Positions 1 through 49,386 of a stretch of DNA of 49,386 nucleotides are shown here, piece after piece. Numbering within the stretch: the first letter of the stretch is position 1; the number at the start of each line of letters is the position of its first letter. This stretch comes from a virus: positions 1 to 49,386 of IMG/VR virus record IMGVR_UViG_3300049629_000880; one strand, given 5' to 3'. The translations under genes were made by a program, and so were the position numbers. Below the pieces are notes generated by a model. That model saw nothing but the letters and a program-made list of their open reading frames with translations. It searched no databases and was not told the DNA's origin.

Positions 1-78
1 ATATTCATTCTTGCTACATACGAGAATGATAATTACCTAGTAGCTAAAGAGGAGATTGGCCGAATTGAGTACTATTAA
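1..78 (+). CDS. 3' end of an upstream gene (partial, hypothetical)
   Basis: Frame 1 is open from the first base to a TAA at 76-78 and encodes 25 residues ending in GRIEYY. The run of acidic and hydrophobic residues (NYLVAKEEIGRIEYY) looks like real protein. The next rightward gene overlaps its stop by a few bases, as elsewhere in this operon. The 5' part is outside the window and no function can be assigned. Confidence 0.6.
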   Translation: MFILATYENDNYLVAKEEIGRIEYY

Positions 79-901
79 ACCATGGCAAGAACTAGTAACA
101 GAACAGCGACAGCTCAACCCCACGCGGCCCTATCAGCCACAGGCAGGTCTATTTGAGTATAGGGGCCTAGATGCACTAGTCAAAGAGGTAGAGAGTTACA
201 CATGGGTAGGAATTCAGTGGCTGGGTGGTGATCTATGGGGCCGTCGCGGCTGGCAGGAGATAGCCGTATTTGTAAGAATAGATGGTCAGAGATGGCCCAA
301 TAGACGATATATCTACTTACCAGTAGATTTAGTAGAGCATCTACTACCATATATACCAATGGTAGATAATGGTTACACGCTACGCTATCCCTCGGCGGAC
401 GATCTAGTACCTATATTCAGTGGTAGGGTGGTGTTGTTAAATAGCCAGGGTATACACCCCCTATTACCCGGCTGGGTATGGACGGGGCGAGTGATATGGC
501 CTTACTATGAATATCAACACGTATCAGGTGACATAGCGCCGCCTGATACTCTCCAGTGGAGTAAGTTAAGACCTACTAATCTACTAGATCCCCTTGGCCC
601 ACCAAGAGTAGAGCAGATGGTACGTACATTACCTAATCTAGTAGGTGAGTTACCCACTAGATTAGAGGAACCCTGGATAGGAACATATACGGGCTGGTCT
701 ACTATTAATTATGGTGAGGGGACGGCGCTATATCAATATAGAGCACAGACTCAGGAGTTATTCCTACTAGATAGCCCCCCACTATTAGATAGTATTCTAT
801 ATAAACAGCAGTGGTTAGTTGATAGGGTGCGCCTCAGTCATAGTATTATACAGGGCGTAACCATACAGCAGTCAGTAACAGCAACATTGAAATTATGGTA
901 A
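65..901 (+). CDS. hypothetical protein, probable virion structural operon
   Basis: An open frame of about 278 residues, rich in Trp, Tyr, Pro and Leu, with no recognisable domain, signal peptide or membrane segment. Two TTG starts are possible. TTG at 56 lies one base after the GGAG at 51-54, which is too close. TTG at 65 has about 10 bases of spacing, so I prefer it. The gene overlaps the previous stop and the following ATG (895). Its position ahead of the terminase suggests a head, neck or tail component. This is inference from context only. Confidence 0.75.
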   Translation: MSTIKPWQELVTEQRQLNPTRPYQPQAGLFEYRGLDALVKEVESYTWVGIQWLGGDLWGRRGWQEIAVFVRIDGQRWPNRRYIYLPVDLVEHLLPYIPMVDNGYTLRYPSADDLVPIFSGRVVLLNSQGIHPLLPGWVWTGRVIWPYYEYQHVSGDIAPPDTLQWSKLRPTNLLDPLGPPRVEQMVRTLPNLVGELPTRLEEPWIGTYTGWSTINYGEGTALYQYRAQTQELFLLDSPPLLDSILYKQQWLVDRVRLSHSIIQGVTIQQSVTATLKLW

Positions 902-1263
902 CTAAGCTAGATCTAGTTAAGGATAGAGCTATTATACGGGGGGCCCTCTGGGATCTACTGACTATACTACGTCAGGGAGACCTAACAGCAATGCAGTGCC
1001 GGGGCCAGATACGAGATGAGGAGGATGGTGAGTTATTCGCTAACTTTGAGTTTGAGCCCCTGACTACAGTAGTTAGAGATGGAGTGACTTACACACGTAT
1101 TAAGCCCTATCTGGGGGCCACACGCACTAGAAACATACCTACTACAGCACTCCGCCAGACATGGTTCTATGATATAGAGCTATATGACCCCCTAGATAAT
1201 GATATAGTATATAGGATCATCGACGGCGTCGTAGAGAGCCGCCTTAATATAACACTACCTTAA
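895..1263 (+). CDS. hypothetical protein, probable structural
   Basis: A 122-residue soluble-looking protein starting at an ATG that overlaps the previous stop by 7 bases, which suggests translational coupling. Beta-type segments alternate with charged residues (DEEDGELFANFEFEPL, DPLDNDIVYRIIDG). Small proteins of this size just before a terminase are often head-tail connector parts, but no family signature is visible. The next gene starts two bases after its stop. Confidence 0.75.
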   Translation: MVTKLDLVKDRAIIRGALWDLLTILRQGDLTAMQCRGQIRDEEDGELFANFEFEPLTTVVRDGVTYTRIKPYLGATRTRNIPTTALRQTWFYDIELYDPLDNDIVYRIIDGVVESRLNITLP

Positions 1264-1264
1264 C

Positions 1265-1735
1265 ATGTACCCAAGAGCACTATACTCCTTCCTACTATCT
1301 CAGATTAATACTAATCTAGTAGTCATTCTAATCAACCGGCCCCAATTGGGTATCGGTACTGTATTAACCCCCAATGAGATAGATGCCCGCCTGAATATCA
1401 CTATGGCTGAAGCAGCCCTCTGGGAGATTAGCGGCTATAGTAGATTCATTATCACTACCCCAATTATCACTATCCCAACGCGTACAACGCCCACTGCTAG
1501 TCTAATTGCTACTGCCACATTCACACCATCAGGGGGGCCTATAGGACCCTTCACTCATGCGTTGGTAGTGCGAGGGGCTGACCTAACTGGTGCCAGTCCC
1601 TCTAATGGTAATAACCGCGGCAGTAACGTGGGTACTGTAGTGCACATAGAAACCGTAGTTAACGCGCCCCTCTCAGTAGCACCACCTGCAGTATACAATT
1701 ACACTATCAATTTACTGCTCAACGAGCAGGCGTGA
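1265..1735 (+). CDS. hypothetical virion protein (head decoration, neck or tail type)
   Basis: 156 residues. The N-terminal half is hydrophobic and helical. The C-terminal half is a Thr/Ser/Gly/Asn-rich beta region around residues 70-156 containing FTPSGGPIGPFTHALVVRGA and a Gly-Asn-rich loop. Such low-charge, Thr/Gly-rich beta proteins are common among phage virion proteins. It starts two bases after the previous stop. An 83-base gap without a gene follows. Structural role is inferred from composition and context. Confidence 0.75.
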   Translation: MYPRALYSFLLSQINTNLVVILINRPQLGIGTVLTPNEIDARLNITMAEAALWEISGYSRFIITTPIITIPTRTTPTASLIATATFTPSGGPIGPFTHALVVRGADLTGASPSNGNNRGSNVGTVVHIETVVNAPLSVAPPAVYNYTINLLLNEQA

Positions 1736-1818
1736 TTCCCACCTAGTACTAAGCACAGCGTCACCTACTACACGAATTATGTTATAGCCCTTCAAATCTA
1801 GAGTCAAGTACATGCGCG

Positions 1819-2607
1819 GTGCCTGCTATTGACCATATAGTGAGGGGCATAATACTAAGGCGTCGCCGTCTAAAGTCATTATTCATTGTGATTAACCTCG
1901 AGTCATTAATTAGAACACGGGCCCCTGCACTATTAGGCGCACTGCCGCTATTAGATTGGTGGATAATACAATTACTCAGTAGTACTGATTACCCCGTCGT
2001 AGTCCTCAATAAGGATATACATTCTGTTAGAGTGCCCGGCCCCTACGACATGATAGATAGTAGGGGTAATTTTATCATGCGCTCAGAATTAGATAGCTGG
2101 GGTCTAGAACCACTGCAGAGAGCCCTCCTCTCTACTAAGGAGGAGGGTAGTATAAGCGCATACGTACTGCGGTCAGGTAGCTCTAGTACCATTATAGTCT
2201 ACACTGCGTTCTCTCGAGACAATAGTCTAGATCAGGAGGTACAATTAGAGGCCCCGCAGAATACAAGGGTAACGACTATCCGCTTCAATTCAACTGTGCC
2301 CTGGACACTACGCTATATAGAATCACACCCCCGCTTAGATGTACCGATATCAGACGAGTACATAGGGCTAGAGATAGACGCGGGCCCCTATATTATGAGT
2401 ACCATATCATCTATATACCTAGATCCATCACTACCAGTAAACACAATATCGGGCCCTGCGGCAATACACATGATACCTCAAGGTAACGTATTCTACGTTG
2501 CTATAAACGAGGATCCTAATTTAATCAAGGCCATACAACCTAACATAGACATAACAGAATACATAGAGACTAAGAATATGTACATGGAGGTGACACTTGG
2601 CGCGTAA
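1819..2607 (+). CDS. hypothetical protein upstream of terminase
   Basis: 262 residues from a GTG start; no other start lies in frame upstream and the nearby ATG at 1812 is in another frame. The N-terminus is Arg-rich (ILRRRRLKSL), followed by mixed beta segments and an acidic C-terminus. No conserved domain recognised. It overlaps the terminase start by 11 bases and carries the terminase ribosome binding site (GGAGG at 2586-2590) inside its own 3' end. A virion or packaging role is inferred. Confidence 0.75.
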   Translation: MPAIDHIVRGIILRRRRLKSLFIVINLESLIRTRAPALLGALPLLDWWIIQLLSSTDYPVVVLNKDIHSVRVPGPYDMIDSRGNFIMRSELDSWGLEPLQRALLSTKEEGSISAYVLRSGSSSTIIVYTAFSRDNSLDQEVQLEAPQNTRVTTIRFNSTVPWTLRYIESHPRLDVPISDEYIGLEIDAGPYIMSTISSIYLDPSLPVNTISGPAAIHMIPQGNVFYVAINEDPNLIKAIQPNIDITEYIETKNMYMEVTLGA

Positions 2608-4375
2608 ACGTAAGCTGGATCCAATAGAACTATTCGATGAGTTAGTGTATGAGGGCCTAGCTCAGGTTAAGACTAATCACGTTATAGGTATAGTTGAATT
2701 TGCAGAGCAATATCTACTGGCCCCCGGCGATACATTATTCCCACCTCAGAGAGCTATACTGCGCGCTCTCTATAATGAGCCCTTACCAGAGGATGAGCTA
2801 GCCATACTACAACGATGGGCTGAACAAGATGTAACCACCTGGGTACCAGACCGCTCTTACGTCAATATGGTGTTAGAGTGCGGACGACGAGGAGGTAAGA
2901 GTGTGCTAGCGAGTATATGCGTGCTATATGAATTCTACTGCCTTATCAACCTAGATAACCCAGCTAAGCACTATGGTCTCCTGAGTGGATCGCCTATAGC
3001 CATATTTGTCATAGCGCGAAGCGGGGATCAGGTCAATGAGACGCTATTCGGCGCAATCAGGGGTTACGCCAGCCAGAGCGCGTACTTCAAGGGGCTAGTG
3101 AACAGTGGTCAGATAGAGATACTCACGCAGGAGATACGTTGCCCGACTAAGAATATAGCCATCTATGCTAAACACACTAACTCGCAGTCCCTAGTAGGTT
3201 ATTCTCTCAAGATGTTAGTTCTAGATGAGGCGGCCCGCTTCGAGTATAACGAGCTAGGAGAGTCAAAGGCAGATGATATATGGAGTAACGTAGCTAAAGG
3301 GCTGAGTACCTTCGGTGATAAGGGTAAGAAGATAGCCATCAGCTCTGCTTGGGGTGAGGGGGACTACATACAGAATCTCTATAAGGTAGCGACACGCGAT
3401 GCCCGCATGGTGGCATTCCGTCTACGCACCTGGGATATCAATCTACGACCACAAGTCAGTGAGTATAACCTCAAGAATAGTGAGGACTACATACGCGATC
3501 CCGTGAAAGCAGCTCTGGAGTATGAGGGCATACGCTCTAGTAGGCACGGCTCCTTCTTCCAGAAGGAGTATATAGAGGAGGCAATTAAGGGCACCTCTTG
3601 CCTAGATGCGCGCTCTACACCACTGGATATAACCAATGGTGATGATATGCGCCACTATGTATCACTGCAGATAACTAGACTAGAGCGACTCAACGGGGGT
3701 CGCTCCTATCTACACGTAGACTACGGGCTCAAGAAGGATAGCGCCGCTATTGCCTTCGTAAGGAGCATTAAGCTAGAGGACGATAGATGGGGTGTCATAG
3801 TAGATGGTCTATTAGTGTGGAAGCCCTATAGTGATAGAGATGATAGGGGGAGGGGCATACAGCGTATAGTCTCCTATCTAGATATAGAGGAGAAGTTAGT
3901 GCAGATATGTCAGGCCCGCAATATTAGTCTATGCTCATTTGACTCGTACCAATCTCAGTCCACTATACAACGACTACACGCTCACGGCATACGCTCTACT
4001 GAGATGAGTACCACTAATGCAGCGCAGCTGAGTTACTATAACCTAGCGCGGCAACTACTCAATGAGGGGCGCCTGATACTACCTCGCGATAGTACCTGGA
4101 CACATAGCCTGATGGCCGAGATGAGTGGTATATTACAGCTGGCTAATGGTAAGATAACTCACAACGAGCGGGCCAGTGGTAAGGATATAATAGATGCTGT
4201 AGTCAACGCTGTATTCAACTGCGTTAAGGAGGACAGCACTCTCATGGGATTCAGTATAAGTTCTAGTGGCATAAAGAGTATCAGTAGTAAGACACTCAAT
4301 AAGAATAGGGAGTTAACTACCGCTCGCGGTAAGGGGTTACTACTGGCAGCTCGTAAGCGGCGGCCCTCAATATAA
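2597..4375 (+). CDS. terL: terminase large subunit
   Basis: The packaging motor ATPase-nuclease that cuts concatemeric phage DNA and pumps it into the prohead. The 592 residues match the usual length. An ATPase domain comes first, with a Walker A variant ECGRRGGKS at about residues 94-102, Walker B MLVLDEAARF near 205-214 and a coupling motif ISSAWGEGD near 250. The RNase-H-fold nuclease follows, with acidic residues in HVDYGLKKDSA, SFDSYQS and KDIIDAVVNAV. The start is TTG at 2597, fixed by GGAGG six bases upstream. Neither a small subunit nor a portal gene is recognisable beside it. Confidence 0.93.
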   Translation: MARKRKLDPIELFDELVYEGLAQVKTNHVIGIVEFAEQYLLAPGDTLFPPQRAILRALYNEPLPEDELAILQRWAEQDVTTWVPDRSYVNMVLECGRRGGKSVLASICVLYEFYCLINLDNPAKHYGLLSGSPIAIFVIARSGDQVNETLFGAIRGYASQSAYFKGLVNSGQIEILTQEIRCPTKNIAIYAKHTNSQSLVGYSLKMLVLDEAARFEYNELGESKADDIWSNVAKGLSTFGDKGKKIAISSAWGEGDYIQNLYKVATRDARMVAFRLRTWDINLRPQVSEYNLKNSEDYIRDPVKAALEYEGIRSSRHGSFFQKEYIEEAIKGTSCLDARSTPLDITNGDDMRHYVSLQITRLERLNGGRSYLHVDYGLKKDSAAIAFVRSIKLEDDRWGVIVDGLLVWKPYSDRDDRGRGIQRIVSYLDIEEKLVQICQARNISLCSFDSYQSQSTIQRLHAHGIRSTEMSTTNAAQLSYYNLARQLLNEGRLILPRDSTWTHSLMAEMSGILQLANGKITHNERASGKDIIDAVVNAVFNCVKEDSTLMGFSISSSGIKSISSKTLNKNRELTTARGKGLLLAARKRRPSI

Positions 4376-4486
4376 GCTCTCATTGTCAAGAACGGAGGTC
4401 GGGAATGCCAAATTAGTCCCCACTATAGATAAACCCATCTCATACATGATGTCTTAGAAGCTGTCTCCAGGCGCGCCATAACCATA
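4376..4486 (+). other. 111-base gap after terminase
   Basis: No gene of useful length. A good Shine-Dalgarno (GGAGG near 4395) precedes an ATG that is followed after two codons by a stop (Met-Pro-Asn). It may be a vestigial gene start or a leader minicistron. The following gene's ATG has no clear ribosome binding site. Confidence 0.35.
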
Positions 4487-5116
4487 ATGAAATTATCTCC
4501 AGTTGTATTTAAGTTCCAGGAATTATTCGGCTCGTGGCGGTACTACCTCTACATCACGCCACCGCGTTCTCTTCGTGAGGTCATACCAGGCACCAGTCAG
4601 AGAATACATCTCCAGCCGACTATACCCCTACGCTTATTGCTGGCCCCCTGCGAGCCAGAGTATATGCCGTTGGCCTATCCCCAGTACAGCACACCACGGG
4701 CCGGCGAGGCACTCAGACTAGAGAATGCGTATAAGGTAGAGATATGGAGATGGAGACAACAACCTCCGGGGCTACGCGCCCCGGATTATCAGGAATCACT
4801 AATAGACACACGATACTGGTGGGTAGGTGTGTCTACTGATCGCGAGCGTATAGAGGTAACACCGGTAGAGAACATAATTAGTCTACTCGATTACCCCGAT
4901 ATACTAACAGGTATTACTATTAAAGATACACTGGGTGCCAGTGTAGATTACACCATCAAGGACCAGAGCACTAGCCGAGCAGGACGCTTCAAGGCAGAGA
5001 TACAATTACTTAATAATGACCCCGTAGTAATAGAATACGATACACCGGTAGCGCCGATAGAGGTCTCCTATACAGATAATATAGAGGTCAATGAACGGTG
5101 GAATCGGATCTACTAA
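4487..5116 (+). CDS. hypothetical protein between terminase and giant protein
   Basis: 209 residues, rich in Pro, Tyr, Trp and Arg in the first half, then a beta-type C-terminal half. No recognised domain. The ATG at 4487 has no convincing Shine-Dalgarno. The 3' end overlaps the start of the giant gene by 19 bases and supplies its ribosome binding region. Because portal-type genes often follow terminase I looked for one, but 209 residues is far too short. A connector or adaptor role is possible but unsupported. Confidence 0.7.
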   Translation: MKLSPVVFKFQELFGSWRYYLYITPPRSLREVIPGTSQRIHLQPTIPLRLLLAPCEPEYMPLAYPQYSTPRAGEALRLENAYKVEIWRWRQQPPGLRAPDYQESLIDTRYWWVGVSTDRERIEVTPVENIISLLDYPDILTGITIKDTLGASVDYTIKDQSTSRAGRFKAEIQLLNNDPVVIEYDTPVAPIEVSYTDNIEVNERWNRIY

Positions 5117-8100
5117 AACAAATAGAGGCGGCCGGTAAGTACCCATCAGCTGGTACTGGTTCACTAGAGGACTACTCTAGCCGATTTGGTGTGTCATCTT
5201 TTAATGAGACTCAGCGTTTTCTAAGAGATGCGCGCCCGAATAGTCTAGAGGCGGCCTTGTTCTTACACAATAGGTTCCACTCAGATTTTACCCTAGAGTT
5301 ATTACACGATACTTTTAATAAAGAGAGCTTCAGAGCAATAGGTCAGGAGAGGCAAGATAAATTCTATCAGAGCATGAAGCCATATATAAAAATGGCAGAG
5401 GGTATATTTACCAATGAGATGGATCTATACGATGAGGTAGGTGGTACCGTTGTAGTCGACATGACTATATCTAAGAGAGAATCACAGGCACTAGAGGCGG
5501 CATCTAATAATCTAAATGTCATACCCTATACTGCTAATAAGGGCCAGGGTACTACGCTGATGCACTCTAAGCTCGAGTTGATTACCAGAGAGGACGGTAT
5601 TGATGTAGGTAGAGTACACACGGCTCCTTATATAACCGAGTACGGAACTAATGCCCTCGAGGTAGGAGCGGTAGTATCAGGTATTGCAGGGGCCGGCGCT
5701 ATAATATCAGGCAGGGCCCCGCGACTAGGTATAGTAGGAGCTATAGCCGCCCCTCTACTCATGGGTGCTGGTGTAATACTCAGGAATACTAATAGTAGTC
5801 TCCTTGACATAGGCCTTAAGTCTAATAAAAAGGATGTATTCTACGAAACCACTAACCCTAAGTTTGTTACTGAACTCCGCACCTATATGCGTTCCCTAGC
5901 AGAGGGCAGGGAGCTAGATACTTCTCGCAATAGATTCATCTTAGGTGAGTCAGAGGCTATATTAGCTATGACCCGCGACGCGCAGAGGGCCAATGGCATA
6001 GTGCTGAGCCCAGCAAGCTGGAGCCTAGCTCAAGCAAGAGATGATGATGGAAATATCATCAGTCGAGATAATAATTTAGATAGGACTCACTACGCCAGAC
6101 TAGAGAACTTCGAGAACACTATAGTAGAGCGGGCCCCCGACATACCAGTACTAATGGCTACTAGTGGCCAGCTAGATTCCAGCATACGTAATCGTCTACA
6201 GCAGGCCGGCGTTATAGTGGGCTCTAACGTAGGCACTCATTATAATAAACACCTATTTGAGAACATAGACGAGAAGGGCACCGATGTACTCTATATGGGC
6301 ACCCGGCGCTTCAGTGCTCAGCATAATAGAGAGATCATGATACGGCTAACTAGCGAGGATGACCCCGCTGCCTTCGCGTATTATAAGGGCATGTTATTGT
6401 CTGATAATAAGTTCAACGTCTCTGATATAGAGATGACGCAGATGGGTTATACCAATAAGTCATTTATACGTGCTACTACTGGTACTACTGCGTCTCAACT
6501 ACCCAGCTTCCTGGGGGCCTCCCACTTCTATGAGGTGGCTATTAATAACGCAGCCCGCGCTCGAGTAAGCGGACACCTAGACTGGAGAGAATCACTAGAG
6601 TCCTACACTAATAGGCCCGGTATAGCCACACAGAACTACCTAGCGCGCGCTGCGCTAAGTGGGGCCCCCAGTACTGTACCAGAGCAGGTCCGCGACTACG
6701 ATAGAGCCCTATTATCGCCGGGCCTGGGCTCTCTCATCAATGAGTATACTATCATGGCCGGCTTTGGCAGATTATATAAAGATGAGGTGGGGGCCCTACC
6801 TAGTATAGCGGGGGCCTTCGGCGCAGTACTAGATAGAACACTGACATACTACGGCACGTTCTTTGACTACGATGAGACTCGCGATAGCATGGTACCAGTA
6901 GCCGGTGTATATGAGAATGCGCTCACATTTGCCAGTAGCTTTGTAATGACTACGGCGGCCAGTATGGGGCTGTATTTCAGTGTGGGTATACCCCTAGGCT
7001 ACATAACTGCAGAATTAAATAAATCTATGATTCAGGGCACTATCGATAGCGCAGTACAGAAGACAAGAGGAAAAAGATATCCTCAGCACATACCTATACT
7101 AGACTTCGCCCCCGTCGATAATTTTGAGTTAGCTAAGTACATGCAAGAAGTTCAGAGGCTTAGCGGGGGTACCCTCGACAACTACTATACTGACCGTATA
7201 AATACGCTACCTGCCCTCAATAATCTATTTTATAGAGAGAGGGGATCTACCTTCTTCGAGTATATAACTAAGCCCTTCATACTAGATGTCATAAATCCCT
7301 ATGAGAGAGGGAGCGCAGAGGACATTAAGTTAAGGCGCTCTGTGGATGCCTTCCATGATTCATTACGGCGCCCTATTGGTCTAGAGACTACTTTTGAAGA
7401 GAGGTATAATCCAGTCTCAGGTGAGGTAGAACCATTCCTAGTATCGCTCAAGGCCACTAACATAGGCTTTGAGAGACAACGAGAGTTAGCAATATTAATT
7501 GACGAGATAGGGACTAGTATACCGGTTGCACCCTGGCGCTGGGGTTGGGGAGATGGCAAGGAAGACAGCCGCTCCTTCGTGAGTATGGCAGAGGTATTCA
7601 GCTTTAATGAGATGGCAGAAACCTTCCATAGAATATTAGGTACTGGAAGCCAGAGTCTCAATTACATAGTCAGTAGTAGCGAGAATAACGCCAGCGGTAT
7701 GAAGGGCATTCTCATGCGAGGCGGGGCTATGCTAGGAGGAGTAATGCGTTCTACTAAGGCGCGCCTCCAGGGTAATAACTTATTCATGGGTATAGGGCCC
7801 ATAGCAACTAGTAATCTAGCTGTAGAGTATAAGGAACTCATGAGGCTAGAGAGACAGATGCTAGTGGAGAACCTTCTGACATGGGAGGTAGGTATTAACG
7901 GACAAGGTAGTCGTCAGATAGGTAATGTGCAGACTCTAGAACAGCGTAAGTTAGTTGCTAAGTTTGTAGATCAGCTGATAGTCTACAATCAGGCCATACA
8001 GAGTAGCCCCCACTATCAGCAGGCAGTACAACGGGCAGCGGGGGCCACAGCAGCTCAAGAGGATCTATTCAGATTAATATCAGCGCGTAATAGTCGCTTC

Positions 8101-11100
8101 CTGACTTCATCATTCTTCCGCAATAAGGGCGTTATAGGTGCCTCTGTATTAGCCCTTATGAACGTGCAGGCCGGCCTAGCTAATATACTAGATGCAAGTG
8201 GGCCTAGCTTCCTGCGTTCTATTAACCTACAGTTCGGCGCTGTCGACGTAGAGGAGGTGCGCTACAATAACCGCAATCTAGTACTCGAGGGGCCCGTCAT
8301 GGGGGCTGCCTATACAGCACTAGCAGTAGCCGGTGGTTATGTAGGTAGTGAGGTATTCGGTAGTATGGCCATTAACCGGTATAGTCTCAGCGATGAGCTA
8401 TATGCCAGTGGTAACAGTCGTCTAATATCTGCAGAGGCGGAGGAAGTACTGAAGCGAGGCACTCTAATCAAGAAGGGTAATAGATTCATGACGTGGGGCC
8501 TAACTACAGCAGCGCTACTATGGGCCCCCCGCATCATAACCGGTGTAGGTAACTTCATAATGAATACCTTCAACCGGATGACAGGACAAGAGGGACAGAT
8601 ACTAGACGAGAATTACGCAACAGTAGGTAGTCTCCAGGCATGGAAACAATCAGTACTCAATAGGGTTAACACAGGCGGGCTAGTTGGCAATAGAACTGAG
8701 AGGACTTTAGAGGCATGGTCTGCATTCGTGGCAGGACGAGTTAGTGCCCACACACCAGTAGCAGCTATAAGTCGACGGGCCAGAACTATAGAGGTCTACG
8801 CTAGTCAGGCCCCCACGTCCTACATCCAGTTCTTCATAGCGGAGTCACGGCGCCGTGGTTCTGAGATGGATAAGGGTGTATACAGCTATAGTATGGGGGT
8901 ACAATCAGCACCTGTACTGGGTATCTCTATGAGCGTGTCAGCCCCCCTGGCCTTTGACGCCAATAAGCCTTATGCTGAGGCCTTCATATATAACCAGGAG
9001 AAGGATAATGTCATCAATTACATACAGAGCGCTGGTAATATATCACTAGCAGTATCATTAACGGCGAGCCTAGTCAGCCTGTCTGCTCTACTACCAGAGT
9101 ACGCCCGCTCTAAGATACTACGCGACCCCACGATAGGCGCAGGTGCGAAGGACCTCAGTAATAAGATGACTAACCTAGCAGTACTAGTAGATGACTGGGG
9201 CGGCCGAGTTATGAATATACCCATAGCAGGTGCGCGAACTGCAGTTGGTTCCTTCTGGCATTACTCAGGTAAGGTAATAGACACAATGGCGGGGTTCAGC
9301 TACGGGGCACTACAGGGATTCGAGAAGCTAGATAGAAGACTAGCTAAGGTAGTAGCCCTGAGTAACTTTATTGTACCCCCTGTGCTCGGCGTATTATTTG
9401 GATTAACGGGCACGAGTCCACTAACAAGTTCTCTACTCGTAGGTACTTCTCTGGCCTTCGCGTATTCCTTCGCTATGAAGCACGATCCATGGCGTAAGAA
9501 GGTAGCAGCGTTACAATCTCGTGTAGCGAGAGTAACAGGTATGAATGACATTAGGATAAGCCGCGGTATGCACACGGGTCTACGCAGATGGCGGGCCTAT
9601 CGCATGCCATTACTTCTTGGCACTGTAGCAGCTCTATTCCAGACTAAGACTGGGTGGAATATAAGTGAGGGCATGGACGACAATGTCATGACTCGACTAG
9701 CCACAGTAGGGCTCTATGCCGGCGTAAACGCTATGGCAGTAGTAGAACTAGGAGATCTCGGGCTCGACCCAGGCGCTACTATAGAGCGGTATCGTAGAAT
9801 GAGGGCCAAGGTAGGTAAGATGCATCCACTGAACCCACTAGGTATGTGGCGGCGGCTACGTCTAGCCTCTCTTGAGAGGGACATACGGTCTGATTTCAAT
9901 ACTGTAGAGACCTACCTATCAGACTATCGTAATAATCGACGAGGCTACCATAGCTTCGATTTACTAGATGAACATCTGAAGACAGTTCATGGCACGGCAT
10001 ACCATAATGCTATGAATGAACACGGCCGGCGCCCATCTAACTTCCAGGTACGGGACATTATAGACGAGGCAGGTAACTATAGATTAACGGATTACGGCGA
10101 GAACCTACGCACCCTAGTAGATAGTAGAGACTACCTCAAGTATAGAAACGCCAGAATACTGGGGCCCGGCGGTAATAGGCTATTGCGTTCTGCAGCGGCA
10201 CTAGGCACCGTGAACATAGCCGCTACTGCTCTTCTACTAGGTGTAGGTATTGTATTATCTGGCTCAGGTAATCAAGAAGAAGCAACAGCAGGCTTCTATA
10301 ACGCCATGGACGGCACACCGCTGGAGTTCGTGTCTAATGCATTCCGCCTAGTCACACGACGGGATATAGTCGTGGCGCCGGATCCCCTGGAGCCTCTGGT
10401 TGTAATGGCGGATGGCGCCTATAAACGTAAGCGCGGCGTGCGCTTAATCAACCCCATAGAGAGCAGCGTAGGGCGTATGAGTACTGCAATAGATAACCTA
10501 CGCAGCAGCTTTGTGCTAAATGCCAGTAACCCATTCATGAGTGTCCTAGTATTCGGTACTAGTGTGCGAGAGGGAGAGCTAGGCTCGCGCCAGACCTTCT
10601 ACATGCAGCTGCAGTCCACTAACCAGGACATCAGTACGGCAGTATATTCTACGGCACCGGCCTACATGTTCAAGATGGTCAAGGCAGGGGCCATGGGCCA
10701 ATTATACGCGCGCGACTACCGTAAGGCCAATATAACTGATGCCTCGATGAATAACTTATCAGAGGATCAGCGCAAGTTTATGGCCATCAGTATAGTCAGT
10801 CTAACGGCACGATTAGACCCACTGACTGATAGGAACCGCCGGCGCGTAACTAACCCATTCAATAGAGCCAGCCTGGCCCTCTATAGAGCGGATCCATTGA
10901 TGAACATAGCACTGAGTAGTCGTCTGCAAGTAATACGCAACTTCGCATATCAGCGGCCAGAGTCACTAGTATCTGAGATGACTAATCTAGGTAATCCTGA
11001 TAATATGAATCCCCGGGATAGTAAGAAACCCAAGTCATATCTAGACACGCTAATCGCATCGCTGAGTAAGGGGGACATGCGACTACTAGCAGAGACTGCA

Positions 11101-13806
11101 TTCCCTGGCCTGGTATCCAGAGTAGCTAACCCTCTCAACTTCGTGCAATACGAGAACTTCATTAAGTACTCGTCGGAACGACGTACAGGAGGTAGACAGG
11201 TAGATATATACGCTGCAGATGGAGACTGGCTGGAGATGGGCGCGCCTAGATCAATGAGGACAGAGGAGGGCAATATCCTGGGGATGATGGGATCCTTCTT
11301 AGTTAACTTCTGGGGTAAGATACCACTAATCAACACACCCATTATGACGAGTCTAGCTGGGGGTGTTGCAGCCACTATGATTGCAGGCGCGATAGGCGCG
11401 ATGATGAGTTTATTTGGCGTACTAGAGGGAGGTAAGCAAGCACGAGCTATTGATAACGTTATGACTGAGCTGCGTGTTCTATGGGCCGGTGAGAGGGCAG
11501 AGTATTTTATTATAACGGCACCTCAGGCTAAGAGCCCCCTAGGAGAGAACCGCATGAAGTATGAGGTGAAGCGGGGCCGCTTCACCTATACGCTACACGC
11601 TAGTCCACCTGACGGCATGGGCGGAGAGGTAGGGAAGAGAATAGGTCATTTCCTCAATAGCTTCATGAGTATGACTGCAAATGACGGGATGGATACTCTA
11701 ATGGCGCACGTATACGATGCCCCTATTATAAACGAGAGTACTGTACGCAGTATAACTGATAGGGACGATCTAGTACGTAAATTAGTAGATAGTCTAGATG
11801 ACACTATAAGCCGCGGGCCCGATAGCTTCCTGACTAAGATACTAAACCTACTAGATAGCGATATATCAATTAATAACGGGCCCGCCCCCTTCTCACAGAA
11901 GGCCTACTCACTATTAGGATTAAGCGAGGAGACATTCAAGATACAGTATGGAGATGCTGACTCATTCCTAAGACGTCGTATACGCGAGGTCATCAAGGAG
12001 ACGATAGAGCGCGAGGTTATACGTAAGATATCTCTTAACCCCAGCCCTGGCGATGCCTTTATGATATCATCGCGCTTCCGTGGTCTGACATCAGACGAAC
12101 AGATACGTATCATAAGCGCTAGCGTACTAAATGAACTAGGCTTCCTATTCAAGGACATCAAGGAGAAGGCATTGATAATGGCTGGGGCCACTACTGATAT
12201 AGAAGTATTGCGTAGTCGCAATCAGAGAGTAGAGGACTGGGCCAATAAGCAGGGCGGCATTATAGATATAGAGCGGAAGAAGGCCCCTCAATGGAAACGT
12301 ATATTCCACTGGGATAGCGGTAAGGCTCCTATAGCTGACCCCTCAGAGATAAAAGTCTACCCATTTTTTAAGGCGCGGCTCAGCGCACGGGCATCGCTTC
12401 AGGCATTAGGCGGCGGCATTATGACAGCCTGGGGGGGCATAGAGAGTCTAGATATAGGTAGCGCATTCGTGAGACTTGGCCGATCTCAACGGGATGAGTT
12501 ATACACTGAGGCAGAGAGACAATTACTCGAGGAGCACGCTGGTATGACAGTGCGTAACTCTATAACTGGTATAGTCACAGGTCTAATAGCTGCTAAGGCG
12601 ATAGGAGCTCTAGGTGCGGCAGTCGCAGCCGCCCCCGTAGCTGCCCCCGTAGTAGCAGCAATAGGAGCGGTAGCAATAGGCGTAGGTATAGCAACAGGAC
12701 TATTTGCATGGGGCTATAAGCACCTAGAGGCAGTCACTAAGGGCGATGCCTGGCAGGACTTCAGTGAGGCTAGTGAGAGGTTCTGGGCTGGTGTAGATAG
12801 AGGTATAGGCGACATAATAGGAGATAAGATACCCAGTCTTCTATCATTCGGTAACAATCAAGTCAAGGGCGTCATCACATCAGCCATAGGTATGGCTCTA
12901 GGTGCGATGTCTCTAGTTGGAGCGGCCGCAAGCTGGTTCAAGGGCGCGGGCTGGGGTCTAATAGCTAAATCAGGTGCAGTAGGCCTCCTAGGAGGGGCAG
13001 CTATAACTGCCGCCCCAGGTATACACGAGACGCTGGCCCGCGGTAGTAGCGCTGCAGTAGAGGGTATGGGTAAGATAACAGGGCTGAATATATTTGTCAC
13101 GCCAACAGATTATCTACTAGCGCGCTATAAGCAGGGGCCAGGCGGCATGACACTAGCTATGCCAGGGCGGGCCTTCCAATACAACGCGGATAGATGGGCT
13201 GACGCTAGCAAGGACTCCTCAGGTAGTAGAACGGCAGCTATGCTACTACCGACACCTGCTGGAGGAGATAGTAACATACAACTACTAGATCCATTCACAG
13301 AGAGGGAGATAGCACGACGGGCCCGCCTATTCAACGTAGAGATATTAGGGCAGACCAGCTGGGTCAAGTCAGCGCGGGCCAGTAGTGACTGGGGCTCCAT
13401 AAAAGTATACGCTAAGCAACAGTTGCTAGGCCAGTATAAGAACAACATAGCGGCTATTCGCGCTACTGTGTCAGATACTATGAATAGACTAGCCCAGTCA
13501 GCTACCCCCTATAATACAGAGGTGGCCCGGCTAGCCCTAGCCGTCAGTAAGACAGTAGGCGGGCCTGCACCAGCCACTCAGTCTCGAGCCATCATAAGCA
13601 ATAATGGTAACTTCAGCCCCGAGTTGAAGGAGATAACAGAGGAGGCGGCACGCCGGGGCCATATAGCACTAATATCTCAGGAGACCAGCGCTGAGCAGAA
13701 CGGCAATACAGTAACAGTCACAACAAGACCCAGTGACGATAATAGTCTCTGGGTCAATAGGCTAGATGGTAGACTTGATAGAGAGGTAATGCTGCGCATG
13801 GGCTAG
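5098..13806 (+). CDS. giant 2,902-residue virion-type protein
   Basis: One uninterrupted frame from GTG at 5098, with AGAGG about ten bases upstream, to TAG at 13804. It has many long Ala/Gly/Val-rich hydrophobic stretches, for example near residues 188-230, 620-660, 1390-1450, 2480-2550 and 2600-2660, separated by charged helical regions. It resembles tape-measure or ejected internal proteins in general character. Near residues 110-190 and 350-415 the sequence recalls the two halves of a phospholipase-D-like fold (H156-S-K158; LQQAGVIVGS then H381/K384, GTRRFS and N410), but the second HxK is imperfect and no matching Asp is clear. It sits last in the rightward operon before a terminator. 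I infer a structural or ejection role. Confidence 0.85.
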   Translation: MESDLLKQIEAAGKYPSAGTGSLEDYSSRFGVSSFNETQRFLRDARPNSLEAALFLHNRFHSDFTLELLHDTFNKESFRAIGQERQDKFYQSMKPYIKMAEGIFTNEMDLYDEVGGTVVVDMTISKRESQALEAASNNLNVIPYTANKGQGTTLMHSKLELITREDGIDVGRVHTAPYITEYGTNALEVGAVVSGIAGAGAIISGRAPRLGIVGAIAAPLLMGAGVILRNTNSSLLDIGLKSNKKDVFYETTNPKFVTELRTYMRSLAEGRELDTSRNRFILGESEAILAMTRDAQRANGIVLSPASWSLAQARDDDGNIISRDNNLDRTHYARLENFENTIVERAPDIPVLMATSGQLDSSIRNRLQQAGVIVGSNVGTHYNKHLFENIDEKGTDVLYMGTRRFSAQHNREIMIRLTSEDDPAAFAYYKGMLLSDNKFNVSDIEMTQMGYTNKSFIRATTGTTASQLPSFLGASHFYEVAINNAARARVSGHLDWRESLESYTNRPGIATQNYLARAALSGAPSTVPEQVRDYDRALLSPGLGSLINEYTIMAGFGRLYKDEVGALPSIAGAFGAVLDRTLTYYGTFFDYDETRDSMVPVAGVYENALTFASSFVMTTAASMGLYFSVGIPLGYITAELNKSMIQGTIDSAVQKTRGKRYPQHIPILDFAPVDNFELAKYMQEVQRLSGGTLDNYYTDRINTLPALNNLFYRERGSTFFEYITKPFILDVINPYERGSAEDIKLRRSVDAFHDSLRRPIGLETTFEERYNPVSGEVEPFLVSLKATNIGFERQRELAILIDEIGTSIPVAPWRWGWGDGKEDSRSFVSMAEVFSFNEMAETFHRILGTGSQSLNYIVSSSENNASGMKGILMRGGAMLGGVMRSTKARLQGNNLFMGIGPIATSNLAVEYKELMRLERQMLVENLLTWEVGINGQGSRQIGNVQTLEQRKLVAKFVDQLIVYNQAIQSSPHYQQAVQRAAGATAAQEDLFRLISARNSRFLTSSFFRNKGVIGASVLALMNVQAGLANILDASGPSFLRSINLQFGAVDVEEVRYNNRNLVLEGPVMGAAYTALAVAGGYVGSEVFGSMAINRYSLSDELYASGNSRLISAEAEEVLKRGTLIKKGNRFMTWGLTTAALLWAPRIITGVGNFIMNTFNRMTGQEGQILDENYATVGSLQAWKQSVLNRVNTGGLVGNRTERTLEAWSAFVAGRVSAHTPVAAISRRARTIEVYASQAPTSYIQFFIAESRRRGSEMDKGVYSYSMGVQSAPVLGISMSVSAPLAFDANKPYAEAFIYNQEKDNVINYIQSAGNISLAVSLTASLVSLSALLPEYARSKILRDPTIGAGAKDLSNKMTNLAVLVDDWGGRVMNIPIAGARTAVGSFWHYSGKVIDTMAGFSYGALQGFEKLDRRLAKVVALSNFIVPPVLGVLFGLTGTSPLTSSLLVGTSLAFAYSFAMKHDPWRKKVAALQSRVARVTGMNDIRISRGMHTGLRRWRAYRMPLLLGTVAALFQTKTGWNISEGMDDNVMTRLATVGLYAGVNAMAVVELGDLGLDPGATIERYRRMRAKVGKMHPLNPLGMWRRLRLASLERDIRSDFNTVETYLSDYRNNRRGYHSFDLLDEHLKTVHGTAYHNAMNEHGRRPSNFQVRDIIDEAGNYRLTDYGENLRTLVDSRDYLKYRNARILGPGGNRLLRSAAALGTVNIAATALLLGVGIVLSGSGNQEEATAGFYNAMDGTPLEFVSNAFRLVTRRDIVVAPDPLEPLVVMADGAYKRKRGVRLINPIESSVGRMSTAIDNLRSSFVLNASNPFMSVLVFGTSVREGELGSRQTFYMQLQSTNQDISTAVYSTAPAYMFKMVKAGAMGQLYARDYRKANITDASMNNLSEDQRKFMAISIVSLTARLDPLTDRNRRRVTNPFNRASLALYRADPLMNIALSSRLQVIRNFAYQRPESLVSEMTNLGNPDNMNPRDSKKPKSYLDTLIASLSKGDMRLLAETAFPGLVSRVANPLNFVQYENFIKYSSERRTGGRQVDIYAADGDWLEMGAPRSMRTEEGNILGMMGSFLVNFWGKIPLINTPIMTSLAGGVAATMIAGAIGAMMSLFGVLEGGKQARAIDNVMTELRVLWAGERAEYFIITAPQAKSPLGENRMKYEVKRGRFTYTLHASPPDGMGGEVGKRIGHFLNSFMSMTANDGMDTLMAHVYDAPIINESTVRSITDRDDLVRKLVDSLDDTISRGPDSFLTKILNLLDSDISINNGPAPFSQKAYSLLGLSEETFKIQYGDADSFLRRRIREVIKETIEREVIRKISLNPSPGDAFMISSRFRGLTSDEQIRIISASVLNELGFLFKDIKEKALIMAGATTDIEVLRSRNQRVEDWANKQGGIIDIERKKAPQWKRIFHWDSGKAPIADPSEIKVYPFFKARLSARASLQALGGGIMTAWGGIESLDIGSAFVRLGRSQRDELYTEAERQLLEEHAGMTVRNSITGIVTGLIAAKAIGALGAAVAAAPVAAPVVAAIGAVAIGVGIATGLFAWGYKHLEAVTKGDAWQDFSEASERFWAGVDRGIGDIIGDKIPSLLSFGNNQVKGVITSAIGMALGAMSLVGAAASWFKGAGWGLIAKSGAVGLLGGAAITAAPGIHETLARGSSAAVEGMGKITGLNIFVTPTDYLLARYKQGPGGMTLAMPGRAFQYNADRWADASKDSSGSRTAAMLLPTPAGGDSNIQLLDPFTEREIARRARLFNVEILGQTSWVKSARASSDWGSIKVYAKQQLLGQYKNNIAAIRATVSDTMNRLAQSATPYNTEVARLALAVSKTVGGPAPATQSRAIISNNGNFSPELKEITEEAARRGHIALISQETSAEQNGNTVTVTTRPSDDNSLWVNRLDGRLDREVMLRMG

Positions 13807-13888
13807 GCCCTAGTGTCAGGAATCCCCAACATTATTAGCTTGACTCAATCTACCCTAATAAGCTAAGATGAGAAGGACATGGATGATC

Positions 13889-13924
13889 AAAAAGCCAGTA
13901 CCCTTGCGGGTGCTGGCTCTTTTC
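13889..13924 (+). terminator. rho-independent terminator after the giant gene
   Basis: AGCCAG-t-ACCC / GGGT-g-CTGGCT stem with a TTGC loop (13893-13918), preceded by an A run and followed by CTTTTCT. It lies 80 bases after the giant gene's stop and would end the rightward transcript. Confidence 0.85.
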
Positions 13925-14015
13925 TAGCTTTGCATTATTGGGATTAGCCCTCTCAACAGCCCACCAGGAGACTTAAAAACCTTATTAGTGGACTAAGAAG
14001 CCAGGAGGTCAATCA

Positions 14016-14165
14016 ATGAAGCACTTACTCATTGCCATGCTCCTAAGCTCTCTTGCTTACAGCGCAGCTGTCGGGAAGATTCATCCCTACGACTACGTTT
14101 TTATCTACACCATCAACGAACTAGCAAAACGTCAGGGTGGAGATAATCAAGACGGGAGGCGATAG
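14016..14165 (+). CDS. small secreted or membrane-anchored peptide
   Basis: 49 residues from ATG at 14016 with AGGAGG five bases upstream, one of the best ribosome binding sites in the window. The N-terminus MKHLLIAMLLSSLAYSAA is a typical signal peptide: Lys-His, a hydrophobic core, then small residues before a possible cleavage after Ser-Ala-Ala. The mature part would be about 30 residues, charged, with no Cys. The gene lies after the terminator, so it needs its own promoter, and its 3' end meets the first leftward gene. Function unknown. Confidence 0.6.
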   Translation: MKHLLIAMLLSSLAYSAAVGKIHPYDYVFIYTINELAKRQGGDNQDGRR

Positions 14166-14341
14166 GTATAACCATTCTTGAGGCACATCTGAGCAGTAGC
14201 GAATCCATCACTACCATTAGGTATATCAGCAGTAGCGAATAGGCTATGTTTATAGTGCTTCCACGCACCATCGCCATCATCTACCTCAAGCACTCTATTG
14301 TTCCATCTGAGATACTTCCCGCCGTGATAGTTTGTTTTCAA
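14147..14341 (-). CDS. small hypothetical protein, end of leftward operon
   Basis: 64 residues from a TTG start with AGAGG about nine bases upstream. The sequence is rich in Trp, Asp, Gly and His (WNNRVLEVDDGDGAWKHYKH) and looks protein-like. No Cys-motif or membrane segment. It overlaps the open frame above it and, by 19 bases, the convergent signal-peptide gene. Function unknown. Confidence 0.5.
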   Translation of the reverse strand: MKTNYHGGKYLRWNNRVLEVDDGDGAWKHYKHSLFATADIPNGSDGFATAQMCLKNGYTYRLPS

Positions 14342-14557
14342 TGAGCTTACCTCTGACTTTTAGATGAAATGGGCGTTGACTAGACCAGCTAATAGCGCAA
14401 TAGATAAAGCCTAGCCGAATATCCTGATAGAAGGTATAACCACATCTATCATAATTAATACTACCACCTAGGCCAAATATAAATGTACCGATGAATACAT
14501 TAAAGCTATTATAAAGAAAGTATTCATCTAGTATATGCGTGCTATACTGTGATGTCG
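14295..14557 (-). CDS. possible hypothetical protein without an obvious start
   Basis: The leftward frame between the 236-residue gene and the 64-residue gene stays open for about 85 residues and reads as a plausible protein with aromatic and Gly-rich beta segments (NVFIGTFIFGLGGSINYDRC). The same frame continues into the 3' end of the upstream gene, but that part is a shadow. No ATG, GTG or TTG with a ribosome binding site is seen just after 14558. Either a rare start (ATA/ATT) is used or this is a gene that lost its 5' end. Confidence 0.35.
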
Positions 14558-15268
14558 CTATGCGGAGGGTTCCAGCGTATTGTGGAGTGTCTTGGCCAGC
14601 TGTATACGCCGGTATATGCGACTCGCTATAACTGGATTCTCCTTGTTCACCTCCTCTATTACAATTTGCTTGAATCGGTCTATGGCCTCGAATTGCTTGA
14701 CAGTCTCCATCAGTGCACGCGCATCTTTTAGTAGTTGGCGCTGTTCCTGCATAAACTGAATCCATACTTCCTCCTTGACTCTCCTAGCTTTAATAAATGG
14801 TTCATCATCGGCCGACTTGAGAGCGATAATACCCGCCTTAAGATCATTAAATATACTCTGTAGCTGCGCCTGAGTATCAAACACAGAGCCATAGGGATAC
14901 TCTACTCTATCCATTATGGGCGCGCCTTTATAGGAGGTTATCCATTCACCTACCTGGCGCGCTGTAAGATCAACACCCTGCATAGATAAGGCGCGGGATA
15001 TATCATTCTCACTGGAGCCCTTCTCTACTAACTGTACAACAAATTCTGTCATCCCACAGGCATCAATAGGATGGCGCAGAGCCACCTTATAGTTATCCAG
15101 TGGTTCAGATATTATAGGGTCATTGAATAATCTCTCTAGAGCTACTAGCCGTTCCCAGAGGGGCTGCCATTCAATAGTCCCTATAAGCTGCTTATTATCA
15201 AGTAGACTACCAAAGTCATCCTTCCAGTCCCGCAGCTCCTGCAGTATATTAGTGTAGTCTGCCATCAT
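14558..15268 (-). CDS. putative DNA-binding protein with HTH and coiled coil (small-terminase-like?)
   Basis: 236 residues. A helix-turn-helix-like segment lies near residues 83-112 (SENDISRALSMQGVDLTARQ). A long helical, probably coiled-coil C-terminal half follows (KQFEAIDRFKQIVIEEVNK). HTH plus coiled coil is the usual plan of small terminase subunits and of some phage regulators. The next gene upstream, also HTH-like, overlaps it by 20 bases, so the two are probably co-translated. It lies on the opposite strand from terL, which is unusual for a TerS. Function is inference. Confidence 0.7.
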   Translation of the reverse strand: MMADYTNILQELRDWKDDFGSLLDNKQLIGTIEWQPLWERLVALERLFNDPIISEPLDNYKVALRHPIDACGMTEFVVQLVEKGSSENDISRALSMQGVDLTARQVGEWITSYKGAPIMDRVEYPYGSVFDTQAQLQSIFNDLKAGIIALKSADDEPFIKARRVKEEVWIQFMQEQRQLLKDARALMETVKQFEAIDRFKQIVIEEVNKENPVIASRIYRRIQLAKTLHNTLEPSA

Positions 15269-15695
15269 CTACCACGCTATTTAAATAATCAGCAGCCGTA
15301 TACACATTACCATCGATGATCTCAGGGATCCTGATGTGCTTATCCTCCTCCTCCATCTGCGTACGAATATCGATGGGGCCTAATACAGGCATGATATTAG
15401 GATGAATCAGATAATTAAGTAATTGGATAGCAAAGGCATCAAACTTACGCTTAATAGTACTACTATCTACATTAAGACCGCCCGCGATGTCATTGCGACT
15501 GCGCTGCGTAGCCCAGAGCCAGGCAGCATGCCTGTATATGTCCGGGCTAGTTCTCATTATTAAGTACATGCACTTACGCACTGTCTCATATGAGAATGTT
15601 TGATTGTAACAAGCAGACTCGAAATCAATCTGCTGATAGAACTTCTTACGCAGGTAATACTTTACTTCATCAAGCCAGGGGTTAGGTTTGGGCAT
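15249..15695 (-). CDS. putative HTH DNA-binding protein
   Basis: 148 residues. Residues 64-92 (RSRNDIAGGLNVDSSTIKRK) have the pattern of a sigma-region-4 or LuxR-like helix-turn-helix. The N-terminus is Tyr/Lys-rich and the C-terminus is an acidic linker (MEEEDKHIRIPE). The ATG at 15695 is the first in frame. It could be a transcription factor or the DNA-recognition partner of the downstream coiled-coil protein. The sequence does not decide between them. Confidence 0.7.
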   Translation of the reverse strand: MPKPNPWLDEVKYYLRKKFYQQIDFESACYNQTFSYETVRKCMYLIMRTSPDIYRHAAWLWATQRSRNDIAGGLNVDSSTIKRKFDAFAIQLLNYLIHPNIMPVLGPIDIRTQMEEEDKHIRIPEIIDGNVYTAADYLNSVVDDGRLH

Positions 15696-15744
15696 ACATA
15701 TCCTCTATATACCCATTAATCTTATCGTACTAAATACCAGTATG

Positions 15745-16869
15745 TCAATTCAATAATCTATAGAGATCGAGTAGACCCTGTTCCTCTGCTAGCTCAGGGT
15801 AGCAATCATGGAGATAGGGACAAGGCTTACCAAAGGAATCGAGACAGGGGCTATAGTTATCCTCAGGGTAGTGGCGAGGATAGAAGCCCGCCGTGATTAA
15901 CTTGTGCGTGCCAAAGAATGAGGTTAATACTCGATTCATAATGCCGCGGTCAATAGGCGCTAGTACCAGACTACCCTCCCTGACGTTATAGATACCCATA
16001 GCATCAACGCTAGTGCCCGTCAATTTCTCGTAGGCATAGGCATAGGCACAGAGCTGAGGATTATACGCCAGCTTATCTGTAGTATAAGCAGACTTACTGG
16101 TCTTGTAATCAACTATAGTTAGGCCATGAGAGGTGATTCCCACCCAGTCAATGAAGCCCAGGAGGTTGATACCGTCATCACCGCCGCAATCAGATGGCAT
16201 GGGCACCTCATTGATTATAGTGCCGTCATTATACTCACTGATGGGTAACTCAACATAGATGGTGCGCTTAAACTCCTTAGGAGGAATAAAGGCCCGACAT
16301 AAGTTAAACGCGTCAGTCAGTGCGCCAATAACATCAAGCTCAGTATCCAATTCAGGATTAAGCATAAGCATATATTCATTAGCTGCATGACGTAGAGCGA
16401 GGAGGGGCTCCTCTGCCTGCTTCCATGCAGTAGTAGACTGATAAGCACTACTCACCTTACCGGCAGCAGTGCGTATGGCATCGGCACCCTTATAATCAGC
16501 ACGGGCTCTGTTATGCAATGCCACATAACCATCTACTAGGCCCATCAGGTAACTAGAGATAGTAGCCTGATCCGACGCAGGCGTATTAGATACAATGACA
16601 CCGGCGGCCATAAGCGTGCTCATGTAGGTCTCCTCGAGGCACCGCTCTAGATTAAAGTCGTGTTCTACTCCAGGATCATAGTATAACTCGAGGGCCTCAT
16701 GCACCAGATTACCGAGTAGAGTAGAGCGCGTAGCCCCTCCCTTCCTATTAAGATCAACATACTTATGATAGAACTCCATCCCACAGCGACGATATACACG
16801 CAGTGCACTAACAGAGTAATAGGGCGGGCGTTCTGCTACAGATCGACTAGTAATAATATTAGAGGTCAT
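15745..16869 (-). CDS. Cas4/RecB-like PD-(D/E)XK exonuclease
   Basis: About 374 residues. The RecB/Cas4 nuclease pattern is clear: SVSALRVYRRCGMEFYHKYV at the N-terminus, GNLVHEALELYYD, the catalytic core LLGFIDWVG then TIVDYKTSK (Asp...Asp-Tyr-Lys), and the motif QLCAYAYAYEKL. A C-terminal Cys set (C..C..C within SPCLDSFGKPCPYLHDC), together with the early Cys, would bind an iron-sulfur cluster. Such nucleases resect DNA ends in recombination and replication. I prefer the ATG at 16869 because AGAGG lies seven bases upstream, inside the end of the resolvase gene, which it overlaps by 11 bases. Confidence 0.88.
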   Translation of the reverse strand: MTSNIITSRSVAERPPYYSVSALRVYRRCGMEFYHKYVDLNRKGGATRSTLLGNLVHEALELYYDPGVEHDFNLERCLEETYMSTLMAAGVIVSNTPASDQATISSYLMGLVDGYVALHNRARADYKGADAIRTAAGKVSSAYQSTTAWKQAEEPLLALRHAANEYMLMLNPELDTELDVIGALTDAFNLCRAFIPPKEFKRTIYVELPISEYNDGTIINEVPMPSDCGGDDGINLLGFIDWVGITSHGLTIVDYKTSKSAYTTDKLAYNPQLCAYAYAYEKLTGTSVDAMGIYNVREGSLVLAPIDRGIMNRVLTSFFGTHKLITAGFYPRHYPEDNYSPCLDSFGKPCPYLHDCYPELAEEQGLLDLYRLLN

Positions 16870-17404
16870 CGATAACCTCTGCGCCATAATGAGCTAATAA
16901 TACTGCCTCAGCCATACCATCATGGGGCTTGTGGCAGAGAGGAGTCCTGAATAAATTAACAGTAGGATAGAGGCTCACAGCAATAGATACACTGCGCGTC
17001 TTAGTAGGTTTATTATAGGTCCATTTAATAGGCGGGGTCATATCGGCATAGTGCGATTGCCACTCACGGGAATCTACTACTACATAATTCAGACCTATAC
17101 CCTCTAATAGGCCAATTAGTTTCCCATAGTTAAGCATAGTCTTAGCAGCAGAACCCAGACCCTGGCGCTGCTCCTTTCCCTCAACCATCTTGGGCCGGAC
17201 TACTATCTGGCGTTCAATAATAGTAAGATAAGGTTTATAATAAGACAGGTAATTTTTAATTACCCCCATGTTTATATCCTTATCAGAGATTGGCATGATT
17301 CTAGCATCAACTACATTATGGGTATTACCCTTTTGTAGTATACATAGCCCCCCAGCTAAACCTGGGTCTATCCCACATATAAATTTATCCAAGATAATCA
17401 CCAA
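16859..17404 (-). CDS. RuvC-like Holliday junction resolvase
   Basis: 181 residues of RuvC/RNase-H fold. The first catalytic Asp is in CGIDPGLAGG, the Glu in IIERQ, and the final acidic pair in HDGMAEAVLLAHYG, the classic RuvC C-terminal motif. Substrate four-way junctions or branched packaging intermediates are expected. The start is GTG at 17404 or TTG at 17395; the latter has a GGTGAT upstream. It sits directly ahead of the Cas4-like nuclease and overlaps it, which fits a joint recombination or DNA-debranching role. Confidence 0.9.
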   Translation of the reverse strand: MVIILDKFICGIDPGLAGGLCILQKGNTHNVVDARIMPISDKDINMGVIKNYLSYYKPYLTIIERQIVVRPKMVEGKEQRQGLGSAAKTMLNYGKLIGLLEGIGLNYVVVDSREWQSHYADMTPPIKWTYNKPTKTRSVSIAVSLYPTVNLFRTPLCHKPHDGMAEAVLLAHYGAEVIDDL

Positions 17405-17452
17405 TTAGTATATTATCATTATAGCACATAACGCCTGCTACACTGAGAATAA

Positions 17453-17650
17453 CTAATCGAATTGGAACAACTGGGGATTCCAGGTTAGTTCAGTATTATC
17501 ATCTAACGTGACAACCACTCTGTTATTATGACCAGCGTAGCAGTTCCCCTTCGTATTGTAACTATAACCCGCTGACCTAGGATACATTGATTGATATGTT
17601 ATATTAGTAACTATCCTATTATTAATCTCATCGCCTAGCTTGATGTGCAT
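17453..17650 (-). CDS. small hypothetical protein
   Basis: 65 residues from ATG. It has a KOW-like or small beta-barrel appearance (IKLGDEINNRIVTNI at the start, VVVTLDDNTELTW near the end), but no family is recognised. It overlaps the end of the radical SAM gene by 16 bases, suggesting co-translation with it. Function unknown. Confidence 0.65.
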   Translation of the reverse strand: MHIKLGDEINNRIVTNITYQSMYPRSAGYSYNTKGNCYAGHNNRVVVTLDDNTELTWNPQLFQFD

Positions 17651-18552
17651 GGGAAGCCTGCCTGGAAGTAATCGATTAGTGAAGTAGAGTCGAATGACGT
17701 ACGGTTATAACTACGACTAGTAGGAGCATACTGCTGCTTAACCGCATCAATATACATAGTAAACTGGAAGTCATCGCCCATATAGAAGCGGGCCCACCCC
17801 TCATCAGTGAATAAACGTCTGAGCTCTAGTTGCTCGATAGCCAGGTTATCAAAGGAGAGATTACACTTACCTATAAGAGAGGGTAAGAGGCGCCGCCACT
17901 GCGCTATGCCTGTATCTACCTCAGGGCTATGATAGTCTATACCGAAGCCGAAGTTCTTATAGCCTAGGACGAGTACCTTACTGGCTGCAGTACTGAGGCT
18001 AACCAACTCATCGATTATACTAACGGAATGAATACCGGCGATGAGGTGATACACGATGTTATCTGAGAGATGCAGTACTGGTATCAGACTACTATAGTTA
18101 CTATTAGTGATTGAGATGCCGAGGCCCCGCACTAACTCCTGACTTACGATATCCTCTATTAGAGCAGCATAGCGATGCAGGTGACCCTGATTAACAGTAA
18201 TGTTAGCTATAAGCCCGCGGGCCTTAAGTTCTATTAGGTAATCCATTATATCAGGATGAGATAATGGATTACCCCCTCCGTTTGCTAACTCGACCCCAGC
18301 AGGTATATCACTAAGGACATTCAGTAACTGTGTTAGATCAGCGTGCTCACCATTACGAGTAGAACTCTCATGACAATACTTACATCCCATATCACAGTAG
18401 TCAGTGATCTTAATATCTATAGAGCAGGGATAGGCAGGGCGGGCCCCAACCACACTTGTAGTACGGACCAGGGTACCATCAGCATATAGAGTACACTCAT
18501 AGTCACCGTTAATATAATGCGCTAAGGTTGTCAATTCATTAAACTTATTCAT
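17635..18552 (-). CDS. radical SAM enzyme
   Basis: About 305 residues. CDMGCKYC at residues 53-60 is the CxxxCxxC signature that binds the 4Fe-4S cluster cleaving S-adenosylmethionine. It is followed by ANGGGNPLSHPDI (the GGE-like motif and the beta strand after it), as in peptide- and nucleotide-modifying radical SAM proteins. No C-terminal SPASM Cys cluster is seen; only one Cys remains near the end. I choose ATG at 18552 because MNKFNELTTLAHYINGDYE looks like a natural N-terminus. ATG at 18603 would add 17 residues and overlap the upstream gene. The substrate is unknown. Confidence 0.85.
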   Translation of the reverse strand: MNKFNELTTLAHYINGDYECTLYADGTLVRTTSVVGARPAYPCSIDIKITDYCDMGCKYCHESSTRNGEHADLTQLLNVLSDIPAGVELANGGGNPLSHPDIMDYLIELKARGLIANITVNQGHLHRYAALIEDIVSQELVRGLGISITNSNYSSLIPVLHLSDNIVYHLIAGIHSVSIIDELVSLSTAASKVLVLGYKNFGFGIDYHSPEVDTGIAQWRRLLPSLIGKCNLSFDNLAIEQLELRRLFTDEGWARFYMGDDFQFTMYIDAVKQQYAPTSRSYNRTSFDSTSLIDYFQAGFPCTSS

Positions 18553-18571
18553 AAGACGGGGGTAGTGATAT

Positions 18572-19069
18572 CTAATTGCCCTTGTAAAAGAAGTCACTAG
18601 CATACTTCATCACTTTCTTATTATCAATCAGATAACTGTAGTCATTATCACTACCGGTTAGGATAAAGCTATAGGGCGAGAATAGATAACGCATCATCAT
18701 ATCCTTATTAGCTACAATAGCATCGAGGAAGCCGTTCAACTCGTTGGCGTGATCCATGTAGCCATCATTAAGCATAGTGCGATATTTGTCATATACTACA
18801 TCCTCGGTAGTTACAGCAATACCCTCTGATAACAGATGGAATATCATGTCATAAGCATCCTTCATCCTATCGTTAGCAGCGAAGCCAGTGTATAAATAAC
18901 TGGCCTTGGCTGCTATGGAACTCAGGATACTATTTTCAGAACCAAATTGGCCAATCTCGAAGTGTATTGATTCAGGGATAGTAAGGCTGGTCTGACGCGG
19001 AATAGATATACTATGGGTGCTCGAACTATTAGTTTCAAATACACCCTGACGAACTTGAATGCTAAGCAT
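18572..19069 (-). CDS. FETNSSSTHS-motif protein coupled to radical SAM gene
   Basis: 165 residues from ATG with AGAGG five bases upstream. The N-terminus RQGVFETNSSSTHSISIPR contains the FETNSSS(S/T)HS motif that I recall from many unassigned phage and bacterial proteins. The rest is helical and Asp/Met/Tyr-rich. Its 3' end lies 20 bases above the preferred start of the radical SAM gene, or overlaps it if that gene uses its upstream ATG. A substrate or partner role for the enzyme is possible but is inference. Confidence 0.75.
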   Translation of the reverse strand: MLSIQVRQGVFETNSSSTHSISIPRQTSLTIPESIHFEIGQFGSENSILSSIAAKASYLYTGFAANDRMKDAYDMIFHLLSEGIAVTTEDVVYDKYRTMLNDGYMDHANELNGFLDAIVANKDMMMRYLFSPYSFILTGSDNDYSYLIDNKKVMKYASDFFYKGN

Positions 19070-19114
19070 AGAAACCTCTTAAGAAATTGTAGATCTACTT
19101 ACGACGGGTTATCA

Positions 19115-19231
19115 CTAGACTACCCTTGACAACAGCCATGTAATAAGAAAGAGAGCCAGCCACATACCTAACCATACACAATAATCCCATATAACTAACG
19201 GTGCATAATAATCACATGCTGCATTATCCAT
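19115..19231 (-). CDS. 38-residue single-span membrane peptide (copy C)
   Basis: ATG at 19231 with AGAGG five bases upstream. It begins MDNAACDYYAPLVIW and contains a Trp/Leu-rich hydrophobic span (WLGMWLALFLITWLLS) followed by a basic residue. Its leader and first codons match those of the 26-residue peptide at 19397-19477 (AGAGGTTA..ATGGATAATGC, then GCACCGTTAGTTATA), so the two are duplicated genes. Confidence 0.55.
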   Translation of the reverse strand: MDNAACDYYAPLVIWDYCVWLGMWLALFLITWLLSRVV

Positions 19232-19298
19232 TGTAACCTCTGACGATTGTAAATAGTAATTTGACGATAAAAGAAAGAGCGAGTATAGTCATAGCCAT
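19224..19298 (-). CDS. 24-residue hydrophobic peptide (copy B)
   Basis: ATG at 19298. The peptide is MAMTILALSFIVKLLFTIVR plus four residues, almost entirely a membrane span. It overlaps the start of copy C by 8 bases (AATGGATAA arrangement), which suggests coupling. No clear ribosome binding site is present, so the call is weaker than for the other two. Confidence 0.35.
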   Translation of the reverse strand: MAMTILALSFIVKLLFTIVRGYNG

Positions 19299-19396
19299 TG
19301 CATATGTGCCGCTATTGCATTATTCTCTAGCAGCTTTATTGGTCTAAACATTGACTACGGCTACCCTAGACAACAGCGGCACGACAGTGAGGGCTA

Positions 19397-19477
19397 TCAA
19401 GTTAAGTCATTAAACAATAAGCCAATTATTGTAATAAGAGCGAGAGCCAGCCCTATAACTAACGGTGCATTATCCAT
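19397..19477 (-). CDS. 26-residue single-span membrane peptide (copy A)
   Basis: ATG at 19477 with GAGAGG six bases upstream. The product begins MDNAPLVIGLALALITIIGL and ends LFNDLT; it is one membrane span with acidic ends. It shares leader and N-terminal codons with copy C. It may be a small membrane-acting peptide, such as a holin-like or regulatory miniprotein, but the function is unknown. Confidence 0.5.
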   Translation of the reverse strand: MDNAPLVIGLALALITIIGLLFNDLT

Positions 19478-19530
19478 CTTAACCTCTCAGGATTATTAAT
19501 AGTAATTTGACTCTAGTGGAACGGGGAGCG

Positions 19531-20334
19531 CTATCGTTTATCTGCGGCGAAGGCGCGTTGTGTTAACTTAGCCATATCCCTAATAGCATCCCATCCTGCC
19601 TCACCATATTGAGATACAGCATATTGCTCAACAGCGAGTAGTATATCAGCTAACTTGCACTGCCTCAATAATGAATTAGTGGCCTCGCGACACTCGAGCA
19701 ACTCCTCGTATATCTTATCCAGCGTATTAGGAAAATATTTAGGGATAGGAGTAGAGTGATAGCCCGGCTGGAAGGAGTCATTAACTGCTATACTGAAGCG
19801 AGGCTCAGCCATACCAGTGCCGTAATACCACCAGTGGTCCTCATAAGAGCGCTTACCATAAGAACCCAGCTCTAGATTCAATGGGGTATAGATTATATCT
19901 GCCTCATTGTCACAATGCACGATCTTGAGATTATGTGGATTAATGTAATGTAGCATCCACTGATATGCATCAGTACAAATAGTATCTTTAGTCATACCAG
20001 GCATACCCTTATACACAAATAACTCTAGCTTCATGAAGTAAGGGCGGCTATAATCATCATTATCCAGTGGACGAAAGCACGGCGTAATAGCTTGCAGTGC
20101 GTCGCCTGCCTGATAATGTCCATCTATTGCTTTATTGATGAAGGCCTGTTCTGCGCTACCTACCAGCACAAGAGTGTCGTAACAGTTATAAGAGGCCTGA
20201 CTATTAGGCTCTGGTGAGGATGTCAAAGAGCCAATACTGCGGGGCACGACCCATTTTAGATCGACTATTCTATAGCCCTTCTGTTTATAGTACTCCTGCG
20301 CTTCTGCTAGATAGCGGTAATTAATAGTAAACAT
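19531..20334 (-). CDS. class II aminoacyl-tRNA-synthetase-like protein
   Basis: 267 residues from ATG with GAGG just upstream. The first 190 residues carry the class II synthetase core. LVGSAEQAF (58-64) recalls the GSAEQ element. AITPCFRPLD (81-90), followed by FMKLELFVY, recalls motif 2 (FRxE...ElE). NLELGSYG (152-159), then GTGMAEPRFSIA (171-182), recalls motif 3 (GxGxGxxR). No anticodon-binding domain is visible; a helical C-terminal tail of about 70 residues follows. It may activate an amino acid to modify something other than a canonical tRNA. No tRNA gene lies beside it. Specificity cannot be read. Confidence 0.65.
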   Translation of the reverse strand: MFTINYRYLAEAQEYYKQKGYRIVDLKWVVPRSIGSLTSSPEPNSQASYNCYDTLVLVGSAEQAFINKAIDGHYQAGDALQAITPCFRPLDNDDYSRPYFMKLELFVYKGMPGMTKDTICTDAYQWMLHYINPHNLKIVHCDNEADIIYTPLNLELGSYGKRSYEDHWWYYGTGMAEPRFSIAVNDSFQPGYHSTPIPKYFPNTLDKIYEELLECREATNSLLRQCKLADILLAVEQYAVSQYGEAGWDAIRDMAKLTQRAFAADKR

Positions 20335-20570
20335 TTGTCCTCTACTCTACAACATACGTTAGATTCCGCGTAGTTAATACATACTAGGCTCTACTTTTCT
20401 TTCTGTTACCATCCGTAAACCCGAAAATCCACCCATTCCTGCCGCTTTTCTCAGTCCCACCCTCCCCACTAATCCTGTTCCCCCTCCCAGATAAAATTAG
20501 TCCCCTAATCTACATCTGCAAATAGAGTGACGGGAATTTGGTTATAAACCTCGGCATTCTTTGCCTGAGC
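20335..20570. other. 236-base intergenic region, apparently host-derived in part
   Basis: No open frame on either strand is convincing. Composition changes: pyrimidine-rich plus strand with CCC/CCT runs (20440-20490), unlike the phage background. It lies directly after the HigA gene and probably belongs to the same captured segment. Confidence 0.5.
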
Positions 20571-20813
20571 TTAGCGGAGATTGTAGCCTGTTTGAAGATT
20601 TAGCCAAAACTGAGGACTGTTACCGAAATATCGTGACAGACGCAAAGCTGTATCTGCAGTGATACTACGCTTACCCGCTAAAATCTCACCGATACGAGTT
20701 TGAGCTACGCCTAAATCTTTACTCAGTCTGTAGGGGGTAATATTGAGCGGTTCCAGAAAATCTAACTTGAGGATTTCACCGGGGTGGATATTGGGCAAAT
20801 GGTCGCTGTTCAT
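20571..20813 (-). CDS. higA: HigA/VapI-type antitoxin, XRE family, solitary
   Basis: 80 residues. The Cro/C1 helix-turn-helix with the HigA signature is clear: HPGEILKLDFLEPLNITPYR, then SKDLGVAQTRIGEILAGKRS and TALRLSRYFGNSPQFWLNLQ. It would bind its own promoter and neutralise an mRNA-cleaving HigB toxin. No toxin gene is found on either side, and the protein stops after GYNLR, somewhat short of the usual C-terminus. Codon use is A+T-richer than its neighbours. ATG at 20813 is preferred over GTG at 20816. It probably came from a host chromosome, and could act as an anti-toxin or repressor. Confidence 0.88.
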   Translation of the reverse strand: MNSDHLPNIHPGEILKLDFLEPLNITPYRLSKDLGVAQTRIGEILAGKRSITADTALRLSRYFGNSPQFWLNLQTGYNLR

Positions 20814-20834
20814 CACATTTAGCTAATTTTAGTG

Positions 20835-21176
20835 TTATTCCTTAATTAATAGAACGTTTCTTTCTTGATAATACGCAAGGCGGCCCTCACAAAATTGAAT
20901 TACAGAGCTAGGGTGTGCTCCGAGCACCCTTTCTACCTTGACATTGTCAAAGAAGCGCACATCCTTATCTATAAAGTTAGGAGATAATAGGTCGTTGATC
21001 TCCATGAAGATACGCGGAAGCAATTCAAATAAAGCGGGGGGCGGCTCACCCTCGATTACTCTCTCACATAGAGATGCATCTATCTGACAGAGATACACAT
21101 GGAATGGCTTATCAGGGTACTCTTTCATCAGATACTCTAGACTGAGACTAATAAGCGTAGATAGGTTAGCAGACAT
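20835..21176 (-). CDS. hypothetical protein
   Basis: 113 residues from ATG, mostly helical, with two Cys and a basic C-terminus. The sequence ends ERNVLLIKE just before the captured antitoxin. It overlaps the 166-residue gene by 11 bases, so it belongs to the primase operon. No domain recognised. Confidence 0.65.
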   Translation of the reverse strand: MSANLSTLISLSLEYLMKEYPDKPFHVYLCQIDASLCERVIEGEPPPALFELLPRIFMEINDLLSPNFIDKDVRFFDNVKVERVLGAHPSSVIQFCEGRLAYYQERNVLLIKE

Positions 21177-21663
21177 TGAATAATCTCCTGTTAATATCAG
21201 ATGATAGGAAAGCCTCTAACCAGACAGGGCGGGGCTCTATAAGATAACAGGCCCGCGCTGCGATAAGAGGATGATAGAAGTAGGGTAAGAACTCTAGTTG
21301 AGCTAATGCCTCTATATGCTGAGGCGTAGCTATACCCCTATGATCTAGTATACCTAGAGTAGGGTAGCGCTCGTGATATATATTTAGGTTATAGCCATGC
21401 AGATACTCAGTAGTATCCAGACAATGCCAGGCGGCACCAGAACGCGGCCGCTCCATACCAGGTAGGTAGCCTGTTATAATCGGCGGGCCCTCATTATCTT
21501 CACATAGATACTCTATGGCACGTCGATACATACGCCACTCCTGAGCCCAGCCCGACCGTAGTGTTATAGTAACAGCGCTATAGCGGCCATCAGCGTAACG
21601 CCCCACATAATAGGGGTATATCATACAATCGCGAGCAGGTATGCTCACATGATAATTAGTCAT
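21166..21663 (-). CDS. hypothetical protein downstream of primase
   Basis: 165 residues from an ATG that overlaps the primase stop (TGATG), so it is translationally coupled to primase. Rich in Tyr, Arg and Pro (CMIYPYYVGRYADGRY) with His and Cys residues but no regular zinc pattern. A replication-associated role is inferred only from coupling. No family recognised. Confidence 0.68.
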   Translation of the reverse strand: MTNYHVSIPARDCMIYPYYVGRYADGRYSAVTITLRSGWAQEWRMYRRAIEYLCEDNEGPPIITGYLPGMERPRSGAAWHCLDTTEYLHGYNLNIYHERYPTLGILDHRGIATPQHIEALAQLEFLPYFYHPLIAARACYLIEPRPVWLEAFLSSDINRRLFNVC

Positions 21664-22856
21664 CACGATCCGAATAGTAGAGAGGCATATTCAAGGGGCC
21701 CTAATTTATTATCTACATAAGGGGACAGTAGCCCTAGAGAAGAATGAGTGGCAGTCAATACCCGCAGTATATCTACGTGATGATTAATGTCGGGCCCCCA
21801 TTGGGCTAGTAAATCATCTATGAATGGTATACGGTTAGCATTAATAGTATCAGCAGCATTAACACGAGGCTCTGCCACCAACCACTCATTAATGTCCTTA
21901 TAATCAGCAACCATATACGTCATGAACTCAACTAATGGTAAGTTAACCTGCAGCTGAACTAGCTGAGGTATGATACGTACCCAGCTCTTATATACACCGG
22001 CATGAGTAGGGTGGTCATCGCTATACTTATCTGAGTCGAATATAAACGTGATACGGCGGAAGGGCTTGAACTTACTGGTGTGACATAATAGATACTCCAG
22101 ACCCAATAACCCCACTACAGGTAAACTACGACCTACCAGTGATGTAGCATCAGGCGGGCCCTCAACTATATACAACTCGCGAGATGGATGACTAGCATAC
22201 TCCTTAAGACAGTGTTCTAGATAGAGATAGCGCTTACTATTAATAACAGCCCGTGTATCCTTATAGCGGGGGGCCCTCTCACTATTACCTATATAGCGGC
22301 CAACCATATGAACTAGATGACCTCGTATATCTTGTATAGGGAATATAATGTGTTCCCTATAGTAATCCTCACCGTCCTCCTTAATGAGACCCTCGCGGGC
22401 TAATGCCTCATGATCTATATCGAATTGACGTAACCCACCAGGAGGCGCATACCCTATACCAATACTATGAGCTAGATCAAGAGACCAGCCCCGCCGCAGT
22501 ATATAGTCCTGAGCAGCAGGCGTAGTATCAAGATAATAATGATAGGCCTCTAGCGCGCTCTCTAATATCATACTGCGAGCATCCATAACCTCGCGGGCCT
22601 GACGTATACCAGCGCGGGCCTCTAACTGCTGCATAGCGCCAGCATAATCAAGCTTAGTATGCCAACGCCAGGCATTAATCAGGCCCATCCCTGTATTCAA
22701 CTCACAACTAGTCCTCCAGCACTTCATATAGTGTGGATATACACTCAGCTTACCGCGGCCTCCACAAGCAGGACAATCATTAGTACCATGCCGTAGATTT
22801 AGTAGCTCTGGTATAGTTAGCCGCTCCATTATCAGTTGCTCATTCTCTCTCGTCAC
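21663..22856 (-). CDS. DnaG-type DNA primase (zinc finger plus TOPRIM)
   Basis: 397 residues. An N-terminal zinc ribbon lies near residues 24-50 (CPACGGRGK...MKCWRTSC). A primase catalytic region follows (YILRRGWSLDLAHSIGIGYA; HIIFPIQDIRGHLVHMVGRY), then a TOPRIM fold with the Glu in YIVEGPPDATSL and acidic residues in FIFDSDKYSDD. It makes RNA primers for lagging-strand synthesis. No helicase domain is fused, so a separate replicative helicase is expected. Start GTG at 22856 with GGAGAG upstream; ATG at 22829 is the alternative. It overlaps the small gene above by 17 bases. Confidence 0.9.
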   Translation of the reverse strand: MTRENEQLIMERLTIPELLNLRHGTNDCPACGGRGKLSVYPHYMKCWRTSCELNTGMGLINAWRWHTKLDYAGAMQQLEARAGIRQAREVMDARSMILESALEAYHYYLDTTPAAQDYILRRGWSLDLAHSIGIGYAPPGGLRQFDIDHEALAREGLIKEDGEDYYREHIIFPIQDIRGHLVHMVGRYIGNSERAPRYKDTRAVINSKRYLYLEHCLKEYASHPSRELYIVEGPPDATSLVGRSLPVVGLLGLEYLLCHTSKFKPFRRITFIFDSDKYSDDHPTHAGVYKSWVRIIPQLVQLQVNLPLVEFMTYMVADYKDINEWLVAEPRVNAADTINANRIPFIDDLLAQWGPDINHHVDILRVLTATHSSLGLLSPYVDNKLGPLEYASLLFGS

Positions 22857-23049
22857 CGCTCTCCGTATATTGTATGAATGCCCTATAATAACTAAGCTTA
22901 AACTTAAACATTAATACATATTGCCTGTTAATGGCAAGATGTTCGAGATAAGTGATGTCACTTACCCGTGGCCCGTTCCATAAGAATATCTCGGATAGTT
23001 TTTTCAACAGGCACCTCAATATACTATTACCGCCGGCGTTTAGGGCCAC
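22840..23049 (-). CDS. 69-residue protein, last array-related gene before primase
   Basis: GTG start at 23049. The C-terminal part VLMFKFKLSYYRAFIQYTES recalls the array's FYYRLG..IYNILDE ending, and WNGPR recalls its N/G-W-APR module. It overlaps the primase start by 17 bases in the same style as array members. Relationship to the array is probable, not certain. Confidence 0.5.
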   Translation of the reverse strand: MALNAGGNSILRCLLKKLSEIFLWNGPRVSDITYLEHLAINRQYVLMFKFKLSYYRAFIQYTESGDERE

Positions 23050-23134
23050 CCCATGTCATCCATATTACCGTTCTCAAGGGATACCTTCGACACGGTTCAG
23101 GCCATATATTTATATCTCGTCTATCGCGCCACAT
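23027..23134 (-). CDS. 35-residue basic peptide (doubtful)
   Basis: ATG at 23134 with GAGGG six bases upstream. The sequence begins MWRDRRDINIWPEPCRRYP and ends in three Arg. It overlaps the next gene start by 23 bases. It does not resemble the array. It may be a real tiny gene or chance. Confidence 0.25.
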   Translation of the reverse strand: MWRDRRDINIWPEPCRRYPLRTVIWMTWGGPKRRR

Positions 23135-23142
23135 ATCGCCCT

Positions 23143-23313
23143 CTAATATAAATTGCATACTTCCAGTCTGTAATAAAACAAGGCAAGTTCAAAAGAATCA
23201 CAATTATAAAACTTGCGTATTAAGCCATCTGTCCCAATAGGGGATTCAGGTATAAACATAGAGGCCTCCAGCTTATTGTGTAAAGGCCAAATCTCACAAT
23301 TAACAGTCTTCAC
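23143..23313 (-). CDS. array unit, 56 residues
   Basis: GTG start. Carries the variant module LHNKLEASMFIPE followed by DGLIRKFYNCDSFELALFYY and ends RLEVCNLY. Almost the same module occurs in the unit at 25454-25636 beyond the insert, so the insert lies between two related copies. Confidence 0.6.
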   Translation of the reverse strand: MKTVNCEIWPLHNKLEASMFIPESPIGTDGLIRKFYNCDSFELALFYYRLEVCNLY

Positions 23314-23359
23314 TGAAATAACCGTCCTTATATAGAATATTATCTTTATTCATTTTCAT
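23300..23359 (-). CDS. array unit fragment, 19 residues
   Basis: MKMNKDNILYKDGYFSEDC: only the start and the ILDEDGYFSED end module, joined directly. Probably a deletion product of a full unit, still in frame. Confidence 0.35.
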   Translation of the reverse strand: MKMNKDNILYKDGYFSEDC

Positions 23360-23556
23360 CTAGAATGTTATGTCTAACACACTTACCAGTCTATAGTAAA
23401 ATTGATCTATAAAAGTAATAAGTATAGAAGCCATCAGCTTACTTTCCAGAGCCCAGTAAACCCCGTATAACACATCTTCTTCCAGTCTGTAGAAAAACAA
23501 GGCGAGTTTGAAAGAATTATAATCATAAAACTTACCTATTAGGTAAATTTTATGTG
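23360..23556 (-). pseudogene. array unit cut at its 5' end by the insert
   Basis: Reads KFYDYNSFKLALFFYRLEED, then LESKLMASILITFIDQFYYR and stops. The start module is missing where the unrelated cassette begins. Sequence at 23483-23556 is closely similar to 25460-25540 on the other side of the cassette. Confidence 0.55.
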
Positions 23557-23574
23557 TCCATCTGTTGCTCCTAT

Positions 23575-23973
23575 TTACTCTTGAATCTCATCAAGGATGA
23601 AATTGAAAATGTCCAACATTACTTTTCGAGTTTCTCTGTATTTGTTGTCAAAATAATCACGTTTTGACCTTTCAATATAATCAAATACTATTTTATTTTC
23701 ATAAGAACGGTTATTGTCTCTATCGTCAGGGTTTATCCATAATTCGAATCCGCCTACATAATACGCTTCGCATGAAACACGATAAAGCTGACCATCTAGA
23801 AAAACGTCTATTATTAATTCATCAGGAAAAAGTGGACACTGAATTATATTATTTTCAGAGTCAAGATTCCACTTTAAATATGGATACTTTTCTTTACAGA
23901 AATTAAATATCTTTCCTGTTATTAACTGCATATTCAAAACTGTTATCCTTTCTGCTATTTGTTGTATTTCCAT
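23575..23973 (-). CDS. hypothetical protein, 5' fused in frame to a TOPRIM remnant
   Basis: The frame is open from 24057, but its first 23-28 residues (MSNLLIVESENDKIFIEALV) are the start of a TOPRIM nuclease that pairs with the upstream ATPase. At ATG 23973 a good ribosome binding site (AGAGG, eight bases upstream) precedes MEIQQIAERITVLN, so I take the real gene as 132 residues. It is acidic and aromatic-rich (YYVGGFELWINPDDRDNN) with no recognised domain. A+T-rich host-like codon use. The full 160-residue fusion could also be made. Confidence 0.6.
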   Translation of the reverse strand: MEIQQIAERITVLNMQLITGKIFNFCKEKYPYLKWNLDSENNIIQCPLFPDELIIDVFLDGQLYRVSCEAYYVGGFELWINPDDRDNNRSYENKIVFDYIERSKRDYFDNKYRETRKVMLDIFNFILDEIQE

Positions 23974-24057
23974 TAGTGTTACCTCTATTAAGTATTTTAC
24001 TAGGGCTTCGATAAAAATTTTATCATTCTCGCTCTCGACGATTAATAAGTTACTCAC
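23974..24057 (-). pseudogene. truncated TOPRIM (DUF3226/OLD-like) gene start
   Basis: LLIVESENDKIFIEALVKYL is the first strand-helix of a TOPRIM domain; its Glu is the first metal ligand. It begins inside the ATPase stop region (8-base overlap), as expected for an ATPase/TOPRIM pair. The rest of the domain, including the DxD motif, is absent. Confidence 0.6.
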
Positions 24058-24766
24058 CTCTCACCTCATTGCCATGTTTTAAGGCGTACTCTAAAGTGCT
24101 TAATTGTCTTTTAATACTAATAATTTTATCAGTTCTGGGACTCCTTGCTAGTTCAAAATAGGCCCCCTGTTCTGGATAATATTCTAACCCCACATCGGCA
24201 AAAGCTTGGATCATCTCTAAACTATGGGTTGTGGCAAAAATTTGGCTATCTAGTTCGATAGCTAATCGGAATAAAGTTTTCCAAATATCTGGGTAAGCAG
24301 TATAGTGAAGACCATTTTCTATTTCATCGATAAAGATAATTTTTTGCGGATTAAACAGCAGAGCAAAAATCATCTCTATCAGACGGTTAATAGCTTTACC
24401 AAACAGAGATATGGGTAGGCGTTTTGTCTCTTTTCTTTTCAGATATAGATTTGGTTCGCCCAGAAAAAAACTTTCTATTTTTTCAATAGACGGATCGATA
24501 ATTTTTAGAGCTTTTAGCACTTCTTCTTCCTGTTCATTAAAAACTATTTTAGTATAGGACTCGCTCAATTCTTCCAAAGATTTATTGACAGATGCGGCAA
24601 TGATTACTGGTTCCTCATCACCCCCATCACTATACAAAAATATTGCCTCTAACAGGGCAGTTTTCCCTGAATTGTTTTTACCACCAATTAAATTAACTCG
24701 CTCAAAACCTTCAATTTTGGTATGCTCAAAACATCTAAAATTATTAATTTCAATATCCTTAATCAT
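24050..24766 (-). CDS. AAA15/OLD-like ATPase, possibly shortened
   Basis: 238 residues. IEINNFRCFEHTKIEGF and Walker A GGKNNSGKTALLEAIFLY at the N-terminus are typical of SMC/OLD-like AAA15 ATPases. Walker B KIIFIDEIENGLHY and the H-loop IFATTHSLEMIQ are present. The length is below the usual 330-400 residues, and the region between Walker A and B is short. Such ATPases with TOPRIM partners serve in anti-phage systems, but here the partner is reduced to a stub. A+T-rich codon use points to capture from a cyanobacterium. Confidence 0.82.
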   Translation of the reverse strand: MIKDIEINNFRCFEHTKIEGFERVNLIGGKNNSGKTALLEAIFLYSDGGDEEPVIIAASVNKSLEELSESYTKIVFNEQEEEVLKALKIIDPSIEKIESFFLGEPNLYLKRKETKRLPISLFGKAINRLIEMIFALLFNPQKIIFIDEIENGLHYTAYPDIWKTLFRLAIELDSQIFATTHSLEMIQAFADVGLEYYPEQGAYFELARSPRTDKIISIKRQLSTLEYALKHGNEVRGE

Positions 24767-24942
24767 GTTGACCTCTGGGCTGGATAAGCATAAATTTAGG
24801 GTTATTCCTAACCTTGGCGAGATGGGGATTTTTTTACTTAATTCTAGACGAGAATCGCCTCCAACTCTGAAAACGGTTACTATCCCCTACCAAAACTGCC
24901 GCCCTAAGAGATAATAGAGACAGGGATTTATTTACCTTCATC
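24767..24942. other. intergenic region between divergent ATPase and UbiD remnant
   Basis: 176 bases, A+T-rich, with no gene. It probably carries the host promoters of the two divergent genes; I cannot assign boxes with confidence. Confidence 0.3.
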
Positions 24943-25436
24943 ATGGTTAGAGACTTACGAAGATTTATTAAGCTTTTAGAAGATCGTGGCCAATTACGCC
25001 GCATTAGTGCATCGGTCTCTACTTATTTAAAAATTGCCTAGATCACTAATCGGATGCTGCAGGTGGGTGGACTGGCCCTACTGTTTGAAAACGTGCAAGG
25101 AGCAGAGTTTCCCGTCGCTATTAACCTGATGGGAACCGTAGAACGCATCTATTGGGCGATGAACCTGGAGCAAAAAACTCGCCCTCTTGCAACAACCGAA
25201 ACCGCCGAAAAAACTCTCCCAAGCGATCGATTTTGGTAAAGTTTTATTTGATGTCCTGAAAGCGAAACCCAACCGTAACTTTTTCCCTGCCTGTCAACAG
25301 GTGATTTTAGAAGAGGATGAAGTAGATTTAAAGAAAATTCCGATGATTCCTCCCGATAGGGGGGATGCAGGCCAGATTATCACCCTAGGGCTAGTAATTA
25401 CTAAAGATTGCGAAACGGAAACCCCTAATGTTAATT
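24943..25436 (+). pseudogene. ubiD: decayed UbiD-family decarboxylase
   Basis: Three frames together read like the N-terminal third of a cyanobacterial UbiD (prenyl-FMN-dependent decarboxylase). VRDLRRFIKLLEDRGQLRR is followed by an in-frame TAG at about 25039. NRMLQVGGLALLFENVQGAE then leads to GTVERIYWAMNLEQ. After a deletion and frame change come LQQPKPPKKLSQAIDFGKVL, PNRNFFPACQQVILEEDEVD and ITLGLVITKDCETETPNV. It then breaks off where homologues continue for some 350 residues. Clearly non-functional. The identification rests on memory of the family. Confidence 0.82.
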
Positions 25437-25560
25437 CAATAAAAGAATCTGATCTATAAACATACTTCCAGTCTGTAATAAAACAAGGCAAGTTCGAAAG
25501 TTTTATGATTGTAATTCTTTCGAACTTGAAACTTACGTATTAGGTTATCTGTCTCAGCGG
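25437..25560. repeat. array boundary with a 9-bp inverted repeat
   Basis: The array resumes at about 25459 with a copy of the sequence seen at 23158 and 23483 (ACTTCCAGTCTGTA..AAACAAGG). GTTCGAAAG (25492) and CTTTCGAAC (25517) form a perfect inverted repeat around a 16-base loop. It could fold as a hairpin or mark the recombination point. Confidence 0.5.
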
Positions 25561-25636
25561 AGGACTCAATAAGCATAGAGGTCCTCAGCTTATTGTGCAG
25601 AGCCCAATTCATAGGCCAATAATTGATCATCTTCAT
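25454..25636 (-). CDS. array unit, 60 residues
   Basis: MKMINYWPMNWALHNKLRTS, then ETDNLIRKFQ and FELALFYYRLEVCL. The sister of the unit at 23143-23313; its stop lies next to the insert boundary. Confidence 0.6.
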   Translation of the reverse strand: MKMINYWPMNWALHNKLRTSMLIESSAETDNLIRKFQVRKNYNHKTFELALFYYRLEVCL

Positions 25637-25877
25637 CGAAATAATTGTCCTCATCTAGAATGTTATATAGCATATCGAAATAACCACCCTCATCTAGAAT
25701 GTTATATAACATATATGCCAGTCTATGATAAAACCTGGCGGGCCCTCCAAATATAGTAAAGATGAAGTTATAGTATAAACTATCACCATTTGTTAAAATT
25801 AACTTGTCAGTAATAGGACACCATCTTTTGCCATGAACATAGTGATAAAACAGTTTGTTACAATTAACCATCTTCAT
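25590..25877 (-). CDS. array unit, 95 residues, with a doubled end module
   Basis: MKMVNCNKLFYHYVHGKRWC, SLYYNF and GGPARFYHRLAYMLYNILDE. The end module MLYNILDE(G/D) occurs twice in tandem, a clear internal duplication. The start overlaps the previous unit's stop as ATGA. Confidence 0.65.
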   Translation of the reverse strand: MKMVNCNKLFYHYVHGKRWCPITDKLILTNGDSLYYNFIFTIFGGPARFYHRLAYMLYNILDEGGYFDMLYNILDEDNYFDEDDQLLAYELGSAQ

Positions 25878-26032
25878 TTAAACAAACCCTTATGATTCAA
25901 TCTAGAGTAAAACGAAGCGACCTTATTAAATAAGACTGGGTTAATAAGTATCACCCCAACGGGAGACTCAATAAGCATAGAGGTCTTAAGCTTATTGTGC
26001 AGAATCCAAATATTACAGTTAGTAGTCTTCAT
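25874..26032 (-). CDS. array unit, 52 residues
   Basis: MKTTNCNIWILHNKLKTSML, then LFNKVASFYSRLNHKGLFK. Belongs to the LHNKL subtype that lacks the ILDEDGYF ending. TGA overlaps the next ATG. Confidence 0.6.
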   Translation of the reverse strand: MKTTNCNIWILHNKLKTSMLIESPVGVILINPVLFNKVASFYSRLNHKGLFK

Positions 26033-26150
26033 CGAAAGAATTGTATAGCATTCTATAGTAAAATTGATCTATAAGAGTAATAAGTATAGAGGCCTTGACC
26101 TTATTGTTAAGAGTCCAGTCGAAAATCCAATAGTTAGAAATAGTCTTCAT
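26019..26150 (-). CDS. array unit, 43 residues
   Basis: MKTISNYWIFDWTLNNKVKA, then ILITLIDQFYYRMLYNSFDE. A short unit with the DQFYYR core and a reduced ending; it overlaps the next start by 14 bases. Confidence 0.55.
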   Translation of the reverse strand: MKTISNYWIFDWTLNNKVKASILITLIDQFYYRMLYNSFDEDY

Positions 26151-26323
26151 CAAAACAAACCCTCATGATTCAATCTAGAGTAAAACGAACCGACATGATT
26201 TTTGCTCATTAAATAAAACCGGGTTACTAAGTAATTTGCAGGCTCAATAAGTATAGAGGCCTTAAGCTTATTGTGTAGAGACCAATCATTAATCATAATC
26301 ATCTTCATTGAAACCATCTTCAT
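26150..26323 (-). CDS. array unit, about 57 residues
   Basis: MKMVSMKMIMINDWSLHNKL, with a duplicated start module giving two candidate ATGs. It ends VGSFYSRLNHEGLF, almost identical to the unit at 25874-26032. Confidence 0.55.
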   Translation of the reverse strand: MKMVSMKMIMINDWSLHNKLKASILIEPANYLVTRFYLMSKNHVGSFYSRLNHEGLF

Positions 26324-26339
26324 TGAAATAACCGCCCTT

Positions 26340-26488
26340 ATGTATAATGTCATCCTTACTCATTCTCATCTAAAATGTGTTAGACAATTCACTTACCAAT
26401 CTATAGTAAAATTAGTCGACAGAGGTAATAAGTATAGAGGCCTTCAGCTTATTGTGCAGAATCCAAATATTACAATTTAGTCTTCATC
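26340..26488 (-). pseudogene. frameshifted array unit
   Basis: ATG reads Met-Lys-Thr-Lys-Leu-stop. After a frame change the text continues NIWILHNKLKASILITSVD and stops again before FYYRLV. Two lesions in a recognisable unit. Confidence 0.5.
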
Positions 26489-26659
26489 GAAATAATTGTA
26501 TAGCAGTCTATAGTAAAATTGATCTATAAAAGTAATAAGTATAGAGGCCTTGAGCTTATTGTCGATAGTCCAGTCGTAAAGCGAACCCAATTTGAAATAA
26601 TCATTATTACACAAAACCCAATTATTATATAAAATCCAATAAGTAGAAATTCTCTTCAT
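26477..26659 (-). CDS. array unit, 60 residues
   Basis: MKRISTYWILYNNWVLCNND, then YDWTIDNKLKASILITFIDQ and FYYRLLYNYFDED. The start region holds a tandem repeat of the W-(I/V)-L-(Y/C)-NN motif. Confidence 0.55.
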   Translation of the reverse strand: MKRISTYWILYNNWVLCNNDYFKLGSLYDWTIDNKLKASILITFIDQFYYRLLYNYFDED

Positions 26660-26770
26660 CAAAACAAACCCTTATGATTCAATCTAGAGTAAAACGAACC
26701 GACCTTATTAAACAAGACCGGGTTACTAAGTAATTTGCCCCAACGAAAGACTCAATAAGCATAGAGGCTT
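26659..26770 (-). pseudogene. frameshifted array unit
   Basis: The text MLIESFVGANYLVTR is in one frame and LFNKVGSFYSRLNHKGLF in another, whereas the unit at 26150 has both in one frame. A one-base shift is the simplest explanation. Confidence 0.4.
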
Positions 26771-26994
26771 TTTAGGTTATCTGTCTCAGTGGAAGGTTCA
26801 GTAATAAGTATAGAAGCTTTAAGCTTATTGTGTAGAGTCCAATCACACAAACTCTTATGACCCAATCTAGAGTAAAACAAACCGACATAGTACCTGCTCA
26901 TTAAATAAGACCGGATACTATAATTTGCCTTAACGGAAGGTTCAATAAGCATAAAGGCCTCAAAGGTCCAATCATTAATTATAATCATTTTCAT
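26752..26994 (-). CDS. array unit, 80 residues, composite of two units
   Basis: MKMIIINDWTFEAFMLIEPS runs through YYVGLFYSRLGHKSLC directly into a second unit start (DWTLHNKLKASILITEPSTE). It reads as an in-frame fusion of two neighbours. Confidence 0.5.
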   Translation of the reverse strand: MKMIIINDWTFEAFMLIEPSVKANYSIRSYLMSRYYVGLFYSRLGHKSLCDWTLHNKLKASILITEPSTETDNLKSLYAY

Positions 26995-27008
26995 CGAAAT
27001 AACCGTCC

Positions 27009-27191
27009 TCATTTAGAATAATAAACCAATAAAACCGGGTTACTAAGTGTGAAAGAGATAATGAGTGTATAGTCCAAAGTAAAATACAATTTGCCTAATA
27101 ATTTCTCTACGTCAACAGGCGGGTCAGTAATAGGTATAGGTATATTCAACTGATTACGTGGGGTCCAATTGTAAGAATTAATCTTCTTCAT
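27009..27191 (-). CDS. array unit, 60 residues
   Basis: MKKINSYNWTPRNQLNIPIP, TDPPVDVEKLLGKLYF, then an unrelated end (FTLSNPVLLVYYSK), probably after a frameshift. The front half matches the unit at 28664-28867. Confidence 0.55.
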   Translation of the reverse strand: MKKINSYNWTPRNQLNIPIPITDPPVDVEKLLGKLYFTLDYTLIISFTLSNPVLLVYYSK

Positions 27192-27354
27192 TGAAATAAC
27201 CGTCCTCATCTAAAATGTTATATAACTCATCTCCTATATAATAAAACAGGTTGTTAGAAATAGAACCATAAAACCTGTCTAATTCAGGTATATAAGTTAT
27301 AAGCCACATACCCTCATGATAATAAAACGGGGCGTCCCAATTAAGCATCTTCAT
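27178..27354 (-). CDS. array unit, 58 residues
   Basis: MKMLNWDAPFYYHEGMWLIT, YIPELDRFYGSI, DELYNILDEDGYFNEED. A near-identical tandem copy of the next unit, so a recent duplication. Confidence 0.65.
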   Translation of the reverse strand: MKMLNWDAPFYYHEGMWLITYIPELDRFYGSISNNLFYYIGDELYNILDEDGYFNEED

Positions 27355-27514
27355 CGAAATAACTGTCCTCATCTAGAATGTTATATAACTCATCTCCTAA
27401 TCTATGATAAAACAGGTGGATAAAACCATGGAACCTGTCTAATTCAGGTATATAAGTTATAAGCCACATATCCTTATGACAATAAAACGGGGCGTCACAA
27501 TTAATCATCTTCAT
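27341..27514 (-). CDS. array unit, 57 residues
   Basis: MKMINCDAPFYCHKDMWLIT, YIPELDRFHGFIHLFYHR, then ELYNILDEDSYFDEDA. Pairs with the previous entry. Differences include replacement of LFYHRLG by NNLFYYIG. Confidence 0.65.
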   Translation of the reverse strand: MKMINCDAPFYCHKDMWLITYIPELDRFHGFIHLFYHRLGDELYNILDEDSYFDEDA

Positions 27515-27815
27515 TGAAATAACCGTCCTCATCTAGAATGCTATATAAATGTTCTAATCTATGATAAAACAGGTTGATAGAGCCAGAGAACTTACTTAAT
27601 TCAAAAGTATAGGTATCGAGACCCATGTTCTTAAAATAAAACAAGGCAATATAATGATTGAGCTCAACTAATAAGTCACTTATCTGACTGTGCTCATCAC
27701 AGTTAATCATTTCATTGAAGTAATCGTTCTCTCCATTAAGAAAGCTATATATTACAAGTTCTCCTAATTTATAATAAAACCAAGCAAGTCTCCCAAGACT
27801 ATAAGCAAAATACAA
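27501..27815 (-). CDS. array unit pair fused in frame, 104 residues
   Basis: The front part LAWFYYKLGELVIYSFLNGE is a 5'-truncated unit. ATG at 27710 starts a full one (MINCDEHSQISDLLVELNHY...SILDEDGYFNEDD). The real product may be only the 69 residues from 27710. Confidence 0.55.
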   Translation of the reverse strand: MYFAYSLGRLAWFYYKLGELVIYSFLNGENDYFNEMINCDEHSQISDLLVELNHYIALFYFKNMGLDTYTFELSKFSGSINLFYHRLEHLYSILDEDGYFNEDD

Positions 27816-27820
27816 TTTGC

Positions 27821-28024
27821 TTAATAATCCGTGTAGGTTAACGGGCGGATCAGTAAATAGTAAAACTTACCAGGCCCCCCAGTATTATAAGCATAGAAGC
27901 TATAATATAAAATATCATCACTTAGTATAGGCAGGCTAGTAATAGGCACAGGCCCGCTCCATTCATAATGCGAAGCCCAATCAACATTACGAGGGGCCCA
28001 ATTGTTACAATTAATCTTTTTCAT
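27821..28024 (-). CDS. array unit, 67 residues
   Basis: MKKINCNNWAPRNVDWASHY, WSGPVPITSLPILSD, LYYSFYAYNTGGPGKFYY. It then leaves frame into TDPPVNLHGLLSKLYFAYS, which continues in the unit below: an out-of-frame recombination joint. Confidence 0.6.
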   Translation of the reverse strand: MKKINCNNWAPRNVDWASHYEWSGPVPITSLPILSDDILYYSFYAYNTGGPGKFYYLLIRPLTYTDY

Positions 28025-28200
28025 TGAAATAACCATCCTTATTCAGAAAGTGATATATCACTGCTCCCAATCTATAATAAAATATAGCGAGCCCTTAATG
28101 ATAGGTTACAGTAAAACCAAGCAAGCCCTTGATTATTATAAGCATGAAAGTTATAGTTTATACTATAACCATCTGTTATCAGAAAGTGATGCCAGTATAT
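28011..28200 (-). pseudogene. broken array unit
   Basis: YSINYNFHAYNNQGLAWFYC is in one frame and GLAIFYYRLGAVIYHFLNKD in another. The two halves are overlapping modules joined out of frame. Confidence 0.5.
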
Positions 28201-28348
28201 AATAAAACATAGCAAGCCCCCCAGCATCATTATAAACATAAAAGCTATCGTATAAATTATCAATGCTCACTAGAGGCGGATTAGTGGTAGGTATGTATGG
28301 AGTCCACGCATAACGAGGAGCCCAATTGTGAGATTTAATCTTCTTCAT
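28163..28348 (-). CDS. array unit, 61 residues
   Basis: MKKIKSHNWAPRYAWTPYIP, TTNPPLVSIDNLYDSFYVYN, GGLAMFYYILASLSDNRWL. The end is out of frame relative to the module that follows. Confidence 0.6.
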   Translation of the reverse strand: MKKIKSHNWAPRYAWTPYIPTTNPPLVSIDNLYDSFYVYNDAGGLAMFYYILASLSDNRWL

Positions 28349-28508
28349 CAAAATAATCATCCTCATATAGAGCGTTATATATAAAAGCCACTAGTCTATA
28401 GTAAAACCTGTCGACAGAGGTAATAAGTGTATGGGCCTTTAGCTTATTCTTGATAGTCCAGTCGTAAAACAAAGCAAGTTTGAAAACGTTACAATTAATC
28501 ATCTTCAT
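28335..28508 (-). CDS. array unit, 57 residues
   Basis: MKMINCNVFKLALFYDWTIK, NKLKAHTLITSVDRFYYRLV, IYNALYEDDYFDEED. A hybrid of the LHNKL subtype front and the ILDEDGYF ending. Confidence 0.6.
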   Translation of the reverse strand: MKMINCNVFKLALFYDWTIKNKLKAHTLITSVDRFYYRLVAFIYNALYEDDYFDEED

Positions 28509-28667
28509 AAAATGTACGCTTATCTACTATGTCGTATATTACAACTACCAGTCTATAATAACATCGGCCGACAGCATAAAACCTTAATTCAGGAGTATAG
28601 GTATCGAGACCCACGCGCTCACAATAATAAAAAAGTAATTAAGCTTGTTACAACTAATTACTCTCAT
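28495..28667 (-). pseudogene. frameshifted array unit
   Basis: MRVISCNKLNYFFII is in one frame; YCERVGLDTYTPELRFYAVG and YYRLVVVIYDIVDKRTFYED in another. It matches the GLDTYTFEL unit at 27501-27710. Confidence 0.5.
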
Positions 28668-28867
28668 TGAAGTAACTGCCCCCCATTAAGAAAGCTATAT
28701 ATTACAAATTCTCCTAATCTATAATAAAACCAAGCAAGTCTCCCAGGACTATAAGCAAAATACAATTTGCCTAATAATCCCTGCAGGTCAACAGGCGGGT
28801 CAGTAGTAGGTATAGGTATATTTAATCTATTACGCTGAGTCCAATTGTTACAATTAATCATCTTCAT
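28664..28867 (-). CDS. array unit, 67 residues
   Basis: MKMINCNNWTQRNRLNIPIP, TTDPPVDLQGLLGKLYFAYS, LAWFYYRLGEFVIYSFLNGG, then a shifted tail QLLQ. The body is nearly identical to the text at 27711-27870. Confidence 0.6.
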   Translation of the reverse strand: MKMINCNNWTQRNRLNIPIPTTDPPVDLQGLLGKLYFAYSPGRLAWFYYRLGEFVIYSFLNGGQLLQ

Positions 28868-29036
28868 CGAAATAACCGTTTTCATTTAGAATGTTATAAT
28901 AAAACACGCTTACCAGTCTATAATAAAACCGGTCGATATTTACAAGACCTGTGTTATCGTAATAATAAACTCTAATAGACATAGGTAGATTCAACTTATC
29001 ACGTGGGGCCCATTTGTCACTATCAACTATCTTCAT
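28854..29036 (-). CDS. array unit, 60 residues
   Basis: MKIVDSDKWAPRDKLNLPMS, IRVYYYDNTGLVNIDRFYYR, YYNILNENGYFDEDD. A full-length, undamaged unit. Confidence 0.65.
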   Translation of the reverse strand: MKIVDSDKWAPRDKLNLPMSIRVYYYDNTGLVNIDRFYYRLVSVFYYNILNENGYFDEDD

Positions 29037-29139
29037 AGAAATTGTCCTTAGCGAACAGTGTCAGTCTATAATAAAACAACTTGATAGAAGCATAAAACTT
29101 ATCTAATTCAGGTAGATAAACCCAGAGACCCACACTCAT
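29023..29139 (-). CDS. array unit, 38 residues
   Basis: MSVGLWVYLPELDKFYASIK, LFYYRLTLFAKDNFYEDS. It starts in an ATGA overlap with the unit above. In the unit at 31054-31290 the same module is fused in frame to its neighbour. Confidence 0.55.
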   Translation of the reverse strand: MSVGLWVYLPELDKFYASIKLFYYRLTLFAKDNFYEDS

Positions 29140-29297
29140 ACTTTCGTAGTGGTAATGATCCATGATAAGTTATAGTAAACCCAAGCGACTACTCCGGCAC
29201 TATAAGTATAAAAGTTATAGTATAAATAATTACGGTTTACTATCAACGGGTTAGTAATAGGTATGGGTGCGTCCCACTCATAATTAATCATCTTCAT
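29136..29297 (-). CDS. array unit, 53 residues
   Basis: MKMINYEWDAPIPITNPLIV, LYYNFYTYSAGVVAWVYYNL, then an ending without the EDD module. TGA is shared with the next start. Confidence 0.55.
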   Translation of the reverse strand: MKMINYEWDAPIPITNPLIVNRNYLYYNFYTYSAGVVAWVYYNLSWIITTTKV

Positions 29298-29445
29298 AGA
29301 AGCAATTGTCTTCATCTAAAATGGATACTACTCTTGCCAGTACATAATAAAACATATCAAGCTCCACATCAGGTGTGTATGGAGTCCACTCAGTCTTAAG
29401 TCTTATATTAAGCGGGGCCCAATAGTAAGAATTAATCTTCTTCAT
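29284..29445 (-). CDS. array unit, 53 residues
   Basis: MKKINSYYWAPLNIRLKTEW, TPDVELDMFYYVLARVVSIL, DEDNCFYEDD. Intact. Confidence 0.6.
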   Translation of the reverse strand: MKKINSYYWAPLNIRLKTEWTPYTPDVELDMFYYVLARVVSILDEDNCFYEDD

Positions 29446-29641
29446 TGAAATAACTGTCCTCATCTAGAATGTTATATAACACGCTTACCAACCTATAATA
29501 AAACTGGTCAATATTTAATTCAGGTAGATAGATTGGGACACCCGCGCCATCGCAATAATAAATCCTAAGATAAATCCTAACAGGCATAGGTAGATTTAAC
29601 TTATGACGTGGGGTCCAGTCGTTACAATTAATTATCTGCAT
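29432..29641 (-). CDS. array unit, 69 residues
   Basis: MQIINCNDWTPRHKLNLPMP, IYLRIYYCDGAGVPIYLPEL, FYYRLVSVLYNILDEDSYFN. Intact; related to the unit at 28854-29036 with an added IYLPELN module. Confidence 0.65.
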   Translation of the reverse strand: MQIINCNDWTPRHKLNLPMPVRIYLRIYYCDGAGVPIYLPELNIDQFYYRLVSVLYNILDEDSYFNEED

Positions 29642-29840
29642 AGAAGTAATGATAGGTTATAGTAGGCCCAAATAAGTTATAGTAAACCCAAGCGACTCCT
29701 CCAGCATTATAATCATAAAAGCTAGGGTATAAACTATCACCGTTTGCTATCAACGGGTTAGTAATAGGTATGGGTGCGCTCCACTCATACAGAACCGGAT
29801 TATTACGAGGAGCCCAACCATTACAATTAATTATCTTCAT
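29628..29840 (-). CDS. array unit, 70 residues
   Basis: MKIINCNGWAPRNNPVLYEW, SAPIPITNPLIANGDSLYPS, AGGVAWVYYNLFGPTITYHY. The YHYFYADN ending also occurs in the unit at 30517-30717. Confidence 0.65.
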   Translation of the reverse strand: MKIINCNGWAPRNNPVLYEWSAPIPITNPLIANGDSLYPSFYDYNAGGVAWVYYNLFGPTITYHYFYADN

Positions 29841-29931
29841 TGAAATAACCATCCTTATTTAGAAAGTGATATATCACTGCTCCCAATCTATAATAAGATA
29901 TAGCGAGCCTCTTCATCATCATCATAAACAT
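29827..29931 (-). CDS. array unit fragment, 34 residues
   Basis: A run of Met codons, then KRLAISYYRLGAVIYHFLNK and DGYFNEDN. Only the second half of a unit, following an out-of-frame joint. Confidence 0.4.
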   Translation of the reverse strand: MFMMMMKRLAISYYRLGAVIYHFLNKDGYFNEDN

Positions 29932-29961
29932 AAAAGCTATCGTATAAATTATCAACGTTCA

Positions 29962-30159
29962 CTAGAGGCGGATTAGTGATAGGTATGTATAGTAAAACTT
30001 AGCGAGCCCCCCTGCCTCCCTATAAACATAGAAGCTATGGTATAAATTACCATCACTTAGTATAGACTGGCTAGTAATAGGCACAGGCCCGCTCCATTCA
30101 TGATACGAAGCCCATTTAACATTACGCGGAGCCCAACCGTTAGAATTAATTATCTTCAT
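29962..30159 (-). CDS. array unit, 65 residues
   Basis: MKIINSNGWAPRNVKWASYH, WSGPVPITSQSILSDGNLYH, GGLAKFYYTYLSLIRL. The last ten residues are the IPITNPPLV module read in the wrong frame. Confidence 0.6.
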   Translation of the reverse strand: MKIINSNGWAPRNVKWASYHEWSGPVPITSQSILSDGNLYHSFYVYREAGGLAKFYYTYLSLIRL

Positions 30160-30331
30160 GGAAATAACCATCCTTATTCAGAAAGTGATATATCACTGAT
30201 GCTCCCAATCTATAATAAAACCAGGCGAAAAATACAAATAAGCCGTTTGCATTAATAAGCAGATCAGTAATAAGTATAGGTATATTTGACTTATTATGCG
30301 GGGCCCAATTATTACAATTAATTATCTTCAT
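30146..30331 (-). CDS. array unit, 61 residues
   Basis: MKIINCNNWAPHNKSNIPIL, ITDLLINANGLFVFFAWFYY, RLGASVIYHFLNKDGYFHED. Intact, with a short middle module. Confidence 0.65.
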   Translation of the reverse strand: MKIINCNNWAPHNKSNIPILITDLLINANGLFVFFAWFYYRLGASVIYHFLNKDGYFHEDN

Positions 30332-30530
30332 CTAGAAAGTTATACAACACTACTCCCGCTAGTCTATTGTAAAACCTGGCGGGCCCTCCACTATGATAAA
30401 AATAGAAGTTATAGAATAACTTATTATTATCTGCTATTAGAGGGACAGCAGTAGGTACAGATGCCCCCCATCCAGACGGAGCCCATTTAATATTACGCGG
30501 AGCCCAACCATTACAATTAATCTTCTTCAT
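30318..30530 (-). CDS. array unit, 70 residues
   Basis: MKKINCNGWAPRNIKWAPSG, WGASVPTAVPLIADNNKLFY, SGGPARFYNRLAGVVLYNFL, DEDN. Intact; the ending lacks the final YF.EDD. Confidence 0.65.
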   Translation of the reverse strand: MKKINCNGWAPRNIKWAPSGWGASVPTAVPLIADNNKLFYNFYFYHSGGPARFYNRLAGVVLYNFLDEDN

Positions 30531-30717
30531 AGAAATAATGGTAGGTTATAGTAGGCTCAGATAGGTTATAGTAAACCCAAGCGACTCCTCTGACATAAAA
30601 GTTATCGTATAAACTAATATGGTTTGCTATCAACGGGTTAGTAATAGGTATAGGTGTGGCGCCCCACTCATACCGACTAATACGAGGAGCCCAACCATTA
30701 CAATTAATCATCTTCAT
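30517..30717 (-). CDS. array unit, 66 residues
   Basis: MKMINCNGWAPRISRYEWGA, TPIPITNPLIANHISLYDNF, VAWVYYNLSEPTITYHYFYE. Sister of the unit at 29628-29840. Confidence 0.65.
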   Translation of the reverse strand: MKMINCNGWAPRISRYEWGATPIPITNPLIANHISLYDNFYVRGVAWVYYNLSEPTITYHYFYEED

Positions 30718-30922
30718 AGAGGTCCTCATCCAAAATGTTATATGATACTACTCTTTCCAGTATATAATAAAACAGCACCTCATCATAAAGGCTATAGTAT
30801 AAATTATCAACGCTCGCTAGAAGCGGATCAGTAATAGGTATCGGTATACTCAACTTATTATGTGAAGTCCAACAATCGCTATTACTACAAGGAGCCCAAT
30901 CGTTACAATTAATCATCTTCAT
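30704..30922 (-). CDS. array unit, 72 residues
   Basis: MKMINCNDWAPCSNSDCWTS, HNKLSIPIPITDPLLASVDN, LYYSLYDEVLFYYILERVVS, NILDEDLYEDD. Combines HNKL and IPIPITDP modules. Confidence 0.65.
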   Translation of the reverse strand: MKMINCNDWAPCSNSDCWTSHNKLSIPIPITDPLLASVDNLYYSLYDEVLFYYILERVVSYNILDEDLYEDD

Positions 30923-31067
30923 CGAAATAATTGTCCTTATCTAGAAAGTGATATATCACTGATGCCAGTATATAATAAAACATAGCGAGCCCCCAATAAA
31001 CTTTAATAGGCATAGATAGATTTAACTTATGACGTGGGACCCATTTGTTACTATCAACTATCTTCAT
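30909..31067 (-). CDS. array unit, 52 residues
   Basis: MKIVDSNKWVPRHKLNLSMP, IKVYWGLAMFYYILASVIYH, FLDKDNYFDEDD. Intact; overlaps both neighbours by 14 bases. Confidence 0.6.
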   Translation of the reverse strand: MKIVDSNKWVPRHKLNLSMPIKVYWGLAMFYYILASVIYHFLDKDNYFDEDD

Positions 31068-31290
31068 AGAAATTGTCCTCAGCTAACAGTGTCAGTTTAT
31101 AATAAAACAACATGATAGAAACATAAAACTTGTCTAATTCAGGTAGATAGATCGAGAGACTCGCGCTCACGCTTTCATAGTGATAATCATAGAAGTTATA
31201 GTAGAAACTATCCCCGTTTGCTAAAACCGGCGGGTTAGCAGCAGGTATATTTAACTCATTACGTGAAGGCCAGTTGTTAATAATCTTCAT
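31054..31290 (-). CDS. array unit, 78 residues
   Basis: MKIINNWPSRNELNIPAANP, LANGDSFYYNFYDYHYESVS, YLPELDKFYVSIMLFYYKLT, EDNFYEDS. Carries in one frame the modules that are split between two genes at 29023-29297. Confidence 0.65.
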   Translation of the reverse strand: MKIINNWPSRNELNIPAANPPVLANGDSFYYNFYDYHYESVSASLSIYLPELDKFYVSIMLFYYKLTLLAEDNFYEDS

Positions 31291-31519
31291 CGAAATAATC
31301 GCTCTCACCTAAAATGCTATATATTAAACTTCCTGCCAGTCTATCGTAAAACTTGGCGGGCCCCCCAGCATAATAAACGTAGAAGCTATGGTATAAAGTA
31401 TCACCGTTTGCTAAAATTGGCAGGTTAGTAACAGGTATAGGTGCGGCCCATAAATAATGATTATGGGGCGCCCATTCCTCATTATGGGGTGCCCAATAGT
31501 TTGTATTAATCTCTTTCAT
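31277..31519 (-). CDS. array unit, 80 residues, first of the array
   Basis: MKEINTNYWAPHNEEWAPHN has a duplicated WAPHN motif. It is followed by AAPIPVTNLPILANGDTLYH, AGGPAKFYDRLAGSLIYSIL and a DYFDEDY ending. Its start overlaps the stop of the 137-residue gene by 14 bases, so array translation may be coupled to that gene. Confidence 0.68.
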   Translation of the reverse strand: MKEINTNYWAPHNEEWAPHNHYLWAAPIPVTNLPILANGDTLYHSFYVYYAGGPAKFYDRLAGSLIYSILGESDYFDEDY

Positions 31520-31919
31520 CAGATGCCTCCTTTTTTACTGAACGTAACGACTTTTTCTTATAAGCAAGCGCCTCTAAATACACCTCTAGCAGAGCCTCAA
31601 TGAGAGACTCTTGCCGAGAGACAAAACAACGTGAAGTCTCGTAAATATTGGGGTTCACGGTAACTGTCACAGTATAACTATTAGGTAATCGTTGAATAAC
31701 CCAGCCATAGCCAAAGCTATCTAGTCGCATTTGAAAAAAATAGATCAACTTAGCAAGCGACCCTCTATCTAACAAAAAGGGATTAGGACCAGAGGTAGAG
31801 ATAGAAATCCAATCACCCCAAGATAGTTCGATAAAAAAGGTATTCCGAAAAGTACCCAACCCATACCCACAAATGTGAGGCTCAGACTTGACCCAATCAT
31901 GCAAAAATTCAGTAAGCAT
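31506..31919 (-). CDS. hypothetical protein heading the array
   Basis: 137 residues with a globular beta-alpha look (GLGTFRNTFFIELSWGDWIS; YTVTVTVNPNIYETSR) and a Lys-rich end (KKKSLRSVKKEASDERD). Not an array member, but its last codons overlap the first array start just as units overlap each other. A+T-rich codons. Function unknown. Confidence 0.68.
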   Translation of the reverse strand: MLTEFLHDWVKSEPHICGYGLGTFRNTFFIELSWGDWISISTSGPNPFLLDRGSLAKLIYFFQMRLDSFGYGWVIQRLPNSYTVTVTVNPNIYETSRCFVSRQESLIEALLEVYLEALAYKKKSLRSVKKEASDERD

Positions 31920-32243
31920 TTATACTCTAATAATAACGCCCCCCTCAAATTTAATTACTGTTGTTTTGTCTTCTAGATAAGTAATAGCAGATGACTCGAT
32001 ATCATCCTCATCATCTTCTTCTTCTGGTATAAAGCCGTAATCTTGGGCTGCTTCTAAAGCGCTAGAATACTCTAAGAATTCGCATCTAAAAGCTACCCTA
32101 TCAAATTCAATACGTATATTCTCATCACTTTCCATATCTTCAATGTATTCTACTAGGGCCCGAGCGCCCGACCACGACCAATCGGCATTATCGTCCTCTT
32201 TGAGTAGCTTGATAGCTTCATCGGTGCTTATATTTCGATGCAT
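31920..32243 (-). CDS. small acidic protein (SGARALVEYIED family)
   Basis: 107 residues from ATG. GARALVEYIEDMESDENIRI, then FDRVAFRCEFLEYSSALEAA, is a pattern I recall from a widespread family of small phage and bacterial proteins of unknown function (E(E/D)...FD.VA.RC.F.EY). A very acidic linker EEEDDEDD precedes a final strand. It abuts the next gene directly. The family match is from memory. Confidence 0.68.
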   Translation of the reverse strand: MHRNISTDEAIKLLKEDDNADWSWSGARALVEYIEDMESDENIRIEFDRVAFRCEFLEYSSALEAAQDYGFIPEEEDDEDDIESSAITYLEDKTTVIKFEGGVIIRV

Positions 32244-32425
32244 TTCATCTTTCCCTTAGATTAACAATTAGGTGTGAACTACTCTCAACTCTGTTGAGAG
32301 CTTCCTATTTCACGGGGGATTGCCTCAAGACGGACTTACGCCCAACTTTTTTACATCCCCTCTATAGGCAGTATCGCTAGTTCCTAACGACAATTAATTG
32401 ATGAAAGATTCTACATCACAGTAGT
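32244..32425. other. 182-base intergenic region with an 8-bp perfect hairpin
   Basis: CTCTCAAC-TCT-GTTGAGAG near 32282-32300 is a perfect stem with a three-base loop. It lies downstream of the helicase operon on the minus strand, but no T run follows on that strand. It may be a processing site, weak terminator or transposon end remnant. No gene seen. Confidence 0.4.
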
Positions 32426-32707
32426 TCACCCATTGTTATCAAATAGGTTTCTGTAAGCCTCGTATACGGCATCAGGTGCTTCTTCGTCACTGTAATGTTG
32501 AGCCGTCTTGAATGTAGATAAGATGCTCAATAAATTAGGGTGGTAGTTAGGGATAATACAATAACCACCCTTAATCCATCTAACACACGCGAGACGGCGG
32601 TTGCCATGAAACCAGCATAAGATCTCGTCGTCCTTGGCTGTACGAGATTGATATGGTTCGCGGAAGTCAGATATACGCCCCCGCAAGTATTTAAGTAAAT
32701 CCAGCAT
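32426..32707 (-). CDS. hypothetical protein coupled to helicase
   Basis: 93 residues from an ATG inside the helicase stop (TAATG). Trp/Tyr/Arg-rich beta segment (CWFHGNRRLACVRWIKGGYC), then a helical tail with an acidic stretch (SDEEAPDAVYEAYRNL). No family recognised. Coupling suggests a DNA-metabolism helper, by inference. Confidence 0.65.
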   Translation of the reverse strand: MLDLLKYLRGRISDFREPYQSRTAKDDEILCWFHGNRRLACVRWIKGGYCIIPNYHPNLLSILSTFKTAQHYSDEEAPDAVYEAYRNLFDNNG

Positions 32708-33885
32708 TATGATTTAGTACCTAACTGATTATAGAATTTAAGAATAGAGGGCTCTATATAGCAACTATCACAGAAGGTGGATCGTGTACCTATCAGGCGG
32801 AGGCCGCTATAGTGACGTACACGACTAAGAATAGTATAGAGGCCCCCGCTGAGCCAACGTAAATTACTGAGACGGGCCTGTACGTTATTAAGCGTGAGTC
32901 CCTGACTACGATGAACAGTGAGAGCATAACCGAGTCTAACGGGTAAGTAGTGGCAGCGCCCCAATAGTTTGTTAGTGCCGAGCTCTTTATTATCTCGTGT
33001 CACGTATTCAATGATAGTCTCCTGACCGGTACGTTCTACTGTCACCAGTATAGTATCAGTCATGAGCTCCTTGACTACAGCGATATCACCATTAGCGTAT
33101 GTAGGCAGCCTATTACGAAGTATAATAACGCGGGCACCTTTCCTTAGCTCTACTGATTCAGGTATTTGGCCCCACTCAGGAGCGGCCCTGCCCCCCTTCG
33201 GTATAACATAATTCTTAGCGTAGAGACGACTAGGCCCCTCTAGTTGCGCTAGGTGCAGGGCGTTATATCTATCTACACTATCATTAGTAGTCAGGATAGT
33301 AGTACCCGCGTAGTTATTATCGATCTGATTGACAAACTCTACATTATCCATGAACCAATCTACTGCTTCGTGAGGCCGTCTTTCTCTTACGCTAGTCAGT
33401 GCTTGTATGAAGCCTGGGTCGCTTTGACGCCTGACCTCCCGTAAATACTGTATATCGAAGTTCTGCAGGCATTCTGTTTGATATACCGGCGTGCTAGTAA
33501 CCTTCCTATCTGGTACTAGCGGTAACTGACAGAAGTCCCCCACAAGTAGGAGATTCATATTTATGTTATTCTTCTCCATTACGTAATGGATAATAGATAG
33601 CTGCGGGCCATGCAGCATGCTGATCTCATCTATGACTAGGGTATCGAAGAGATTAGATATAGCCCGTAGCTTAGTAGCCAGCGTCCCAGCAGAAGCGGAG
33701 CGTAATAGACTAGTAGTGTCGAAGAACTGGAGGGCTGCGTGAATGGTAGTACCGCCTGCATTAATAGCGCTCACGCCAGTACTACTAGTAATGAGGGCCT
33801 TACTCAAACTCTGTATGTATGTTGTCTTACCACTCCCTGCCGGGCCCAGTAGCATCTGGTAGGGGCCGTTGAATGTTATCTGCAT
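32707..33885 (-). CDS. RecD2/Pif1/Dda-type SF1B DNA helicase
   Basis: 392 residues. Motif I LLGPAGSGKTTYIQSL at about 12-27, Ia TSSTGVSAINAGGTTIH, motif II VIDEISML, motif III LLVGDFCQLPLV, motif IV region near TILTTNDSV, and motif VI GYALTVHRSQGLTL near the C-terminus. These are the hallmarks of 5'-3' Pif1/RecD-like helicases, which in phages help initiate replication and displace proteins. GGAG seven bases before the ATG at 33885. It overlaps the upstream gene by 59 bases. Confidence 0.92.
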   Translation of the reverse strand: MQITFNGPYQMLLGPAGSGKTTYIQSLSKALITSSTGVSAINAGGTTIHAALQFFDTTSLLRSASAGTLATKLRAISNLFDTLVIDEISMLHGPQLSIIHYVMEKNNINMNLLLVGDFCQLPLVPDRKVTSTPVYQTECLQNFDIQYLREVRRQSDPGFIQALTSVRERRPHEAVDWFMDNVEFVNQIDNNYAGTTILTTNDSVDRYNALHLAQLEGPSRLYAKNYVIPKGGRAAPEWGQIPESVELRKGARVIILRNRLPTYANGDIAVVKELMTDTILVTVERTGQETIIEYVTRDNKELGTNKLLGRCHYLPVRLGYALTVHRSQGLTLNNVQARLSNLRWLSGGLYTILSRVRHYSGLRLIGTRSTFCDSCYIEPSILKFYNQLGTKS

Positions 33886-34282
33886 CTAATCTCCGTATAG
33901 TCCTAATTGTTTTACTCCATCGGTTCATCTCGCACTCGAGGTAGCTAATCAGCTCGATCCGCGCGGACTTCAAATGCTTATGACTATGAGGAGTACTAAC
34001 ATCACACCGCTCAATAACTGATAGGTGTCCCCTCTGTCTTACTAGATAGTTACCATAACCTGCCACACTGGCGGGCTTGATAGCGAGGGCTAGGCGAATA
34101 CTGGTCTTGTAATCTGCGCGACCCTTCTTCAAGTAGTTGAGTAATCTACTCCGCTGCGTCATAAAACTTAGACTAGTCCGATTATCATACGCCACGGCCG
34201 CGAGATAATCAGTCACACCTATATAAGAATCGGGGCCCTTATATATAACGTAGTACCACGGCCTATTATCTAGTATTGACAT
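33827..34282 (-). CDS. hypothetical protein
   Basis: 151 residues, basic, starting at an ATG that overlaps the kinase stop. Contains KKGRADYKTSIRLALAIKPA and a His-rich patch (STPHSHKHLKSARIE). The last 19 codons overlap the helicase start. Basic character suggests nucleic-acid contact. No family recognised. Confidence 0.65.
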   Translation of the reverse strand: MSILDNRPWYYVIYKGPDSYIGVTDYLAAVAYDNRTSLSFMTQRSRLLNYLKKGRADYKTSIRLALAIKPASVAGYGNYLVRQRGHLSVIERCDVSTPHSHKHLKSARIELISYLECEMNRWSKTIRTIRRLDADNIQRPLPDATGPGREW

Positions 34283-34853
34283 AAATCTTAAGCAATCTCT
34301 CTAGTGCCTTCTTCAAGTCTGATACTCTGCGGTAGTCATTAACTATGTCTATATAATGAACGCCCGCCCCATTAAGGCGAGCCAGACGGTCTTTAATAGC
34401 CTGATAGTTAACATCACTACTCAGTACCTGCTCAGACGAGCGGCTTATATTGATTACTATACAACATCTATTAATCAATGTAGATAGCATACTCTCTATT
34501 ACCTCTACCTCCTCTAGGTTGCGTAGGGACAATAGAAGAGTAGGTATACCCTTGCTGATATGGCGCCGTATCTCAGTCCGCATCATGCGACTAGAGAAGT
34601 AGGGGTCGTTCTCTCTCATGAAGTGATAGAGGTTAACCATAAACTGATTCATGGTTATATTCATACCATTGGGCGTATACTCCTTGTATTCTGTTGTATC
34701 AAGGGCCCCCTCTGGCAATTCATAGTACTTCTCTGTGAAGCGCTTCCACGGGGCTATAGGATGTATCTCTTCAACCCCCAGTAACTCAGATAAACACTTA
34801 GAGGCTTCAGTCTTACCTGAGCCACTCAGACCATGAATAATAATAAAGAACAT
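34266..34853 (-). CDS. P-loop nucleotide kinase (dNMP-kinase-like)
   Basis: 195 residues. IIHGLSGSGKTEASKCLSEL is a kinase-type P-loop at the very N-terminus. HPIAPWKRFTEKYYELPEGA and SSRMMRTEIRRHISKGIPT recall phage deoxynucleoside monophosphate kinases, which supply dNTP precursors. ISRSSEQVLSSDVNYQAI resembles a lid region. The exact substrate is not readable; a guanylate/thymidylate kinase relative is most likely. Confidence 0.72.
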   Translation of the reverse strand: MFFIIIHGLSGSGKTEASKCLSELLGVEEIHPIAPWKRFTEKYYELPEGALDTTEYKEYTPNGMNITMNQFMVNLYHFMRENDPYFSSRMMRTEIRRHISKGIPTLLLSLRNLEEVEVIESMLSTLINRCCIVINISRSSEQVLSSDVNYQAIKDRLARLNGAGVHYIDIVNDYRRVSDLKKALERLLKIYVNTR

Positions 34854-34874
34854 AAGTAGTTGTCCCTAATAGGA

Positions 34875-34903
34875 TTGACAATTTTAGAAGTCTCTGATAG
34901 AAT
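34875..34903 (+). promoter_or_regulatory. sigma-70-type promoter for the tRNA-like RNA
   Basis: TTGACA at 34875-34880, a 17-base spacer and TAGAAT at 34898-34903. A start about seven bases downstream would be at 34910, exactly the first base of the tRNA-like structure. It points rightward, against the surrounding genes. Confidence 0.65.
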
Positions 34904-34909
34904 TGAAGT

Positions 34910-35107
34910 GCTAGAGTAGCTTGGTAGCTAAAGGCTGAAACGGAGCCTTCAACCGAAAAGGGACTTAATGCAAAAAATACCTTTGTTTTTTGTTTCAAAA
35001 CTGAAATTTGCGAATCCACCGAACTTGGCAAAGATTGAGTGAGGGAAGGGCGTTTCGTCAGGAGTAAATTTAATTAAGTTTTGCGGGTTCAATTCCCGTC
35101 TCTAGTA
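34910..35107 (+). ncRNA. tRNA-like RNA, about 198 nt
   Basis: GCTAGAG (34910-34916) pairs with CTCTAGT (35100-35106) as a 7-bp acceptor-like stem with one G-U pair, followed by a discriminator-like A. TA and a TAGCT-TGGT-AGCTA arm follow the 5' strand, like U8/A9 and a short D arm. AAGGCT-GAAACGG-AGCCTT (6 bp, 7-base loop) follows. At the 3' side GCGGG-TTCAATT-CCCGT is a good T arm directly abutting the acceptor, as in tRNA. About 115 nt separate the second hairpin from the T arm. No T precedes the would-be anticodon, so it is not an ordinary tRNA. An ORF of 24 codons (ATG at 34967, AAGGGA upstream) lies inside. Confidence 0.5.
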
Positions 35108-35174
35108 TCTGTGGTCAAAAAATACATTCCCTCACAATACCCTGAAAAGATTTATTGTGTCAATTCCTATGGCT

Positions 35175-35211
35175 ATGTCTTTCCCCGATGTAAACCATTG
35201 GGGAAAGACAT
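35175..35211. other. 12-bp perfect hairpin
   Basis: ATGTCTTTCCCC and GGGGAAAGACAT enclose a 13-base loop. It lies between the tRNA-like RNA and the convergent HTH gene. Neither side has a strong T run, so a terminator role is uncertain. Confidence 0.5.
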
Positions 35212-35242
35212 GGCTATAATTAGTTTTGCCTGAGAGTATTAT

Positions 35243-35494
35243 TCAGTGACAGTGTAGATACATACATGATGTACCAATCCAGCTAATAGTAGTTAAGCTA
35301 ACGTCGTAAATTTCTGCAATTTCTTTATTGGTAAAGGTTTTACCAGATGTTTCAGTAGATTCAATTAAAGTGGGAATAATGTATGACTTAGCAAAAAACT
35401 TTTGATCATCATTTAATCCATTAAGAGTTACTGAATTTCTTAGCATTTTATTTGTCCTGAGTGTAATTTGTTTTTTGTTGAGACGCTCTTTCAA
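35243..35494 (-). CDS. small HTH protein of the A+T-rich island
   Basis: Up to 83 residues; MLRNSVTLNGLNDDQKFFAK (ATG about 35443) may be the true start, giving 67. KTFTNKEIAEIYDVSLTTIS is a helix-turn-helix segment. The end is His/Cys-containing (SCMYLHCH). It may have been truncated, since HTH proteins rarely stop so soon after the recognition helix. It overlaps the next gene by 47 bases if the first start is used. Confidence 0.55.
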   Translation of the reverse strand: MKERLNKKQITLRTNKMLRNSVTLNGLNDDQKFFAKSYIIPTLIESTETSGKTFTNKEIAEIYDVSLTTISWIGTSCMYLHCH

Positions 35495-35762
35495 TTTCTC
35501 TAGCTAGGTAGCCAATATGAAACGATTGAATACTAGGGCAATCAGTAACTATTTGACGGATTAGCTTCAAAGGATTCTTGCCTTCCCATTTCCCCACAAA
35601 TTCACCTTTAGGGGTTAGCTGACTGACTGTGATATTGTTTCCATCCGTTTCTACTAAAAAGTTATCAGTAGGGTCGCTGTAAGATTGAATCTCTTGATAT
35701 TGGTATTGATTATTTGCTGTTCCGATGATTAATCGATTAGGTTTGTAGATTGGGTTAAACAT
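35448..35762 (-). CDS. hypothetical cyanobacterial-type protein
   Basis: 104 residues from ATG. NFLVETDGNNITVSQLTPKG, then WEGKNPLKLIRQIVTDCPSI and HIGYLAREIERASQQ, loosely recall the cyanobacterial DUF4346 pattern (DP.G.F.I ... H..YLG.EL..A). That is a weak memory-based resemblance. A+T-rich codons. Start overlaps the stop of the 47-residue gene by 8 bases. Confidence 0.6.
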   Translation of the reverse strand: MFNPIYKPNRLIIGTANNQYQYQEIQSYSDPTDNFLVETDGNNITVSQLTPKGEFVGKWEGKNPLKLIRQIVTDCPSIQSFHIGYLAREIERASQQKTNYTQDK

Positions 35763-35898
35763 TAGCTTTTCTTTTTTTTGGGGGATTTGATTGCTTCCAA
35801 GTTTCTATTTCTTTAAGAAATAAATCAGATTTAGGCTTCCAGTTCTCTATTTCTTCTAGAAGCAAATCTAGTTTTGCGTTAATTTCTTCAAGAGTCAT
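35755..35898 (-). CDS. 47-residue coiled-coil peptide
   Basis: ATG at 35898. MTLEEINAKLDLLLEEIENW and a second ENW/ETW helix (KSDLFLKEIETWKQSN), with a basic end KKRKANV. Two near-repeats of the L.EIE(N/T)WK motif suggest a short coiled coil. It overlaps the next ATG by 8 bases. Function unknown. Confidence 0.5.
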   Translation of the reverse strand: MTLEEINAKLDLLLEEIENWKPKSDLFLKEIETWKQSNPPKKRKANV

Positions 35899-35951
35899 AA
35901 TTAGCCTTGTCTTTATTTTGTTTAAGAGGTTTTATTTTGGCTAGTGTCTGT

Positions 35952-36257
35952 TCAATTGATTTTTCCTGTTTCAAAATAAAATTGATATTCCTCTTTGTAA
36001 ATGTCATCAACAAATACATGATATACCAATCCAGCTAATTGATAGGTTCCAACATATTTTGCTTTTTTTCTAATAAAATAACTACCAGTATAATAAGTCA
36101 AAATATTAAAAGGTCTCTTAGGCTCTTCTGTTTCTACTAATGCCCAAAGTGTAGGAGTATTATCCTGTAACTGAACACATAATACTTCTGCATTTAACGG
36201 CATTTCAATCTTTTGGCAAGGATGATCAGTAATAGGGTACTTCCAGATGGTCTTCAT
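35952..36257 (-). CDS. DUF7352-like protein
   Basis: 101 residues. MKTIWKYPITDHPCQKIEMP, then NAEVLCVQLQDNTPTLWALV and KYVGTYQLAGLVYHVFVDD, match the pattern I recall for DUF7352 (KYP.....Q.I.MP..A.IL.VQ.Q...P.LWA.V...YIGT.Q..GLV.HVF). Such small proteins are common on plasmids and phages; their function is unknown. A+T-rich. A tRNA-Tyr gene lies just upstream. Confidence 0.7.
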   Translation of the reverse strand: MKTIWKYPITDHPCQKIEMPLNAEVLCVQLQDNTPTLWALVETEEPKRPFNILTYYTGSYFIRKKAKYVGTYQLAGLVYHVFVDDIYKEEYQFYFETGKIN

Positions 36258-36286
36258 TGGTTATTTCAATCCTTATTTATTTTAAT

Positions 36287-36367
36287 GGGTTAGGTTGGGT
36301 TTGCACCAGCGTGGAATTACTCTACAGATTTACAGTCTGTCGCCTTCGACTACTCGGCCACTAACCC
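36287..36367 (-). tRNA. tRNA-Tyr (GTA)
   Basis: Read on the minus strand: acceptor GGGTTAG/CTAACCC, D arm containing GGCCGAGTAGTCGAAGGC, anticodon arm ACAGA-CTGTAAA-TCTGT with anticodon GTA, a long class II variable arm, and T arm GCTGG-TGCAAAC-CCAAC with one C-A mismatch and G in place of the second T of the loop. No encoded CCA. The T-arm changes leave open a degenerate copy. It lies inside the A+T-rich island. Confidence 0.82.
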
Positions 36368-36385
36368 TTGTTTAGATTTATCTTA

Positions 36386-36523
36386 CTATGATTCCTGATG
36401 CTTGTCAATATTGTATTTATACAACTTGTCTCCATTTTGTTCAGTATTTTTGATGGTTTCAATAACTTGATTTCCAGGATCGCTAAATTGGTTTGGACGT
36501 TGAACCTGTGGGGACAAATTCAT
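36386..36523 (-). CDS. 45-residue hypothetical protein
   Basis: ATG at 36523. MNLSPQVQRPNQFSDPGNQV, then a Lys/Asn/Tyr-rich tail ending DKHQES. The composition matches host-like proteins nearby. It overlaps the 61-residue frame above in a different frame by 41 bases, so the two may be one gene split by a frameshift. Confidence 0.45.
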   Translation of the reverse strand: MNLSPQVQRPNQFSDPGNQVIETIKNTEQNGDKLYKYNIDKHQES

Positions 36524-36668
36524 GATTCCAAATTATTTTTGGAAATTCTTTATTCTGCGAATCGTAAATTACCTTTTCAGATTGAGTTTCTCCAAAACAA
36601 GTGTCACTTAGTTCAGTGTCTTGTTGTCCGTAAAATGATGCTTGAAGTATCAATTTATTTTCTTTCAT
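36483..36668 (-). CDS. 61-residue hypothetical protein
   Basis: ATG at 36668. MKENKLILQASFYGQQDTEL, then SEKVIYDSQNKEFPKIIWNH. No domain recognised and the Shine-Dalgarno is weak. The codon use matches the A+T-rich island. The last 13 residues overlap the next gene in another frame. Confidence 0.45.
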   Translation of the reverse strand: MKENKLILQASFYGQQDTELSDTCFGETQSEKVIYDSQNKEFPKIIWNHEFVPTGSTSKPI

Positions 36669-36724
36669 GACATGACTTTATTTAGTACAATATTTATCTT
36701 ACTATAATTTTTAATGCCTGTCAA

Positions 36725-37258
36725 TCATATTAGTTTTTGATTTTCTTGATTCTTTTGAGATTGTTGCAAATCGAGAAGTTGAAGCACCGCTTCATCTGCG
36801 TCTCTACGCGCCATACTACAAGTCCAGAGTCTTTGTTCATTGCGCTTGATAATGATAATTTCTGTATCAGAAGCTGAACAAACTAAATCATTTTTCTGTT
36901 TTATTAGTTGATTAAGAGATTCTATTCGTTGCTTTTGTTCTAATTCAGAAACGGGTTGAGGTTTTTCTCCGTACTCTTGTGTAGAAAAAACAACGGCTAA
37001 CATAAAACTTTTTGTCTCTTTAAACTGAAACCGAATAACCTGCCAACTAAATTCACCATCAGGCTCTAATTCTCGATTCCAAATATTTAGAAAGGTTTGT
37101 AAATAACCTTCTAATCCTTTTTGAGTTTGACAGTTTTTATTAATATTGTTGAGAAGTCCATGACTCTGTTGAGGATAGTTTTCAACAGGTTCTTCTGACT
37201 GACTGTCTTGAATAGAAGAGTAAGAATAGCAAGGATTTAACAATTCTACATAAAACAT
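36725..37258 (-). CDS. hypothetical protein of the A+T-rich island
   Basis: 177 residues. Low-complexity polar N-terminus, a central beta region (EFSWQVIRFQFKETKSFMLA), then a helical Gln/Glu/Lys-rich tail and EIIIIKRNEQRLWTCSMARR. It looks like a cytoplasmic protein of cyanobacterial plasmids but no family is recognised. Confidence 0.6.
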   Translation of the reverse strand: MFYVELLNPCYSYSSIQDSQSEEPVENYPQQSHGLLNNINKNCQTQKGLEGYLQTFLNIWNRELEPDGEFSWQVIRFQFKETKSFMLAVVFSTQEYGEKPQPVSELEQKQRIESLNQLIKQKNDLVCSASDTEIIIIKRNEQRLWTCSMARRDADEAVLQLLDLQQSQKNQENQKLI

Positions 37259-37298
37259 ATTGTGACTCCGATTAATTTTACATATAAAGTTCTAATGT

Positions 37299-37604
37299 TT
37301 ATTCATCGCCAAGATACCATTGCTTATCACTAAGAAACCAGAAAAATATTCCTTTGCAAGAATTAGTACGGTCTTTCTCAGATATTAATTCTTGCCATAA
37401 ACGAAAACATTCAAAGAATTGCTCCCATCCACAAGGAACATCAACAAAAATACTATCTAAAATGATAAGTAAATACCTTTTGATAAGATTGCGTATTGTT
37501 AAGATTAAAGAGTATGGGTTTATTTCCATTTCTTTTAGTTCTGTTTTGGTTAGTTTCTTTTTTAGGAATTGATCAATCTTTTTATCTAGTTGTGTTTGAT
37601 TCAT
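37299..37604 (-). CDS. hypothetical protein of the A+T-rich island
   Basis: 101 residues. Lys-rich coiled N-terminus (DKKIDQFLKKKLTKTELKEM), a hydrophobic helix (LILTIRNLIKRYLLIILDSI) and a Trp/Phe-rich end (KGIFFWFLSDKQWYLGDE). It may associate with membranes. It overlaps the 36-residue gene by 23 bases. Confidence 0.58.
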   Translation of the reverse strand: MNQTQLDKKIDQFLKKKLTKTELKEMEINPYSLILTIRNLIKRYLLIILDSIFVDVPCGWEQFFECFRLWQELISEKDRTNSCKGIFFWFLSDKQWYLGDE

Positions 37605-37692
37605 TGTTTTTTGGAGTTACTATAAAAAGTCTAAGGGTTTTATCTAGAAAATACGCCTTAACAGTCCTATTGCTACAGGGTTTTCTTGACAT
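37582..37692 (-). CDS. 36-residue basic peptide
   Basis: ATG at 37692 with AGGAG eight bases upstream, placed immediately after the stop of the 84-residue gene. MSRKPCSNRTVKAYFLDKTL, then RLFIVTPKNNESNTTR. The good ribosome binding site and tight packing support a real gene. Function unknown. Confidence 0.5.
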   Translation of the reverse strand: MSRKPCSNRTVKAYFLDKTLRLFIVTPKNNESNTTR

Positions 37693-37704
37693 TTAATCTT
37701 CTCC

Positions 37705-37959
37705 TCAATCCGGGTAGTATTCCAAATAGACAGCTTGTCGCTCGATAGCCTGCTTCTCAAGTTTTTCAATTTCTTCATCATCAAAGTCATACTCCCAAAT
37801 TAGGGAATCAAGAAACTGGTCTTCTTTGTCTATAAACAATTCCTTCTTAACCATAAAATCTTGGCAACTATAAGACATCCCTCCGCTTTTTCCTATAAAA
37901 ATAAGGGCATTGTCTTCAACGGTTGCCAAAAACTCTTTTAATTGTTTTGCGGTAATCAT
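37705..37959 (-). CDS. small acidic hypothetical protein
   Basis: 84 residues from ATG at 37959, chosen because AGGAG lies eight bases upstream; the frame extends six codons further. MITAKQLKEFLATVEDNALI, then GKSGGMSYSCQDFMV and an acidic helix (EYDFDDEEIEKLEKQAIERQ). The start recalls small plasmid and phage proteins beginning (M)T..QL...L....D, which are of unknown function. First gene of the leftward A+T-rich operon. Confidence 0.62.
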   Translation of the reverse strand: MITAKQLKEFLATVEDNALIFIGKSGGMSYSCQDFMVKKELFIDKEDQFLDSLIWEYDFDDEEIEKLEKQAIERQAVYLEYYPD

Positions 37960-38026
37960 TTTGTGTCTCCTAAACAAAAAGCTATCTTATCAATATTCGG
38001 ATTGAGAACCTATCATAATTCAATTA

Positions 38027-38144
38027 GTTTCAATCTCTAGTAGGGTTTAAGACTAATACACAATAACACCTACTATTAACCAATTACGTTGAGTATGATG
38101 ATGGTGAATCTCAATCCCTAGTAGGGTTTGAGATTAATTCTAAC
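38027..38144. CRISPR. two-repeat CRISPR-like element with one spacer
   Basis: Two 37-base copies (38027-38063 and 38108-38144) are 81 bases apart with a 44-base unique segment between. Over the first 31 bases they differ at five positions and share the core CAATC.CTAGTAGGGTTT. Copy 2 has the dyad AATCTCAA...TTGAGATT around CCCTA/TAGGG. The reverse complement resembles, from memory, cyanobacterial repeats containing AAACCCTATTAGGGATTGA. No cas genes nearby. It could instead be a pair of operators or hairpins. Confidence 0.45.
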
Positions 38145-38170
38145 ACAATTACTAATGTCTGTCAATAACT

Positions 38171-38434
38171 ATGGCTAAGAAGAAGAGCTTTGCCTTTAAG
38201 AAAGAGCACAAGGATCCAGACGGAGGGCTAACAGCTAAGGGCCGCGCTGATTATAATCGCGCTACTGGCTCTAACCTGAAGCCCCCTGCTCCTAATCCCA
38301 AGAACAAGGCGGATGCGGCCCGTCGCAAGAGCTTCTGTGCGCGTAGCGCAGGTCAGGCGGATATGCACGATATAGACTGTCGCAAGACACCTAACAAGCG
38401 CTTATGTAAGGCCCGCAGGGCATGGGCATGCTAG
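38171..38434 (+). CDS. small basic Cys protein (GGLTAKGR...GSNLKPP family)
   Basis: 87 residues, very Lys/Arg/Ala-rich. KDPDGGLTAKGRADYNRATG, then SNLKPPAPNPKNK and RRKSFCARSAGQADMHDIDC, is a pattern I recall from small conserved cyanophage and phage proteins (DUF6321-like). The C-terminal Cys (ARRAWAC) could bind metal. Phage-type codon use, and the only rightward gene of this region; no strong Shine-Dalgarno. It converges on the UvsW-like helicase gene. Function unknown; likely nucleic-acid binding. Confidence 0.75.
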   Translation: MAKKKSFAFKKEHKDPDGGLTAKGRADYNRATGSNLKPPAPNPKNKADAARRKSFCARSAGQADMHDIDCRKTPNKRLCKARRAWAC

Positions 38435-38444
38435 GAAGCTAGTA

Positions 38445-39887
38445 TTAAGTAGTGAATACAGTAACGTGATCACCGCCGTATGTATCAGTCGCTATTCTAA
38501 TACGCGTCTCACTCTGAGAGTGGAACCAGCCTTGAGGATCCACGAAGTCAATTATAGGTGGGTTACGCTTACCCTCTTTAAGGCGTAAGGCGCGGCCCAC
38601 TTTTTGAATCATAGATACACCGTCTACTCCTCCCTTACCGCCAGCGGCCATGATTATACTACCAATAGAGCGTATACTCACACCTAGGCTCAGGATACCC
38701 TCACTGGCTATAGCGCCAGATATAGAGCCCGCTGACAGCTGGTCTAGTACGTCTGTTATGTTAGCACTCTTACCATGAATAATAGGTAGAGATATACCCA
38801 GCGCCTCTAGCTCAGTCAGTATATTAAGGGCTTGACTAGTAGGATTCTTCTTCTTACTAGTAGTACCTACCTTACGTACTAGGATAAGCACAGGCCCATA
38901 GCCTTCACTTATCAACCGACGCGCGTGCTTCGCTATAAGCGCATTGCGGGCTCTATTATTAACTATGACGTTATCGTATAGCTGATTATATAGCCACGGA
39001 GTAAAGGGCTTATCGAATGAGCCGCGCGTTACTACACCGGGAGGAGCGGGATAAAACTCGAACTTAGGCTGCATGATGACGCCTCTCTCGATGAGAGTAG
39101 TTTCCTGATACTCTCCGAGAAGGGGGCCGAATATAGCCTCCATCATCTTAGTGCGCGTAGGTGTAGCAGTCATGCCAATCTTATAACGCGCGTTGTCTAA
39201 TGACAGAGCAGTAGTGATACCACTTGCGTTCATATAGGTATGCGCCTCATCGAACACGGCGATCTCAATGCTAGAGAGCCATTCTATATAGCGCTTATCA
39301 CTCCGTTTAATGCGCTCATAGAGAGTATCTACGGTAGCGATAGTCATAGCTCTAATATCATCATTACCATCTCCTACTAGCCCAGGTGAGAGGCCCGCCC
39401 ACTCCTGTACATCCTCTGCCATCTGGTAGAGTAGACGCACGGTGGGTACTACTATGAGTCGTCGGGCCTCGAAGTACTTCATCAGCGTAGCTATAACAGC
39501 GCTCTTCCCATAACCAGTAGCAGCCCGTACGTAGCCTCGACAGCCCCATAATATACTAGCTATTGCCTCTCGTTGGTCGGGGCGTAGTCTGGCGTCTACA
39601 TCAGGATCGAGTAGCGTTGGTTGAGAGAGTAACTCTAGAGTCGCAGTATGGCCGGCCCGACGTAATAACTCCATGTAGAGGGGGAGGAGGCCCGCCAATA
39701 AGCGACGGCCCCCCTGCCTATCTGGGTAGTAGAGAGGGTAATGGGCGGGTATAGCTAGAGGTTCAATAGGAAGAATACCTGCTATAGAGCGGGCTTCTTC
39801 TACGTCTAGCACTGCACAGAGATGTCTATGACAGCCTGGCAGTAGTTCTGGTATATAGGCCCAGTTACCATCTACTCGTATTATCAT
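38445..39887 (-). CDS. UvsW-like SF2 DNA helicase
   Basis: 480 residues. After a 100-residue N-terminal domain come DQREAI (Q-motif position), motif I RAATGYGKSAVIATL, Ia VPTVRLLYQM, motif II FDEAH, motif III GMTATPTR and, in the second RecA domain, LILVRKV, GAIASEGILSLGVSI and motif VI IQKVGRALR. The order matches phage UvsW/XPB-like helicases that remodel branched DNA and recombination-dependent forks. It overlaps the upstream Cys-motif gene by four bases. Confidence 0.92.
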   Translation of the reverse strand: MIIRVDGNWAYIPELLPGCHRHLCAVLDVEEARSIAGILPIEPLAIPAHYPLYYPDRQGGRRLLAGLLPLYMELLRRAGHTATLELLSQPTLLDPDVDARLRPDQREAIASILWGCRGYVRAATGYGKSAVIATLMKYFEARRLIVVPTVRLLYQMAEDVQEWAGLSPGLVGDGNDDIRAMTIATVDTLYERIKRSDKRYIEWLSSIEIAVFDEAHTYMNASGITTALSLDNARYKIGMTATPTRTKMMEAIFGPLLGEYQETTLIERGVIMQPKFEFYPAPPGVVTRGSFDKPFTPWLYNQLYDNVIVNNRARNALIAKHARRLISEGYGPVLILVRKVGTTSKKKNPTSQALNILTELEALGISLPIIHGKSANITDVLDQLSAGSISGAIASEGILSLGVSIRSIGSIIMAAGGKGGVDGVSMIQKVGRALRLKEGKRNPPIIDFVDPQGWFHSQSETRIRIATDTYGGDHVTVFTT

Positions 39888-41044
39888 TCGGCCCAGGGAT
39901 TCCCATTAATTTCAATTGTTTCTTCTTCTACAATTTGCGCAGTACAGAGATCAGTATTCTTTGTGTTGCGAAAGTTGTCCTCATTAAGAACATTAATCTC
40001 ACCAGCAGGGTTAATCTGCTGCCAGTACTGGCGCGCTGCCTTAATAGCCCCTAAGTCAGGAACCTCCTTGACTGCGAAGTTTAGAGATGCCTTGGCATTC
40101 TTATCTTCGAGATTAGGCGGTACGATACTAATGATGATGGTCTGAAAATAAGGACTCATCTTCATTGCAATAATCTCGCGCTTGCCCGCAGGGGCATTAT
40201 CGAAGTCCTTGCTATGCTTGTAGATGAGATTATTGACCATAGCCTCATAACCAACACTAGTCCACTGTTTAGATGGGGCATCCCAGATACCACGGCGAGT
40301 AGACTTCGCCTTGAGGGGAATTATTAAGATAAAGCCAGTATCATCCATGAGCTCCTTCACTGTATAATCAATGAAGGTAGGTGTAATCTTACCGCCCTTA
40401 TTGGACAGCACACGAGTGGTGAAGCCTGTAACATAGAAGATAAGCTGGCCCGTCGGGCTACAGGTAACAGGGCGATCCTTACCCTCTACCTCTTGATTGT
40501 GCAGGCCTGCGCGAATACAATCACCGCAGGTCATGCCCTTCTTACCAACTAGGCCTAGCTTATCGATAATAGGTAGAGGACGATTAGGTGTATCTCCGTA
40601 TTCAGTTACGCCCTTGAGACACACGTTCTCAGGGAGGCTCTGGATTAGCTTAACGCCATCCGGGTAGGTGCGCTTATATCCCACACTATTACAGAAGCGC
40701 ACGTATTTACTACTAGCTTCATCCCAGTAGCTATGGTCTAGCTGCGCCTGGTGCTGTAGTATTACGCCCTGTAGTTGCACAATCACACCATTCACGCCCT
40801 CGAACTGCTCGAATAACTTCGAGTTATCCTGACCTGGGTAGGGCCAGCGCAACTCTTGGCTATCTTGATAACTAGCGCTATTGAGACGGCGGACGACGAC
40901 GTCCTTAGGCAACGAGGTAAAAAACGTATTGAGGCTATTCTTCGTATTGATATCAATATTATCAGTGATGCTATTGATATCAATATCCAGTTCACTAGCT
41001 AAATCAAGATAACTGTTATCGACATTAACTAATAAGTCAGACAT
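39884..41044 (-). CDS. putative single-strand DNA-binding or recombination protein with Cys motif
   Basis: About 386 residues from ATG at 41044 (MSDLLVNVDNSYLDLASELD). A GTG at 41104 would add 20 unlikely residues. CGDCIRAG..., then CSPTGQLIFYVTGF, forms a Cys knuckle-like motif like those in several phage DNA-binding proteins. A beta-rich middle and an acidic tail (EEETIEINGNPWAE) recall ssDNA-binding proteins, whose acidic tails recruit partners. Position between UvsW-like helicase and clamp loader fits this role. The call is inference, not a recognised family. Confidence 0.6.
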   Translation of the reverse strand: MSDLLVNVDNSYLDLASELDIDINSITDNIDINTKNSLNTFFTSLPKDVVVRRLNSASYQDSQELRWPYPGQDNSKLFEQFEGVNGVIVQLQGVILQHQAQLDHSYWDEASSKYVRFCNSVGYKRTYPDGVKLIQSLPENVCLKGVTEYGDTPNRPLPIIDKLGLVGKKGMTCGDCIRAGLHNQEVEGKDRPVTCSPTGQLIFYVTGFTTRVLSNKGGKITPTFIDYTVKELMDDTGFILIIPLKAKSTRRGIWDAPSKQWTSVGYEAMVNNLIYKHSKDFDNAPAGKREIIAMKMSPYFQTIIISIVPPNLEDKNAKASLNFAVKEVPDLGAIKAARQYWQQINPAGEINVLNEDNFRNTKNTDLCTAQIVEEETIEINGNPWAE

Positions 41045-41144
41045 ATTCGTGTAGTTGTATGTAGTGTATATCTGGTTTAGGTGAACCAGTAACCTTATAG
41101 ACACGGCCGAGCCGCAGTCCAGACGCTAGGTAAGATAGACTCAC

Positions 41145-41822
41145 CTAGTTCAGTAATGTGTCAAGAAAGACGAGGTCGTCTTCTGATGGGGAGGGCCCCA
41201 CTCTAGCTATCCACTCCTCTAGTGCTAGTGCCAGCCAGGTAGAGCGAGTACCTCCTGCTCTAACACAGGCAGCTACTCTCTCTATAGCGACGCCGATACT
41301 ATCAGTGCGGCTATTAGACATGAGTGCTGCATATACCTCACTATCTAGGTTAGGTAGGTGACGGGCCCCGCTGCCCAGACGCACCCGGCTACTACGAGTG
41401 CTAGGCTCGGTCCAATCTACTGGCTTTCCAGTCTCCTTATAGAGCAGACTGAGTATTAATAGCTCTGCTCCCAGGCGACGAGGGGCCATATGATAGGCCC
41501 GCCATAGATTAAGGCGCCCCTGCTGTGTGAGTACGCCCCCTACCTTATTCAGGATAGCCTGATACTGATTGGGGTCTACCTCATAACTTGTACCGCGAGC
41601 GACCCATGCAGCCGGTATCTTATCGAAGACGAGATAGGCAGTGTTACCCTCTACCTGTGTTACGCGATTAATAGTGGGGGGCCGCTCCCATATAACCACT
41701 ACTGGCTCTAGGAAGTTACCCCACTCGAGACAGGATGCATCGTGCCCTACTAGAGGGGTAATGCCCTGCTGCTGCAAGTGATAGTTGAGTAGAGTGACAG
41801 GTGTAGTAGTCAAATATATCAC
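41145..41822 (-). CDS. putative clamp-loader partner protein
   Basis: About 225 residues. GTG at 41822 is preferred because GGAG lies eight bases upstream inside the loader's end; GTG at 41831 is the alternative. Beta-alpha N-terminal half, then a helical half (LGAELLILSLLYKETGK; GVAIERVAACVRAGGTRS). No P-loop. Tight coupling to the loader ATPase suggests a delta-type or gp62-like small subunit, but the sequence itself does not prove it. Confidence 0.55.
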   Translation of the reverse strand: MIYLTTTPVTLLNYHLQQQGITPLVGHDASCLEWGNFLEPVVVIWERPPTINRVTQVEGNTAYLVFDKIPAAWVARGTSYEVDPNQYQAILNKVGGVLTQQGRLNLWRAYHMAPRRLGAELLILSLLYKETGKPVDWTEPSTRSSRVRLGSGARHLPNLDSEVYAALMSNSRTDSIGVAIERVAACVRAGGTRSTWLALALEEWIARVGPSPSEDDLVFLDTLLN

Positions 41823-42910
41823 TGTAGCCACTCCAGCCCCATACCTTGAGTTAATAACAGGGGTGTGGGGCGCGCCACACTAGTGCCTAGGTGAGCTAGT
41901 AGAACGGCCTCCAGTGGATATGACTTATTACCCCACCAGCGAGCCAGGTCAGCAAGTAGTCGTTCTATAGAGGGATTAGGTCCAGTAATTCTATTAATGA
42001 TATCCTCTACTAGAAGGCCTGCGATTATCTCTCCATTAACGTCGAGTCGCCACATATTGATATAAGCGCGGACAGCTCTCACATCACCAAGGGCCAGGGC
42101 CCTCCAGAATGCAGCTCGGCCCTCTATAGTAGCGCCACCTGCCAGTTCATCATAAACTAGGTCATAGGTGATGTCCTCTACTGGATTAACTAGTAGTAGT
42201 CGTTCCAGGAGAGACCATGCTCTACCGGCGCTACCAGCCAACTTAACGAGGGCCTGAGCTGCCTCCAGTTCTATGTTTATTATATCACAAATACGCTCTG
42301 CCATATCATCAATGGGGGGATTAGACAGCGGTACCTCTAGGCAACGTCGCTCTATGGCCTGGCTCGTCGCCTTATTGGCCATTAGCTTCTGCTTATCCAT
42401 AGTGCAGAGGATCCAACTGGTATGATTGGGCCCGAACTCAATGGCCTCTAGTAGTAGAGATGCCAGCTCAGGGCTGATACGCTGGAATTCATCGAGGATG
42501 ATGAACTGGCGATACTGATCCTCTCTATCCCCTACTATTACAGGACTGGCATAGGCTATATCGAGGAAGCGCTCTATATGAGGCCGGGCCTCAGCGGGGC
42601 TACTGATAGTATAGTGATAGATGTTAGTAGTATCAGTACCCAGACATACAGGGCACTCACCGCAGCCCTCCCAGCTACCAGACTCACGGTTAGGACAGAG
42701 AGTGCTACGAGCATATAGTAGAGCTAGTGTAGTCTTACCGCAACCAGGCGGGCCCCACATTAACATATTCCCTGCCGAGTAAACATTATTACCTGCTGAG
42801 CTATGTAGATTCCTGCTGATAAGAGCCTTAACTAGAGAGACGGCTAATCCGCCACCTACATAGTCAGCTAGTCGGCGGGGCCTATGTTCATTAGATAGAC
42901 TATTAGTCAT
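41819..42910 (-). CDS. sliding-clamp loader ATPase (DnaX/gp44-like)
   Basis: 363 residues, AAA+ type. EHRPRRLADYVGGGLAVSLV is the usual loader N-terminus, followed by Walker A MWGPPGCGKTTLALLYAR. A zinc module (CPNRESGSWEGCGECPVC) sits as in DnaX, then Walker B FIILDEFQRISPELAS and sensor 1 WILCTMDKQKL. The SRC-like motif is replaced by AIERRC. It opens and loads the beta clamp encoded nearby. ATG at 42910 overlaps the membrane peptide's stop. Confidence 0.9.
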   Translation of the reverse strand: MTNSLSNEHRPRRLADYVGGGLAVSLVKALISRNLHSSAGNNVYSAGNMLMWGPPGCGKTTLALLYARSTLCPNRESGSWEGCGECPVCLGTDTTNIYHYTISSPAEARPHIERFLDIAYASPVIVGDREDQYRQFIILDEFQRISPELASLLLEAIEFGPNHTSWILCTMDKQKLMANKATSQAIERRCLEVPLSNPPIDDMAERICDIINIELEAAQALVKLAGSAGRAWSLLERLLLVNPVEDITYDLVYDELAGGATIEGRAAFWRALALGDVRAVRAYINMWRLDVNGEIIAGLLVEDIINRITGPNPSIERLLADLARWWGNKSYPLEAVLLAHLGTSVARPTPLLLTQGMGLEWLQ

Positions 42911-43073
42911 AGGGACGCACGAAGATGATACATACTAGAGTGAAGACTATGACGGCAATTGTACCTACCTCCAGAGGAGTGAACCCCTGTTTAGCGAGGT
43001 CAATAGTACGTTCAGTAAGACCATAGGAGGCCCCAATTAATAGGTACCAGTACGCTAGATTCTTAATATTCAT
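42903..43073 (-). CDS. 56-residue two-span membrane peptide
   Basis: ATG at 43073. LAYWYLLIGASYGLTERTID is a first amphipathic or hydrophobic span; VGTIAVIVFTLVCIIFVRPY is a clear second one. The stop overlaps the clamp-loader start (ATGACTAA). An unusual small membrane protein within a replication operon; it might be lysis related or anchor replication, but no evidence decides. Confidence 0.58.
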   Translation of the reverse strand: MNIKNLAYWYLLIGASYGLTERTIDLAKQGFTPLEVGTIAVIVFTLVCIIFVRPYD

Positions 43074-43078
43074 ACGGA

Positions 43079-43342
43079 TTAAACGACAATAGTGATGTGT
43101 CCTTCTTGAGAATTATCGGGCAGTAGATTGCGTGCAATACTCCAGATCAATTTAGTCTCCTCGATATTAAAGTTAGCGGATATCATGTACGTGTCAGTAA
43201 CGTCAGAGTTATAGAGGGGCGCTAGGAGACAGGGTTGCTTATTATCGTGCCAGTAGTAGACGACGATACTCTTGATACCCAGAAGGCGCAACTTATTGAA
43301 TAAGGCGGCCCGCTCTGTGACATGTTTATTTTGTGTTTGCAT
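43079..43342 (-). CDS. hypothetical protein
   Basis: 87 residues from ATG at 43342, overlapping the glycosylase stop by 17 bases. N-terminal basic helix, then KSIVVYYWHDNKQPCLLAPL and an alpha/beta end (GHITIVV). No family recognised. Confidence 0.65.
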   Translation of the reverse strand: MQTQNKHVTERAALFNKLRLLGIKSIVVYYWHDNKQPCLLAPLYNSDVTDTYMISANFNIEETKLIWSIARNLLPDNSQEGHITIVV

Positions 43343-44081
43343 AGTTCAGTATCTCCTGCTTGATGATATTTATATCCTTCCTAAAGTACCACATCATACT
43401 ACCTACAGGGACGGGGTTCCACATACGAGTCTTAACTACCTTATCGATGTCACTATCTCGCAGGGCCTTCTTACTGCGTAGTAGGGCCTCGAGATCGCGT
43501 TTAACATCCTCTTCATCTATAATAGTCTTATAGAAGACGCCTCTCTCTACCTCTATTGGATTAAACGTAGCTACAGTAGGATGGCCCCGCCAGTTATAGA
43601 CAGCCCCCCTGTAGCTGGCTATAGAGGCATCGAGACCGTGTATGGCCTTAACTGCCTCGCTGCCTGCTAGTAATAGAGGCACGCCAGTCGGTAGTGCTGT
43701 GAGCTCAGGGAATAGCCAGGTATCTCGACAGCGGGAGCGATGGATATCTTTAACGGTCTTGTCTCGAGGGGAGCACTTTATAGCATTAGTGAAGTACACT
43801 AGCTCGTTAATGGGGGGCCCATCCCACGTAGGGTCACATTCTATGGCCCAATATAAGCAACGCCGGAAGAAGGCCCCGGCGCCACTAGTATCCTCATTGT
43901 TAGTGCCAGGAGCGAGACTTATCTTAGCGTCCTCCTCCCGTTTACCAGGATAGGCCGAGATGGCTACTAGTATTACATCCTTAATAGGTCTCTCAGACTG
44001 ACCACTCACTGCCTGTTTAGTAGATAGACTACAGGCGGCACACTGCGGGTTGAATTGTACGGCTCGATATAGCGCTGTCAT
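43326..44081 (-). CDS. uracil-DNA-glycosylase-like protein (family 4/5 type)
   Basis: 251 residues. CAACSLST near residues 15-22 gives the first Cys pair of the 4Fe-4S site. ISAYPGKREEDAKISLAPGT, then SGAGAFFRRCL, resembles motif 1 and the following helix (GE.PG..ED..G.PF.G). YFTNAIKCSPRDKTVKDIHR resembles the TN..KC.P motif with another Cys, and GVPLLLAGSEAV the next strand. The canonical C-terminal HPS motif is not evident; TFNPIEVERG stands in its place. It may remove uracil or act as a non-canonical member. Confidence 0.75.
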   Translation of the reverse strand: MTALYRAVQFNPQCAACSLSTKQAVSGQSERPIKDVILVAISAYPGKREEDAKISLAPGTNNEDTSGAGAFFRRCLYWAIECDPTWDGPPINELVYFTNAIKCSPRDKTVKDIHRSRCRDTWLFPELTALPTGVPLLLAGSEAVKAIHGLDASIASYRGAVYNWRGHPTVATFNPIEVERGVFYKTIIDEEDVKRDLEALLRSKKALRDSDIDKVVKTRMWNPVPVGSMMWYFRKDINIIKQEILNYANTK

Positions 44082-44083
44082 GC

Positions 44084-45166
44084 TTAAGTCTGAATTTCGA
44101 AGCTCTCGGGATCTATGCCGTTATTGAATTCAATTACAGCTTCGCGGGCTGAGGTGTGCTTAGGATCAACACGTACTGCATGATAGTGATTAGTGCTAGG
44201 GCAACGCATAGTTAGAATATGCGCGTCCTCGCCACCGAAGTCACCGCGGATAATGTGTAACTCATACTCATTACCGTCACCTACGTAGCTAGTAGTATTA
44301 TAGGTGCTGATGATCTCACTATCCAGGCGCGATAGGATATTCTCGTAGCCCAGCGCCTCGATTAGAATACGGCGGTGCTCAGAGTTCATGCCCTTCTCAT
44401 CATCTAGTAACCATTTGGGATCCCAGGTAGAGCTATGACACTGCATGAAAGTCGGTAATGGAGTACCGTGCCATAACCATAATTCAACACCATCAGAAAA
44501 TTTAACCGCGGGCTCACCATCGCAATGAATATCGCCGTCCAGAGTATAATGTACCTTGGGCCGCTCACATACAATACATAACTCTTCATAGGTGTATACC
44601 CACGATAAGTTCTCAGCAATGAGCATGTACTTATCGTAGTCTTCCATAGTCACGCCGAGTACCTCGACACTGAAGTTAGCGAATGCAGCAAAGCTCATAC
44701 GGCACTCATAGGAGAAGTGACCATTAGCAATATAACCGCTGCACTCCTTATCCTTAATAGGATCAATGGGGCCCCGCTCTGCAACATAAGCATCGAAGAG
44801 TTTCTGCAGTACAGCCTCATTCTTAGGAGTAGCGGGCTTACGCTTAAAGAACTCCTTGATTAAGGCGAGTTCAGTATCAGTAAACTTAGTTATAGTCTTC
44901 TTACCCTTAACAATACTCTCCTCTTCCTGCTCAGCCTTAGTGATAAGAGCAATAATACTGGCTGCCATGATGGGCGAGCTAGTGAAGATAGTGGGTGGAC
45001 AGTCGAGATCTCCTAAGTCACAGTGTTTCTTAAGTAGGGCATATAGTTCGGTAACTGCTTGACGGGCTAACACTTTATCGAAGGGGCGATCCACCATACG
45101 GATCCAGCGCTCCTTGTAGGTAGGGATTAGCTTTTCGTGTTCTGGAGTTAATTCAAGATAAGTCAT
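44084..45166 (-). CDS. DUF6745-like protein
   Basis: 360 residues. Residues near 190-245 (SWVYTYEELCIVCERPKVHY; DGEPAVKFSDGVELWLWHGT) match the pattern I recall for DUF6745 (C...ERP ... D..G.LH...GPAV.F.DG...W.WHG..VP). A helical N-terminal half and an alpha/beta C-terminal domain (ELHIIRGDFGGEDAHILTMR) flank it. Such proteins occur in cyanobacteria and phages without known function. Starts a leftward run after a 235-base gap. Confidence 0.68.
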   Translation of the reverse strand: MTYLELTPEHEKLIPTYKERWIRMVDRPFDKVLARQAVTELYALLKKHCDLGDLDCPPTIFTSSPIMAASIIALITKAEQEEESIVKGKKTITKFTDTELALIKEFFKRKPATPKNEAVLQKLFDAYVAERGPIDPIKDKECSGYIANGHFSYECRMSFAAFANFSVEVLGVTMEDYDKYMLIAENLSWVYTYEELCIVCERPKVHYTLDGDIHCDGEPAVKFSDGVELWLWHGTPLPTFMQCHSSTWDPKWLLDDEKGMNSEHRRILIEALGYENILSRLDSEIISTYNTTSYVGDGNEYELHIIRGDFGGEDAHILTMRCPSTNHYHAVRVDPKHTSAREAVIEFNNGIDPESFEIQT

Positions 45167-45174
45167 TGAAAAGT

Positions 45175-45405
45175 TGGGTTTGAAATCCCGCCCCTTAGCG
45201 ATAGTGGAGGGCGGCTTTACATAAATTAATAAGAAACAATTAAAACGCTAGAACGACGAATTAACTGAATCTTGCTAACAGTTATCTATCCCAATCGTCT
45301 CCAACTGGTATCGCTTACAGATAGCTGTTCATTAACATAACCAAGTTTCTACTTGCGTTGCCTAGACCAATTTAGGCAAGCCCTGTCGCTTTAGGGCAGG
45401 GCTAG
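45175..45405. mobile_element. possible palindrome-ended mini-element (IS200/IS605-like remnant)
   Basis: TTGGGTTTGAAATCCCGCCC with CCGCCC (45188) / GGGCGG (45209) forms one hairpin. At the other edge GCCCTG (45380) / CAGGGC (45397) forms another, around ..TCGCTTTAGGG... The GGGTTTGAAA(T/C)CCCG sequence before a G+C hairpin is typical, as I recall, of IS605-type right ends in cyanobacteria. No transposase is inside. The edge at 45405 coincides with the stop of the next gene, where the second hairpin may also terminate it. Confidence 0.35.
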
Positions 45406-45824
45406 TTACCTCCTGCAAAGGTCTTATTTAGCTCAGCTACTTGCCGAGCAAAGTTTCCTTTGTCTTCCGCCCCTGTCCAAAACTCCTGCTTCCACACAGA
45501 TATTTCAGCCTTTTTGATGGCAATTTCCCATTCTAAGTCGGCTATTTCTCGCTCGAGTTTAACAATTTCACTATTAACTTGCTTTAAATCGGCGATAATT
45601 TGTTGTTTACTGCGTCTATTGTAGACAGCCAGTTTATCCTCTTGTAATTTCTTAAGGATAGAGTCTAGGAAAGGGGTTAAATCGGCCGAGGGATTGTCCA
45701 TATTACCTAAACGCATTAAGATCTGTACCGCTTTGACAACGTCTTGCTCATAAGCTTCTCTAGAGGGGTAATCTTGGAGTTTTTTGAGATTTAAAGCGTC
45801 AATAATAGCGTCAATGATATTCAT
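45402..45824 (-). CDS. coiled-coil hypothetical protein, host-like
   Basis: 140 residues. A helical N-terminal domain (EAYEQDVVKAVQILMRLGNM), then a strong heptad region near 75-115 (LKQVNSEIVKLEREIADLEW), ending AGGN. A+T-rich codons unlike adjacent phage genes. It lies between the possible mini-element and a terminator, so it may be a captured host gene. Function unknown. Confidence 0.65.
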   Translation of the reverse strand: MNIIDAIIDALNLKKLQDYPSREAYEQDVVKAVQILMRLGNMDNPSADLTPFLDSILKKLQEDKLAVYNRRSKQQIIADLKQVNSEIVKLEREIADLEWEIAIKKAEISVWKQEFWTGAEDKGNFARQVAELNKTFAGGN

Positions 45825-45863
45825 ATTTCAGGTTATGAGGGTTAAATGCGAAACTGTGATTAT

Positions 45864-45889
45864 GTCACACTTATGCCGCCAAGTGTCAC
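45864..45889. promoter_or_regulatory. 9-bp inverted repeat, possible operator
   Basis: GTCACACTT (45864-45872) and AAGTGTCAC (45881-45889) are inverted copies with one mismatch, spaced by eight bases. The element lies upstream of the coiled-coil gene, a usual place for an operator. Confidence 0.4.
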
Positions 45890-45890
45890 C

Positions 45891-45914
45891 AAAAAGGCCG
45901 GCACTAGGCCGGCC
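45891..45914 (-). terminator. rho-independent terminator
   Basis: On the minus strand a perfect GGCCGGC-CTAGT-GCCGGCC stem is followed by TTTTT. It lies 26 bases after the stop of the 124-residue gene and would end the clamp/polymerase transcript. Confidence 0.88.
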
Positions 45915-45939
45915 ACGGTAGAGATTACAGTAATTAGCA

Positions 45940-46314
45940 CTAGTCAGCTACAGAGCGAAAACCAGAAGGAGTATACTCTTGCTGAATACCGATCTTGTAG
46001 AGCCCCTGCGTAAAGATAATGGGACCGTGTTCTTCGTGCTGAAGACGGGCCGTACTAGCATTTACGCGGAGGTACAGAGTACCACTGTCATCAAGACGGA
46101 AGAGTTCAGCAGCCTTATTTTCACCGATGATTGCATTGTTGTTGCCCGTTTCAATAGGAACAACCTGATGTTTATGGCCAGTGACTTCACCGTATGCTAA
46201 GACAGTATTATCAACACGAGTAGCTTTCGATAAGTTGATGCTGTCTTCTGGAATACGTTGAATAAGTACATCACCTTGACGAGCGAATTTATTGAAAGTA
46301 GGAATAGTAGACAT
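45940..46314 (-). CDS. small conserved protein (GEVTGHKH family)
   Basis: 124 residues from ATG with GGAG nine bases upstream. RQGDVLIQRIPEDSINLSKA, then LAYGEVTGHKHQVVPIE and a beta-rich end (LQHEEHGPIIFTQGLYKIGI, QQEYTPSGFRSVAD), matches a family I recall in cyanobacteria and cyanophages (QGDVL..., EGEVTGH.H, HEEHG.I.L..G.Y...QREY.P). The fold is predicted all-beta. Function unknown; in some genomes it occurs beside DUF6745 genes, as here. Confidence 0.72.
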   Translation of the reverse strand: MSTIPTFNKFARQGDVLIQRIPEDSINLSKATRVDNTVLAYGEVTGHKHQVVPIETGNNNAIIGENKAAELFRLDDSGTLYLRVNASTARLQHEEHGPIIFTQGLYKIGIQQEYTPSGFRSVAD

Positions 46315-46405
46315 TGATTATAACTCCGAGAATTGACCCCACGGATTGGGGATATTGACATTAACCTAGTTTTGATTAAACCGGGTTGACTAGGAAACCG
46401 GGTTG
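46315..46405. repeat. short intergenic direct repeat
   Basis: AAACCGGGTTG occurs twice, at 46378 and 46396, with an 18-base offset, just after the clamp gene's stop on the minus strand. Each copy is also a near-palindrome. It may be an operator or protein binding site. Confidence 0.35.
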
Positions 46406-47497
46406 TTACCTTACTACGGTAACATTCTCAGTGAGTAGAGCTCTAGTAGATAAACTATTAACCTCCTTCTCTAGGAGAAGTATAGATATAGCCTTATCTC
46501 CTATTATAAAGGCTCTAACAGTAAGTTGGATAGGCCCCTCTCCTCGCAGTACTGTTATAAGATCACAGGCCCGCAGATTAATAGAGGCCTCACCAGTAAT
46601 AGTACATGGTATGGAGGCGGGTTCCCCTGCACCCTGCACTAATAGATTATCATTAGTGAAGTGCAGTTGTATAGCCTGACCTACATTGGTTCCTGTACTC
46701 TGCCAATTGATAGCACTCAGTAGTAGTCGAGTATCAACTGTAGTTGATGCACGGAACTCAGCATCAGGTGCTCTATCGAAGTGGGGTATCTTATCTGCCT
46801 CCTTACCGGTGAGTATAGTAAGGGAGCCCCCCGCGCTATCTAGTGTTAGTCGACGAGGAGCGAGGCCCACTGATAAGGTGAGGGGACTATCTAGATAAGA
46901 TACTAACTGAAGCTGACGGGAGGTTAGGTTAGCAGACCAACGAGCAACTGGACTATCGACCCACGATACCTGTACATAGGCGCTGGCTGCTACACGACGG
47001 GTAAGAGAGCAACCATCAGGTGTGATATCCAGACGTATGTAGTTCTCCTTACTCTTATAGTCAGTTACGAGTCGTATAGCACTGGCTATCAGGCTACTCC
47101 TTAATATAACCTCGCTTTCTAATGCCCCAGGAGTAGCAGGGGCGCTACTATAGATAGGAGTAGAGTTAGTGCCATACGTACCTAGTCTATAGACTATCTT
47201 GTCCTCTTCTATATCGATAACAAGCGAGGTGGGCGTACCCATACGACAAGTTAGGTTAAGGAGGGGCCCGCCAGGTACTAGGATATCCACATCATCTGCC
47301 TGCACTGGTAGTCTCATGACCAGGCTATGAGAGCCCAAATGATTACCACTCAGTTGCAGCTGTCCCTTACTTATAGTCATACGCACGCAGGATGCATCAG
47401 CTCGCGGGCTGTCCTTATCTAGACATGATACTACTGCCCTTAATGCGGCTACGTACTGAGGTATATTAAATTGGGCTACCGATACTGTCATCGTCAT
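46406..47497 (-). CDS. dnaN: DNA polymerase sliding clamp (beta-like)
   Basis: About 363 residues, the length of bacterial DnaN with three repeated clamp folds. Beta-clamp-like stretches include FNIPQYVAALRAVVSCLDKD at the start, MRLPVQADDVDILVPGGPLL near 65-85 and SEVILRSSLIASAIRLVTDY in the second third. They also include EFRASTTVDTRLLLSAINWQ at the third domain and IGDKAISILLLEK near the end. It forms the ring that tethers the phage polymerase. Start ATG at 47497 or 47491, or GTG at 47503; all overlap the preceding gene. Confidence 0.82.
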   Translation of the reverse strand: MTMTVSVAQFNIPQYVAALRAVVSCLDKDSPRADASCVRMTISKGQLQLSGNHLGSHSLVMRLPVQADDVDILVPGGPLLNLTCRMGTPTSLVIDIEEDKIVYRLGTYGTNSTPIYSSAPATPGALESEVILRSSLIASAIRLVTDYKSKENYIRLDITPDGCSLTRRVAASAYVQVSWVDSPVARWSANLTSRQLQLVSYLDSPLTLSVGLAPRRLTLDSAGGSLTILTGKEADKIPHFDRAPDAEFRASTTVDTRLLLSAINWQSTGTNVGQAIQLHFTNDNLLVQGAGEPASIPCTITGEASINLRACDLITVLRGEGPIQLTVRAFIIGDKAISILLLEKEVNSLSTRALLTENVTVVR

Positions 47498-48014
47498 CTT
47501 CACTAGGATATGTATTGAGTGAAGAGAAGTCTAGGACATCCATATTATCACCGTCGAGGGTAATGCCCTGATTGACTAGATCTTCTATGGCCTCCCTTCT
47601 CTTATCTCTTGCGTAGCTTTCAGTATAGCTATTGAGTACATGCACAATACGCCACACTCGACTTAGGAACTTATCCATCTTCTCCTTATTTAGCCTAGCG
47701 TAGTTAAAGGCGGCCCGGTACTCTAAGACTATAGCTACATCATTTGGGTCATGTTTTACATAAGCATAGAGATAACCAAAGTCCAGCTCTAGGGCCATAT
47801 GCTGAGACATAACCAACATATCCGCATGACTCATTGCGTCAAACTGTACCCATTCGTAACGAAACTCACCGATATCACCTACAATATCTAGATAACTCCT
47901 ATCATTAATAACTACCTGCTGGGCGATATCATCTGTTAGTGGGAAGTTACTCAATGAAGCCTCGATGACCTTCATGGGGTTATATAGCCCCAGTAATCGT
48001 AATAGTATATTCAT
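47466..48014 (-). CDS. hypothetical protein between polymerase and clamp
   Basis: 182 residues from an ATG in a TAATG overlap with the polymerase stop. Helical, with YLDIVGDIGEFRYEWVQFDA and a Lys/Arg helix (LNKEKMDKFLSRVWRIVHVL), ending in an acidic tail SEDDDDSIGSPI. The tail could mimic DNA or bind the clamp. No family recognised. Strict coupling to polymerase and clamp suggests a replisome accessory protein. Confidence 0.68.
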   Translation of the reverse strand: MNILLRLLGLYNPMKVIEASLSNFPLTDDIAQQVVINDRSYLDIVGDIGEFRYEWVQFDAMSHADMLVMSQHMALELDFGYLYAYVKHDPNDVAIVLEYRAAFNYARLNKEKMDKFLSRVWRIVHVLNSYTESYARDKRREAIEDLVNQGITLDGDNMDVLDFSSLNTYPSEDDDDSIGSPI

Positions 48015-48895
48015 TAATGTGACCAATAGCGGTGTATATTTGGCTTAGCCCGACATGGTATATCGGAGCCCAGCACATCCTTAAGTATATGGTTACCTGC
48101 GCTCTCCATCTGATATAATGCAGCAGCAGCATAACGTTGTGCCAGCATAAACTCATCGAGTTGCTGACCAGTATAGTAGTCCTGATCCAAGATAGGTACT
48201 ACTCGAGAGTTAACTACCTGCCACGCCACATAGCCTGGCACTAATAGATTGATCTCATCGTGAGTAGCGTTGATAATACTGGCCCGTCGTTCTCCTGCAT
48301 CTATAGCCTCTAAGGCCTGTCTTACTCGAGGTAGTGATATCTTCAGCATCTCACTACCTGAGCTCTGGATAACACAATTAACTGCCTTTCGCCGTGTAGT
48401 GCTCTTACCAGCTATACCCTTAGCATTATCCTCGTTGACATTGATGAAGCGGCCCATAGCGCTACGAACCCATCGAGTACGAGAGCATAGGCTCCCCGTA
48501 ATCTCAATCCAGGTATAGAGGCCATGGAAACCTGTGAAGTACTGCTTGAGAAGACGACCTGCTTCCTTGTCATCGCAATTGAGGTCTGCTGCTAAACTAC
48601 TAGCGCTACCACCATATATCACCTTGAAGTTCATAATCTTACCCTTCTTCCGCCAGGGCGCGATGATAGGGTCATCCGCACTCACGGTCCAGGGCTCGTG
48701 CACCATGCGCTGTTCTATATCCTTATTCAGGAACGTACTGGCGACTAGGTGCTGATCTACCTTGGGGTCAGTATAAGTTAGACCCTCAGGTGATAAGGGG
48801 AGGGGTCGTATACCTCTATGATACTCATCTTCGAGTACGTAAATCTCTGTAATAGCAGAATCCTTACTGAAGGCTCCCGCCAATCTTAACTCTTG
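48014..48895 (-). CDS. polA: family A DNA polymerase, 3' exon (C-terminal half)
   Basis: Encodes 293 residues after splicing. It begins QELRLAGAFSKDSAITEIYV, the second half of motif A. Motif B is KGKIMNFKVIYGGSASSLAA (Lys, Asn-Phe, Tyr-Gly). RKAVNCVIQSSGSEMLKISL is the QG/QSSGSEMLK helix, and ATHDEINLLVPG is motif C (His-Asp-Glu). The frame continues upstream of the usual start candidate (TTG 48883) through QRKQELRL to a TGA at 48905-48907, so the 5' part must come from elsewhere. Joined to the exon at 49229-49309 it gives DFSSQELR, a perfect motif A. Confidence 0.9.
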   Translation of the reverse strand, partial: QELRLAGAFSKDSAITEIYVLEDEYHRGIRPLPLSPEGLTYTDPKVDQHLVASTFLNKDIEQRMVHEPWTVSADDPIIAPWRKKGKIMNFKVIYGGSASSLAADLNCDDKEAGRLLKQYFTGFHGLYTWIEITGSLCSRTRWVRSAMGRFINVNEDNAKGIAGKSTTRRKAVNCVIQSSGSEMLKISLPRVRQALEAIDAGERRASIINATHDEINLLVPGYVAWQVVNSRVVPILDQDYYTGQQLDEFMLAQRYAAAALYQMESAGNHILKDVLGSDIPCRAKPNIHRYWSH

Positions 48896-49228
48896 CTTCC
48901 GCTGTCACGGATGGACCATCTCTTCACCATCCCTACTAGGTTCAGGTGTTCCACGTATGGCCTCTACACGGTAACACGTCTATCAATGGATAGTAGCCCT
49001 ACTGACGTGTTACTCGCTCGGGATTGGGAGAGAGTCCTTTCCCCGAGTTAGTGGAATATTACCTTGCCGGTTTCCTAGCAAGCGAGCCAAATTTATCTCT
49101 CTTTCTATCTAGACAGATACATCCATCATAGTACATAGCATTGAAGACCTTTTCTATAGATGATAGTTAATTCATCTTCTCTACTGTACTTTTACTCATA
49201 TCTATATCTGTCTATGGACAGTTAGCTA
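48896..49228 (-). ncRNA. putative group I intron in the polymerase gene (333 nt)
   Basis: Between DFSS (exon 1) and QELR (exon 2) lie 333 bases with stops in the polymerase frame. The 5' exon ends in T and the intron ends in G, as group I splicing requires. Near the 3' end GAAGAGATGGTCCATCC resembles the conserved P3/P7 3' strand (AAGATATAGTCC-like), and GGCCAT about 40 bases earlier pairs with ATGGTC as P7. Strong helices include GTAACACGTC/GACGTGTTAC, CTCGGG/CCCGAG and CTTGC/GCAAG. GCTCG, about 160 bases in, can pair with the exon end CGAGT. No homing endonuclease frame fits. Confidence 0.8.
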
Positions 49229-49309
49229 ACTCGAGAAGTCTACGCTTACCCATGCATAGCCCGGTGGGGCCTGCAGAGCAAAGCGACTATTCATCTTTAT
49301 TTTCGTCAT
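49229..49309 (-). CDS. polA: family A DNA polymerase, 5' exon
   Basis: ATG at 49309 to the splice site at 49229 encodes 27 residues: MTKIKMNSRFALQAPPGYAW, then VSVDFSS. This is the stretch immediately before and including the first half of motif A; D in VSVD is the catalytic Asp. An in-frame TAG lies 24 bases upstream of the ATG, so the polymerase gene really begins here, without exonuclease and thumb domains. These must be encoded separately, or the upstream frame must be joined by frameshifting. A weak AGG precedes the ATG. Confidence 0.8.
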
Positions 49310-49386
49310 GTCGCCTATATTGACTGAGGTCTATTACTCTAACCTTACCAGTATTAACATCATATAATAATGCCGTATCCCTCTCA
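49287..49386 (-). CDS. 3' end of the gene upstream of the polymerase (partial)
   Basis: The frame is open from the window edge to TAG at 49287-49289 and reads RDTALLYDVNTGKVRVIDLS and QYRRHDENKDE. It overlaps the polymerase start by 23 bases in another frame. It could be the N-terminal half of a split polymerase or an unrelated gene; too little is visible. Confidence 0.6.
   Translation of the reverse strand, partial: ERDTALLYDVNTGKVRVIDLSQYRRHDENKDE

Follow-up and report, generated by a model that had tools for sequence, protein, structure and literature searches.

Bacterial Y RNAs (YrlA) carry tRNA-like arms within a longer noncoding RNA, and some of them are found in phages. Transfer-messenger RNA (tmRNA, ssrA), in which G3:U70 is the alanine identity pair, combines tRNA-like ends and a T arm with a D-loop GG that lacks an ordinary D arm and with a short internal reading frame that ends in a stop codon; it can be phage-borne, as in phage Bxz1 and in the TLD-only RNA of mycobacteriophage DS6A. 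In cyanobacterial tRNA genes that bear group I introns, the tRNA arms are separated by an insert, and the msr-msd RNAs of retrons have pairing ends and a length of ≈200 nt. Nearly all tmRNAs carry a G1:C72 terminal pair (PMC4131195), and a TLD-only molecule resembling that of DS6A inhibits the host tmRNA (PMC4131195; PMC11915505). Accessory tRNA-shaped RNAs also serve phages as decoys or supplements: the tRNA-Tyr of T5/T6 relieves the tRNA-cleaving defence mounted by Septu or retron-Eco7 (PMC13096335). RNA anti-CRISPRs are likewise on record (PMC10651486).

The window analysed here, a stretch of 49,386 nucleotides, covers part of the genome of a Microcystis phage of the Ma-LMM01-like (Fukuivirus) kind; its nearest records are Ma-LMM01, MaMV-DC and MaMV-DH01, among others. 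Between 27 and 43 kb, it is collinear with the Fukuivirus records, with ≈90% identity over 62–73% of the length. It contains a tRNA-like RNA of ≈198 nt on the plus strand (34,910–35,107, from acceptor position 1 to the discriminator A). The adjoining gene on the opposite strand (34,266–34,853) has a product that matches deoxynucleoside monophosphate kinases (PHROG 139), and farther downstream, the minus strand carries a tRNA-Tyr gene (36,286–36,367). The RNA is also present in Ma-LMM01, between gp162 and that tRNA-Tyr gene at ≈144.86–145.06 kb of NC_008562, where it bears no annotation; the best-studied phages of Microcystis contain a conserved RNA gene that had gone unnoticed. The interval between the RNA and tRNA-Tyr holds extra small genes in the window (35,240–36,280) and only ≈50 bases in Ma-LMM01, which suggests a variable cargo site.

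The ends of the RNA pair as those of a tRNA do. The acceptor-like stem joins GCTAGAG (34,910–34,916) to CTCTAGT (35,100–35,106) over 7 bp, is followed by the discriminator A at 35,107, and adjoins the 5-bp stem of a canonical T arm, GCGGG-TTCAATT-CCCGT (35,083–35,099), just as the original prediction had proposed. The T arm, which is conserved, is the sole match to its pattern in the window, where 0.06 would be expected under a Markov model, and only 0.09% of the 7-mers in the window can pair fully with GCTAGAG. Two further predicted elements are present in the sequence: a short D-like arm with a D-loop GG, AGCT-TGGT-AGCT (34,918–34,929), invariant apart from a change of C-G to U-G in L009, and an anticodon-arm-like hairpin, AAGGCT-GAAACGG-AGCCTT (34,931–34,949), with a constant stem and a variable loop of 7–9 nt (GAAACGG or GTGAAACGG) that lacks the U33 of an anticodon loop. 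The GG and TTC motifs of a tRNA elbow are present together with the acceptor and T stems. CCA is not encoded, the bases at this point being TATC in the window and TACC in most relatives.

An inserted domain (34,963–35,079) occupies the position of the variable arm in the structures given by minimum free energy (MFE) and by RNAalifold. Its closing stem, ACTTAAT/ATTAAGT (34,963–34,969 with 35,073–35,079), is invariant. Within it lies an A/U hairpin, CAAAAAA...TTTTTTG (34,971–34,992), both strands of which are shortened together in the LMM01-like phages, from A6/T6 to A5/T5. An alternative pairing inside the insert, CAAAACT (34,996–35,002) with AGTTTTG, is nearly universal and no less compatible with the data than the competing minimum-energy stem. 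By folding energy alone, the RNA is only mildly better than shuffled sequences (z = −2.1). An acceptor stem extended to 9 bp (GTGCTAGAG/CTCTAGTAC), in which the third pair from the end would be a G.U, was rejected, since its outer G changes to A without a change in the partner.

Upstream of the RNA is a sigma-70 type promoter (34,875–34,903), with the −35 box TTGACA (34,875–34,880), a 17-base spacer and the −10 box TAGAAT (34,898–34,903). It had been called perfect; the boxes and their spacing are indeed there and are conserved, but the −10 hexamer is imperfect, so that the promoter matches the consensus at 11 of 12 positions. Nearly all relatives keep the boxes: TTGACA and TAnnAT are constant, and the variation is in the spacer and in the inner −10 bases, which take several forms. 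GCTAGAG begins six bases past TAGAAT. Ma-LMM01 reportedly uses host SigA-like promoters in every phase, with starts 6–8 bases downstream (PMC5780444), which places the likely start of the RNA at or near acceptor position 1. The host sigma-70 polymerase would thus initiate at that position or within two bases of it; acceptor position 1 and the base two upstream vary only from purine to purine. No terminator comes directly after the RNA, and a few bases separate its tRNA-like end from the next start codon, so cleavage by the host enzymes that process tRNAs probably generates the 3′ end. A terminator-like hairpin in the window, 60 bases beyond the RNA (35,170–35,216), is not common to most relatives. 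The mature RNA is expected to be a discrete species of 198–201 nt, from 5′ GCTAGAG to 3′ ...CTCTAGTA(CCA), in which the tRNA-like ends may have a dual role, setting the mature 3′ end and serving recognition.

The RNA was found in ≈45 IMG/VR contigs and in nine published phage records. IMG/VR was scanned for exact patterns taken from several parts of the RNA, and all of these scans converged on the same ≈45 contigs. From IMG/VR and the published phages, we obtained 36 distinct sequences of the region from 50 matched loci. These retain a nearly invariant RNA as the sequence on both flanks diverges or is replaced, and we take this conservation as decisive that the RNA is real; it also supports the proposal that the RNA is tRNA-like, has its own promoter and measures about 198 nt. 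For 13 phages of a second group, described below, the mean identity was 97% for the RNA, 92% for the upstream primase gene and 93% for the downstream 67-codon ORF (ORF67).

In an alignment of 30 sequences, the cloverleaf with its insert was paired in 99.5% of cells, and its acceptor, D, anticodon-like, closing and T helices were also recovered by RNAalifold. Loops carry distinct substitutions at about twice the density of helices, and nine of the 11 helix substitutions keep the pair, compared to 7.5 expected (p = 0.07, with two rows that have a rewritten 3′ strand excluded). Acceptor pair 6–67 occurs as A-U, G.U and G-C, pair 1–72 as G.U or A-U (unpaired in two rows), and the third pair is U-A throughout, except for U.G in two aberrant rows. 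Covariation counts did not exceed those in shuffled alignments, because the family varies too little to give a signal. One clade (L062, L067, L063 and L058) has CTGGGGACT as its 3′ acceptor strand, and the end pairing is gone while the T arm is retained. Such a loss had been named beforehand as a finding that would speak against the RNA; it occurs in this clade and not elsewhere, and reflects either decay or a loss of 3′ processing there.

Searches with a degenerate tag-codon pattern recovered this RNA family and no further members, and the extra matches to a relaxed D-arm/T-arm pattern were ordinary tRNA arrays only (L125–L127). The plasmid search gave one match, attributable to chance, and pattern and primase searches of the genome-contig collection gave none, so that no host copy was found there. 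A truncated copy of 70 bases, comprising the promoter and the 5′ part of the RNA, is present at the usual site in L055 (4,770–4,840) and also in L059, L060 and L064. In these contigs, a terminator-like hairpin follows the truncated copy, and a full copy lies 1.2 kb downstream, past inserted small genes.

Searches of the kind suggested with the original prediction did not assign the RNA to a known class: ARAGORN made no call, and no Rfam family reached its gathering score, the tRNA model giving a sub-threshold 15.8 bits (E = 2.1) for a T-arm fragment only. This score is what speaks for a tRNA that is decaying or bears an intron, or for arms brought together by chance; we consider any of these highly improbable. 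The RNA is conserved across two phage groups and more strongly than its neighbouring genes, and its helix substitutions tend to preserve pairing, which argues against decay and chance. Compared to the intron-bearing tRNAs, the insert lies outside the anticodon loop, the loop itself is of variable length and does not decode, and the Rfam searches gave no match to a group I or group II intron core. Two of the identities first put forward, a decayed tRNA and an intron-bearing one, are thus rejected, and a new tRNA mimic is the one that we prefer. A retron was also considered and rejected, as there is no reverse transcriptase in the 11 carrier records searched and the T arm is canonical, unlike in msr-msd RNA. 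In contrast to YrlA, it is the termini of the RNA themselves that form the tRNA-like ends, and there is no Rfam match.

The remaining identity put forward, a minimal tmRNA-like molecule, bears on the reading frame of 24 codons inside the insert. This ORF exists (34,968–35,042), but is not conserved as a whole and was rejected as a conserved gene: in the LMM01-like phages, the hairpin is shorter by an A and a T, which puts the upstream part of the ORF out of frame, and in several others its ATG is replaced by ATA. What is conserved is the last 11 codons on the plus strand, GCG AAT CCA CCG AAC TTG GCA AAG ATT GAG TGA (35,010–35,042; ANPPNLAKIE*), a possible tag. All four distinct substitutions in this frame are synonymous or stop-preserving (GCG>GCT, CCG>CCA, TTG>TTA and TGA>TAA), compared to none of four and one of four in the other two frames and one of six in the region downstream. 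For random changes, this gives p = 0.0023, which rises to 0.065 when the changed bases, all of them G, are held fixed; we therefore regard the synonymous-only change as suggestive of a tag frame, not as proof.

With such a frame, the RNA might be a strongly reduced and divergent phage tmRNA, the tRNA-like half of which would enter stalled ribosomes. The tag ANPPNLAKIE would then be read from the resume codon GCG at 35,010, and the ribosome released without the usual hydrophobic degradation signal being added. The synonymous change downstream of a frame broken by indels and ATG>ATA is consistent with this, as are the retained T arm and D-loop GG. Likewise, an A at −4 of the GCG is like A86 in E. 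coli tmRNA (PMC2481249), and the candidate tag has 10 residues, the commonest tag length (PMC11915505). We nevertheless consider a tmRNA unlikely. The third acceptor pair is U-A instead of G3:U70, the first is G.U or A-U instead of G1:C72, and the candidate tag lacks an Ala-Ala end. The RNA keeps its anticodon-arm-like hairpin and has the insert in the position of the variable arm, and the base at −5 is A, which is frame-shifting in E. coli. No Rfam tmRNA model matched the RNA at E values up to 10, cyano_tmRNA giving matches only below the cut-off and elsewhere, and no SmpB is encoded in the phage records searched. As for a pseudoknot around the tag, the candidate is a single helix, the CAAAACT/AGTTTTG pairing, in competition with the MFE stem. 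Because of the missing G3:U70 and G:C first pair, the retained hairpin and the lack of a tmRNA model match, we do not file the RNA as a tmRNA; that part of the original prediction keeps a low probability, in view of the synonymous-only change in the last 11 codons. It is quite unlikely, in our estimation, that the RNA represents a new trans-translating architecture, namely a phage tmRNA-like molecule of <200 nt that keeps its cloverleaf, carries a 10-residue tag in the variable arm and is charged by a rule other than the usual alanine one. If so, a tag without the usual degradation signal would allow the phage to rescue ribosomes with its own proteins spared.

The RNA has two genomic homes. 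In the LMM01-like myoviruses, it lies beside the kinase gene in divergent orientation; two LMM01-like contigs (L107 and L116) are without it. The other home is an unrelated tailed phage of ≈80–90 kb (contigs up to 88–90 kb) that encodes a DUF3987 primase/helicase, a ParB-like protein and a large tail protein. Microcystis is established as the host for the named phages only. In this second group, the RNA is located between the stop codon of the primase gene and the start of ORF67, and the promoter and RNA form a clean insert of ≈260 bp. The filled site, present in 19 of the 35 relatives, is laid out as AAGTACCT, promoter and RNA, and TAGTACCTATGATTGG, with a direct repeat, (A)GTACCT, at both ends of the unit; the remaining 16 have the clean empty site GGATATAAGTACCTAATGATTGG. 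The presence of the RNA changes eight times on the primase tree, at least seven of them on supported branches, and sister phages <2% apart can differ in it. The 67-aa ORF itself (L068:6930–7400 and relatives) is conserved and is coupled to the primase gene by a TAATG overlap where the RNA is absent; it had no Pfam or PHROG match.

The insertion splits the TAATG overlap precisely, which could indicate a cis-acting processing element, a fold that RNase P and RNase Z would excise from the primase transcript, thereby separating or regulating the primase and the 67-aa ORF. We consider this improbable, since the RNA has its own conserved promoter and persists in the LMM01-like phages, in which ORF67 is incomplete or missing and the adjacent kinase gene is oppositely oriented. 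Conservation of the inserted domain would also be unneeded for such a role.

Upstream of the promoter, the LMM01-like copies still have the CCT of the donor site, and downstream of the RNA they have a remnant of ORF67. In the window, the remnant has 40 codons (35,111–35,233, plus strand; MVKKYIPSQYPEKIYCVNSYGYVFPRCKPLG... compared to MIGQYIPSRYPEKVYRVNSYGQIFPRCKPLG...); it is truncated and drifting, with 18 codons left in Ma-LMM01 and none in the L021/L044 group. These flanks indicate that the LMM01-like phages acquired the unit from the second group, and since they keep the RNA and lose the linked ORF, the RNA is the selected part. The empty sites, the direct repeat and the repeated gain and loss would also be expected of a mobile element that is selfish and non-autonomous and whose sequence is maintained solely for transposition. 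To this we assign little probability: there is a single insertion site in the donor group, no independent insertions at several sites were found, no terminal inverted repeats were seen apart from the acceptor stem, no reverse transcriptase is present in the 11 records searched, and the entire interior is conserved. Moreover, the home to which it moved carries the donor flanks, so the unit was transferred by recombination and not by its own ends.

We favour, with about half of our confidence, the reading that the region is an accessory gene for a structured, trans-acting RNA that mimics tRNA and has spread sideways among unrelated Microcystis phages. The conserved promoter and RNA amid diverging flanks support this reading, and the preserved structure, the horizontal transfer and the empty sites can be read from the sequences themselves. 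Its occurrence in two unrelated phage types, the proportion of empty sites and the number of gains or losses point to an optional, anti-host gene, for which the TLD-only RNA of DS6A, the phage tRNA-Tyr and the RNA anti-CRISPRs are precedents. Several observations count against this reading: covariation does not rise above that of shuffled alignments, given how little the sequences vary; many close relatives lack the RNA, which makes it dispensable; and the acceptor pairing is destroyed in one clade that keeps the rest. We infer that the RNA is processed, acts in trans and has a host target. The D-loop GG and the T loop would form a tRNA elbow, the ≈120-base domain would stand in for the variable arm, and the non-decoding hairpin for the anticodon arm. 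The folded RNA would most likely bind a host factor that reads the tRNA shape and divert it during infection; the candidates are a defence nuclease that targets tRNAs and the SmpB/tmRNA rescue system. The RNA resembles the phage tRNA decoys in its tRNA shape and its accessory nature, and in LMM01-like genomes it is close to the phage gene for tRNA-Tyr; unlike the decoys, it is 198 nt long, has no anticodon and is not a functional tRNA. The RNA gene moves between unrelated phages of a single host, one noted for its large number of defence genes, and offers a direct entry point to RNA-based counter-defence, or to the hijacking of ribosome rescue, in bloom-forming cyanobacteria.

Other features of the window are of separate interest. 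On the minus strand, 29,962–31,519 contains tandem short ORFs of ≈50–85 aa in which a motif like MKxINCNxWAPxN...PIPIT recurs, a family with many paralogous copies adjacent to each other. A segment at 32,263–32,394 is 92.7% identical to a piece annotated as transposase in Microcystis phage Mic1. The long perfect hairpin beyond the RNA, also present in L014, originated within the ORF67 remnant, and between L014 and the window its loop is inverted (GATGTAAACCATT compared to AATGGTTTACATC), as expected of template switching.
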